A stretch of 35,644 bases of DNA from an uncultured Eggerthellaceae bacterium (GTDB lineage Bacteria; Actinomycetota; Coriobacteriia; Coriobacteriales; Eggerthellaceae), in contig CAMOLA010000018.1 of NCBI GenBank assembly GCA_946618265.1, positions 1 to 35,644 of the forward strand, written 5' to 3'. Numbering within the stretch: the stretch's first letter is position 1; every line of letters starts with the position of its first letter. The notes beneath the pieces were generated by a model. The model was not told the DNA's origin, made no database searches, and saw nothing but the letters and a program-made list of their open reading frames with translations. A program made the position numbers and the translations under genes. This document shows, piece after piece, positions 1-35,644 of the stretch.

Positions 1-1567
1 AACCGTACGTATCGGTCCAGGGGTTGGACTGGTACCCGGTGCTTCCCATGCTGGCATACTGGGCAACCCACAGCTTGTAACCCGCATTGGCGACCGCGCT
101 CCAGTTGTATTCCCTGGTCGGATTCTTGCTCATGTAGATGAGCGGACGCACGCCGGTCCTCTTGTAAACACGATCGAGGAACTTCTTGGCCCACGTCGGG
201 CCCAGATTGAGCGCCGACGCCTCCCAATCCAGCACGAGCACGGCCTTGCCGATATAGGGAATCGCAGCGTTAACGAAATGGTCAGCCTCGCTCGTGGCGG
301 AATTCTTCACGCCGTATTCGCGGGCGAAATGGTAAAGCCCCAGCAATTTGCCGTCACTCAGAGTCGAGTCGGCCATCGACCTGAAATACGGGTTGGTGTA
401 GCTCACGCCACCCGTCGCCTTGACGATAACGAAATCCGCGCTGACCTTGGCGATGTTGATGCCCGACTGCCAGCTTGAAATGTCGATGCCGTTCAAGGTA
501 TTGCGCTTGGCGTTGACGGTCGTTTCAGCCCCGATGCCGCTTACGGCCGTGCCTTTGGCGACGAGCTTCACCTGAACAGCCGCGATCGGCAGACTCAGGC
601 CGGTGCTGCCGGTCGTGGAACCGTTGCAGGTCCAGTCGAGCCAGCCATAGCCGTAGACGTAACTGCGGTAGTAAATGTCGTAGGAGTTGGCGATCTCGCC
701 TGTAAGCTTAAACTGCAGAGCCTCGATACGCTTGCCCGATGCCCCCACGACCTTGCCGCCGGCCTTCCAGCCCTGCGACCACCTCTTGCCTTGAACATAG
801 GCGCGATATTGCACGCCGCCTTGAATCCCAGCAGATTCGAGCGAAAGCACGAATCCGTCCATGGTTTGGTTCTTCCGCGCCTTGCCCGAAGTCTTCCCAT
901 CTCCGGTCCACGCAAGCCAACCCGTACGCTTCATGCGCGCCTCGTAACGTACCCCGGGTGCCGTCGCCTGAGTTCCGGCAGCGATGCGCGATTTGGGCGA
1001 AAGCTTCACCTGAATCGCACTGAAATAGCCGCTCTTGGTAGACGCTATTGCCTTGTTCTTAATCCAGGCCTGCCAACCCTTGCCCTTAATGTAGCCGCGG
1101 TAGAGCACGTCGTAATGGCTTGACACATCGCCGCTGAGCCATATCCTGAAACGCTGGATGGCGCGCGCCTTGTTGCCTGCGCTTTTACCGTTCGCCACAG
1201 CCGGACGCCAGCCTTTACCCATGTCGTACACGCGGTAATTGATCGAACCGCCGAGGCTGCCCAAGTTCTCGAGCTTCAGCCGTATCGTGCGCAGGCCCTT
1301 GCTCGTAGTCGTGCCGGCAGTCTTGCCCGAGGCGACCCAGGGCTTCCAGCCTGCGTCCTGCACGCGCGCACGGGCCTTCACCGTGACATTTTGCACATCC
1401 GCCTCGCCAACGGTTAGCTCGCTTTCCGCAGCCTGCGCGGCAACCAAACCGGTTGCCGCCTTGCCCGTGCTTGCCGCATGGGCTGCGCCGGGAAGAATCG
1501 CCAACGCCACACCCAGCGCAATGACCATGAGCGCTGCGCCGAGCCAACGATTAACGGATCTGACCAT
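1..1567 (-). CDS. GH25 lysozyme with N-terminal W-rich (ChW-like) repeats, 3' end outside window
   Basis: Secreted peptidoglycan hydrolase of glycoside hydrolase family 25, which cleaves the MurNAc-GlcNAc bond. The frame is open to the window edge, giving about 522 residues without the C-terminus. ATG at 1567 is preceded by AGGCAGG. Residues 1-35 form a signal peptide (basic start, hydrophobic core, AHA-type cleavage site). Residues 60-340 hold several GW/GWxxW repeats of about 45-50 residues, resembling clostridial hydrophobic W (ChW) cell-surface repeats. The GH25 domain follows: GIDISSWQ with D362, FVIVKATGG, GLYHFARE, and the catalytic pair in LDWEA (D447, E449). It appears monocistronic. 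A role in wall remodelling or autolysis is inferred; the repeats could bind the wall or a partner. Confidence 0.88.
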   Translation of the reverse strand, partial: MVRSVNRWLGAALMVIALGVALAILPGAAHAASTGKAATGLVAAQAAESELTVGEADVQNVTVKARARVQDAGWKPWVASGKTAGTTTSKGLRTIRLKLENLGSLGGSINYRVYDMGKGWRPAVANGKSAGNKARAIQRFRIWLSGDVSSHYDVLYRGYIKGKGWQAWIKNKAIASTKSGYFSAIQVKLSPKSRIAAGTQATAPGVRYEARMKRTGWLAWTGDGKTSGKARKNQTMDGFVLSLESAGIQGGVQYRAYVQGKRWSQGWKAGGKVVGASGKRIEALQFKLTGEIANSYDIYYRSYVYGYGWLDWTCNGSTTGSTGLSLPIAAVQVKLVAKGTAVSGIGAETTVNAKRNTLNGIDISSWQSGINIAKVSADFVIVKATGGVSYTNPYFRSMADSTLSDGKLLGLYHFAREYGVKNSATSEADHFVNAAIPYIGKAVLVLDWEASALNLGPTWAKKFLDRVYKRTGVRPLIYMSKNPTREYNWSAVANAGYKLWVAQYASMGSTGYQSNPWTDTYG

Positions 1568-1803
1568 AGCAATACCTGCCTTCTGCGTATAAACTACGTG
1601 AACGCTCATGGTAGCACAGAGCGCCATTTATGCCCTTCTACCTGGCATTCTGTAGCATTATTCGCAAATTTTGACCACATCGCCAGCCCAATGCCACAAC
1701 ATATTGCGCACCTTATCTCCCGCACCCACCAGAGCCGTTAAGCGCACAAAGTCACATCCCACCGCGATGCTGCCGGCGGAGGCGCGCGGCGGGACGGGAG
1801 GCG

Positions 1804-3642
1804 CTACATACCCAAAGATTCTGCAGTCTCGAGCCAAACGAGCTCGAGGTCTTCAAGCTGGGATTGGAAGTCGTTGATTTCGGCCTGAATCGAGCCGAGA
1901 GCCTGGAAGTCGGTCGGGTCGGCGGCGTGCAGGCGCCCGTTCGCGTCTTCGATCTTGGATTCGAGCGTGCGCATCTTGCGCTCGGTGGACTGCAGCGTCT
2001 TCTTCAGCGCGCGCATGTCGGCATTCGAGAGCGCCTGCTCGCCTTCTGCAGCTGATTTCACCGAACGGGTCATCGGCACGGCGTCTTTGGCGTCATCACG
2101 TTCGGCAAGCTCCCTCATTATTTTCAGGTATTCGTCGATGCCGCCCGCCAAATGGCGCAGATGGCCATCGATTAAAGCGTATTGGTTGTCGGTTACGCGC
2201 TCCATCAGGTAACGGTCGTGCGTGACGAGCAGCAGGGTGCCCGGCCATCCGTCGAGCAGATCCTCGACAGCTGCTAGCATGTCGACATCCAGGTCATTTC
2301 CAGGCTCATCCAATATCAGGACGTTCGGCTCTTCCAGCAAGATCAGCATCAGGGCAAGCCTGCGCTTCTGGCCACCCGACAAGTCGCAGACGGGCTCGTT
2401 AAGGTCGGCGTTCGTAAAGCCCAACCGCTCGAGCAGTTGTTTAGGCGTCTGATCGCGCCCGTCGAGCATGACGGCATGCCCGAAGCGGCCGACAACCTGC
2501 CTTACGCGGTCATCGCCCGCCGCATTGAGCTCGTCGAGGTGCTGCGAGAGCACTGCGAACTTTACCGTCTTGCCCACCTTGACATAACCCTTTGTCGGGC
2601 GGAGCTTCTTCTGTATGACGTTGAGCAGGGTCGTCTTGCCTGCGCCGTTCTCGCCCACGATGCCTATGCGGTCGCCAGGGCCTATGAGCCACTCGACGTC
2701 TCTCAAAACCCAATTGAGACCGTCTTCAGATTGCGCTTCGGTCCCCGCGGCCGCAAACGCGACCGAAACGTTCTTGACGTCCACGACCTGCTTACCCAAA
2801 CGTGCGACGGCCATGCGCTTGAGCTCGAGCTCGTTTCGCAGGGGCGGCACATCGGCAATGAGCTCCTGGGCTGCCTTGATCCTGAACTTCTGCTTTGTCG
2901 AGCGGGCTTGGGCACCACGCGAAAGCCAGGCAAGCTCCCGGCGCAGCTTATTTTGCCGACGCTCCTCGGTAACACGCGCCACGCGATCACGCTCGACACG
3001 CTGCATGATATAAGCCGAGAACCCGCCTTCGAACGGCTCGATGCGGCGATCGTGGACCTCCCACATCGTTGTGCACACTTCGTCGAGGAACCAGCGGTCA
3101 TGCGTCACGACCAGAAGCGCCCCCTGGCCTTCGCGCCAACGACTTTTCAAATGCTGGGCAAGCCAGTTGATGGCTCGCACATCCAAGTGGTTAGTAGGCT
3201 CGTCGAGCATGATGACGTCGTACTCGCCGACGAGCAGGCGCGCAAGGTCCACCCTTCGCCGCTGCCCGCCCGAAAGCGTCTTCACCTGAGCTTCCCAGGG
3301 TATATCGCCTGCAATGCCTGCAATGATCGAGCGCGTGCGCGCGTCTGACGCCCAAACGTAGTCGGGCACATCGCCGACGATGCTCATCCCGACGCTCGCC
3401 TCGTCGTCAAGCGCATCGCGTTGCCCCAACACGCCGACCGTCACACCATTCGTGCGGATGACTCGCCCATGATCGGGTTCCGTAAGCCCTGCCAGAACAT
3501 TTATGAGCGTCGACTTGCCGTCCCCGTTGCGGCCGACGATGCCGATACGCTCGCCAGCATCCACGCCGAGCGATATTTCGTCGAACACCGTCTTGGACGG
3601 GAACTCGATTGCCATTTTTTCGCAGCCTAAAAGAAACGCCAC
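1804..3642 (-). CDS. ABC-F family ATPase (Uup/EttA-like, ribosome-associated)
   Basis: Soluble protein with two ABC cassettes and no membrane domain, as in the ABC-F family, whose members act on the ribosome E site or give ribosome protection. The start is GTG at 3642, behind AGAGGTGAAGC. Cassette 1 has Walker A GRNGDGKST (residues 37-45), signature LSGGQRRR and Walker B LDEPTNHLD. A charged inter-domain linker follows (about residues 230-290). Cassette 2 has GENGAGKTT, LSGGQKRR and Walker B LDEPGNDLD, where Gly replaces the usual Thr. The C-terminus (about 530-612) is a charged coiled coil, the Uup-type DNA/RNA-binding extension. Length of 612 aa is normal for Uup. The leader is long and can fold (see 3709-3771). 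A housekeeping role is more likely than drug resistance, but sequence alone does not settle it. Confidence 0.9.
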   Translation of the reverse strand: MAFLLGCEKMAIEFPSKTVFDEISLGVDAGERIGIVGRNGDGKSTLINVLAGLTEPDHGRVIRTNGVTVGVLGQRDALDDEASVGMSIVGDVPDYVWASDARTRSIIAGIAGDIPWEAQVKTLSGGQRRRVDLARLLVGEYDVIMLDEPTNHLDVRAINWLAQHLKSRWREGQGALLVVTHDRWFLDEVCTTMWEVHDRRIEPFEGGFSAYIMQRVERDRVARVTEERRQNKLRRELAWLSRGAQARSTKQKFRIKAAQELIADVPPLRNELELKRMAVARLGKQVVDVKNVSVAFAAAGTEAQSEDGLNWVLRDVEWLIGPGDRIGIVGENGAGKTTLLNVIQKKLRPTKGYVKVGKTVKFAVLSQHLDELNAAGDDRVRQVVGRFGHAVMLDGRDQTPKQLLERLGFTNADLNEPVCDLSGGQKRRLALMLILLEEPNVLILDEPGNDLDVDMLAAVEDLLDGWPGTLLLVTHDRYLMERVTDNQYALIDGHLRHLAGGIDEYLKIMRELAERDDAKDAVPMTRSVKSAAEGEQALSNADMRALKKTLQSTERKMRTLESKIEDANGRLHAADPTDFQALGSIQAEINDFQSQLEDLELVWLETAESLGM

Positions 3643-3708
3643 GCTTCACCTCTTTGCAAAAACCCAATCAGCACGCTTGGCTGTAGAAAAGAGCCGTCTT
3701 CATCTGCA

Positions 3709-3771
3709 CGCGGGGACGCCCCATGGTTCAGCTAACCATGCTTCGCAGACGCGAAGAGACGCCACCCCGCG
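3709..3771 (-). promoter_or_regulatory. Three-way-junction-like leader upstream of the ABC-F gene
   Basis: On the minus strand an outer stem CGCGGGG/CCCCGCG (3765-3771 with 3709-3715) encloses two perfect hairpins: CTTCGC-4 nt-GCGAAG (3741-3756) and CATGGTT-5 nt-AACCATG (3722-3740). The element lies about 70 nt before the ABC-F start and 50 nt after the stop of the upstream minus-strand gene. It could be a leader that controls the ABC-F gene, since attenuation is known for ABC-F genes, or a processed or terminator-like spacer. No U-tract follows directly. Confidence 0.4.
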
Positions 3772-3820
3772 AATTCACGGGAGCCACAACCCAAACCTGC
3801 GGCAAAGCCCAAAGCCTCCG

Positions 3821-4735
3821 TTAGCTACGTTCGAGCGCCGAGCATAGGGCGTCGAGCAGCGTAATTGCGTAATGTTGCATCGATCGGGACTCGCCCGCGT
3901 CTTCCCACGAAGCACCCGGCAGCTCGACGATCATGCGGGGGCCGGGCTTGCGGTACGCCGCGGCGATGGCAGGTGTCATGCGCAGGGCCAACGTATCGTC
4001 GGGGCTGAAGCTCACGCGCGGCACGTGCTCGACGGCAACGGCCTCGTCGGGAAGCACCAAATGAACCAGGAGCATCTTTTCGTCAGGTTGCACGAGCAGC
4101 GAGTCCGCGCTGAGAATCTTCGAAGCAGGATTAGTGGCCAACGCCAAATTCGACATGCGCGACGCCACGCCACGCGTGAAATCATCGGTACCGAACAGGC
4201 ACAGCGCATTTTGCTCGAGCACGTCAGCTGCGCGTGCGAACCCTAAATGTATTGGCGAATTAAGCGATTTCTTGCCCTGCCAGGAATGAGCCAGGTTGCG
4301 AATGGTCGCAAAGGTGTAGGCGCCGACGATGCCGTCGGAAGGCAGCCCCATATTGCGCTGGAACTTGCGTACACCATCTTCGGTGAAAGCGCCGAAGATG
4401 CCATCTTCGGGACCCGTCGGAAACCCGAGCGCTCCGAGCGCCTGTTGCAATTCGAGCACGTCGTTGCCATGAAAATAAGGCATGCGCAAATACAGGGTCC
4501 GATCCCCGATATGGTACGACGCATCGACGAGCGCAGCCCACGTCTTGTCATCAACCTTGCCGCCCGGCTCTAGGCCCTCGCGCATCCTGAACGCGCGAAC
4601 CGCCTCCGCCGTGGACTCGTCGAATACGCCTGTGACGTTGCCTTCGGCAAGCAACCCCGTTGTAACGAGGCGCTGCTGCACGTCCTCGACTGCCGCGCCT
4701 GAATCGCCCAGCTGAATTGTCTTCATAGTTGTCAT
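3821..4735 (-). CDS. Peptidoglycan-binding-domain protein with two PG_binding_1 repeats
   Basis: 304-residue protein. Two peptidoglycan-binding type 1 modules are visible. The first is about residues 5-70 (LGDSGAAVEDVQQRL, GVFDESTAEAVRAFR). The second is about 80-150 (GNDVLELQQALGALGF, GIFGAFTEDGVRKFQ, GIVGAYTFATI). The C-terminal half (about 155-304) resembles no domain I can name. Its ending, a Ser/Met/His-rich stretch then LLDALCSALE, recalls the tail of N-acetylmuramoyl-L-alanine amidases, but I cannot place catalytic ligands. There is no signal peptide or TM segment, which is odd for a wall-binding protein. A second ATG at 4726 sits better relative to an upstream AGGT and may be the true start. 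It lies between the polyprenyl synthase and ABC-F genes on the same strand. Confidence 0.75.
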   Translation of the reverse strand: MTTMKTIQLGDSGAAVEDVQQRLVTTGLLAEGNVTGVFDESTAEAVRAFRMREGLEPGGKVDDKTWAALVDASYHIGDRTLYLRMPYFHGNDVLELQQALGALGFPTGPEDGIFGAFTEDGVRKFQRNMGLPSDGIVGAYTFATIRNLAHSWQGKKSLNSPIHLGFARAADVLEQNALCLFGTDDFTRGVASRMSNLALATNPASKILSADSLLVQPDEKMLLVHLVLPDEAVAVEHVPRVSFSPDDTLALRMTPAIAAAYRKPGPRMIVELPGASWEDAGESRSMQHYAITLLDALCSALERS

Positions 4736-4783
4736 GACCTAATCACACCACCTGAACCCGAACGGCCCTCAATAGGATTCTTA

Positions 4784-5836
4784 TTACTTCAACCTGCTTA
4801 CGAACCAATCGGCCATCGATATGAGCAAGTCGCGCGCACGCGAAGGCTCGAGCATGTCAACCAAGCGGTTCTTTGCAATCGAGGTAAGGTTCTCGGCATA
4901 GTTTCGCGCGTAGTCGATGCTTCCGGATTCGCTCATAATCTGAACGGCCTCTTCGAGCAACGCGGGATCTTTAGTGCGGGACGAAAGAATCTCGACCAAG
5001 CGCGCGCGATCTGCCTCGCCCAGGTTCTGCAGGGCGTGCACCACCACCAACGTTCGCTTGCCTTCGGTGATATCGTCGCGGAAGCCCTTCTTCGTGGATT
5101 CGGACTTTCCAACCAAGTTGAGCAGGTCATCTTGTATCTGGAAAGCGAGCCCGGTGTCCAGCCCGTAATTGCGCAAGCCCTCGACCTGGGCCTCGGTGCC
5201 GCCGCCGATGATGGCCCCAATCGCCAAAGGCACAGCACCCGAATAGTGGGCCGTCTTGCACGTGGCCATTATCAGGTAGTCTTCCGGCGTAATATCGTAG
5301 CGCCCATCACGCGCCCAACCGATGTCGAGCGCCTGGCCCTCGATGGTGCGCTTCGTCATCTCGATCAGTTCTGTAAGAACGCGCACTTTTGTGTGGTCGT
5401 CGAGCCCTGGGTCCTTGGCGACCGTGCCGTTAACCAATTGCAAGCCCAAATCGCCCATGTTTATAGCTAGGCCCAAGCCCTCCCGTAAATGCAGGCAGGG
5501 CTCGCCGCGACGCAGCTCGGCATCATCGGCGATGTCGTCGTGGATGAGCGCCGCCGTATGGAAGTTCTCGATTGCCGCAGCCGCGCTTAGAGCCCTGGAC
5601 GCATCGCCTCCGACTGCCATACAGGCAGCAAAGCAAATAAGCGGACGATGGCGTTTTCCGCCGTTTTTGCTGTATTCCAGCAGCGGCGCGTACAGGTAGC
5701 GGTCCATATCGGGATGCGTACCTTTGGGAATAAACGCATTTACGGCTTCGCCTACGCGGTCAGCGTAGCGATTGAGGTAATCCTCGAACGACTGAATATC
5801 GTCGCCCTCTTTTATCAGTTCGTTGAAATCGATCAT
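4784..5836 (-). CDS. Trans-polyprenyl diphosphate synthase
   Basis: Head-to-tail prenyl chain elongation from isopentenyl diphosphate and an allylic diphosphate, supplying quinone side chains or other isoprenoid carriers. The 350-aa length is typical. Visible motifs are GGKRHRP (about residues 59-65), first Asp-rich motif DDIADD (100-105) in HDDIADDAELRRG, and a second motif in FQIQDDLLN, where the last Asp of the usual DDxxD is Asn. Such variants occur in the family. Small residues A95/A96 just before the first motif are compatible with a medium or long chain product, but length cannot be fixed from sequence. The ATG at 5836 has only a weak GAAAG upstream. A TATAAT hexamer on the minus strand (5875-5880) is a plausible -10 box. 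Confidence 0.9.
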   Translation of the reverse strand: MIDFNELIKEGDDIQSFEDYLNRYADRVGEAVNAFIPKGTHPDMDRYLYAPLLEYSKNGGKRHRPLICFAACMAVGGDASRALSAAAAIENFHTAALIHDDIADDAELRRGEPCLHLREGLGLAINMGDLGLQLVNGTVAKDPGLDDHTKVRVLTELIEMTKRTIEGQALDIGWARDGRYDITPEDYLIMATCKTAHYSGAVPLAIGAIIGGGTEAQVEGLRNYGLDTGLAFQIQDDLLNLVGKSESTKKGFRDDITEGKRTLVVVHALQNLGEADRARLVEILSSRTKDPALLEEAVQIMSESGSIDYARNYAENLTSIAKNRLVDMLEPSRARDLLISMADWFVSRLK

Positions 5837-5923
5837 GGTGCAGCTTTCGCTCGTAGGTTCAAACGTTTCCGCCCATTATAAATCCCTCTGCTGCATACCA
5901 GCTGAAATAGGTGCAGATGCGCA

Positions 5924-5953
5924 AACAAAAGGGGGCGGGTGAACACCCGCCCC
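5924..5953 (-). terminator. Rho-independent terminator of the oxaloacetate decarboxylase operon
   Basis: Perfect 9-10 bp GC stem GGGGCGGGT/ACCCGCCCC (5932-5953) with a GTTC loop on the minus strand, followed by CTTTTGTTT. It lies 27 nt after the oadB stop. Confidence 0.85.
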
Positions 5954-5979
5954 ATTTGGAAGCTATATGCGATTCAGGG

Positions 5980-7170
5980 CTACCCACCGAAGACGGCTAG
6001 CAGGAAGCCTGCCGCAACAGCAGAACCGATAACGCCGGCCACGTTCGGACCCATGGCATGCATGAGCAGGAAGTTCGACGGGTTGGCCCGCTGGCCTTCC
6101 TTCTGGGAGACACGTGCCGCCATGGGAACGGCCGAAACACCGGCCGACCCGATGAGCGGGTTGATCTTGCCGCCCGTGATCTTGCACATGAGCTTGCCGA
6201 GCAACAGGCCGCCGATGGTGGCGAACTCGAACGCGATCAGGCCCAGCACGATGATGAAGATCGTCTGCGGGGTGAGGAAGCGGTCGTAGAGCGCCGTACC
6301 GCCGACCGAGACGGCCAGGAAGATCGTCACGATGTTCATGAGGGCGTTCTGGGCGGTGTCGGACAGGCGGTCCGTCACGCCGGACTCCTTGAACAAGTTG
6401 CCCAGCATCAGGCAGCCGAGCAGCGGAGCGACGCTCGGGAGCAGCAGGCACACGAACACGGTGACCACGATGGGGAAGATGATCTTCTCCTTCTTGGAGA
6501 CCGGGCGCAGCTGGTCCATCTTGATCTTGCGCTCTTCCTCGGTGGTCAGCAAGCGCATGACCGGCGGCTGGATGAGCGGGATGAGGGCCATGTACGAATA
6601 TGCGGCAATGGCGATGGGAGCCAGGTACTCGGGCGCGAGCTTGGACGTCAGCCAAATGGCGGTCGGGCCGTCAGCTCCGCCGATGATGCCGATGGAAGCG
6701 GCCACATTGGGCTCGAACTGGAAGATCAGCCCCGCCATGAGGAACGCCGCGAAGATGCCGAGCTGCGCCGCAGCACCCAGGAACAGGCTCTTGGGGTTGG
6801 CGATCAGCGGGCCGAAGTCGGTCATGGCACCGACGCCCAGGAAGATGAGCGATGGGTACAGGCCCGACTTAACGCCTATGTACAATATGTCTAACAGGCC
6901 GCCTTCGTGGAATATCTCGGTGATGGTGGTCGTACCCGCGATGTAGCCGTCCCACAATTCGGGATGGTACATGTTGGAACCGGGCAAGTTGACCAGCAGC
7001 ATGCCGAAGGCGATGCCCACGAGCAGCAGCGGCTCGAACTTCTTCACAAGTCCGAGGTACAGCAAGAAGAGCGCGATGACGATCATGATGAGCTGTCGCC
7101 AGTCGCTTACGATCATGTAGAAACCCGAGGTTTCCCACAATCGCATTAGGATGTTAACTGCGTTTTCCAT
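5980..7170 (-). CDS. oadB: Sodium-pumping oxaloacetate decarboxylase, beta subunit
   Basis: Integral membrane subunit of the Na+-translocating decarboxylase. It decarboxylates carboxybiotin and couples this to outward Na+ transport. The 396-residue protein has about nine to eleven hydrophobic segments. The family hallmark GGADGPTAI contains the essential Asp (D167), and a second conserved region [18 protein letters not shown] is present near residue 345. ATG at 7170 follows AAGGGCAGCCC. It is the last gene of the oadA-oadG-biotin carrier-oadB operon, 9 nt after the carrier stop. The family also serves methylmalonyl-CoA and glutaconyl-CoA decarboxylases. The oxaloacetate assignment rests on the oadA partner, not on this subunit. 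Confidence 0.93.
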
Positions 7171-7179
7171 GGGCTGCCC

Positions 7180-7575
7180 TTAAATGACGACGAGCGTATC
7201 GCCCGTGGCGACCATCTGGCCCTGAGAAACGACGATCTGCTTCACGGTGCCATCGCACGGAGCGGCAACTTCGTTTTCCATCTTCATGGCCTCGATGAGC
7301 AGCAGCACGTCGCCTTCCTTGACGGCAGCGCCCTGGCTGACCTTGATGGAAAGCACGTTGCCGGGCAGCGGCGCCGTGACGGGCGTGCCATCGGCCGTGG
7401 CGGCAGCCGGGGCGGCCGCGGGAGCCGCAGCCGGGGCAGCTGCGGGCGCAGCGGCGGCAGCAGCGGGCGCGGGCGCCGCGGGAGCCTTGGCCTCGTACTC
7501 GTCGAGGATCATGGCCTCGCCTTGCTCGACCTCAACTTCATAGGTCTTGTCTCTGAGCGTAACAACGTATTTCAT
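7180..7575 (-). CDS. Biotin carboxyl carrier protein of the decarboxylase complex
   Basis: Carries the carboxyl group on biotin from the OadA active site to OadB. It has 131 residues: an N-terminal strand region (1-27), an Ala/Pro linker of about 34 residues (28-61) and a C-terminal biotinyl/lipoyl domain. EAMKMEN gives the biotinylation site at K98. The start has a strong AGGAGGGG site. The linker resembles that of the OadA C-terminus and of MmdC. Here the domain is encoded by its own gene, as in methylmalonyl-CoA decarboxylases, although the carboxyltransferase partner is of the oxaloacetate/pyruvate type. The gene lies between oadG and oadB. Confidence 0.92.
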   Translation of the reverse strand: MKYVVTLRDKTYEVEVEQGEAMILDEYEAKAPAAPAPAAAAAAPAAAPAAAPAAAPAAATADGTPVTAPLPGNVLSIKVSQGAAVKEGDVLLLIEAMKMENEVAAPCDGTVKQIVVSQGQMVATGDTLVVI

Positions 7576-7590
7576 GTATGCTCGCCCCTC

Positions 7591-7926
7591 CTAGTTCTTT
7601 TCGGACTTGATCTCGCGGATGGAGATGAAACGCAGCTCGTTGAGCGGCTTTTGCAGCTCGTCAGCAACGATGGCCATGATCATGGCCGCATCACGCGGGT
7701 CGGTATCGTACAGCTTCAAATCGCCGGCGCTTCCCGGCGCAAGAGGAGCGTCCGCAACCGCCAGACCATCGGTCGCAGGTGCGGGAGCGGCCTCCTTGGC
7801 CTTCTTGGGCTCGTCGGAAAGGTTGAGCTTCGTCATGACCGTGATGATGATGATCAACAAGGCCAGGGCGAAGAACACCACGCAAATGCCCAGAAGGGAG
7901 TTGACGAGATAATCAGCTACGCTCAT
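7591..7926 (-). CDS. oadG: Oxaloacetate decarboxylase gamma-type subunit
   Basis: Small membrane-anchored subunit (111 aa) that assembles the alpha and beta parts of the decarboxylase. One strongly hydrophobic helix spans residues 8-31, followed by an Ala/Pro-rich cytoplasmic linker (about 42-66) and a conserved-looking tail with DPRDAAMIMAIVADEL. The ATG at 7926 overlaps the oadA stop as ATGA, so translation is probably coupled. The C-terminal His-rich metal-binding end known from Klebsiella OadG is absent, and the end is Lys/Glu-rich instead. Confidence 0.82.
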   Translation of the reverse strand: MSVADYLVNSLLGICVVFFALALLIIIITVMTKLNLSDEPKKAKEAAPAPATDGLAVADAPLAPGSAGDLKLYDTDPRDAAMIMAIVADELQKPLNELRFISIREIKSEKN

Positions 7927-9317
7927 TCTTCCACCTTCGTGATGCTATAGGCGACCTTGCGCTCCTCGGCCTCCGTGCGGGCCTCGAAGAACTTCTCGGC
8001 AACCGGCGGGAAGGCGATGTAGGAGAGCACGTCCTCCTCGCAGCGGGCCACGTCGCCGAGCTCGGCTTCGGCCTTCTCGAACACGTCGGACGGCAGCGTC
8101 TCGGCATAGCGCCCCTCGACGACCGGGTCGCCCGCGAGAATCTTCTCGCGGATCTCGGGGTTGATAGGAGCCGGCGTCTTGCCGTACTCGCCACGGCAGT
8201 ACGCCTTGATCTCGGCGCCGACGTTCTTGTAGCGCTCGCCCGCAAGGACGTTCTGCACGGCTTGCGTGCCGACGAGCTGCGAGGTGGGTGTGACCAGCGG
8301 CGGGTACCCCAAGTCTTCGCGCACGCGCGGCGTTTCCCGCAGGGCGTCTTCGAACTTGTCGAGCGAGTTGAGCATCTCGAGCTGCGAGAGCAGGTTCGAG
8401 AGCATGCCGCCCGGGATCTGGTAGTTCAGGCACTGCGTGTCGGTCGTGAGCGAAATGGGATTCAGGGTGCCGTCGTCGAGGTAGTCGTTGCGGATCGGCT
8501 TGAAGTAATCGGCGATCTCGTAGAGCAGCGGCTCGTCCAGGTCGACATCGTAGCCGAGGCCCTTCAGGGCAACGCACAGCGTTTCGGTGGCGGGCTGCGA
8601 CGTACCGCCCGAGAACGGCGAGATGGCGGTGTCGATGACGTCGGCGCCGGCTTCGACAGCCTTGAGGTAGGTCATGTAGGCCATGCCGGTCGTGCAGTGC
8701 GTGTGCACCACTATGGGCAGGTCGATGGCGTCTTTCAGAGCCGAGACCAGGTCGTACGCCTCGGCAGGCGTCATGATGCCGGCCATGTCCTTGATGCAGA
8801 TGGACGATACGCCCATGGCCTGCATTTCCTTGGCCAGCTTGACGTACGCGTCGAGCGTGTGGACGGGGCTCGTAGTGTACGAAATGGCGCCCGACGCCAT
8901 GGCGCCCGCCTCGACGGCCGCCTCGGTTGCGACCTTCAAGTTGTCAACGTCGTTCAGCGCGTCGAAGATGCGGATGATGTCGATGCCGTTACGAACCGAC
9001 GCCTTCACGAACCGGCGCACGATATCGTCGGAGTAATGCTTGTAGCCAAGGATGTTCTGGCCGCGCAGCAGCATTTGCAGCTTGGTGTTGGGCATGGCCG
9101 CCTTGAGCTTGCGAAGACGCTCCCACGGGTCCTCGTTGAGGAAGCGCAGGCAAACGTCGAACGTCGCGCCGCCCCAGCACTCGAGCGAGTAGTACCCCGC
9201 CTTATCGAGAGCGCCCAGGATGGGCTCCATCTTGTCGTACGGCAAGCGCGTAGCGATCAGGCTCTGGCCCGCATCGCGCAAGATGGTCTCGGTAAAGCCA
9301 ACCTTACGATTGCCCAT
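7923..9317 (-). CDS. oadA: Oxaloacetate decarboxylase alpha subunit, carboxyltransferase (5S) type
   Basis: Cytoplasmic carboxyltransferase moving CO2 from oxaloacetate to biotin and releasing pyruvate. Family markers are RDAGQSLIATR with metal ligand D15, SICIKDMAG with the carbamylated Lys K176, and HTHCTTGMAYM with ligands H205 and H207. At 464 residues it contains the TIM barrel and the conserved carboxylase domain but lacks the C-terminal biotinyl domain of classical OadA. A separate carrier gene two positions downstream supplies this. ATG at 9317 has GGAGGT six bases upstream. The signature is shared with transcarboxylase 5S and pyruvate carboxylase; the oadB/oadG context supports decarboxylase. 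First gene of the operon. Confidence 0.92.
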   Translation of the reverse strand: MGNRKVGFTETILRDAGQSLIATRLPYDKMEPILGALDKAGYYSLECWGGATFDVCLRFLNEDPWERLRKLKAAMPNTKLQMLLRGQNILGYKHYSDDIVRRFVKASVRNGIDIIRIFDALNDVDNLKVATEAAVEAGAMASGAISYTTSPVHTLDAYVKLAKEMQAMGVSSICIKDMAGIMTPAEAYDLVSALKDAIDLPIVVHTHCTTGMAYMTYLKAVEAGADVIDTAISPFSGGTSQPATETLCVALKGLGYDVDLDEPLLYEIADYFKPIRNDYLDDGTLNPISLTTDTQCLNYQIPGGMLSNLLSQLEMLNSLDKFEDALRETPRVREDLGYPPLVTPTSQLVGTQAVQNVLAGERYKNVGAEIKAYCRGEYGKTPAPINPEIREKILAGDPVVEGRYAETLPSDVFEKAEAELGDVARCEEDVLSYIAFPPVAEKFFEARTEAEERKVAYSITKVEE

Positions 9318-9505
9318 ATGAAACCTCCGTTATACATGGTGAAACTAATAGACAACTCATAATGCCACCAAATTGTTGCGAGCAGAAGAAATCGTCTCGT
9401 CAAAATCGCGTTTCTACATTATGTTTTAGGTAAACGGCAACCAAATGAGGCTCTTTGAGGGGATATGCTCCGCTCATCCCCTAACGCACGATGGGCGATG
9501 GCGCC

Positions 9506-10027
9506 TTAACGGCGACCATAGCCGAGCGATTCGAGCGCGACCGCCGTACGCGGCCCGATCGACGATCCGCCATCTCCAAATCGATTCAGGTCGGAGGGTT
9601 CGTCGACGTCGGCGGCCGTCCGCACGAACGATGCGGCGAACAGAACCACGGCGACGACAAGGCGGAGCACGCGGTTCTGCGCATCGACGATGCCGGCGGT
9701 GCCGACGGTGTACACCGCCGTGCCGGGCAAGATGAAAAGCGCAGAGCATACTGCGTATGGAATAAACTTGATATCGGTTATCCCATACGCAAAATTCTGC
9801 AAGTTGAAGGGGAAGACGGGTATGAGCCGCGTGATGGCCAGAAGATACACGTCGCTCTTGTGCGCGCCTTCGAAGAGCAGCGCGTTGAGCGCCTTGCTCT
9901 TGGCGAGCTTGGGCTTGAGGGCGTCCTTGAGGAAATAACGGCCGACCAAGAACGACGCCCGTTTAAGCAGAATGGCGAGCGTGTCGAAACGACATCGGCT
10001 GCGCGGATGAGCAGAATCCCCGCGCAC
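9506..10027 (-). pseudogene. 5'-truncated TVP38/TMEM64 (DedA-like) membrane protein
   Basis: The 173-codon frame encodes the C-terminal part of a TVP38/TMEM64 (SNARE-associated Golgi) protein. FLVGRYFLKD and RLIPVFPFNLQNFAYGI are characteristic, followed by two hydrophobic segments. The N-terminal third of a normal protein (first membrane helices) is missing. The first 15 codons after the GTG at 10027 (Arg/Ser/His-rich) do not resemble the family, and a stop lies shortly upstream in frame. No ribosome site is evident. The break lies about 60 nt from the repeat cluster of the tRNA-Leu locus, so loss of the 5' end may reflect recombination there. Confidence 0.6.
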
Positions 10028-10073
10028 GGCTAGGGTATCCCATCGTGATGTTCAATTCAAGAACCGCGATAAG

Positions 10074-10117
10074 AAAAAATGAGACAGAAACGGACGGCCT
10101 GCCTGCCCGTTCCTGTC
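10074..10117 (-). terminator. Probable terminator after the tRNA-Leu locus
   Basis: Stem GACAG-x-AACGG/CCGTT-x-CTGTC (10083-10117) with one internal mismatch, followed on the minus strand by TCATTTTTTC. It lies downstream of tRNA-Leu in its direction of transcription. Confidence 0.5.
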
Positions 10118-10135
10118 TTTAATATAGATATATGT

Positions 10136-10227
10136 TGGTAGGAGCGGTGGGACTCCCGATTTTCCGAACCTTACTTGGCCGTATCTCAACTTAACCTGGT
10201 AGGAGCGGTGGGACTCCCGATTTTCCG
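10136..10227. repeat. Two 31-bp copies derived from the tRNA-Leu 3' end
   Basis: Copies at 10136-10166 and 10197-10227 are identical (TGGTAGGAGCGGTGGGACTC and 11 more bases). The first 16 bases equal the CCA end and acceptor strand of the intact tRNA-Leu gene, read on the plus strand, then diverge inside the T arm. The period is 61 bp. They look like remnants of attachment sites or of slippage at a tRNA 3' end. Confidence 0.75.
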
Positions 10228-10400
10228 CGCTGCGGAAAATCACGTGCTCCGGCTAAAGCCTCCGCACCGATTTCCTACGGACGGCCCACTGGGCCGTCCG
10301 CTTAACGGAAATCGACCTCATCGGTTCGAGTCCCAGCAACGAGCCCTGACCCCGAACCTTACTTGGCCGTATCTCAACTTAACCTGGTAGGAGCGGTGGG
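10164..10400. repeat. 49-bp direct repeat flanking a 139-bp spacer at the tRNA-Leu 3' end
   Basis: 10164-10212 and 10352-10400 match base for base (CCGAACCTTACTTGG at the start, GGAGCGGTGGG at the end). The right copy runs into the intact tRNA-Leu gene; the left copy is an orphan. The spacer holds a perfect 9-bp palindrome (10279-10299) and a T-arm-like GGTTCGAGTCCC (10323-10334), but no gene. Confidence 0.75.
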
Positions 10401-10469
10401 GCTCGAACCCACATTCCCGAAGGAGGCGGATTTTAAGTCCGCTGCGTCTGCCAATTCCGCCACGCTCCC
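10385..10469 (-). tRNA. tRNA-Leu (anticodon TAA)
   Basis: 85 nt including an encoded CCA. The acceptor GGGAGCG pairs with CGCTCCT. TGGCGGAATTGGCAGACGC is the typical class II leucine D-arm. The anticodon loop is CTTAAAA with anticodon TAA. A short variable arm (CTCCTTCGGGAATG region) and T arm GGGTTCGAGCCC follow. Its 3' end is duplicated in fragments just downstream. Confidence 0.95.
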
Positions 10470-10495
10470 ACGTCGTTTTCACATGATAGCAAATG

Positions 10496-10526
10496 TCCCG
10501 TTCCGTCCAAACGGCGAAACGGGACG
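10496..10526 (-). terminator. Possible terminator of the ppx-like gene
   Basis: Inverted repeat GTCCCGTT/AACGGGAC around a loop with CCG/CGG pairing, followed on the minus strand by ATTTGC. It lies between the phosphatase stop and tRNA-Leu. The T-tract is poor. Confidence 0.35.
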
Positions 10527-10560
10527 ATTCCCGACGAGGACACCGTCAGGGTGTCAGGCG

Positions 10561-11529
10561 CTACTCCGACAGGGCGGCATCGAGGATGATGCCGTGGAGG
10601 ATGTCGCGCTCGCTCACGGTGAACGACCCGATGCCGAGTGTCTCCATGATCTGCTGAAGGATGAGCACGCCGGCGACGATGACCGGGGCGCGCTGCGGAT
10701 CGAGACCGGTGACGCGCTCGCGCTCGGCAAGGGTCATGGCGCCCAGGCGCGCAAGCAGCCCGTCGATGTCGGCGCGGCTCGCCTCGGCGCCATGCACGCG
10801 GCTCGAATCGTAGACTTCCATCTCCTCGCGCATCGAGATGACGCTCGTGGCGGTGCCCGCCACGGCCACGACCCGGCTTTCCTCGAAGCCGTCGGCCTTG
10901 AGCCCGTCGAGGTATTCGCGCATTTCCGACGCGATCCACGCGCCCGCGGCGTCGACCTGCTCCTGCGCGGGGGGATCGTCTTGGAAGTAGCGCTCGGTCA
11001 CGCGACGGCATCCGATGTTGAACGAGCGAGCATGGCGCGGCGCACCGCCCGCCTGACCGGCGATGATCTCGGAGGAGCCCCCGCCCACGTCGAGCACGAT
11101 AACGCTCTCGCCGGGAAAGGCCGACGAAGCACCCGCGAACGACAGGGCGGCTTCCTTCTCGCCGGGAATGACCGAGAGCTCTATGCCCAGCTTCGCCAGC
11201 ACGGCCACGAAGTCACCCGAGTTCTTCGCATCGCGCGATGCCGACGTGGCGTTCGCCTTGATCACGATGGGAACTCCGGAAGCGGGTTGCAACTCGGCGA
11301 TCTTGGCCGCATAGCCGCCCACGACCTCCTCGACGCGCGCGATGGCCTCGGGCGAAAGCATGCCGGTCTTGTCGACGCCCACGCCCAAGTTGCAGATGGC
11401 GGTTCGACGGCACAGCTCGGTTATGGCACCGCGCTCGTCGACGTCGGCGACGAGCAAGCGCGCGGTGACCGTCCCGATGTCGATGGCAGCGTAGCGCCCA
11501 GCCCGGTAAAGAGCAGATTCGTTTGTCAT
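10561..11529 (-). CDS. Ppx/GppA-family phosphatase (exopolyphosphatase / pppGpp phosphohydrolase)
   Basis: Hydrolyses terminal phosphates of polyphosphate and/or pppGpp. The protein has 322 residues, one actin-like ASKHA fold in two lobes, and no C-terminal HD domain, as in the short actinobacterial Ppx type. Phosphate-binding motifs are AAIDIGTVTARLLVAD near the N-terminus and VIVLDVGGGSSEI around residue 145. AGTATSV, around residue 220, is the second glycine-rich loop. The start at 11529 is preceded by GGGGGAC. It lies 138 bp downstream of the division-protein gene on the same strand, an arrangement (FtsB/DivIC then Ppx) common in actinobacteria. Which substrate is preferred cannot be read from sequence. 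Confidence 0.88.
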   Translation of the reverse strand: MTNESALYRAGRYAAIDIGTVTARLLVADVDERGAITELCRRTAICNLGVGVDKTGMLSPEAIARVEEVVGGYAAKIAELQPASGVPIVIKANATSASRDAKNSGDFVAVLAKLGIELSVIPGEKEAALSFAGASSAFPGESVIVLDVGGGSSEIIAGQAGGAPRHARSFNIGCRRVTERYFQDDPPAQEQVDAAGAWIASEMREYLDGLKADGFEESRVVAVAGTATSVISMREEMEVYDSSRVHGAEASRADIDGLLARLGAMTLAERERVTGLDPQRAPVIVAGVLILQQIMETLGIGSFTVSERDILHGIILDAALSE

Positions 11530-11667
11530 GGCGTCCCCCGTTTCTCGCGCGGAATGAGATAGCTTCTTCCGAATAGTTTATCCGAAACAATGCGCCGTGG
11601 AGCACGCCGGAAACGCAGCGCGGCCGAAGGTTAGCGTTTTTTCGAATCGGCAAATCGGATGCGCGGA

Positions 11668-12657
11668 TTATGAAACGCCGAAGAACGCGTCGAGGTACGG
11701 CGTATACCACTCCTCGGGCGCCTTGACGCTGCTCGCCAAGACGTTCGCCTCGATTCCGTCGCTGTCGCGCGAGGTGTCGGTCGCATGGTCGGAAAGGCCG
11801 CTGACGATGGCGGTCTCATCGCCGCCGACGACGTAACCGTAGCGCTGCCTGACGGCGTCCTCCATGCCGGCATTGCTCGCGAGCGCGGCGTTCTGCTCGG
11901 TGAGCGCCTCGTTACGCTGCTCGATGACCGCGTACTCGGCTGCGAGACGATCGTGCTCGCGAACCGATTGGTAGTACTGCTGGGCGGGAGCGTACAAGAA
12001 CACCCCGACGAGGATCACGCAGAGGATCGCCGTGCCGAACCGAAGCGATCGCGCCGAGACGTTGAGCCCCGAAAACCATCCGGCAGGGTTGATCTTCGCG
12101 GTTTGGGGCAATGCCACGGATGCGCGCTGCATGCGCGCCGACTTGCGATGCGACGCCCCCATCCTGCCCTCGTACAGGGCCGCGCGAGGGGCGCCTTCCT
12201 GCTGGGCGGGTGCGGCTTGCTCGGAATCGTATTGCTTGTGGAACAGCTTTTCGGCGCGCGTCTTGGCACGCTCGCGGCGTCGCTGCTCGCGCGCATCGGC
12301 CTTCGTTTTCGAAGCGCGCGCTTGCGAAGGCGCCGCCTCCCTCGAGGGCTCGCCTTTGCGCCTGCGGCGCGCCGGCTCCTCCCGGAACCGCTCTTCACTC
12401 GCATGCTCGTCTTCGAAGTAGTCATCCTCGAACGCGTAAGGAGAGCCGTAATCGTAGTAGGAATCGTAGTCGTATCCGAAGGCGGACGCGGACCGCTTGG
12501 CCTTCGGCTTGACGAGGTCCGAGCTGCGCGGAGCGCTGTGCAAAGACGCGTAACCAGCCTCGCGGACAGGAACCCTTTCATCTGCCGTGCGGGCACGCCG
12601 ACGCCTCGACGCGGTTTTCGCGTCGTCAAAGGTGAGGATATTCGCCTTTTTCGCCAA
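11668..12657 (-). CDS. FtsB/DivIC-type septum formation initiator with long N-terminal extension
   Basis: Bitopic division protein that bridges early and late divisome proteins. The 329-residue protein has a charged, low-complexity N-terminus of about 200 residues, including a Tyr/Asp-rich patch (about 60-80) and Arg/Lys/Glu-rich stretches (95-135). One TM helix follows (about 206-226), then a coiled coil (about 230-262, with HDRLAAEYAVIEQRN). The short conserved motif after the coil is VRQRYGYV. The C-terminal about 50 residues are variable. Core FtsB/DivIC is about 100 aa; long disordered cytoplasmic extensions are typical of actinobacteria. An extended -10 box (TGGTATTCT on the minus strand, 12719-12727) lies about 65 nt upstream. 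Confidence 0.82.
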   Translation of the reverse strand: MAKKANILTFDDAKTASRRRRARTADERVPVREAGYASLHSAPRSSDLVKPKAKRSASAFGYDYDSYYDYGSPYAFEDDYFEDEHASEERFREEPARRRRKGEPSREAAPSQARASKTKADAREQRRRERAKTRAEKLFHKQYDSEQAAPAQQEGAPRAALYEGRMGASHRKSARMQRASVALPQTAKINPAGWFSGLNVSARSLRFGTAILCVILVGVFLYAPAQQYYQSVREHDRLAAEYAVIEQRNEALTEQNAALASNAGMEDAVRQRYGYVVGGDETAIVSGLSDHATDTSRDSDGIEANVLASSVKAPEEWYTPYLDAFFGVS

Positions 12658-12718
12658 GAAGCCTGCTCCTCATGCATCGGGTGCGTTTGTGGTCTGTAGA
12701 TGCGTGGAACCTACGAGC

Positions 12719-12727
12719 AGAATACCA
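12719..12727 (-). promoter_or_regulatory. Extended -10 promoter candidate for the FtsB/DivIC-like gene
   Basis: Minus-strand TGGTATTCT fits a TGn-TATTCT extended -10. No good -35 hexamer is visible 16-18 bp upstream. Confidence 0.35.
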
Positions 12728-12802
12728 CGAAACCGCTGTTTATGGGTGACTATTTGCGTCTTCAAACGATATGCAAGGTTACCGTCACATCGGCTTCCAT
12801 GA

Positions 12803-12835
12803 CGCAAAAGGCAAACCCCGCGGAAAGGGGCTCGC
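12803..12835 (-). terminator. Rho-independent terminator of the DtxR-family regulator gene
   Basis: On the minus strand GCGAGCCCC-7 nt-GGGGTTTGC forms a 9-bp stem with two G-T pairs (12811-12835), followed by CTTTTGCG. It starts 25 nt after the regulator stop codon. Confidence 0.6.
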
Positions 12836-12859
12836 CTCGATAGCGGTTTCGGCAAGCGG

Positions 12860-13258
12860 CTAGTCTTCGGAATCGACGAGGTTGAGGCTGTCGATGTACT
12901 TGACCCACTTCTCGAACGATTCGTCGCTGATGGCGTGCTCCATCAAGCACGCCTCCTCCTCGGCCGTGTCGGAGTCTATCCCGAGGCCCTTGCTCAGGAA
13001 CGCCGTGAGGTAGCGGTGGCGCTTGTAGACGGCCTTGCCGTATTCGTACCCCTCTTCGTTGAGGGTGATGTCGCCATAATAGGGCTGGTCGAGCAACCCT
13101 TGTTCCTTCAAGAGGCCAATCGCCTTGTTGACCGAGGCCTTCGAGACGTCCATCTGCTTGGCCACGTCGACGGAACGCACGGGATGGTCGGGACTTCCCC
13201 CCAGCATGATGATTGCTTCGAGGTAGTCCTCGTGTGACTTTGATACCTTGTTAACCAT
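12860..13258 (-). CDS. DtxR/MntR-family metal-dependent transcriptional repressor
   Basis: Metal-sensing DNA-binding repressor of Fe or Mn uptake genes. The 132 residues give a two-domain short form: winged helix (about 1-70, recognition helix near KASVNKAIGLLKEQG) and dimerisation/metal domain (72-132), without the SH3-like third domain of DtxR. Candidate metal ligands by family alignment are D11, E14, H81, C104, E107 and H108. D11 corresponds to the manganese-type Asp of MntR, whereas C104 sits where DtxR/IdeR has Cys and MntR has Glu. The site therefore mixes features of both. Start at 13258 has AAGGAGCGGTTC. A TATACT -10 is at 13291-13296. No transporter gene lies next to it. Confidence 0.87.
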   Translation of the reverse strand: MVNKVSKSHEDYLEAIIMLGGSPDHPVRSVDVAKQMDVSKASVNKAIGLLKEQGLLDQPYYGDITLNEEGYEYGKAVYKRHRYLTAFLSKGLGIDSDTAEEEACLMEHAISDESFEKWVKYIDSLNLVDSED

Positions 13259-13290
13259 GAACCGCTCCTTGGCTCGATTAGATTCGCCAT

Positions 13291-13323
13291 AGTATACAAG
13301 ATTTTTATGACATCACCCGTCAA
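13291..13323 (-). promoter_or_regulatory. Promoter candidate for the DtxR-family gene
   Basis: Minus-strand TATACT (13291-13296) is a good -10. TTGACG (13318-13323) is a good -35 hexamer, but the spacer is 21 bp, too long for a standard sigma-70 promoter. A weaker -35 may be used. Confidence 0.35.
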
Positions 13324-13342
13324 GGCGCTTGGCCCAAATGCC

Positions 13343-13508
13343 AAAAAGGGCCGCTCGCGCTGCGAGCGGCCCCAATCTTTCTGTGCAGGCGGGGGAAGAG
13401 AGAGGGGGGGTGGGTCCCCCGCCTGCTGTTTTGTGTGGTGAACGATCAGACGAGAGGAATCTTCACCACCGGGTCAGCGTTTCCGTCGTTCGGCTTGCGC
13501 CTTTGACG
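13343..13508 (-). ncRNA. Hairpin-rich non-coding region ending in a terminator; possible small RNA
   Basis: The 514-base gap between the regulator and thrC holds three strong inverted repeats. 13348-13372 is an 11-bp perfect GC stem with a 3-nt loop, followed on the minus strand by TTTTT, i.e. a good terminator for minus-strand transcription. 13385-13426 is an 11-bp perfect stem GCAGGCGGGGG/CCCCCGCCTGC with a purine-rich 20-nt loop. 13435-13469 is an 8-bp stem GTGGTGAA/TTCACCAC. No minus-strand gene lies upstream to need the terminator, so a separate small RNA of roughly 150 nt is possible. I match it to no known RNA family. On the plus strand the same repeats could belong to the thrC leader. 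Confidence 0.3.
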
Positions 13509-13531
13509 ATTGTTAGTTTAGGTTTACTTAA
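13503..13531 (+). promoter_or_regulatory. Possible thrC promoter
   Basis: TTGACG (13503-13508) and ACTTAA (13526-13531) are separated by 17 bp. The -10 is weak. This would give a leader of about 230 nt before thrC, in which I see no clear leader peptide rich in Thr codons and no T-box motif. Confidence 0.3.
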
Positions 13532-13772
13532 AGAAGCGGTCAAGCCACTTTTGGAAAACGGCCGCACATCCATAAGTTCTCCATATGCAACTCTTCCCTA
13601 TGCGGCTCGCCTAACGCCAGGACCTGCAGCGCACTGCTATACTTTCCCATATACGCGAAAACGATCCGCGATTCGTCAGGCAAATCGGCGAGGGCGGCCG
13701 GGCGCCTTGGCGCCGCAACCGCGCAACCGGCGAGCGGGCGATTACAACCTGCTATCTGAAAAGGAGAGAGCG

Positions 13773-15326
13773 ATGGGCACTAACCGATACGTTGACACGC
13801 GTGGAGCCGTCAGCCAACCCGTAGCCTTCACCGAGGCGGTCGTTGACGGGCTGGCCCCGGGAGGCGGCCTGTTCGTCCCCGAGGCCATACCGGAACTCTC
13901 CCTCGACGACATCTGCGACCTCGCATCGATTCCCTACGCGCAGAGGGCCGCGCGCATCTACCGCGCGTTCGACGTCGACCTGACCGACCAGCAGCTCGAG
14001 CGCATCACCGCGGAAGCATACGGTGACAATTTCGACACCGCCGAGGTCTGCCCCATCACGTCGCTGCCGAACGGCATCCACATGCTCGAGCTCTGGCACG
14101 GCCCGACGAGCGCGTTCAAGGACATGGCGCTCCAGTGCCTGCCGCGTTTCTTCAGCGTGAGCGCAGCCGAGCTGCGCGAGCGGGGCCAGCTCGACGACAC
14201 GCACATGATTCTCGTCGCCACGTCCGGCGACACCGGCAAAGCCGCGCTCGAGGGCTTCCGCGACGTCGACGGGATCTCGATTGGCGTCATGTATCCCGAC
14301 GGCGGCGTGAGCGATATCCAGTTCAAGCAGATGGCCACGCAGCGCGGGGGCAACGTGATGGTCTGGGGCGTCAAGGGCAACTTCGACGACTGCCAAACGG
14401 GGGCCAAGACCGTGTTCAACGATGCCGAATTCGCATCCGACCTGCACGAGCGTTTCGGGATCGCGCTGTCGAGCGCCAACTCCATCAACTGGGGGCGCCT
14501 CATGCCGCAGATCGTGTACTACGTTTCGGCCTACTCGTCGCTCGTCGCCAACGGCACGGTCGAGCGCGGATCCGAAATCGACGTATGCGTGCCGACGGGA
14601 AACTTCGGCAACATTCTGGCCGCCTACTACGCGAAGCGCATGGGCACGCCCATCAGGCGGCTGCTCTGCGCGAGCAACGAGAACCGCGTTCTGACCGACT
14701 TCATCAACACCGGCATCTACGACATCTCCGAACGCGAGTTCGTCAAGACGCCCTCTCCCTCGATGGACATCCTGGTCTCGTCCAACCTCGAACGCCAGCT
14801 GTTCGAGTTGACCGGCCGCAATGCGCAGCTCATCTCCAAGTGGATGGGCGAGCTGCGGGAAAACCGGCGCTTCGTAGTCGACGACGACACGCGCCAGAAG
14901 ATGGCCGACCTCTACGCGGCGGACTCGTCCGACAACGCGGAATGCCTCGCGACCATTCGCGAGGTCTTCGACCGGTGCGGCTATCTCATGGACCCGCACA
15001 CCGCCGTGGCCTACAAGGTGGCCGAGCGTCTCCGCGAAGAGGGCGTGCCCGTACTGGTCGCATCGACCGCCCATTGGGCGAAGTTCGGCAACAACGTGTA
15101 TCGGGCCTTGCACGAAATCCCGCTCGACGGAGAGCTGCCGGAAGATGTCGCCGCCATGACGGGTTGCGCGCTCAACCGCCTCATCGCCGAAGAGACGGGC
15201 GCATCCGGCATTCCGGCCGGGCTCGCAGAGCTCGACGACCTCCCAATCCGCTTCACCGACGTGATCGACGGAACGGCGGACGCGATTCGCACGGCTGTAT
15301 GCAGGTTCCTTGACAAACTGGCATAA
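13773..15326 (+). CDS. thrC: Threonine synthase
   Basis: PLP enzyme converting O-phosphohomoserine to threonine and phosphate, the last step of threonine biosynthesis. The 517 residues and N-terminal region (RGAVSQPVAFTEAVVDGL) match the longer, E. coli/yeast-like ThrC class. The PLP lysine is K116 in HGPTSAFKDMALQ. ATSGDTGKAALEGF holds the phosphate-binding loop, and VPTGNFGN is conserved near residue 273. The frame is open far upstream, but ATG at 13773 has AAGGAGAG at ideal distance and is where family similarity begins. It is monocistronic and followed by the ModE-like gene after 152 bp. Confidence 0.95.
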   Translation: MGTNRYVDTRGAVSQPVAFTEAVVDGLAPGGGLFVPEAIPELSLDDICDLASIPYAQRAARIYRAFDVDLTDQQLERITAEAYGDNFDTAEVCPITSLPNGIHMLELWHGPTSAFKDMALQCLPRFFSVSAAELRERGQLDDTHMILVATSGDTGKAALEGFRDVDGISIGVMYPDGGVSDIQFKQMATQRGGNVMVWGVKGNFDDCQTGAKTVFNDAEFASDLHERFGIALSSANSINWGRLMPQIVYYVSAYSSLVANGTVERGSEIDVCVPTGNFGNILAAYYAKRMGTPIRRLLCASNENRVLTDFINTGIYDISEREFVKTPSPSMDILVSSNLERQLFELTGRNAQLISKWMGELRENRRFVVDDDTRQKMADLYAADSSDNAECLATIREVFDRCGYLMDPHTAVAYKVAERLREEGVPVLVASTAHWAKFGNNVYRALHEIPLDGELPEDVAAMTGCALNRLIAEETGASGIPAGLAELDDLPIRFTDVIDGTADAIRTAVCRFLDKLA

Positions 15327-15356
15327 TTTTCCACTCCGCAATTATCTATCGCTTGT

Positions 15357-15362
15357 TATAAT
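15357..15362 (+). promoter_or_regulatory. -10 box candidate for the ModE-like gene
   Basis: Consensus TATAAT about 117 nt before the start codon. The matching -35 position has no good hexamer. Confidence 0.35.
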
Positions 15363-15478
15363 TGTCGAAGCGACCGTATTATCGTAATCGCACGAGACGG
15401 CAGCGGACCGAGCGCTCGCTAGCCAGCCTCTACGGTAACCCGCACAACCAAAAGCGCAGCACAATAGAGGAGGAAGAC

Positions 15479-15847
15479 ATGAGCAAAGCTAAGGGCAAGT
15501 CGAAGAACAAAGGCGGCGCATTGGTTCCCATCATTCGCCTGGCGGTCACGAGCGAGGGCACCGATTCCAATTCCCAGTTCGGCCGGGGTGTTGCCAACTT
15601 GTGCATGGGCGTACGCGAACTCGGATCGCTCAACGCGGCGGCCAAGAGCATGAAGATGGCCTACAGCAAGGCTTGGCGCATCGTCAAGGACACCGAGGCG
15701 GCCTTGGGCATGCAGCTGCTCGACCGCGACGGCGCGCATGGGTCCACGTTGACCGAAGCCGGCGACAAGCTGCTCGACGCCTATGTCGAGATCGACGCCA
15801 AATTGCAGGAATTCGCCGAGCAGGAATTCGCGAAGGTGTTCAAGTAG
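15479..15847 (+). CDS. ModE N-terminal-like winged HTH protein (LysR-type HTH)
   Basis: Small DNA-binding protein of 122 residues. After a basic N-terminus (Lys/Gly-rich, 1-13) it carries the LysR/ModE-type winged helix: LGSLNAAAKSMKMAYSKAW is helix-turn-helix and LLDRDGAHGSTLTEAGDKLL is the wing and linker helix. The molybdate-binding Mop/TOBE domains of full ModE are absent, so molybdate sensing cannot be assumed. ATG at 15479 has GAGGAGG immediately upstream. An in-frame extension to 15362 has no comparable ribosome site. It converges on the zinc-ribbon gene with only 3 bp between stops. In this bacterial group such ModE-like proteins often sit near molybdoenzyme genes, but none is seen here. 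Confidence 0.8.
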   Translation: MSKAKGKSKNKGGALVPIIRLAVTSEGTDSNSQFGRGVANLCMGVRELGSLNAAAKSMKMAYSKAWRIVKDTEAALGMQLLDRDGAHGSTLTEAGDKLLDAYVEIDAKLQEFAEQEFAKVFK

Positions 15848-15850
15848 CGC

Positions 15851-16096
15851 TCATGCAGAAACGGGTCCGACCTCGCACCTCCACAACAGATTGTCAAGAT
15901 CTCGCCCCTCGGGCGTAAGCGTGACCATAAACGAAATCGACGACGCCATGACGTTAGCCGTATCGACGGCTTCGTCATGGCGTTGTTCTATATGGTTCGC
16001 CTCCCCGGCTACGTCCTTCGAGAAATCGTGGAGGCAGCCGTAGCATGTCAGCGCATCGTCAAACGCAATCGACTGGCAAATGGGACAGGTTTTCAT
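15851..16096 (-). CDS. Small zinc-ribbon protein at the end of the tad operon
   Basis: 81-residue protein beginning with CPIC and CYGC pairs (C4, C7, C18, C21), a zinc ribbon. It is followed by an acidic, polar region with a possible beta-stranded end (SISFMVTLTPEG). It has no membrane segment or signal peptide. It lies 42 bp after the DUF192 gene and is the last gene of the tad cluster. I do not recognise a specific family, and function is unknown. Its place in the operon suggests a pilus-linked or regulatory role, which is inference. Confidence 0.6.
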   Translation of the reverse strand: MKTCPICQSIAFDDALTCYGCLHDFSKDVAGEANHIEQRHDEAVDTANVMASSISFMVTLTPEGRDLDNLLWRCEVGPVSA

Positions 16097-16138
16097 CGTC
16101 TCTCCTTTTCGTCGGCGCAGTTCTCGTAAGGCTCGCGC

Positions 16139-16441
16139 TCACCGCGCAAGCTGCAGGGCGTGCTGCACCGCATCGCCCGGCTCGTACCATTCTTCATCGC
16201 TGGCAAATCGCTCGAGAACAGCTATGGCACGCCTGTCGCGGATTCGACAACCAGGCGCTACGTTCCTGTACGATTCCAGCACCGTTCCATCAGACGAGAC
16301 GAACGCCACGTCGATCGGCCCGCGCATGCCGAACGTGTGAATGTCGCTGCAGGGGACGAGCAGCATCGCTCCGTCATGCGATTCGCGGCCGAGCAGTCCC
16401 CGCATCCGCGACGCCAACGTGCAGGCAACTTCGATCCTCAT
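16139..16441 (-). CDS. DUF192 family protein
   Basis: 100-residue protein with the DUF192 pattern: RMRGLLGR near the N-terminus, DIHTFGMRGPIDVAFV in the middle and a GxxxVLE-type ending (RAIAVLERFAS). Usual DUF192 proteins are 110-160 aa and often secreted; this one is cytoplasmic and short. The start ATG overlaps the stop of the preceding gene as ATGA. DUF192 genes occur next to tad pilus genes in several actinobacteria, and the arrangement here repeats that. The biochemical role is unknown. Confidence 0.8.
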   Translation of the reverse strand: MRIEVACTLASRMRGLLGRESHDGAMLLVPCSDIHTFGMRGPIDVAFVSSDGTVLESYRNVAPGCRIRDRRAIAVLERFASDEEWYEPGDAVQHALQLAR

Positions 16442-16950
16442 AGAAAATCACCTCGAAACACGACGCTCGTATCGTCTCCTGCCTGCGTGCACGTGACGAG
16501 CATCCACGTGCACGCGCCTTCCCCCTTCACGAACGTGGCGCCGACAACCGAGCCGAGCGGAACAGCCGTCCAGCCTTTATCGCCGAGCCATCGCTCCACC
16601 TTGTCCATGACGGCCTCCTCATCGCCTTCCAGCAAGCAGCCTACAACCCTTCCCGTCGAGCTGACCTGAACGTTGCGGGCCCCATCGGGGCAGCCGACCT
16701 CGTCGGCGAAGGCTTCCGGCAGCTCTGCCGCGCCGCCGGAGACGAGGCCGTCGATCCTCTCTATGACCGCCAGGGCGTCTGCACCTGACGTGAGCGCAGA
16801 CGCGTCAATCCCGTCGGACGTGGGAGCCGCCGTCAGTCCCGCTGCCCCCGCGCCCCGCACCACCGCGTCGATGCACGGAACGCCGGCCACCGCAGCGCAC
16901 ACGATCGCCGAAGCCGCTATGGCGCGGCGCGCTCCGACTCGGTCCCTCAT
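16438..16950 (-). CDS. Unknown small membrane-anchored protein in the tad operon
   Basis: 170 residues from the ATG at 16950, which overlaps the upstream stop as ATGA; a longer in-frame start at 16986 would overlap the neighbour by 40 nt. An N-terminal hydrophobic stretch (about 9-30) is a signal anchor or signal peptide. The rest is a soluble extracytoplasmic domain with Cys at CPDG, GCLLE, CTWM and TCTQ positions that could form disulfides. I find no family match. Position between TadE-like and DUF192 genes suggests a pilus-linked surface protein. Confidence 0.6.
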   Translation of the reverse strand: MRDRVGARRAIAASAIVCAAVAGVPCIDAVVRGAGAAGLTAAPTSDGIDASALTSGADALAVIERIDGLVSGGAAELPEAFADEVGCPDGARNVQVSSTGRVVGCLLEGDEEAVMDKVERWLGDKGWTAVPLGSVVGATFVKGEGACTWMLVTCTQAGDDTSVVFRGDFL

Positions 16951-17381
16951 ACGATCACCCCTGCCTTGTAGGTATCCACCACGCACCTGGTTGCATGAAC
17001 GAGCTTCGGCAGGGGCACGCCGAGCACTTCCGAGCGCAAGCCCATCCCGAAAAGGGTCGGCGTGAACGACAGCGTCGCCGTATATGCCTCGAAGTCAAAG
17101 CCGACCGTCTCGTGCGTGACGGCGACGTCGAGGTTTTCCTTATCGAAACTCGCGCTGATCTCCTGCTCGACCAGCGAGCGTGTCTGCTCAGCGCCTTGCC
17201 GATAGGCTGGCGCGGAGGCGTGCACCCGCACGGCCTGGTGGGCAATGCGGTCGAACGCGGCGCAATCCGAAAAGAACGCGAGCGCGTTGACCGAGATGAC
17301 CGCCACGACGAGGAGGACGGGAAACGCCACCGCAAGCTCGACCGTCATCTGACCCGAATGGAGTCGTTTCGCTATTCCCAT
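16947..17381 (-). CDS. TadE-like minor pilin protein
   Basis: 144 residues. The N-terminus SGQMTVELAVAFPVLLVVAV is the TadE/pseudopilin pattern: a short basic leader, then polar residues with the conserved Glu, then a TM helix (about 14-36). A small extracytoplasmic domain follows, ending VHATRCVVDTYKAGVIV. ATG at 17381 has GGAGGTGAGG upstream and overlaps the previous gene by 10 nt. The frame is open much further upstream, but that part lies inside the neighbouring gene. Probably an accessory component of the Flp pilus base. Confidence 0.7.
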   Translation of the reverse strand: MGIAKRLHSGQMTVELAVAFPVLLVVAVISVNALAFFSDCAAFDRIAHQAVRVHASAPAYRQGAEQTRSLVEQEISASFDKENLDVAVTHETVGFDFEAYTATLSFTPTLFGMGLRSEVLGVPLPKLVHATRCVVDTYKAGVIV

Positions 17382-19507
17382 GCCCTCACCTCCGCAGTTT
17401 CCGCATGATAGGAGCGCAGCTGCTCGAAAACGGACTGGATGAATCCCACTCCCTGGGCTTTGGCCGCTTCGGGTATGGGAATCGTTATCGGAATGGACGG
17501 CCCGCCTTCGCCGAGCAACTCGATCGAGGCGATCTCCACCGAATCGCCTATCTCGCCCACGCGGGCGATCGCAACGCGCTCGGCCTCCGTCATGACGGCG
17601 GAGAACAGGTCCGTCGATGCGAGCGGATGGCTGACGACCCGCTGCTTGACACCGACGTATGCCGATGCGAACGAGCCTTCGGCCTTCGCCGCGACATGCG
17701 CGGTGTTGAGGGTCACGGGCTTGAGCGCCCCGATTTCGGCGGGCTGCAGGCCGGCGGACGCTATCGCGTCCACGAGCTTTTCCGACGCCCAGGAGCCAAG
17801 GCCGCTCGCTCCGACGAGCGGCAGCGCGTTGAGCCCCGATTCCACGCCGTCGACGAGCGCGCCTTGCCCATCGCCATACGCCTTGAGCATCCACGACCAC
17901 GCATCGAGAACGATGCCTGCAGCGCCCACGAGAACGCCCCCGCCTTCCCGCAAGCCGTCGAGCAGCGAGTTGATGATGGTCTTGCCTTCATCGGACCCCT
18001 CGTCGATCAGCGTTGCGCCGCTCACCGCCACGCGGGTCCCCAGCGACCCCGTCTGGGAGACGAAGCCGCTCGCGAAACCGCCTGCCGCGGGCGTCGATCC
18101 GGTGTTGGCCACGAAGGCCACCGCCCCGTAACGCCCCGGTGGCTGCGGCTCGATACGCTTCTCCGCACACTCCGCGATAGCTTCTTTGATCCGGTCGATC
18201 AAGTCGCCGGCTTGGTCTTCCACCTTCTCCTTTTCCTCGTCGGCTTTGCGGCGCGCCTCTTCGTAGGCTTCCGCCTCCTTGGCCACGATGTCATAGTGAT
18301 ACTCGAACCCGTTCTCGATCGACGACGAGGCGGCGGCAACTTTTCCGAGAGTCGACGCCCTGAACCCACATGCCGGGCACTTCGTCAAGCCGGCGCTTTC
18401 CATGTACTCGATCGACCCGTAACCGAGCGTTTCGCCCACGGCCCCGGGGCAGGCGCTATAGGCGTGCATCGTCGCTCCCGCCTCTTCGCTCGTAATCAGA
18501 TACGCCCCCTCGAAATAGAGCTCGGTCTGCCGCATTTCCGACGTGTTCTTCGGCAGGCGCGGGAAATCGGCATCGAACGAGTCCCCGTCCTCCCAAACAT
18601 GACCCTCTGCGACTCGCTCCCATGCGTACGAGTAGAATCGGGCGCGCATCGCCGACCTCACTTGTTCCTCAACCGAGCCGCCGGCCGGCGCCTCGCTGCT
18701 CATACGCCTCAGGTAATAGGATCGCGCCCGGTCGAGCGCGACCGAGAAGGACCAGGTATCCACGCTCGAATACAGCGGATTCTCCCCGCCGGACAACGCG
18801 GCGAGGTGAGCCGCGCGCTCGTACATGCAGTAATCCGGATCGTAGCCGCAATCGTGGAGAAACGCGCGCTCCTTGCTCTTGTTCGCCTCTTCGGCGGCAT
18901 CCTCCGCCTCCTCGGCTTTCTCGCGAATATCGTCGGCCTGCTCGTCGGCGTCCTCGAGGACGTCTTCGCCCTCTTCGCCGGTCTCGACCGAAATCTCCTC
19001 TCCCTTGGAGGGAACGAGTATGGCTATCCCCATGTAGTTCGCTCCGGCCGAGTCGGCATCGTTCGCCTGCGCAACGGAAGCAGCGCAGGCCGCCGAGAAG
19101 AACGGCAGCGCCTTTTGGAGCTTGTCCAGGGCAGACGAAGCGCGATCCGAGAAGGAATCGCGCGCATCGAACAAGTGGCGCGCCGCCTTGAGGAGCGCTT
19201 CGGAAACCGACGCCGTCGCCGGAGTGCACAACGCGGCCACGCCGAGCCCCGTCGTCACGATGGCGGTCAACGACAACGAGAGCACCACACCGTCGCAGAA
19301 CCGCGCGACCAACATGAACTCGGCAACCTGGTTCTCAGCCGACAAAGCGGCCGCATCGGCGACGTCCTGCACCTCCGCGGCGGCGGAATTCACGCGGTAC
19401 ACCTGCGCCGTCGCGAACAAGAGCGAAAGCGTCACCAACAATGACAAGACCATGCTCGTGGTGGTGAAGCCGTGCTCGTCCCGAAAGATGTCGTGCAAGG
19501 ACCTCAT
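17372..19507 (-). CDS. Large TadG-like pilus-associated protein with coiled-coil regions
   Basis: 711 residues from the ATG at 19507, which overlaps the tadE stop as ATGA. The N-terminus (HGFTTTSMVLSLLVTLSLLF) is a TadE/TadG-type signal-anchor helix followed by AAAEVQDVADAAALSAEN, the TadG-like segment. A second hydrophobic region lies near 55-80. Residues about 170-205 are very acidic (Glu/Asp/Ala heptad-like), and about 440-485 form another charged coiled coil. A CPACGF pair near residue 380 and Cys at about 360 could bind zinc or form a disulfide. The last 200 residues are Gly/Ala/Ser-rich and end before tadE-like. Much longer than TadE (about 150 aa). No von Willebrand domain, often present in TadG, is seen. 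Probably a surface or periplasm-side Tad component. Confidence 0.65.
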   Translation of the reverse strand: MRSLHDIFRDEHGFTTTSMVLSLLVTLSLLFATAQVYRVNSAAAEVQDVADAAALSAENQVAEFMLVARFCDGVVLSLSLTAIVTTGLGVAALCTPATASVSEALLKAARHLFDARDSFSDRASSALDKLQKALPFFSAACAASVAQANDADSAGANYMGIAILVPSKGEEISVETGEEGEDVLEDADEQADDIREKAEEAEDAAEEANKSKERAFLHDCGYDPDYCMYERAAHLAALSGGENPLYSSVDTWSFSVALDRARSYYLRRMSSEAPAGGSVEEQVRSAMRARFYSYAWERVAEGHVWEDGDSFDADFPRLPKNTSEMRQTELYFEGAYLITSEEAGATMHAYSACPGAVGETLGYGSIEYMESAGLTKCPACGFRASTLGKVAAASSSIENGFEYHYDIVAKEAEAYEEARRKADEEKEKVEDQAGDLIDRIKEAIAECAEKRIEPQPPGRYGAVAFVANTGSTPAAGGFASGFVSQTGSLGTRVAVSGATLIDEGSDEGKTIINSLLDGLREGGGVLVGAAGIVLDAWSWMLKAYGDGQGALVDGVESGLNALPLVGASGLGSWASEKLVDAIASAGLQPAEIGALKPVTLNTAHVAAKAEGSFASAYVGVKQRVVSHPLASTDLFSAVMTEAERVAIARVGEIGDSVEIASIELLGEGGPSIPITIPIPEAAKAQGVGFIQSVFEQLRSYHAETAEVRAWE

Positions 19508-20016
19508 GAGCACCACGCCCCGACCCATGAGTCGGGCACAAGGCCCTCCACGCTTCCCGCCACCCACGACGGCTGCGTCGACATGGTCGCGCTCTTCTCG
19601 ATGACGAGGTTGCCCGAGGAGTTGGTCATGCCCAAAAGCTTCGCGCCCGCGTCGAACAGGGGGAGGGGACGCAGCTCGTTTCTGATGCGAACCGTCACGT
19701 TTTCGGAGCTCTCTCCCCCATCGAACGATATATCGTAGCTGCATCTTCCCTCATGCACGTGAAAGCAGTCTTGCTGCGGAATCGCCGCCAGCCTATGGCG
19801 CACGAACGCCTCGCAACTCGCGTCCATCGAGCCGAGCGCGTCGGTTTTCGTGGCAATCAGGCGGCATGCCTCCGCTGCCGCATTACCCATCACGACATGG
19901 TCGTACAGCATTATCCCGGGCTGAATCAGCATCAAAACGAGCAGGAACAGCACGGGGATGACAACGGCAGCCTCTACGGTTCCTTGCCCTTTCTGGCCGC
20001 GTAACAACGCTAACAT
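19504..20016 (-). CDS. tadE: TadE-family pseudopilin
   Basis: 170 residues from ATG at 20016, which has GGAGGC upstream. The leader GQKGQGTVEAAVVIPVLFLL contains the conserved Gly before the cleavage site, the +5-type Glu and the TM helix. The extracytoplasmic part carries the usual TadE arrangement with Cys near AACRLIA, ASCEAF, QDCFHVH and RCSYDIS. TadE is a pseudopilin processed by the same peptidase as Flp. The frame extends upstream to 20208, but residues before 20016 have no similarity and no ribosome site. It precedes the TadG-like gene with an ATGA overlap. Confidence 0.8.
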   Translation of the reverse strand: MLALLRGQKGQGTVEAAVVIPVLFLLVLMLIQPGIMLYDHVVMGNAAAEACRLIATKTDALGSMDASCEAFVRHRLAAIPQQDCFHVHEGRCSYDISFDGGESSENVTVRIRNELRPLPLFDAGAKLLGMTNSSGNLVIEKSATMSTQPSWVAGSVEGLVPDSWVGAWCS

Positions 20017-20089
20017 AGACACAACGCCTCCTAGACCCGGCGTAATCGGGCCGCACGAGCGGGCCAGACGGCCGTCTGGCCCGCCATCT

Positions 20090-20326
20090 TCAGTACAGGA
20101 AAACATCGACGAGGGTCGCCGGGGCAACCGACTGGACATGATGCGACGCCACGGCGAGCGCATGCTCGACGAGGATGCCTCCCCCGAAGGCGCGCCACAT
20201 CGCCGCAAGCGCCACCGTCACGGCGAGGAATCCCGCCATGACGACGGCGAACTCGACGGTCGACTGCCCAGACTCGCGCCGACCGCCCCTTACAAGCCGT
20301 TTATGCCATCTGCGATAGCGTTCCAC
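20090..20326 (-). CDS. Second small pilin-like protein, start uncertain
   Basis: The sequence ESGQSTVEFAVVMAGFLAV is a TadE/Flp-like leader and TM segment, followed by a short tail ending VAPATLVDVFLY. With GTG at 20326 the product is 78 aa and overlaps the flp 3' end by 37 nt. An upstream ATG at about 20560 with AAGGAG would give a 156-aa product overlapping all of flp, with an Arg-rich N-terminus that looks like non-coding translation. No start lies between the flp stop and the pilin motif. The similarity to pilins is clear; the start is not. Confidence 0.55.
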   Translation of the reverse strand: MERYRRWHKRLVRGGRRESGQSTVEFAVVMAGFLAVTVALAAMWRAFGGGILVEHALAVASHHVQSVAPATLVDVFLY

Positions 20327-20523
20327 AGCTCTTGCAGCTTCGGCCTGAACACCATGATCGCGAGAATGGCGATCACGACGAGCACGCCGACCAGGATGGC
20401 GTACTCGGTCGTGCCCTGCCCTTTCGTCGACTTCAACACGGACGCTACGCGCATGCGTCCCTTCACCCACCATTCCCGCGACCGGTCCACCAGCCTGTCC
20501 TGCACTTTTACGACGTCTCGCAT
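20290..20523 (-). CDS. flp: Flp-type prepilin (major pilin)
   Basis: Structural pilin of the Tad pilus. The conserved core GQGTTEYAILVGVLVVIAILAI is present (prepilin cleavage at the Gly, +5 Glu in TTEYA, TM helix), followed by the short Flp tail LQELWNAIADGINGL. It is 77 aa from ATG at 20523; a GTG at 20532 and an ATG at 20454 (preceded by AAGGGA) are alternatives, the latter giving a leader closer to usual Flp length. It lies between tadC and the second pilin-like gene, with 110 bp before it. Confidence 0.85.
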   Translation of the reverse strand: MRDVVKVQDRLVDRSREWWVKGRMRVASVLKSTKGQGTTEYAILVGVLVVIAILAIMVFRPKLQELWNAIADGINGL

Positions 20524-20633
20524 TTCCGCCACCTTTCCTTTCGCCTCGTTTCAAGCGCATACGCGCTCCTTTCACCGCTTCCAAACCCGACTTGCCAACC
20601 CCCGCAGCGCACGCTTCGGCCACGCGCTCCTTC

Positions 20634-21593
20634 TCAGAAGCCGCCCAGGAGCTCGAGGAGCACCGGCCCCATCACCAGCAGCAACATGGCGGGCAGGATG
20701 AGCGTCCCCGTCGGCAGCATCATCTTCACCGGCGCCTTGGCCACGCGCTCCTCGAGAGCCGTGCGATACGTCGCCCGCGCCTGCGCCGCGGCCTCCTCGA
20801 GCACGCCCGTGAGGGAGGACCCGAAGCGCAAGCTGCGCACGATGCCGTCGATGACACGGCCGAGCTGATCGCAGTCGTACGAATTCGCCAAATCGCGCAA
20901 CGCCTCGTCCCGCTGAGAAAGGCCGAGCGACCAGGTTCGGTACGCCCGCGCGCACGAACGGGCGAACTCGTTGTCGAAATGCGAACCGTAAAGTGCGAAG
21001 CTCCTGTCGAACGCGAGGCCGCTGCGCAAGCCCAGGGCAACCACCTCGAGCATCTCGGAGAGATGCCGCTCGGCGCAGGCACCCCTGACGCGCTGCTGCA
21101 TCCGTACGGCCCGCTTCATCGCGGTCGCGCCCACAAAGCATCCCACGGCCCCGAGCACGACGGCGAGCTCGGTGCTTATCGGCATTCCGACCAAAAGGCC
21201 CGCGGCGAGCCCGGCGATCGAGAGCCTCAGGCGCGCTTCGCAGTACGCCGACACCGACACGTCCTTGTCGCATCCGGCCAAGGCCGACTGCCCCTTGAAC
21301 CACGACCCCGCGCGCGTCTGCCCGGCGCGCTTCGCCACCACGCTCGGCGCGATCGGGGTGGCCGTGCCCGTGAAGAGCCGGCGCGTCAACGATTCGGCGT
21401 AACGGAGCGCGAAGTTGTCGTAGCGCGACGACGATGCGAGCTTCCGCGCATGGGCGACCTGATCCCCGAGAGCCGCGCGGCGGCGCATCGCCGCTCTGCG
21501 CCTGCGACTCCGCACGAGGAAGGCGATCGAAGCTGCGGCTCCGCCGCTCGCGCACGCGCCGAGCGCCATCGCCGCCTGTGCTACCCAGCTCAT
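20634..21593 (-). CDS. tadC: TadC, inner-membrane platform protein (T2SS_F family)
   Basis: 319 residues from the ATG at 21593 that overlaps the tadB stop (ATGA). The frame stays open upstream, but those residues belong to tadB in another frame. It has an N-terminal TM helix (about 5-26), a cytoplasmic region, a hydrophobic pair (about 128-160), then the GspF-like helical domain with LGLRSGLAFDRSF and FGSSLTGVLEEAAAQAR, and a C-terminal TM (about 292-315). With TadB it forms the platform on which TadA drives pilin extrusion. Confidence 0.85.
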   Translation of the reverse strand: MSWVAQAAMALGACASGGAAASIAFLVRSRRRRAAMRRRAALGDQVAHARKLASSSRYDNFALRYAESLTRRLFTGTATPIAPSVVAKRAGQTRAGSWFKGQSALAGCDKDVSVSAYCEARLRLSIAGLAAGLLVGMPISTELAVVLGAVGCFVGATAMKRAVRMQQRVRGACAERHLSEMLEVVALGLRSGLAFDRSFALYGSHFDNEFARSCARAYRTWSLGLSQRDEALRDLANSYDCDQLGRVIDGIVRSLRFGSSLTGVLEEAAAQARATYRTALEERVAKAPVKMMLPTGTLILPAMLLLVMGPVLLELLGGF

Positions 21594-22555
21594 GACACGC
21601 CCTCCACCGAAAGCGCGCGGCGCACGAGCAAGATACCCGCAGCCTGCATGATTATCGCGAGCGACAAAAGCCCGTATCCGAGGACGCTCGAGAAGAACGG
21701 CATGAGGAAGTCGGGGGTCGCCAAGGAGAACGCTGCAACGAGGATGAAGGGCATCGCCACCACCACCCTGGCCGAAAGCTTCGCCTGAGCGGTCTGGACG
21801 CGCAGGGCCCGCCGCAACGCCAGCTCTCCCTTGACCGTGTCGGCCGCGGCGTCGAGCACCTGTTTCATGGCCCCGCCGCTTTGATGCTGCACATCGAGGG
21901 CCACCGCCACGAAGGCAAGTTCGGAAGCGTGAGCGCCCTCCCTCAGCTCGGCCAGCGACTCCTCTGCGCTGCCGCCCATCTCCAGCACGTGTGCGCTGCG
22001 CGCGAACGTTTGCGAGAGGGGCCCCTTCGCGTCTTCCGCGACCTGCCTGAACGTCTGCAGCAGGGTGAACCCGGCTCCAAAGCACGCCGACATCGATTCG
22101 ATCGCATCGGGAACGGCTTCGCGAATCGCCTCTCTTCGCTTATCGCGGGCGTTGTTGACGACCAGCACGGTGGCGCAAACCATGCAGGCCGCCACGGCAA
22201 CGGCCCCTATCGCGCTTCCCGTAAGCGCCCAAACGACGGCGGCCAGGACGACCATGAAGACGAGCAGGACCGTGACCGTCGACTGCGCCGTTGAGGCAAG
22301 GCCCCGCTGTTCGAGGAGCGCGACCATCTCGTCTGACAGCTCCCTCACCTTGCGCAACTTGAGCAGCGCGTCGGCTATTGGGCGAACGAGCCTGAACCCG
22401 TTGCGAACGCGCCAGGCCAAAAAGCCGCCGAGCGTCGCCTCCCCGCCCTGGGACACCACGGCCGCCCGCCGGCGTCGCAGCGCAGCCGCCAATTCCAAAG
22501 CCGTTGCATACGAGCACCCGAACCCCGCCAATAGCGCTATTCCAGCGATAAGCAT
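21590..22555 (-). CDS. tadB: TadB, inner-membrane platform protein (T2SS_F family)
   Basis: 321 residues. The start is taken as ATG at 22555, overlapping the end of the ATPase gene by 19 nt; a GTG at 22567, better placed behind GAGGTGG, is a close alternative. An N-terminal TM helix (about 2-20) is followed by a cytoplasmic linker, two TM segments (about 95-140) and the GspF-type domain with FGAGFTLLQTFRQVAEDAKGP and the later QSGGAMKQVLDAAADTVKGE. A C-terminal TM pair follows (about 260-310). Partner of TadC. Confidence 0.85.
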   Translation of the reverse strand: MLIAGIALLAGFGCSYATALELAAALRRRRAAVVSQGGEATLGGFLAWRVRNGFRLVRPIADALLKLRKVRELSDEMVALLEQRGLASTAQSTVTVLLVFMVVLAAVVWALTGSAIGAVAVAACMVCATVLVVNNARDKRREAIREAVPDAIESMSACFGAGFTLLQTFRQVAEDAKGPLSQTFARSAHVLEMGGSAEESLAELREGAHASELAFVAVALDVQHQSGGAMKQVLDAAADTVKGELALRRALRVQTAQAKLSARVVVAMPFILVAAFSLATPDFLMPFFSSVLGYGLLSLAIIMQAAGILLVRRALSVEGVS

Positions 22556-23859
22556 GCGCGTTTCCACGATTCCACCTCTTCCGATTCCGCAAGCCCCCTC
22601 ATCGGCAGCTCGTCTACCCAATGCGGCACGTCAACCCATCCTCCTCGATCGCCGGGCCGACCGCGGGCGTATATCGGCCGAGTCACGCACCTGCCGCGAT
22701 CGTCATCGAAATCGAGCGCCACCACATCCGTCACCATCCGCGAGCCGTCCATCGCGCGCTGCGTTTGAACGACCAGGTCGATTGCGCTGGCGATGTTGGC
22801 CTCTATCACGTCGACGGGCAGCTCCGCTACATAGCGGACCATCGTGGTCAAGCGCGATATGGACTCGGCAGGCGAGTTGGCGTGCAACGTGGTCAGCGAT
22901 CCGTCGTGGCCAGTGTTCATGGCCGTCAGCATGTCAAGCGCCTCGGCGCCCCGGCATTCCCCGACCACGATGCGATCGGGCCTCATGCGCAGCGAGTTGA
23001 TGACGAGGTCCCGGATCGTCACCTCGCCGGTCCCTTCCGCGTTTTCCGGCCGGGCCTCCATGCGCGCCACGTCGGGATGTTCGAAGAACCTCAGCTCTGC
23101 CGAGTCCTCGATCGTGACGATGCGCTCGTCTTTGGGAATGACGCACGACAAGGCGTTGAGCAGCGTGGTTTTCCCGCTCCCCGTGCCCCCGCATACGGCG
23201 ATGCTGCGCCGGGCGCGCACGGCCCACGTGAGGAACGGCCTCAGTTCCGGCTCGATCGAGCCGCTTTGCTCCATCTCCTCGAGCGTGATCACATGCTCGG
23301 TGAACTTTCGTATCGTCAAGTAAGGCCCGTCGAGCGCAATGGGAGGCACGACGACGTTCACGCGATGGCCTTGCGGCAAACGCGCGTTCACCATGGGCGA
23401 CGCCTCGTCTATGCGGCGCCCAAGGGGCCCGAGAATGCGGTCGATGAGGGCTCTCAGTTCGGGTTCGCCCGAAAACGCCCGATTGGATTCGTGCAGCTTC
23501 CCGTTGCGCTCGTAAAAGACCTTGTGCGGCCCGTTCGCTATGATCTCGGTTATCTCCTCGTCTGCGAGCATGTCTTCGAGCACGCCGAACCCGAACAGCG
23601 CGTCTATGAGCTGCCCGACGAGCTCCGAACGCTCATCTATGCCGACGTACGCCCAATCGACGCCCTCGAACACGCGTCTGCAAGCGCTCCTCACCTCGTT
23701 GCGCGCCCGTTCGGGATTCTCCTGGGAAAGCTCGGCCAGCTCGTCGACCGTGATCAGCTGTTGCACGCCTTCGCGCAACAGCGCGAGACGGTTGCTCGCA
23801 TCGTCGGTGCGGCCTCCATCGGCATTGCCCGCACGTTGCACCCGATCGTATAAGCTCAT
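22537..23859 (-). CDS. tadA: TadA/CpaF secretion ATPase
   Basis: Cytoplasmic hexameric ATPase powering Flp pilus assembly. 440 residues. An N-terminal helical domain (about 1-100) is followed by the CpaF core: [13 protein letters not shown], Walker [10 protein letters not shown] (224-232, K230), Asp box VTIEDSAEL, Walker [13 protein letters not shown] and His box [10 protein letters not shown] at 23859 is preceded by GAAGGAAG and sits 48 nt after tadZ. The C-terminal about 60 residues are a variable, charged tail. Best conserved gene of the cluster. Confidence 0.94.
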
Positions 23860-23907
23860 GATTCACCGCTTCCTTCTTCTGCGCCGACGGGAAACCCCCG
23901 CCCGCCG

Positions 23908-25242
23908 TCACTTCCTGCCGCGCCGCCGCCCGGCGTGCTTTCCCCGATGCCGCGAGAATCGCCGCTCCGCTGGAGGCGGAGTCGCTGGAGCTGCCGTCGC
24001 GTCCTCGGGAAGAAGCAGGTTGACGGCTTCGATGACGCTCGCGCAAAAGTCGTTTCCCGAAGCGACGAGCTCGTCGGCGTTGCCGCTGCCCAGGTAGTCC
24101 TCGACATCGCGGCCACCGTCCTTCAACTCCATGACCGGCGCGCCGTCGAGCGCGCTCGAAACGTCTATCGAGGTGAGCAGGGCGTTTTTGCCGCATCGGT
24201 TGACCGCGAACTTGAACGGACCGGTAGCGATCCCGCAACGAGCGCACAGCTCGAGCGCGTGCTTGCAGGCGCGCATCGACGAAGCGCGCTGGTCCACGAG
24301 GAACAGCGCAGCCGTGCTCCTCTCGAGCAAGACGGCATGCTGCTCGGCCCAGGCGGCCCCCGTGTTCGCCACGATCACCTCGAACGAGCCCGCCAGCTTG
24401 TCGAGCAGCTGCGGCATCGCCCTGACGACCGCTTCCGCAACTTCTATCCGGTCGGGAGCAGCGAGAACGGTCAGCGGCGACCCCTTCGCGATTTCGCGGT
24501 CGAGCAGATCGGGCCTCCTTATCGCCTCGTCGATGGCGAGCGCGTCGGGCACGCCCGCCATGATGGCCATGTCCCCGAACTGCAAATCGAAATCGAGCAA
24601 CAGCGTTCGGAAGCCCCTATCGCGCGCGGCGATCGCAGCGACGACCGCAACAGAGCTCTTTCCCGCTCCGCCGCTCCCGCTGACGATGGGAACGATTTGT
24701 CCCCGCCCATGGCGCGGCAGCGCAATCGTGCCCGGACGCTGCCTGAGCACCAGGCCTTGCGATTCTTGCCGTTCGACCAAGGGAAGTTCCAGCTCCTCTT
24801 CGGCAACGAGCGTCATGGACGAGACCACGCTGGGCGATCCGCCGCCTGGAGCCTCGGGCACGGGCGCCGAGACCGCGCCGAATTCCGACTTGGCCGCACC
24901 GTAGCGCCGCGCGAACGCCGAAGCGTCGAGCACCTCGTCGAGCTGCGCCGTATGCGCCCGGCTGAGCAGCGAGCCGTCTCCGCTGAAATCGATCAGCCGA
25001 ACGGAAATCGTCGGGTTGTCGGACTTCAGCGTGGCAGCCAAGTTGATCGCCTCCACGTCCTCGCACGATGCGACCCACGCCTCCGCCACCGCGTCGCTTT
25101 CCGCGATGCGCGCGCGGGCTTCATCGCCCGACGAGTAAACGTCGAGCCACTCCTGGGCATCGAGCTGTTCGCCTTCGAGCCCGATCAGCTCGGGATTTCG
25201 CACCGAAAGCTCGTCGGCGCACAAAGCGATTCGCCTGTTCAT
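23908..25242 (-). CDS. tadZ: TadZ/CpaE-like MinD-family ATPase
   Basis: Positions the Tad machine at the cell pole or membrane. 444 residues. The N-terminal about 120 residues resemble a degenerate receiver-like domain, as in CpaE. A low-complexity linker (about 120-175) is followed by a SIMIBI ATPase domain with deviant Walker A SGSGGAGKSS (188-197, K195), then LLLDFDLQFGDMA, a typical TadZ motif. The tail ends in an Arg/Lys-rich stretch that could contact membrane or DNA. It overlaps cpaB as ATGA. Confidence 0.88.
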   Translation of the reverse strand: MNRRIALCADELSVRNPELIGLEGEQLDAQEWLDVYSSGDEARARIAESDAVAEAWVASCEDVEAINLAATLKSDNPTISVRLIDFSGDGSLLSRAHTAQLDEVLDASAFARRYGAAKSEFGAVSAPVPEAPGGGSPSVVSSMTLVAEEELELPLVERQESQGLVLRQRPGTIALPRHGRGQIVPIVSGSGGAGKSSVAVVAAIAARDRGFRTLLLDFDLQFGDMAIMAGVPDALAIDEAIRRPDLLDREIAKGSPLTVLAAPDRIEVAEAVVRAMPQLLDKLAGSFEVIVANTGAAWAEQHAVLLERSTAALFLVDQRASSMRACKHALELCARCGIATGPFKFAVNRCGKNALLTSIDVSSALDGAPVMELKDGGRDVEDYLGSGNADELVASGNDFCASVIEAVNLLLPEDATAAPATPPPAERRFSRHRGKHAGRRRGRK

Positions 25243-26027
25243 CGCGCCCTCCCTCCAGCAACGCCCACAGATCCGACCGGACCCTGGTCCGGGTTTTCAG
25301 CGCCCTCTGCAGAGGGCGCCGCCATCCCCTTGGTCGCCGATTTGGAAGAAGCGCTCGGCGCCGCCCCGCTCGATTCGGCGGGCGCTTCCACGCGCTCGCC
25401 GGGAATGACGAAGTACAGGCTCGTCTTGCCCGACGCCGAGATGAACTCCTGGACGCTTTCGGGGTCGACGGCCAACGTTATCCAGCCTGATTCGCTCGAG
25501 ACGAGAGAGCCCGCTGCGCCAACGGACGTGTCGAGCACGACGACGCCGCGCGCGATGGCCGCCGTCGACGTGTCGCCCGACGAATAGACGTCGACGCTCA
25601 TGCCCGGCTGAATCGCCCCGCCGACGGCCTGAACCGCCTTCGCAGGAACACTCACCGCTTCCTTCCCGGCTGGAATGTCGAGGACGCTTCGGTTCGATTC
25701 GAACCTCTTCTCCGATATGACCTCGCCCTTGATGATTCCCGACGTCGCCGTCTTTCCGACGATGTCAGAAGCTTCCCGAACCGCGCCATCGGGGAGCAGG
25801 TCGGCGATCCAGAGCCGCGTTTCCACCGCCGAAGCGTCGACGCGCTCCCCGGAAACCACGTCGCGCGTTGCAACGCACACTTCGACCTGTTCCCCGCCGT
25901 ACCGGGCCAGCGCTTCGGCGCGCGCAGCATCGGCCTCGCCCTGCACGCTGTACATGAAGCCCGCTATGCAGCCGGCACAGGCAACACCGCACGCAATCGC
26001 GGTAATCACCAGCTTCTTGTCCTTCAT
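25239..26027 (-). CDS. cpaB: CpaB/RcpC-like pilus assembly protein (SAF domain)
   Basis: First gene of the tad operon. 262 residues, ATG at 26027 with AGGAGG. An N-terminal signal-anchor helix (about 6-26, Cys-rich) precedes a SAF domain (about 45-115, with ATRDVVSGERVDASAVE) and the CpaB domain (to about 215, with VSVPAKAVQAVGGAIQPGM and VDVYSSG). The tail (about 220-262) is Ala/Ser/Pro-rich. In diderms CpaB pairs with the CpaC secretin; no secretin gene is present here, as expected of a single-membrane cell. The 5' frame is open upstream but unsupported. Confidence 0.85.
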   Translation of the reverse strand: MKDKKLVITAIACGVACAGCIAGFMYSVQGEADAARAEALARYGGEQVEVCVATRDVVSGERVDASAVETRLWIADLLPDGAVREASDIVGKTATSGIIKGEVISEKRFESNRSVLDIPAGKEAVSVPAKAVQAVGGAIQPGMSVDVYSSGDTSTAAIARGVVVLDTSVGAAGSLVSSESGWITLAVDPESVQEFISASGKTSLYFVIPGERVEAPAESSGAAPSASSKSATKGMAAPSAEGAENPDQGPVGSVGVAGGRAR

Positions 26028-26366
26028 TTCGCCTCCTGCGTTTCGAACCTGTAGAACGGCAGTATGAAGCGCTGACCTTACACCGCAGCCCCACGCGAGC
26101 ACCCCCTCCGGTCTGCAAATCACTACGTGAAACCGCCCTTCGACACTGCCGGAAACAGCTCCGGCCACCCGCTAGTCGATCCCGATGCGGCAACGCGCAC
26201 CCCGTCCCGCTCCCCGGACGACCGCGCAAACTCCCGCCCGAGCAACCCCAGCCGCCACCCAAACGCCCGCCACCGCCCAAAACCGCACGCTAAAAACGTG
26301 GAAACGGTGATTCTCCGGCTTCGGATTGCGAATTCATCCCAATTGTGGGAAGATTGAGCGACACAT
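26028..26366. other. Non-coding spacer between the tad operon and tRNA-Val
   Basis: 339 bases. The middle is strikingly pyrimidine-rich on the plus strand (many CCGC/CCC runs), then it turns A/T-richer over the last 70 bases before the tRNA. It must contain the tad operon promoter (minus) and the tRNA-Val promoter (plus). The best plus-strand candidate, TTGCGA at about 26326 with a GAAGAT-like -10 17 bp later, is weak. I see no gene, and no convincing tad promoter. Confidence 0.5.
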
Positions 26367-26441
26367 GGTCGAGTGGCGCAGCGGGAGCGCAGGTGCCTTA
26401 CAAGCACAAGGTCGGGGGTTCAAATCCCTCCTCGACCACCA
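26367..26441 (+). tRNA. tRNA-Val (anticodon TAC), integration target
   Basis: 75 nt with encoded CCA. Acceptor GGTCGAG/CTCGACC pairs perfectly. The D arm is GCGC-AGCGGGA-GCGC, the anticodon arm is GGTGC-CTTACAA-GCACA (anticodon TAC) and the T arm is GGGGG-TTCAAAT-CCCTC. The 3' part from the anticodon loop onward is the left attachment site of the integrated element, and the element rebuilt an intact tRNA on this side. Confidence 0.96.
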
Positions 26442-26442
26442 T
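26397..26442 (+). repeat. attL (46-bp direct repeat in tRNA-Val)
   Basis: Begins CTTACAAGCACAAGG in the anticodon loop, ends TCGACCACCAT just past the CCA end. Identical to 31721-31766. Confidence 0.95.
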
Positions 26443-26450
26443 GAAAGACG

Positions 26451-26483
26451 CAGGCCAGAGCTTTGTCGGCTCTGGCCTGTTTT
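26451..26483 (+). terminator. Rho-independent terminator directly after tRNA-Val, supplied by the element
   Basis: Perfect 11-bp stem CAGGCCAGAGC/GCTCTGGCCTG with a 7-nt loop, followed by TTTTCG. It ends tRNA-Val transcription and lies inside the element, 9 bp past attL. The chromosomal terminator is now beyond attR (31774-31803). Confidence 0.75.
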
Positions 26484-26499
26484 CGTTCTCGCATGGGGT

Positions 26500-26520
26500 G
26501 CGGGATTTCTTGCGGGATTT
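26500..26520 (+). repeat. Paired GCGGGATTT motifs, left arm-type site candidate
   Basis: GCGGGATTT occurs at 26500-26508 and 26512-26520, 12 bp apart, 58 bp inside attL. The same pair with the same spacing and orientation occurs near attR (31605-31625). This fits arm-type binding sites for the integrase N-terminal domain. Confidence 0.6.
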
Positions 26521-26539
26521 GTTCCCGAAATCGGGCGTT

Positions 26540-27922
26540 TTATGCGGTCTTGCGCTTCAGCTCCACGACACGCGCGGAAGGTGCAACTTGCGCTCCGCAT
26601 ATCGCCGCCATGATATCAGCGGCGGCGCGGTCGTTCGCGGGTATCGCGTGCGCGTACTGGTCGAGGGTCAGCGAAGACGAGGCATGGCCCAGGCGGTGCT
26701 GTACGGTCTTCACGTCGACGCCAGAACCGAGCAGCAGCGTGGCCGACGTGTGCCTCAGCTCGTGGAGCTTCAGGTCGTGAAGGCCGACCGAATCCCGATA
26801 ACCAGGCTTGCCCTTCTCGCCAGCCCACCACCTGTATAGGTTGGTCGGGTCGTACCAGCCCGCCACGTCCGAGCAGCAGACGGGCGTCTCGTCGGTTTGC
26901 TTGGCGGGGCCTACGAGGTTGCCGTCCTCGTCCGTCAGGGTGACGAGGTGCAGGGCCTTCGCTTGGAAGGTCTTCCACTTTCGGAGGTGTGCCATCGTGT
27001 CGGCGTCGACGTAGAGCGCGCGCACGCCAGCGCCCGTCTTGGGTTCCTTCACCTCGCATCGCTGATTGATTGTCTGCTTGATGAAGACTTGCGAGGAGTT
27101 GAAGTCGACACATCCCCACGTGAGCGCCAGCGCCTCTCCCCGCCGACAACCAGTAGCCAGCAGGATACGGACTGCCATGAGGCCGCTGAGGGCGCTCAGG
27201 CCGCGCAGGGACGAGCGCCCGAACATGTTCCCGTGCTCGCTCTGGCGCTGCTCCTTGTCGGCGAAATCCTCGTATGCCGCCAGCTCGTCGCGGTCGAGGC
27301 AGGCGCGCAGCTTCGCGGCCTCCTCCATCGTGAGCGAGCGGCGGGAGGTCACCTTGTCGACCTTGGGGGCGGCGATTGCGTTGCACGGGTTGCGGACGAT
27401 GATATCCGAATCGAGCGCGTAGTCGAAAACCCGCTTGGTCTGCTGGTAGACCTTGTGCAAGGTGGTGTTGCTACATCCGCGCTCAGCTTTCACAGCGGCC
27501 AGGGCCTTCTCAACGTCAGCCTTCTTCAGCTCGACCACGGGCTTGCCATCGAGGTGCTTAGCCATGAAGCCAAGATGACGTTCGTACTGCTTCAGTTGGT
27601 CTTGCCCGCATAGGTTGGAGGTGCGGGCCATGCCGAGCCATGCGGCCACTACGGAGGAGAAGTCGTCGCGGGCGCTCTCCACGTCTACGTGCTCGTACTG
27701 CGCGGACAGCTCCTTGCAGACCCGTCGCGCCTCTTTCAAGCTGCCAGTCACGACGCGCTGTATTTTGCGCTGACGGCGGCGCATCGTTCCGTTCTTGTCT
27801 TCGACCGTCTCATACCCGAGCGATACGACCACGCGCCATTTGTTCGGTATGGGCTGACCGTTGCGCTGCTCTTGACTGATGCTGCCAGCGCCGTAAGTCT
27901 CGCGTGCCTTCTTGCGTGCCAT
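26540..27922 (-). CDS. int: Tyrosine recombinase / integrase
   Basis: Site-specific recombinase that integrates and excises the element at tRNA-Val. 460 residues. The N-terminal part (about 1-75) holds a basic arm-binding-like domain with GAGSI and RRRQRKIQR. A SAM-like core-binding domain spans about 85-180. The catalytic domain has R260 in TGCRRGEAL, HELRH (H387, R390), H413 in RLGHASS and the nucleophile Y423 in LDQYAH, so all key residues are present. It is transcribed toward attL, and its stop is 97 bp from the tRNA end. The repressor gene lies 15 bp upstream on the same strand. It is likely functional. Confidence 0.95.
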   Translation of the reverse strand: MARKKARETYGAGSISQEQRNGQPIPNKWRVVVSLGYETVEDKNGTMRRRQRKIQRVVTGSLKEARRVCKELSAQYEHVDVESARDDFSSVVAAWLGMARTSNLCGQDQLKQYERHLGFMAKHLDGKPVVELKKADVEKALAAVKAERGCSNTTLHKVYQQTKRVFDYALDSDIIVRNPCNAIAAPKVDKVTSRRSLTMEEAAKLRACLDRDELAAYEDFADKEQRQSEHGNMFGRSSLRGLSALSGLMAVRILLATGCRRGEALALTWGCVDFNSSQVFIKQTINQRCEVKEPKTGAGVRALYVDADTMAHLRKWKTFQAKALHLVTLTDEDGNLVGPAKQTDETPVCCSDVAGWYDPTNLYRWWAGEKGKPGYRDSVGLHDLKLHELRHTSATLLLGSGVDVKTVQHRLGHASSSLTLDQYAHAIPANDRAAADIMAAICGAQVAPSARVVELKRKTA

Positions 27923-27937
27923 TGTTGCCTCCTCGTT

Positions 27938-28465
27938 CTATCGGTTCAACATGCGGGACAGCTTGAAGTCGACGAAGTCTCGAACCTCGTCTTGAATGGC
28001 CTCAATCTTGGAGAATGGGACTGTGACACTCTTGCCGTCACGGGCAATAATCATCGAATCTCGCGGTATCTTCTGCTGGTATCCGCTCTCGTGCTTTTCG
28101 CCATCGTCCCATACCGTCGTTCGCGTGAGGGTGAACCCGCACAACTCGCTGTAAGCGCCGAATCCGAGCGCAGACAAATCCCAGTCATGCGCAGCCGTTT
28201 TGGCCTCCTCTAGCTTGCGCTCCTCCTCGTTCCTGTACGGGCTATCGCCGACAAGGTACTCGACCGAGTAATCGGGCAAGACCTCGTGAATCATCGCCGC
28301 CGTCTTGTCGGTCATGGGAGCTGAGCCGTTGGCGATTGCCGACAGGAACGACTCCTTGCGCCCGATATCGGCGGCGAGTTCGCGCTGGGTCTTCCCTGTG
28401 TCCTTGTAGAGTTGCTTCAATTGTTCACCCGTTTTCGCCTTAAGTTCTGCAGTGTATTTCCGCAT
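27938..28465 (-). CDS. CI/Stl-like XRE-family repressor of the element
   Basis: 175 residues. The start is ATG at 28465 with AAGGAGGT seven bases upstream; longer in-frame starts lack this. The N-terminal XRE helix-turn-helix spans about residues 5-65 (TGKTQRELAADIGRKESFLSAIANG). The middle and C-terminal domain (about 75-175) is unfamiliar, with no Ser-Lys autoprotease signature of LexA/CI type, so control by RecA-driven cleavage is not evident. It is divergent from the xis-like operon across a 116-bp region with repeated TGACATTA motifs. In PICIs such repressors are relieved by a helper-phage protein; that is analogy only. Confidence 0.82.
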   Translation of the reverse strand: MRKYTAELKAKTGEQLKQLYKDTGKTQRELAADIGRKESFLSAIANGSAPMTDKTAAMIHEVLPDYSVEYLVGDSPYRNEEERKLEEAKTAAHDWDLSALGFGAYSELCGFTLTRTTVWDDGEKHESGYQQKIPRDSMIIARDGKSVTVPFSKIEAIQDEVRDFVDFKLSRMLNR

Positions 28466-28488
28466 GTAATGACCTCCTTGCAGCTTCA

Positions 28489-28528
28489 TGACATTAAGTT
28501 TGACTGACATTAGCTTAGGCTCTAATCT
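28489..28528 (+). promoter_or_regulatory. Promoter of the xis-rep operon with repeated operator-like motifs
   Basis: -35 TTGACT (28500-28505) and -10 TAATCT (28523-28528) are separated by exactly 17 bp. TGACATTA occurs at 28489-28496 and 28505-28512, 16 bp apart, bracketing or overlapping the -35. A related inverted GTAATGAC lies at 28466-28473, next to the repressor ribosome site. These are candidate repressor-binding sites. Confidence 0.6.
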
Positions 28529-28581
28529 TAACACCAGACCACGTGGGAGGCAAGCAGAGACGATATAAGAAGGGAGTCCCA

Positions 28582-28773
28582 ATGACAGGACAGATTAATT
28601 CCCAGGCAATGAAGGTCGATAAGGTGGCCGAATTGCTCGACGTTTCCACGAAGACGGTCTACCGCCTCGTGGCAACTGGGGAGCTTGGCTGCATCCACGT
28701 GGGGCGCGCCGTTCGCGTCACTCGCGGCCAGCTCGACGCCTACCTCGAAAAGCTGGGGGCGAACGATGAGTAA
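28582..28773 (+). CDS. Excisionase-like HTH_17 DNA-binding protein
   Basis: 63 residues, ATG at 28582 behind AAGGGAG. Nearly the whole protein is an excisionase-family/MerR-like helix-turn-helix: KVDKVAELLDVSTKTVYRLVATGEL followed by the wing HVGRAVRVTRGQLDAYL. Such proteins act as Xis or as activators. It is the first gene of the divergent operon, which fits a directionality factor; sites near attL/attR remain untested. It overlaps the next gene by 8 nt. Confidence 0.8.
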   Translation: MTGQINSQAMKVDKVAELLDVSTKTVYRLVATGELGCIHVGRAVRVTRGQLDAYLEKLGANDE

Positions 28774-29104
28774 GACCGACCTCATCGACGCGAAGCTGTG
28801 GCGCAAGCGCAACAAGGGCCTCTGGGAGCGTCGCGTCGTCGCGCCAGTCCTCGAAGACGCCGAGCGCAAGCGTCCGATTCTGCTTCAGCAGGTCTTCGAG
28901 GATATCCGCAAGCGTGACCATGTAGACGACACGGGCCAGCCCGTGCGCGTCGACAACAACCACATTGCCATCTTCGCGCGCATGCTGTGGTGCGAGCATC
29001 CAGAGGTGCGGCCTTACCTGAAGTTGCGCCGTTCCGATTGGGACGAGGCTTTCGGCATCGGCATAGGCGTCGACGGCAAGCCGCGCGAGACGGGCGGTAA
29101 GTAG
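28766..29104 (+). CDS. Unknown protein of the integrated element
   Basis: 112 residues, ATG at 28766 overlapping the xis-like stop. The protein is charged and has no TM segment, signal peptide or Cys motif. A Lys/Arg-rich N-terminus (LWRKRNKGLWERR) and aromatic residues in ARMLWCEHPEVRPYL stand out. I recognise no family. Its position between Xis-like and Rep-like proteins suggests a replication or regulatory accessory role, which is inference only. Confidence 0.6.
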   Translation: MSKTDLIDAKLWRKRNKGLWERRVVAPVLEDAERKRPILLQQVFEDIRKRDHVDDTGQPVRVDNNHIAIFARMLWCEHPEVRPYLKLRRSDWDEAFGIGIGVDGKPRETGGK

Positions 29105-29105
29105 C

Positions 29106-29816
29106 ATGGGCCGTGCGATGTTCTCCTCCGAGGTCGTGGGAACAGACGAGTTCCTAGAGCAGCTATCCGACGACGCGCAGCTCACGTACTACCGCATCGC
29201 TTCCGAGGGGACGTATGGCAAGATTATCGGTATCAAGCGCATAGTTCGGAGCTATGGGAGCAGCCTGTCGGCCCTCGATGAGCTGTACCAGAACGGGTAC
29301 TTGTTCGATTACGGCGGGGCCTGTTGGGTTCGCCATTTCTGGGTGAACAACTCCATCAAGTTCCCGAATAACGACTACGCGCTGACGATGCCCGAAATAG
29401 CGCGGGGTCAGCTCGTGACCAAGAGCAAGGGCAAGGACGGGCCGACCGTCAGGGAGTTCGGGTCTGCCTCTGGTGGAATCGGATTCGAGGGCGAGCCGTT
29501 CAAGAGCGCGTTCGCGCTCAAAGGCTTTGATAAGCCTTATGGCAGTCTTTCGGAAGGCTCTACAGACTCAGTTACAGACTCAGGCTCAGATGCAGGTGCA
29601 TGGTCAGGCCCGTATTCAGACCCGCTTTCAGAAAAAAAGACAGAGTCAGGGGAAGGGGCATGCGGGGAAGGGGAGCCGCCTCGCCGCTGCCCTAAGTGCG
29701 AGTCTCCATGTTGTGCCGTTGACCATAACGGCAGGCTCCACGTCGAGTGTATGCAATGCGGATATCAGGCGTTCATTGACAAGGCAACGGGTGTAATTGA
29801 GGAGGTGTCTCTGTGA
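29106..29816 (+). CDS. Replication-initiator-like phage protein with C-terminal zinc ribbon
   Basis: 236 residues. The N-terminal part (about 5-100) follows the pattern of phage replication-organiser winged-helix proteins: DDAQLTYYRIASEGT, then SALDELYQNGYLF and WVRHFWVNNSIKFPN. A Ser/Asp/Gly-rich flexible linker (about 145-175) is encoded by repeated CAGACTCAG-like DNA. The C-terminus has a zinc ribbon with CPKC and CMQC. I infer a role in origin recognition or replication of the element by analogy with phage O/DnaD-type proteins. No helicase or primase motif is present. ATG at 29106 or 29118 may be the start. The stop overlaps the next GTG. Confidence 0.55.
   Translation: MGRAMFSSEVVGTDEFLEQLSDDAQLTYYRIASEGTYGKIIGIKRIVRSYGSSLSALDELYQNGYLFDYGGACWVRHFWVNNSIKFPNNDYALTMPEIARGQLVTKSKGKDGPTVREFGSASGGIGFEGEPFKSAFALKGFDKPYGSLSEGSTDSVTDSGSDAGAWSGPYSDPLSEKKTESGEGACGEGEPPRRCPKCESPCCAVDHNGRLHVECMQCGYQAFIDKATGVIEEVSL
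29521..29655 (+). repeat. Iteron-like repeats inside the initiator-like gene
   Basis: A perfect hairpin AAGGCTT-TGAT-AAGCCTT (29521-29538) precedes TACAGACTCAG at 29561-29571 and 29573-29583, 12 bp apart. Many further TCAGA/CAGA units run to 29648, with an A-run (AAAAAAA) at about 29632-29638. It encodes the linker of the protein above and may also be a replication origin. Confidence 0.45.
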
Positions 29817-30079
29817 ACCGCGAGGAGCAGTACCAGACGACCTTGGAGCGCAATATCGCCGCCGAACTCGACGACTCCTCCACGCTCTGCCCTAGGTGCG
29901 GCCAGCGGTACGTCGTGCCGACCACGGCGGCGGGCCAGAGGGGCCTCTGCGGCGCATGCTGGTATCGCGTTCTCAGGGATGCTACGGAGGCCACGGACGC
30001 CGAGGAGAGCGCGCGGAGAGACTACGACGCAGCCCGTGCGCGCCGTAGCCGCGAGCGTCGGAAGGGGAAGGCATGTTGA
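29813..30079 (+). CDS. Small zinc-finger protein of the element
   Basis: 88 residues from GTG at 29813, overlapping the previous stop as GTGA. A four-Cys zinc ribbon (C26, C29, C46, C49; CPRC and CGAC) is followed by a very charged helix rich in Arg, Ala, Asp and Glu. Possibly a regulator or nucleic-acid-binding partner. I do not recognise a family. It overlaps the following gene by 7 nt. Confidence 0.6.
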   Translation: MNREEQYQTTLERNIAAELDDSSTLCPRCGQRYVVPTTAAGQRGLCGACWYRVLRDATEATDAEESARRDYDAARARRSRERRKGKAC

Positions 30080-30633
30080 CCGCAAACGTCCGCGATTGTC
30101 CGCCAGACGGGCTTACAACGAGGCAGCACCTCGCAATCGCCGCTCTGGCGTCTGGCGAAACGCATGCGGGAGCCGCCGAGGCGGCGCGCGTGTCCCCTCG
30201 GACGTTGCGTCGGTGGCTTGCCCGCGAGGACTTCCAGCAGGCGCTCAGGCGGGCCGTGGAGGGCGTTCTGGACGATGCTCTGGTCATGTTGAAAGTGAGC
30301 ACGCCGAGGGCCATCACGGCGCTGCTGGACGTGGCGGAGAACGGCAAGAGCGATGCGGCGCGGGCTTCGGCGGCGGGAAAACTGCTGGACGACAACCTCC
30401 GCCTGTGGGGGGATGCGGTGCGGGGCCTTCCCGCTGGCCCAGTGCCGACGTTCATATACGAGCCGAACGGGCGGGCGGGGCCTCAGATTGTCTTGGGCGT
30501 GACGCCGAAGCGGTACGTCCCGCCAATTTCCCAAGAGGCAAGGGATGAGGTCGACCGCCTGCTGTTCGGCGGAGACGAAGCAGAAGACGACAAGAACGAA
30601 GGGAACGAAGATGGGCAAGAAATCGAAGCCTAA
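30073..30633 (+). CDS. Phage-type HTH protein, terminase small subunit-like
   Basis: 186 residues, ATG at 30073. The N-terminal helix-turn-helix (about 12-55, TTRQHLAIAALASGETHAG then VSPRTLRRWLAREDFQQAL) is followed by a long helical region (about 55-115, with DDALVMLKVSTPRAITALLD and the repeat-like ARASAAGKLLDDNLRL). This architecture is that of phage helix-turn-helix proteins of the phBC6A51 type and of small terminase subunits, which recognise packaging DNA. The C-terminal part (PVPTFIYEPNGRAG on) is proline-rich and ends acidic. No large terminase is present, as expected if a helper phage provides it. A transcriptional role is the alternative. Confidence 0.55.
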   Translation: MLTANVRDCPPDGLTTRQHLAIAALASGETHAGAAEAARVSPRTLRRWLAREDFQQALRRAVEGVLDDALVMLKVSTPRAITALLDVAENGKSDAARASAAGKLLDDNLRLWGDAVRGLPAGPVPTFIYEPNGRAGPQIVLGVTPKRYVPPISQEARDEVDRLLFGGDEAEDDKNEGNEDGQEIEA

Positions 30634-30838
30634 GAAGGCAGTCAAGGTGAAGGTGACGAAACGCGAGTACGACGAGAGCGCGGCGTGCGCGGCCCAGTTG
30701 GCGGCGTGGGCGTGCGCGGCGTTCGACATGGAGCCGACCGCCGAGAACATGGCGTGCCTGTACCGCCTCGCATGGGGCCGCGCAGGCGAGCACGTGGCTA
30801 TGACGGAGTTCGTCAAGAACCCGTTCGGCAAGCAGTAG
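30611..30838 (+). CDS. Small basic unknown protein of the element
   Basis: 75 residues from ATG at 30611, with GAAGGGAACGAAG upstream and a 23-nt overlap with the TerS-like gene. A Lys-rich N-terminus (about 1-18) is followed by an Ala-rich helical part with three Cys. No recognised family. Confidence 0.5.
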   Translation: MGKKSKPKKAVKVKVTKREYDESAACAAQLAAWACAAFDMEPTAENMACLYRLAWGRAGEHVAMTEFVKNPFGKQ

Positions 30839-30860
30839 GAAACGACAGGAAGGATTGAAG

Positions 30861-31043
30861 ATGATGGATTTCAATGTCGCGGATGCCGCGAAGGGAATGG
30901 ACGATGCAGAGTTGGCGGCGAGCATCGCGGCCATGAGGGCCGAGCAGCAGCGGAGGGCGGCGATTCCCGCCGACAAGCCCGACCCCGAAATCACGGCGAT
31001 GCTGCAAGAGCGTCACGCCGAGTTTTACGGCGTGGCCGAATAG
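30861..31043 (+). CDS. Small acidic helical unknown protein of the element
   Basis: 60 residues from ATG at 30861, preceded by AGGAAGG. It is predicted helical, with alternating Ala/Glu/Arg (LAASIAAMRAEQQRRAA). An in-frame start two codons earlier (TTG) is possible. No recognised family. Confidence 0.5.
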   Translation: MMDFNVADAAKGMDDAELAASIAAMRAEQQRRAAIPADKPDPEITAMLQERHAEFYGVAE

Positions 31044-31056
31044 GACGGGGGACAAG

Positions 31057-31380
31057 ATGAAGGACGTGAAGGCTATGAGCGACGCCGACCTGACGGCGCT
31101 GATTGAACAAGCCGACCTCGTGACCGCTGCTCGCGAGGAGATTAAGCGTCGGCGCTCCAACGTAGTGACGGAGCCGACGGCGAGCATCAGGATAACGACG
31201 GATGCCACCTGCCCGTCGTGCGGGAAGCGTGACGCTGTGCTCAGCACGAAAACGCTGTACGCCAACGACATGTTGGGGAAGGACGGCAAGCCGCCTGTAG
31301 GCACGTTGGCATATTGCAGTTGCGGCGCGCGCTACAACGCAGGGACGGGCGAGCACGTCGGACGGGCGTACACCTACTAG
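31057..31380 (+). CDS. Small protein with partial zinc ribbon, last gene of the element
   Basis: 107 residues, ATG at 31057 behind GGGGGAC. An N-terminal helix (about 6-35) precedes a beta-rich part with CPSC (about 50-53) and a second Cys cluster YCSCG (about 89-92), probably a degenerate zinc ribbon. It resembles viral or transcription-related ribbons only in general. It is followed by two very stable hairpins. Confidence 0.55.
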   Translation: MKDVKAMSDADLTALIEQADLVTAAREEIKRRRSNVVTEPTASIRITTDATCPSCGKRDAVLSTKTLYANDMLGKDGKPPVGTLAYCSCGARYNAGTGEHVGRAYTY

Positions 31381-31405
31381 GGCGTGACTCGCACGCTAGG
31401 ATGCA

Positions 31406-31440
31406 ATCGGGGCGCTGGCCGTGCCATCCAGCGCCCCGAT
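31406..31440 (+). terminator. Strong hairpin after the last element gene
   Basis: 13-bp perfect stem ATCGGGGCGCTGG/CCAGCGCCCCGAT with a 9-nt loop, 26 nt after the stop codon. The tail ATTCAGTT is only weakly T-rich, so termination is plausible but not certain. Confidence 0.5.
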
Positions 31441-31449
31441 ATTCAGTTG

Positions 31450-31483
31450 GAGGCCCCCGCTGCCGAGAGTCAGCGGGGGCCTC
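31450..31483 (+). terminator. Second strong hairpin in tandem
   Basis: 13-bp perfect stem GAGGCCCCCGCTG/CAGCGGGGGCCTC with an 8-nt loop, 9 nt after the first hairpin, with no T-tract. It could be a second terminator or a structured site of another kind. Confidence 0.4.
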
Positions 31484-31604
31484 GCTCTGAAAGGGTTCCC
31501 CGAAGGGGAGGACGATTAGGTGCGCCCGCATCCTACGGGCGCATGGTCAGGGTAGCGCCTCGGTCACGGGGCAGACCTCGGAGTCGTACCGTCGACCCTG
31601 AAGC

Positions 31605-31625
31605 GCGGGATTTTGCGCGGGATTT
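31605..31625 (+). repeat. Paired GCGGGATTT motifs, right arm-type site candidate
   Basis: Copies at 31605-31613 and 31617-31625, 12 bp apart, 95 bp inside attR. Same sequence, spacing and orientation as the left pair (26500-26520). Confidence 0.6.
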
Positions 31626-31720
31626 CTGCGCGTCCACAGCTGACAAAAGCAGACCCCAAGAGACAAGTCATCCGAGATAAGAGGCCACATCAGAACACGC
31701 CAGTCATACAGCATTTGGAG

Positions 31721-31766
31721 CTTACAAGCACAAGGTCGGGGGTTCAAATCCCTCCTCGACCACCAT
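31721..31766 (+). repeat. attR (46-bp direct repeat)
   Basis: Identical to attL at 26397-26442, without the 5' half of the tRNA. Followed by the chromosomal terminator that originally belonged to tRNA-Val. Confidence 0.95.
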
Positions 31767-32056
31767 AAAATCCAAGGTCCCAACAACGGGGCCTTTTCTT
31801 TTCCATGGACGGTGCACGATTTGAACCCCGCGAGAGTTCGACAACCGACAGGTTGTCGAAGCCCGAGCACGGCGACAGCCGAGCGCAGGGCAGAATTCGC
31901 GCAGCGAATTCCCAAATCCCTCCTCGACCACCATGAAATCCAAGGTCCCAACAACGGGGCCTTTTCTTTTCCATGGACGGTGCACGATTTGAACCCCGCG
32001 AGAGTTCGACAACCGACAGGTTGTCGAAGCCCGAGCACGGCGACAGCCGAGCGCAG
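31746..32056. repeat. Tandem duplication of the tRNA-Val tail and downstream flank, period 168 bp
   Basis: 31746-31888 and 31914-32056 (143 bp each) match with a single difference (A/G in the base after ACCAT). Each copy starts with the last 24 bases of tRNA-Val (AAATCCCTCCTCGACCACCA), followed by its terminator and a stretch containing the 10-bp hairpin TTCGACAACC/GGTTGTCGAA. A 25-bp segment (31889-31913) with GAATTCGC/GCGAATTC separates them. The second copy carries a further partial attachment-site core. Confidence 0.85.
31774..31803 (+). terminator. Original tRNA-Val terminator, displaced by the element
   Basis: AAGGTCCC/GGGGCCTT stem (one G-T pair), 6-nt loop, then TTTCTTTT. Directly after attR; repeated with the tandem duplication at 31942-31971. 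Confidence 0.65.
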
Positions 32057-32069
32057 AGCACGCTCGCGT

Positions 32070-32096
32070 CATAAAAAGGGACTGTCCCTTTTTATG
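32070..32096. repeat. Perfect 13-bp palindrome
   Basis: CATAAAAAGGGAC/GTCCCTTTTTATG around a single T. It could act as a bidirectional terminator (T-runs on both strands). Similar AAAGGGAC palindromes occur as dispersed intergenic repeats in other bacteria. Confidence 0.6.
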
Positions 32097-32207
32097 CGCT
32101 GGGGGCCTGTGCGTGCGGGACAGGGCCGCTTCGCCCTGCGTACAATAATCATGACGGCAGCTTCAACGCCGCGACTACTTGCAAAAACCGAAAGGGGATG
32201 CGATACG

Positions 32208-33314
32208 ATGAAAAAACCCTTGTCCGCAAAAACCATGGCCATCACCCTGGCCGCCGCGCTTTGCCTGGCGCTACTTGCCGCATGCTCGGGCAATCAGGCG
32301 CAGAGTTCCGCTTCCGCCAGCTCAGCGGAAACCAGCGGCTCGACTGCAGCGGCATCCGCCACGCAAGGCATCGACTACATGGCGCTCGTGAACAAACAGA
32401 ACAAGCTCCCAGACGGCTGGGAAGACGCCGTCGAGCTCGAGAGCTTCACGAACACCGTGGGCGACGAGGTGCAGGTCGAGGCCAAGGCGTACGAGGCATA
32501 TCAGGCCCTGAAGGCGGACCTCGAGGCCGACGGCGTTCACGTCGACCTCGACTCGGCCTATCGAAGCGTGGCTGAGCAGCAGAAAATCGTCGACGACTTC
32601 ACGAAGAAGTACGGCGAGGAATACGTCAAGCTCTACGTCGCCGTGCCCGGTTACTCGGAGCATCACACGGGGCTTGCCCTCGACTTGTACCTGATCGTCG
32701 ACGGCAAGGACATCGTCGAGAACGAGGATCTGGTCACTTACCCCGAAATTTGGGACAAGATTCATGCCAAGCTCGCGGAACACGGATTCATCCTGCGCTA
32801 CTTGCCCGAGAAGAAGATCGAGACCGGCTACAGCTACGAACCCTGGCATATCCGCTATATCGACGACCCGGAAACGGCGAAGGAGATTATGGAGAAGGGC
32901 CAGACACTCGAGCGCTACCTCGGCGCGCTCGACCCGGCCATAGCCGAATGCACGGTTGATTACGGCACGTCGAAGAAGTACAAGGAAGCCGACATCGACT
33001 CGGCCCTCGACCCCGTGCTTTCCGAGTTCCTGTCCTGGAAGGGCTGCACGCTCAAGAAGATCGCCTACGCAGGCGATGACGCGTGCGGCGCCGACGAAGT
33101 CGCGTACGTGAACGAGTTGCGCGAGGCCCAGATGCCCGACGAGCCTGCATTTGACCAGGCCCTCGTGCTCACATCCGAGTTCCATTCGCCTTCTGCCGAA
33201 GACGCTAAGGGCACTGCATGGAACCCCGACACCGACTACAAGGATTGGACGTTCCACCTTGGGCGCACAGGCGATGACGGCGCCTGGAAGCTGCTCACCT
33301 GGGGCATGGGCTAG
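32208..33314 (+). CDS. VanY-family D-Ala-D-Ala carboxypeptidase lipoprotein with extra C-terminal domain
   Basis: Zinc-dependent peptidase that removes terminal D-Ala from peptidoglycan stem peptides. 368 residues from ATG at 32208 (AAAGGGG upstream; the frame is open further 5' through repeats but unsupported). A lipoprotein signal with LLAAC gives lipid-modified C26, followed by a Ser/Ala-rich tether (27-52). The VanY domain (about 55-225) shows SAYRS, the zinc motif SEHHTGLALD (H152, D159) and EPWHIRY (E211, H214). The last about 130 residues form an unrecognised domain with two Cys. Resistance function is not implied; such enzymes serve general wall turnover. Confidence 0.9.
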   Translation: MKKPLSAKTMAITLAAALCLALLAACSGNQAQSSASASSAETSGSTAAASATQGIDYMALVNKQNKLPDGWEDAVELESFTNTVGDEVQVEAKAYEAYQALKADLEADGVHVDLDSAYRSVAEQQKIVDDFTKKYGEEYVKLYVAVPGYSEHHTGLALDLYLIVDGKDIVENEDLVTYPEIWDKIHAKLAEHGFILRYLPEKKIETGYSYEPWHIRYIDDPETAKEIMEKGQTLERYLGALDPAIAECTVDYGTSKKYKEADIDSALDPVLSEFLSWKGCTLKKIAYAGDDACGADEVAYVNELREAQMPDEPAFDQALVLTSEFHSPSAEDAKGTAWNPDTDYKDWTFHLGRTGDDGAWKLLTWGMG

Positions 33315-33324
33315 CAATTGCAAC

Positions 33325-33357
33325 CTCACGCACGGTTCATTGAGAACCGTGCGTGAG
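33325..33357. terminator. Hairpin after the VanY-like gene
   Basis: 14-bp perfect stem CTCACGCACGGTTC/GAACCGTGCGTGAG with a 5-nt loop, 10 nt after the stop codon. No T-tract follows; it may be a terminator or a repeat remnant. Confidence 0.45.
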
Positions 33358-33539
33358 ACGGCTCCGCGCGCCTTCGGTCCACCAAACCCGCCGTTTCGCA
33401 GGCCAAATGCCAAACGGGCAAACGCCCCAAGACGGCCTGCGGGAACCGTTCGATGATGGCTTCGGCCAAGCTGAGCCGACACAAGCCGACGAGATCCCGG
33501 TTCGATCAGACGACGGCGAACACCATCGAGGCAAAGGAA
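33358..33539. other. Spacer without supported gene
   Basis: Both strands have short open frames, but none has a ribosome site or recognisable product. On the minus strand GAGCCGTCTCACG with CACGGTTCT recalls the end region of bacterial group II introns, but no intron domains or reverse transcriptase are found. Confidence 0.4.
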
Positions 33540-33570
33540 AGCGGCGAAGCGCATTGTGCGCTTCGCCGCT
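33540..33570 (-). terminator. Terminator-like hairpin after the surface-protein fragment
   Basis: 14-bp perfect stem AGCGGCGAAGCGCA/TGCGCTTCGCCGCT with a 3-nt loop; on the minus strand TTTCCTTTG follows. It lies 40 nt after the stop of the minus-strand fragment gene. Confidence 0.55.
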
Positions 33571-33610
33571 AAGGGGAGAGCAAAAACCGGCTCGAGTACC
33601 GCTTATGCGG

Positions 33611-34195
33611 TTATTTCACCTTCACCTTCTTGCCGAAGTACTTCTTGTAGGCTTTCTTGCTCGCCTTGGCTGCGCCCTTGAGCTTTACCTTCTTCAGCTT
33701 GGTGCCCTTCTTCATGTTCTTGCAGCTCTTCTTGTCCAGCTGCTTCGCGAGCACCGTCGCCTTCTTCAGCTTCTTGCAGCCCTTGAAGGCGGGAAGGATC
33801 TCGACCTTCACCAAATCTGACAGCGACGAGCGCGTTTGATTCCACTTCGCCACGGCGTTGGTGGCCTTCACGCGGTAGTACGCAACGCCTTCGGTCCCGG
33901 CCTCGAGCTCGAGCGCTGCCACGCCTTCGACGTCAACCGAAGAAACCTCGGGAGCAGGCGTTGCATCCGAGAAATCTTCGGCACCGGCCCTGAACCATTG
34001 GTAGGAGACCTCGCCATCGGACACGCTGGCCTTCGCCTTGAGCGCAAGGCCCTCGTCGCCCACATGCGCGACGAGAGAAGTAGGCTGCTCGTCCCATGCG
34101 GGGGCGTCGACGAACGTTCCGCTCGTCGCGTAACGGGAGTCGTCGGTCACCTCGGCGTAGAGCTGAACCTCGCCTTCGGGAACCGTCCAAGACAT
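33611..34195 (-). pseudogene. Fragment of a BspA-like / Ig-domain surface protein
   Basis: The 194-codon frame encodes an Ig-like domain (about 35-120, with EVSYQWFRAG and YYRVKATNAVAKWN) followed by a Lys-rich segment (about 130-194, with FKGCKKLKKATV and KSCKNMKKGTKLKKVKLKG). The latter resembles the leucine-rich-repeat ends of BspA-type surface proteins. There is no signal peptide, although the domains are extracellular types. The ATG at 34195 lies directly after the T-run of the tatA terminator and has no ribosome site. It is most likely the 3' remnant of a larger surface-protein gene whose 5' part was lost. Confidence 0.6.
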
Positions 34196-34196
34196 G

Positions 34197-34239
34197 AAAA
34201 ACCCGGCCGGCGCTTCGCCATGCGAAACGCCGGCCGGGT
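34197..34239 (-). terminator. Rho-independent terminator of tatA
   Basis: 12-bp GC stem ACCCGGCCGGCG/CGCCGGCCGGGT plus an inner TTCGC/GCGAA, followed on the minus strand by TTTTT. It begins 25 nt after the tatA stop. Confidence 0.85.
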
Positions 34240-34264
34240 GTCGGATCCGTATCCCTCGCTCTGC

Positions 34265-34642
34265 TTATTCGTCGCCAGGCGTCTTTTTCCTCACGACGCG
34301 CTTGACGCGCTTGGGCTCGAAGGCCTCGTCTACCACTGCCTCCGCGTCGGCCACGGCCTGCTCCGCGCCCTCGACGATCTCGGCATCCGAATAGGCCGCC
34401 GGCTGTTCGACTTCGCCGACGAGTTCGGCCGGCACGGCGGCTTCGGGCTCCGCAACGTCATTCTCGGAATCGGAAGCCGCCTCTTCTTTCTTCTTCTTGC
34501 CCTCGCTCATGCCGGCACGCAGGTTGCTCACCGTCTTGCCCAGGGCGTTGCCGAGCTTCGGAAGGTTCTTGGGACCGAAGATCAACAGCACTACAACCAA
34601 GATGATGACGAACTCGATGCCGCCCATTCCCAAGATTTTCAT
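34265..34642 (-). CDS. tatA: TatA-family twin-arginine translocase subunit
   Basis: Pore-forming subunit exporting folded proteins. 125 residues. A short N-terminal TM helix (about 6-21, FVIILVVVLLIFGP) ends in the hallmark FGPKNLPKLG hinge and an amphipathic helix (GNALGKTVSNLRAG). A long acidic tail (50-115) and a basic end (KRVKRVVRKK) follow. TatA/E and TatB are hard to separate by sequence; the short helix and absence of a long coiled domain favour TatA. ATG at 34642 follows GGAGGCAATGT; a minus-strand TATAGT lies at 34681-34686. tatC is not in the window. Confidence 0.88.
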   Translation of the reverse strand: MKILGMGGIEFVIILVVVLLIFGPKNLPKLGNALGKTVSNLRAGMSEGKKKKEEAASDSENDVAEPEAAVPAELVGEVEQPAAYSDAEIVEGAEQAVADAEAVVDEAFEPKRVKRVVRKKTPGDE

Positions 34643-34735
34643 ACATTGCCTCCATCACGGCCGTTGGCTTCAACGTACCGACTATACCCTTATTCGCGCA
34701 AAGGAGCAGCCTGCAGCTCGGCACCGTTGCAATAT

Positions 34736-34759
34736 CGCCGCCGAACGTGCACGGCGGCG
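34736..34759 (-). terminator. Possible terminator of leuS
   Basis: CGCCGCC/GGCGGCG stem with a 10-nt loop, 19 nt after the leuS stop; the tail is ATATTG, only weakly T-rich. Confidence 0.35.
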
Positions 34760-34777
34760 ACGCAAACCACGATGCTC

Positions 34778-35644
34778 CTAATTGGCGACGATGTTCACCA
34801 GCCTACCCTTGACGACAATGACCTTGCGGATGGTCTTGCCGTCGGTGTGGCGCGCGACCTCCTCGAGCGCAAGTTGCTTGATGATTTCCTCGTCGGCGTC
34901 GGCGGCGACCATGACGCGGCCCTTCACCTTGCCGTTGATCTGGATGGCCAGCTCGACCTCGTCGGCCTTGGCGAGCTCGGGATCGAACGTCGGCCATTCC
35001 TGGTCGTGCACCGAGCCCTCGCCGCCGAGCACCTCGTGCCACAGCTCCTCGGCCCAATGCGGGGCGATGGGCGCCATGAGCTTGACGATGGTCTCGGCAA
35101 CGTCGCGGCAGAGCGGTCCGCCCGTCTCGCAGTTGACGCGATGCTCGGCCGGCTTCAGGCGCAGGAACGCGCTCGTCACGTTGGCGAGCTCCATGATGGC
35201 GGCAAGCGCCGTGTTGAAGTTGTTGCGCTCGAAATCCGCCGTCACCTTGCCCACGACGCGATGACGCTCGCGCTTCATGTCCATGGCGTTGGCATGCGCG
35301 CCCTTGCCCTTGGCCGCTTCGGCGGCGGCCGCCTCGTCGAACAGCGTCTTGTCGCCGGCTTCGCCGACCAGGTCGGCCACAATGCGCCACAGGCGGTTGA
35401 GGAACTTGTACATGCCGACGAGGCCGTCCTCGTTCCAGAGCTTCTCCTTGTCAGGCGGGCCCATGAACAGCATGGTCGCACGCACGGCATCGGCGCCGTA
35501 TTCGGCGATCATCTCCTCGGGCGACACGACGTTGCCCTTCGATTTGCTCATGACCTCGCCGTTCGCGTCGAGCACCATGCCCTGGCACAGCAGGTTGGTG
35601 AACGGCTCGTCGAAATCGAGCAGCCCCATGTCGCGCAGCACCTT
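34778..35644 (-). CDS. leuS: Leucyl-tRNA synthetase, C-terminal part (5' end outside window)
   Basis: Class I aminoacyl-tRNA synthetase charging tRNA-Leu. The window holds the last 288 codons: the KMSKS-type motif VMSKSKGNVVSPEEMI near the start, the anticodon-binding helical domain (with APHWAEELWHE) and the C-terminal domain ending VKGRLVNIVAN. The frame runs on past the window edge. A tRNA-Leu gene lies elsewhere in this window but is unlinked. Confidence 0.96.
   Translation of the reverse strand, partial: KVLRDMGLLDFDEPFTNLLCQGMVLDANGEVMSKSKGNVVSPEEMIAEYGADAVRATMLFMGPPDKEKLWNEDGLVGMYKFLNRLWRIVADLVGEAGDKTLFDEAAAAEAAKGKGAHANAMDMKRERHRVVGKVTADFERNNFNTALAAIMELANVTSAFLRLKPAEHRVNCETGGPLCRDVAETIVKLMAPIAPHWAEELWHEVLGGEGSVHDQEWPTFDPELAKADEVELAIQINGKVKGRVMVAADADEEIIKQLALEEVARHTDGKTIRKVIVVKGRLVNIVAN

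Follow-up and report, generated by a model that had tools for sequence, protein, structure and literature searches.

Phage satellites influence the phage-host balance and gene transfer, and SaPIs are about 15 kb in size. In the available part of their source (PMC6092414), Gram-positive PICIs/SaPIs have a divergent, repressor-controlled layout with their own integrase, excisionase and replication genes; some members encode a terminase small subunit (TerS), while packaging is done by the helper. The Streptococcus satellite phages, or Javan series (available part of PMC6813308; Javan328, MK448433.1), carry the integrase and regulators on one strand, a divergent regulator, a replication gene, small late genes and a TerS near the end, with no structural gene annotated, and measure 8.2-14.7 kb among the matches listed. 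According to the accessible part of PMC10803314, the Vibrionaceae PICMIs are about 6 kb, combine an integrase, an AlpA-type excisionase and one replication gene without capsid remodelling, sit beside fis and use a primase; 8 copies have been found packaged as a concatemer. A text search of the literature found no description of satellites of Coriobacteriia.

The element described here (26397..31766) lies in a 35,644-nt stretch of DNA from an uncultured Eggerthellaceae bacterium, which was analysed as a whole (the window). It is probably a minimal PICI-like phage satellite, with the Gram-positive PICI layout at a much smaller size, because its integrase and CI-like genes diverge from a xis-orf4-DnaD-like-TerS series and, as the preliminary description had stated, no structural, lysis or conjugation gene accompanies them: Pfam, PHROGs and NCBIfam scans of its 10 proteins recognised no TerL, capsid, tail, lysis or conjugation gene. 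As such it is a variant of a kind of satellite already known. Like PICIs, some of which have a TerS homologue or a phage pac/cos sequence, it has a specific attachment site, an integrase and excisionase of its own, a TerS-like gene, and neither tail or lysis genes nor a full capsid set; unlike PICIs/SaPIs, it has no recognised capsid-redirecting gene, and no primase family occurs among the 10 proteins. With the Streptococcus satellites it shares the layout and the TerS family, but it differs in host class, in its site (tRNA-Val), in size (5.3 kb) and in replication gene, which is DnaD-like rather than the RepA helicase of Javan328. The element proteins gave no match to the Javan328 repA ORF at E 1, and orf4 was sought in Javan328 and not found. 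The element resembles the PICMIs in size and in its simple gene set, but lies in tRNA-Val instead of beside fis and relies on DnaD-like and TerS-like proteins.

Ends of the element and its tRNA target

The 46-bp direct repeats that bound the element are identical, occur exactly twice in the window, start 5,324 bp apart and are flanked by differing bases on both sides; for an exact 46-mer, chance is no concern. Since the tRNA-Val(TAC) gene is intact (Table 1), attL corresponds to its positions 31-75 plus one base. A search for empty sites took in 16 loci, and three of them (L002, L003 and L004) gave alignments in which the predicted attB and both flanks run across the junction (84% over 193, 80% over 347 and 85% over 377 columns, respectively). 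The repeats, the ARAGORN prediction and the empty sites thus bear out the earlier placement of exact ends in tRNA-Val(TAC), with the left copy inside an intact gene. Two findings named at that stage as evidence against the element, a missing empty tRNA-Val site and repeats flanking unrelated unit lengths, were not encountered: the other spans at tRNA-Val (5,456 bp in L039 and 3,126 bp in L045) belong to elements of other kinds. No further copy of this 5.3-kb DNA turned up.

Table 1. Positions of the features in the window, with the evidence for each
Feature	Position	Strand	Evidence
tRNA-Val(TAC), target gene, intact	26367..26441	+	ARAGORN; Rfam RF00005 2e-13
attL core, 46 bp	26397..26442	+	exact repeat
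Two GCGGGATTT repeats at the left end, spaced 12 bp; candidate arm-type sites of the integrase	26500..26520	+	
Tyrosine integrase, 460 aa	26540..27922	-	PF00589 2.7e-17; phrog_1 2.8e-54
CI-like HTH repressor, 175 aa	27938..28465	-	phrog_8 2.9e-10
Divergent regulatory region	28466..28581	.	lowest G+C of element, 0.44 at 28400-28599
Excisionase / AlpA-type HTH, 63 aa	28582..28773	+	PF12728 2.1e-13; TIGR01764 2.3e-12; phrog_66 6.9e-9
orf4, 112 aa, marker gene of element family	28766..29104	+	present in 56/396 genomes of class
DnaD-like helicase loader / replication initiator, C-terminal Cys motif, 236 aa	29106..29816	+	phrog_5708 6.8e-7; phrog_8489 1.4e-4
Small zinc-ribbon-like protein, 88 aa	29813..30079	+	weak profile matches only; L039 relative 39-41%
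TerS-like protein, 186 aa	30073..30633	+	phrog_2538 1.5e-9; weaker matches to four more TerS families
Small ORF, 75 aa	30611..30838	+	no significant family in Pfam, PHROGs, NCBIfam
Small ORF, 60 aa	30861..31043	+	retained by L039, a sister element (50%)
Small ORF with Cys pairs, 107 aa	31057..31380	+	no significant family in Pfam, PHROGs, NCBIfam
Two hairpins 3' of last gene, likely terminator	31406..31491	+	inverted repeats I25 and I6
Two GCGGGATTT repeats at the right end; candidate arm-type sites of the integrase	31605..31625	+	
attR core, 46 bp	31721..31766	+	exact repeat

Four of the five GCGGGATTT matches in the window sit at the two element ends, against 0.55 expected in the whole window. 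The inner ends share 9-mers in 18 of 21 delimited elements, judged against shuffles that preserve base composition only; L045, L127 and L140 have no 9-mer common to both inner ends, and on a second measure L126 (0.157) and L128 (0.180) are not significant.

The att repeats, the intact tRNA and the empty sites in relatives show that the integrase inserts a circle of 5,324 bp into tRNA-Val(TAC), in its 3' half, and restores the tRNA. The repeats at the element ends and the empty sites, together with the catalytic motifs of the integrase, argue against a domesticated island that no longer moves and is retained for a benefit to the host such as superinfection exclusion. That reading could draw on the small ORFs of no assigned role 3' of TerS and on the defence genes carried by PICMI satellites (accessible part of PMC10803314), but PADLOC found no clear defence family among 8 element proteins, with only HTH-type matches, to the repressor, and we regard it as very unlikely.

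To the right of attR lies a 168-bp tandem repeat, which was considered as a relic of older insertions. This idea was rejected, and the repeat is not part of the element, because it is also found in empty sites. Structured units of ~170 nt duplicate the end of the neighbouring tRNA; of 119 genomes from the family, 57 have matches to them.

Gene content and the TerS-like protein

The interior holds ten ORFs, which together cover 89% of it. The best near-full-length relatives of the integrase are 43-58% identical to it, and the residues R260, K295, H387-x-x-R390, H413 and Y423, which we take to be catalytic, are all present, as the preliminary description had indicated. A pattern search for the integrase in genome contigs and viral contigs returned no locus. 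The CI-like and Xis-like assignments made at that stage likewise hold by their family matches, and the CI-like protein also matches a DNA-binding protein of Javan328 (33% over 73 aa, 1.6e-6). Integrase and CI-like genes occupy the minus strand and xis to orf10 the plus strand, a Gram-positive PICI-type divergence around a predicted repressor; the region between them is presumably the promoter/operator.

The structure predicted for orf4 (AF2 pLDDT 88) gave no useful match in a fold comparison with the PDB, a result that does not establish a novel fold. The next protein, first described as initiator-like, keeps that predicted role and can now be called DnaD-like; its relatives in L039 and L126 match the same PHROG families, up to 3.6e-15 and 1.1e-11. 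It had no significant match among PDB sequences, and a search for an iteron-type origin inside its gene gave no enriched hexamer that stood out.

What is the phage-type HTH protein downstream? The HTH stands, while the profile matches, the predicted fold and a relative adjoining TerL correct its identity to TerS-like. The best structural matches of the predicted fold are TerS fold proteins (phBC6A51; PDB 2ao9, 2cmp, 6w7t and 7joq), with modest scores and 13-16% identity. The HTH is common to all, and in 2ao9, 6w7t and 7joq it is followed by long helices, as in the element's protein; its last ~70 residues are poorly predicted and unaligned to TerS folds. The TerS profile found nothing significant among PDB sequences. 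A relative lies directly before TerL in L208, a probably circular fecal phage record, and family members match Streptococcus satellite phages.

Alternatively, the element may be an integrative plasmid-like hitchhiker, spread by cryptic-oriT mobilisation, natural uptake or plain transduction, in which the TerS-like protein acts as a regulator that binds DNA or as a partition-type protein. Precise integration and an initiator-like gene of its own would suit such an element. Moreover, the HTH protein has 688 database relatives; none of the names shown for the 120 listed says terminase, and several read transposase-like, regulator or hypothetical; a recognised TerS is also missing from many orf4 loci (see below). 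We consider this unlikely: no relaxase, FtsK-type transfer protein or other conjugation family appeared in the Pfam, PHROGs and NCBIfam scans, the initiator had no match to plasmids at E 0.1, and the relative before TerL in L208, the others in satellite phages and a second TerS family in sister elements all speak against it.

On the satellite reading, the presence of a TerS-like gene and the lack of TerL suggest dependence on a helper phage, and the earlier description of the element as autonomous-looking is not supported. The CI-like repressor would hold the rightward genes off until phage infection or prophage induction relieves it. Xis may then switch the integrase to excision via the paired arm sites at both ends, and the DnaD-like protein may load a helicase, so that the circle replicates into concatemers. 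The element's TerS would recruit the large terminase of the putative helper to pack the element's own DNA, and each full-sized capsid would probably hold several copies. A satellite of 5 kb that encodes TerS but no TerL would offer a small natural system for studying how TerS by itself diverts a packaging motor, and for asking the minimum gene number a satellite needs.

Elements bearing orf4 across Coriobacteriia

Including the one in the window, 20 delimited elements carry orf4; they measure 4.2-7.4 kb (median 5.4) and occupy seven kinds of tRNA gene. Nine are shorter than the element in the window, so its size is not exceptional, and the first suggestion that it is among the smallest tRNA-integrated ones is not supported. 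Its compact gene order recurs in L039. Neither this recurrence nor the clustering in size is expected from decay, which makes it highly improbable that the element is a remnant of a larger temperate phage. The int-CI-xis-rep order is indeed that of a phage early region and TerS is a phage gene, but the att sites are exact at both ends, the coding density is high and all ten genes are open.

Only slightly better than even, in our judgement, is the case for an undescribed family of minimal satellites across Coriobacteriia: elements of 4-7 kb that use the 3' ends of numerous tRNA genes, with orf4 and paired arm sites in common and TerS as an exchangeable cassette, of at least two families, which determines the helper terminase to be hijacked. 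If so, few satellites that encode TerS would be smaller, and these would need packing as multi-copy concatemers.

In 20 of the 35 orf4-bearing loci inspected, which are part of the orf4 matches from the search of 396 genomes of the class, no TerS is recognised. Proteins with DUF5681/phrog_2412 (L041, L076, L135, L137 and L168) were kept out of the TerS count, since PHROGs assigns them no function. For the second TerS family, L175 is the sole viral-contig match obtained. Six further TerS matches, excluded from the tally of TerS genes beside orf4, are weak (E 4.8e-5 to 9.3e-4), and one of them, in G029, adjoins orf4.

An integrative element with precise ends

The element has precise ends, an intact tRNA, empty sites in relatives and a gene order that recurs among its kin. 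The two terminal 46-bp repeats are identical, occur only in these two copies in the window and are flanked by bases that diverge at their limits; the left copy runs from position 31 to position 75 of tRNA-Val(TAC), a gene that is intact, and one base beyond. The predicted circular form measures 5,324 bp. Its interior is 89% covered by ten ORFs, and the G+C content (0.617) is like that of the flanks (0.625 and 0.619).

The predicted attB, with both host flanks joined around a single 46-bp core, was aligned against 16 loci. It aligns across the junction at 80-85% in three of these, belonging by title to two Eggerthellaceae MAGs (L004, L002) and a Coriobacteriaceae MAG (L003); in the remaining loci the match is either split into separate pieces or limited to the tRNA with a shorter stretch. 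The window's right side has its nearest DNA match in MAG UBA3686 (G004), the source of L004 (85% over 866 bases). The family and class of G004, taken from record titles and names as Eggerthellaceae and Coriobacteriia, define the genome counts below.

Two GCGGGATTT repeats, spaced 12 bp, lie inside each end, at a distance of 57 bp on the attL side and 95 bp on the attR side, making up four of the five copies in the whole 35.6 kb. Of 21 delimited elements, counting the one in the window, 18 have at least three 9-mers common to their two inner ends, each exceeding shuffled ends (p <= 0.027, 300 shuffles each); the other three have no common 9-mer. The shared 9-mers are often pairs 11-12 bp apart, and such paired repeats are read as putative integrase arm-type sites.

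Features of the element, its surroundings and related loci
Locus	Coordinates	Strand	Feature
Window	10197-10341	-	further structured unit after tRNA-Leu
Window	26397-26442		attL core
Window		-	integrase, left part of element
Window		-	CI-like repressor, after integrase
Window			divergent G+C-poor gap between CI-like repressor and xis
Window		+	xis (HTH_17), first rightward gene
Window	28766-29104	+	orf4 (112 aa), after xis
Window		+	DnaD-like, zinc-ribbon-like, TerS-like genes and three small ORFs, in order after orf4
Window	31721-31766		attR core
Window	31766-31933	+	168-nt structured unit, right of attR
Window	31978-32101	+	second, altered unit without tRNA-tail copy
Window	32067-32096		short palindrome
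L123	8193-8831		protein near TerS
L133	12018-12641		protein near TerS
L126	9935-10483		protein near TerS
L044	7875-8513		protein near TerS
L045	7713-10886		3.1-kb segment at the same tRNA-Val(TAC)
L090	315-1598	-	relative adjoining tRNA-Val(GAC)

The orf4 family and its exchangeable parts

Of 396 genomes in the class, 56 have the marker gene orf4; in a large protein database it was found in 39 of the 7,072 candidates that were scored. For 20 of the 35 distinct orf4 loci sampled, the 3' end of a tRNA together with a 28-95 bp direct repeat marks the limits. Their targets are Val, Thr, Phe, Arg, Pro, Lys and Leu tRNAs and their spans 4,243-7,353 bp (median 5,390), nine being shorter than the element in the window. 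A sister element of 5,456 bp at the same tRNA-Val (L039) has the order xis-orf4-dnaD-zn-TerS-small ORF, as in the window, with 26-50% identity for the last five. Its integrase is just 23-24% identical to that of the window, which is 53-58% identical to integrases adjoining tRNA-Ala (L076-L078). Integration and replication-packaging modules therefore appear to have been exchanged between elements, as in satellites and phages. Primases take the position of the DnaD-like protein in L083 and L132. The L045 segment, bounded by a 48-bp att repeat and with no integrase among its gene calls, is perhaps a non-autonomous relative.

The element carries a TerS-like gene without TerL. This TerS type occurs in 7 of the 35 orf4 loci (window, L039, L122, L123, L124, L125, L133) and a second (phrog_1595/phrog_51), with no match to the first in sequence searches, in four (L126, L134, L165, L166). 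Phage relatives of the second type are annotated as terminase small subunit, matching over at most half its length, and one lies directly upstream of TerL in an IMG/VR contig (L175). Four loci (L041, L135, L137, L168) have a phrog_2412 protein of unassigned role; in the other 20 neither TerS type nor this protein was seen. Across the 396 genomes, all five strong matches to the first type start 1.1-1.3 kb away from the start of orf4. Six TerS-orf4 protein pairs in the protein database have equal longest-contig sizes (e.g. 5,380 and 5,276 bases), which suggests that they share contigs. The TerS gene may be an exchangeable cassette among orf4 elements. Proteins of ~180-212 aa also lie near TerS in four loci; the three scanned (L123, L133, L126) have no PHROG match at 0.01. 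As a guess, these are candidates for helper-interference or capsid functions.

How might so small an element spread? The CI-like protein would repress it until phage-dependent induction, when Xis would drive excision, the DnaD-like protein would load helicase, and the resulting concatemers would be packed by a helper phage's TerL into full-sized heads. PMC10803314 describes a precedent for concatemer packing in PICMI115, a roughly 6-kb satellite with 8 copies per head. According to PMC6092414, the traits that define PICIs are attachment sites, exclusive genes, phage-dependent induction, origin layout, interference and packaging, and some PICIs encode TerS; predicted PICIs of Actinomycetota are mentioned in PMC10690885. 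A literature search with thin coverage of subscription papers found no description of such satellites in Coriobacteriia.

Structured units and phage-like relatives

To the right of attR, the 168-nt unit repeats the final 20-21 nt of tRNA-Val at its own end and folds into a hairpin and a multi-branched domain that has CCA at its end (z -5.36). In nine units from tRNA-Val and tRNA-Phe loci, two-sided changes affect 12 of 42 pairs, a number reached by 0 of 500 shuffles and compared with at most 7 in slid controls; the count of additional pair types is unremarkable (86/500), and the alignment does not bring the closing stems of the two groups into register. A covariance model finds the tRNA-Leu unit in the window (E 1.5e-4) and, at E 0.001, has matches in 57 of the family's 119 genomes, though many weaker ones span just the middle hairpins and may be due to chance. 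Among the 30 loci of the best matches, a tRNA is present in 26, and its last 18-21 nt recur downstream in 24, at 169-183 nt in 23 of these (after Val, Phe, Leu, Arg, Ser, Ala and Trp tRNAs) and at 250 nt at a tRNA-Met locus. Such ~170-nt units, placed directly after tRNA genes, with covarying hairpins and closing with ~20 nt copied from the end of the neighbouring tRNA, also occur in L003, L004, L015, L039, L137 and L166. Since empty sites carry them too, they are not part of the element. No Rfam family fits, and a literature text search found nothing relevant; the unit resembles the tyrT/rtT repeats of E. coli, and the units may merit separate study. The nearby palindrome is a dispersed repeat with many near-identical copies in G004.

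The L090 relative has a related integrase (46%), and its contig also carries a gene for the large terminase subunit; it may be a phage or a satellite that encodes its own capsid. Two unannotated fecal phage records were also observed: an 11.5-kb one (L208, MT836267.1) with a terminal repeat, an integrase and TerS-TerL, and a 6.3-kb piece (L207, MT837714.1) with a sigma-factor-like gene upstream of TerS.
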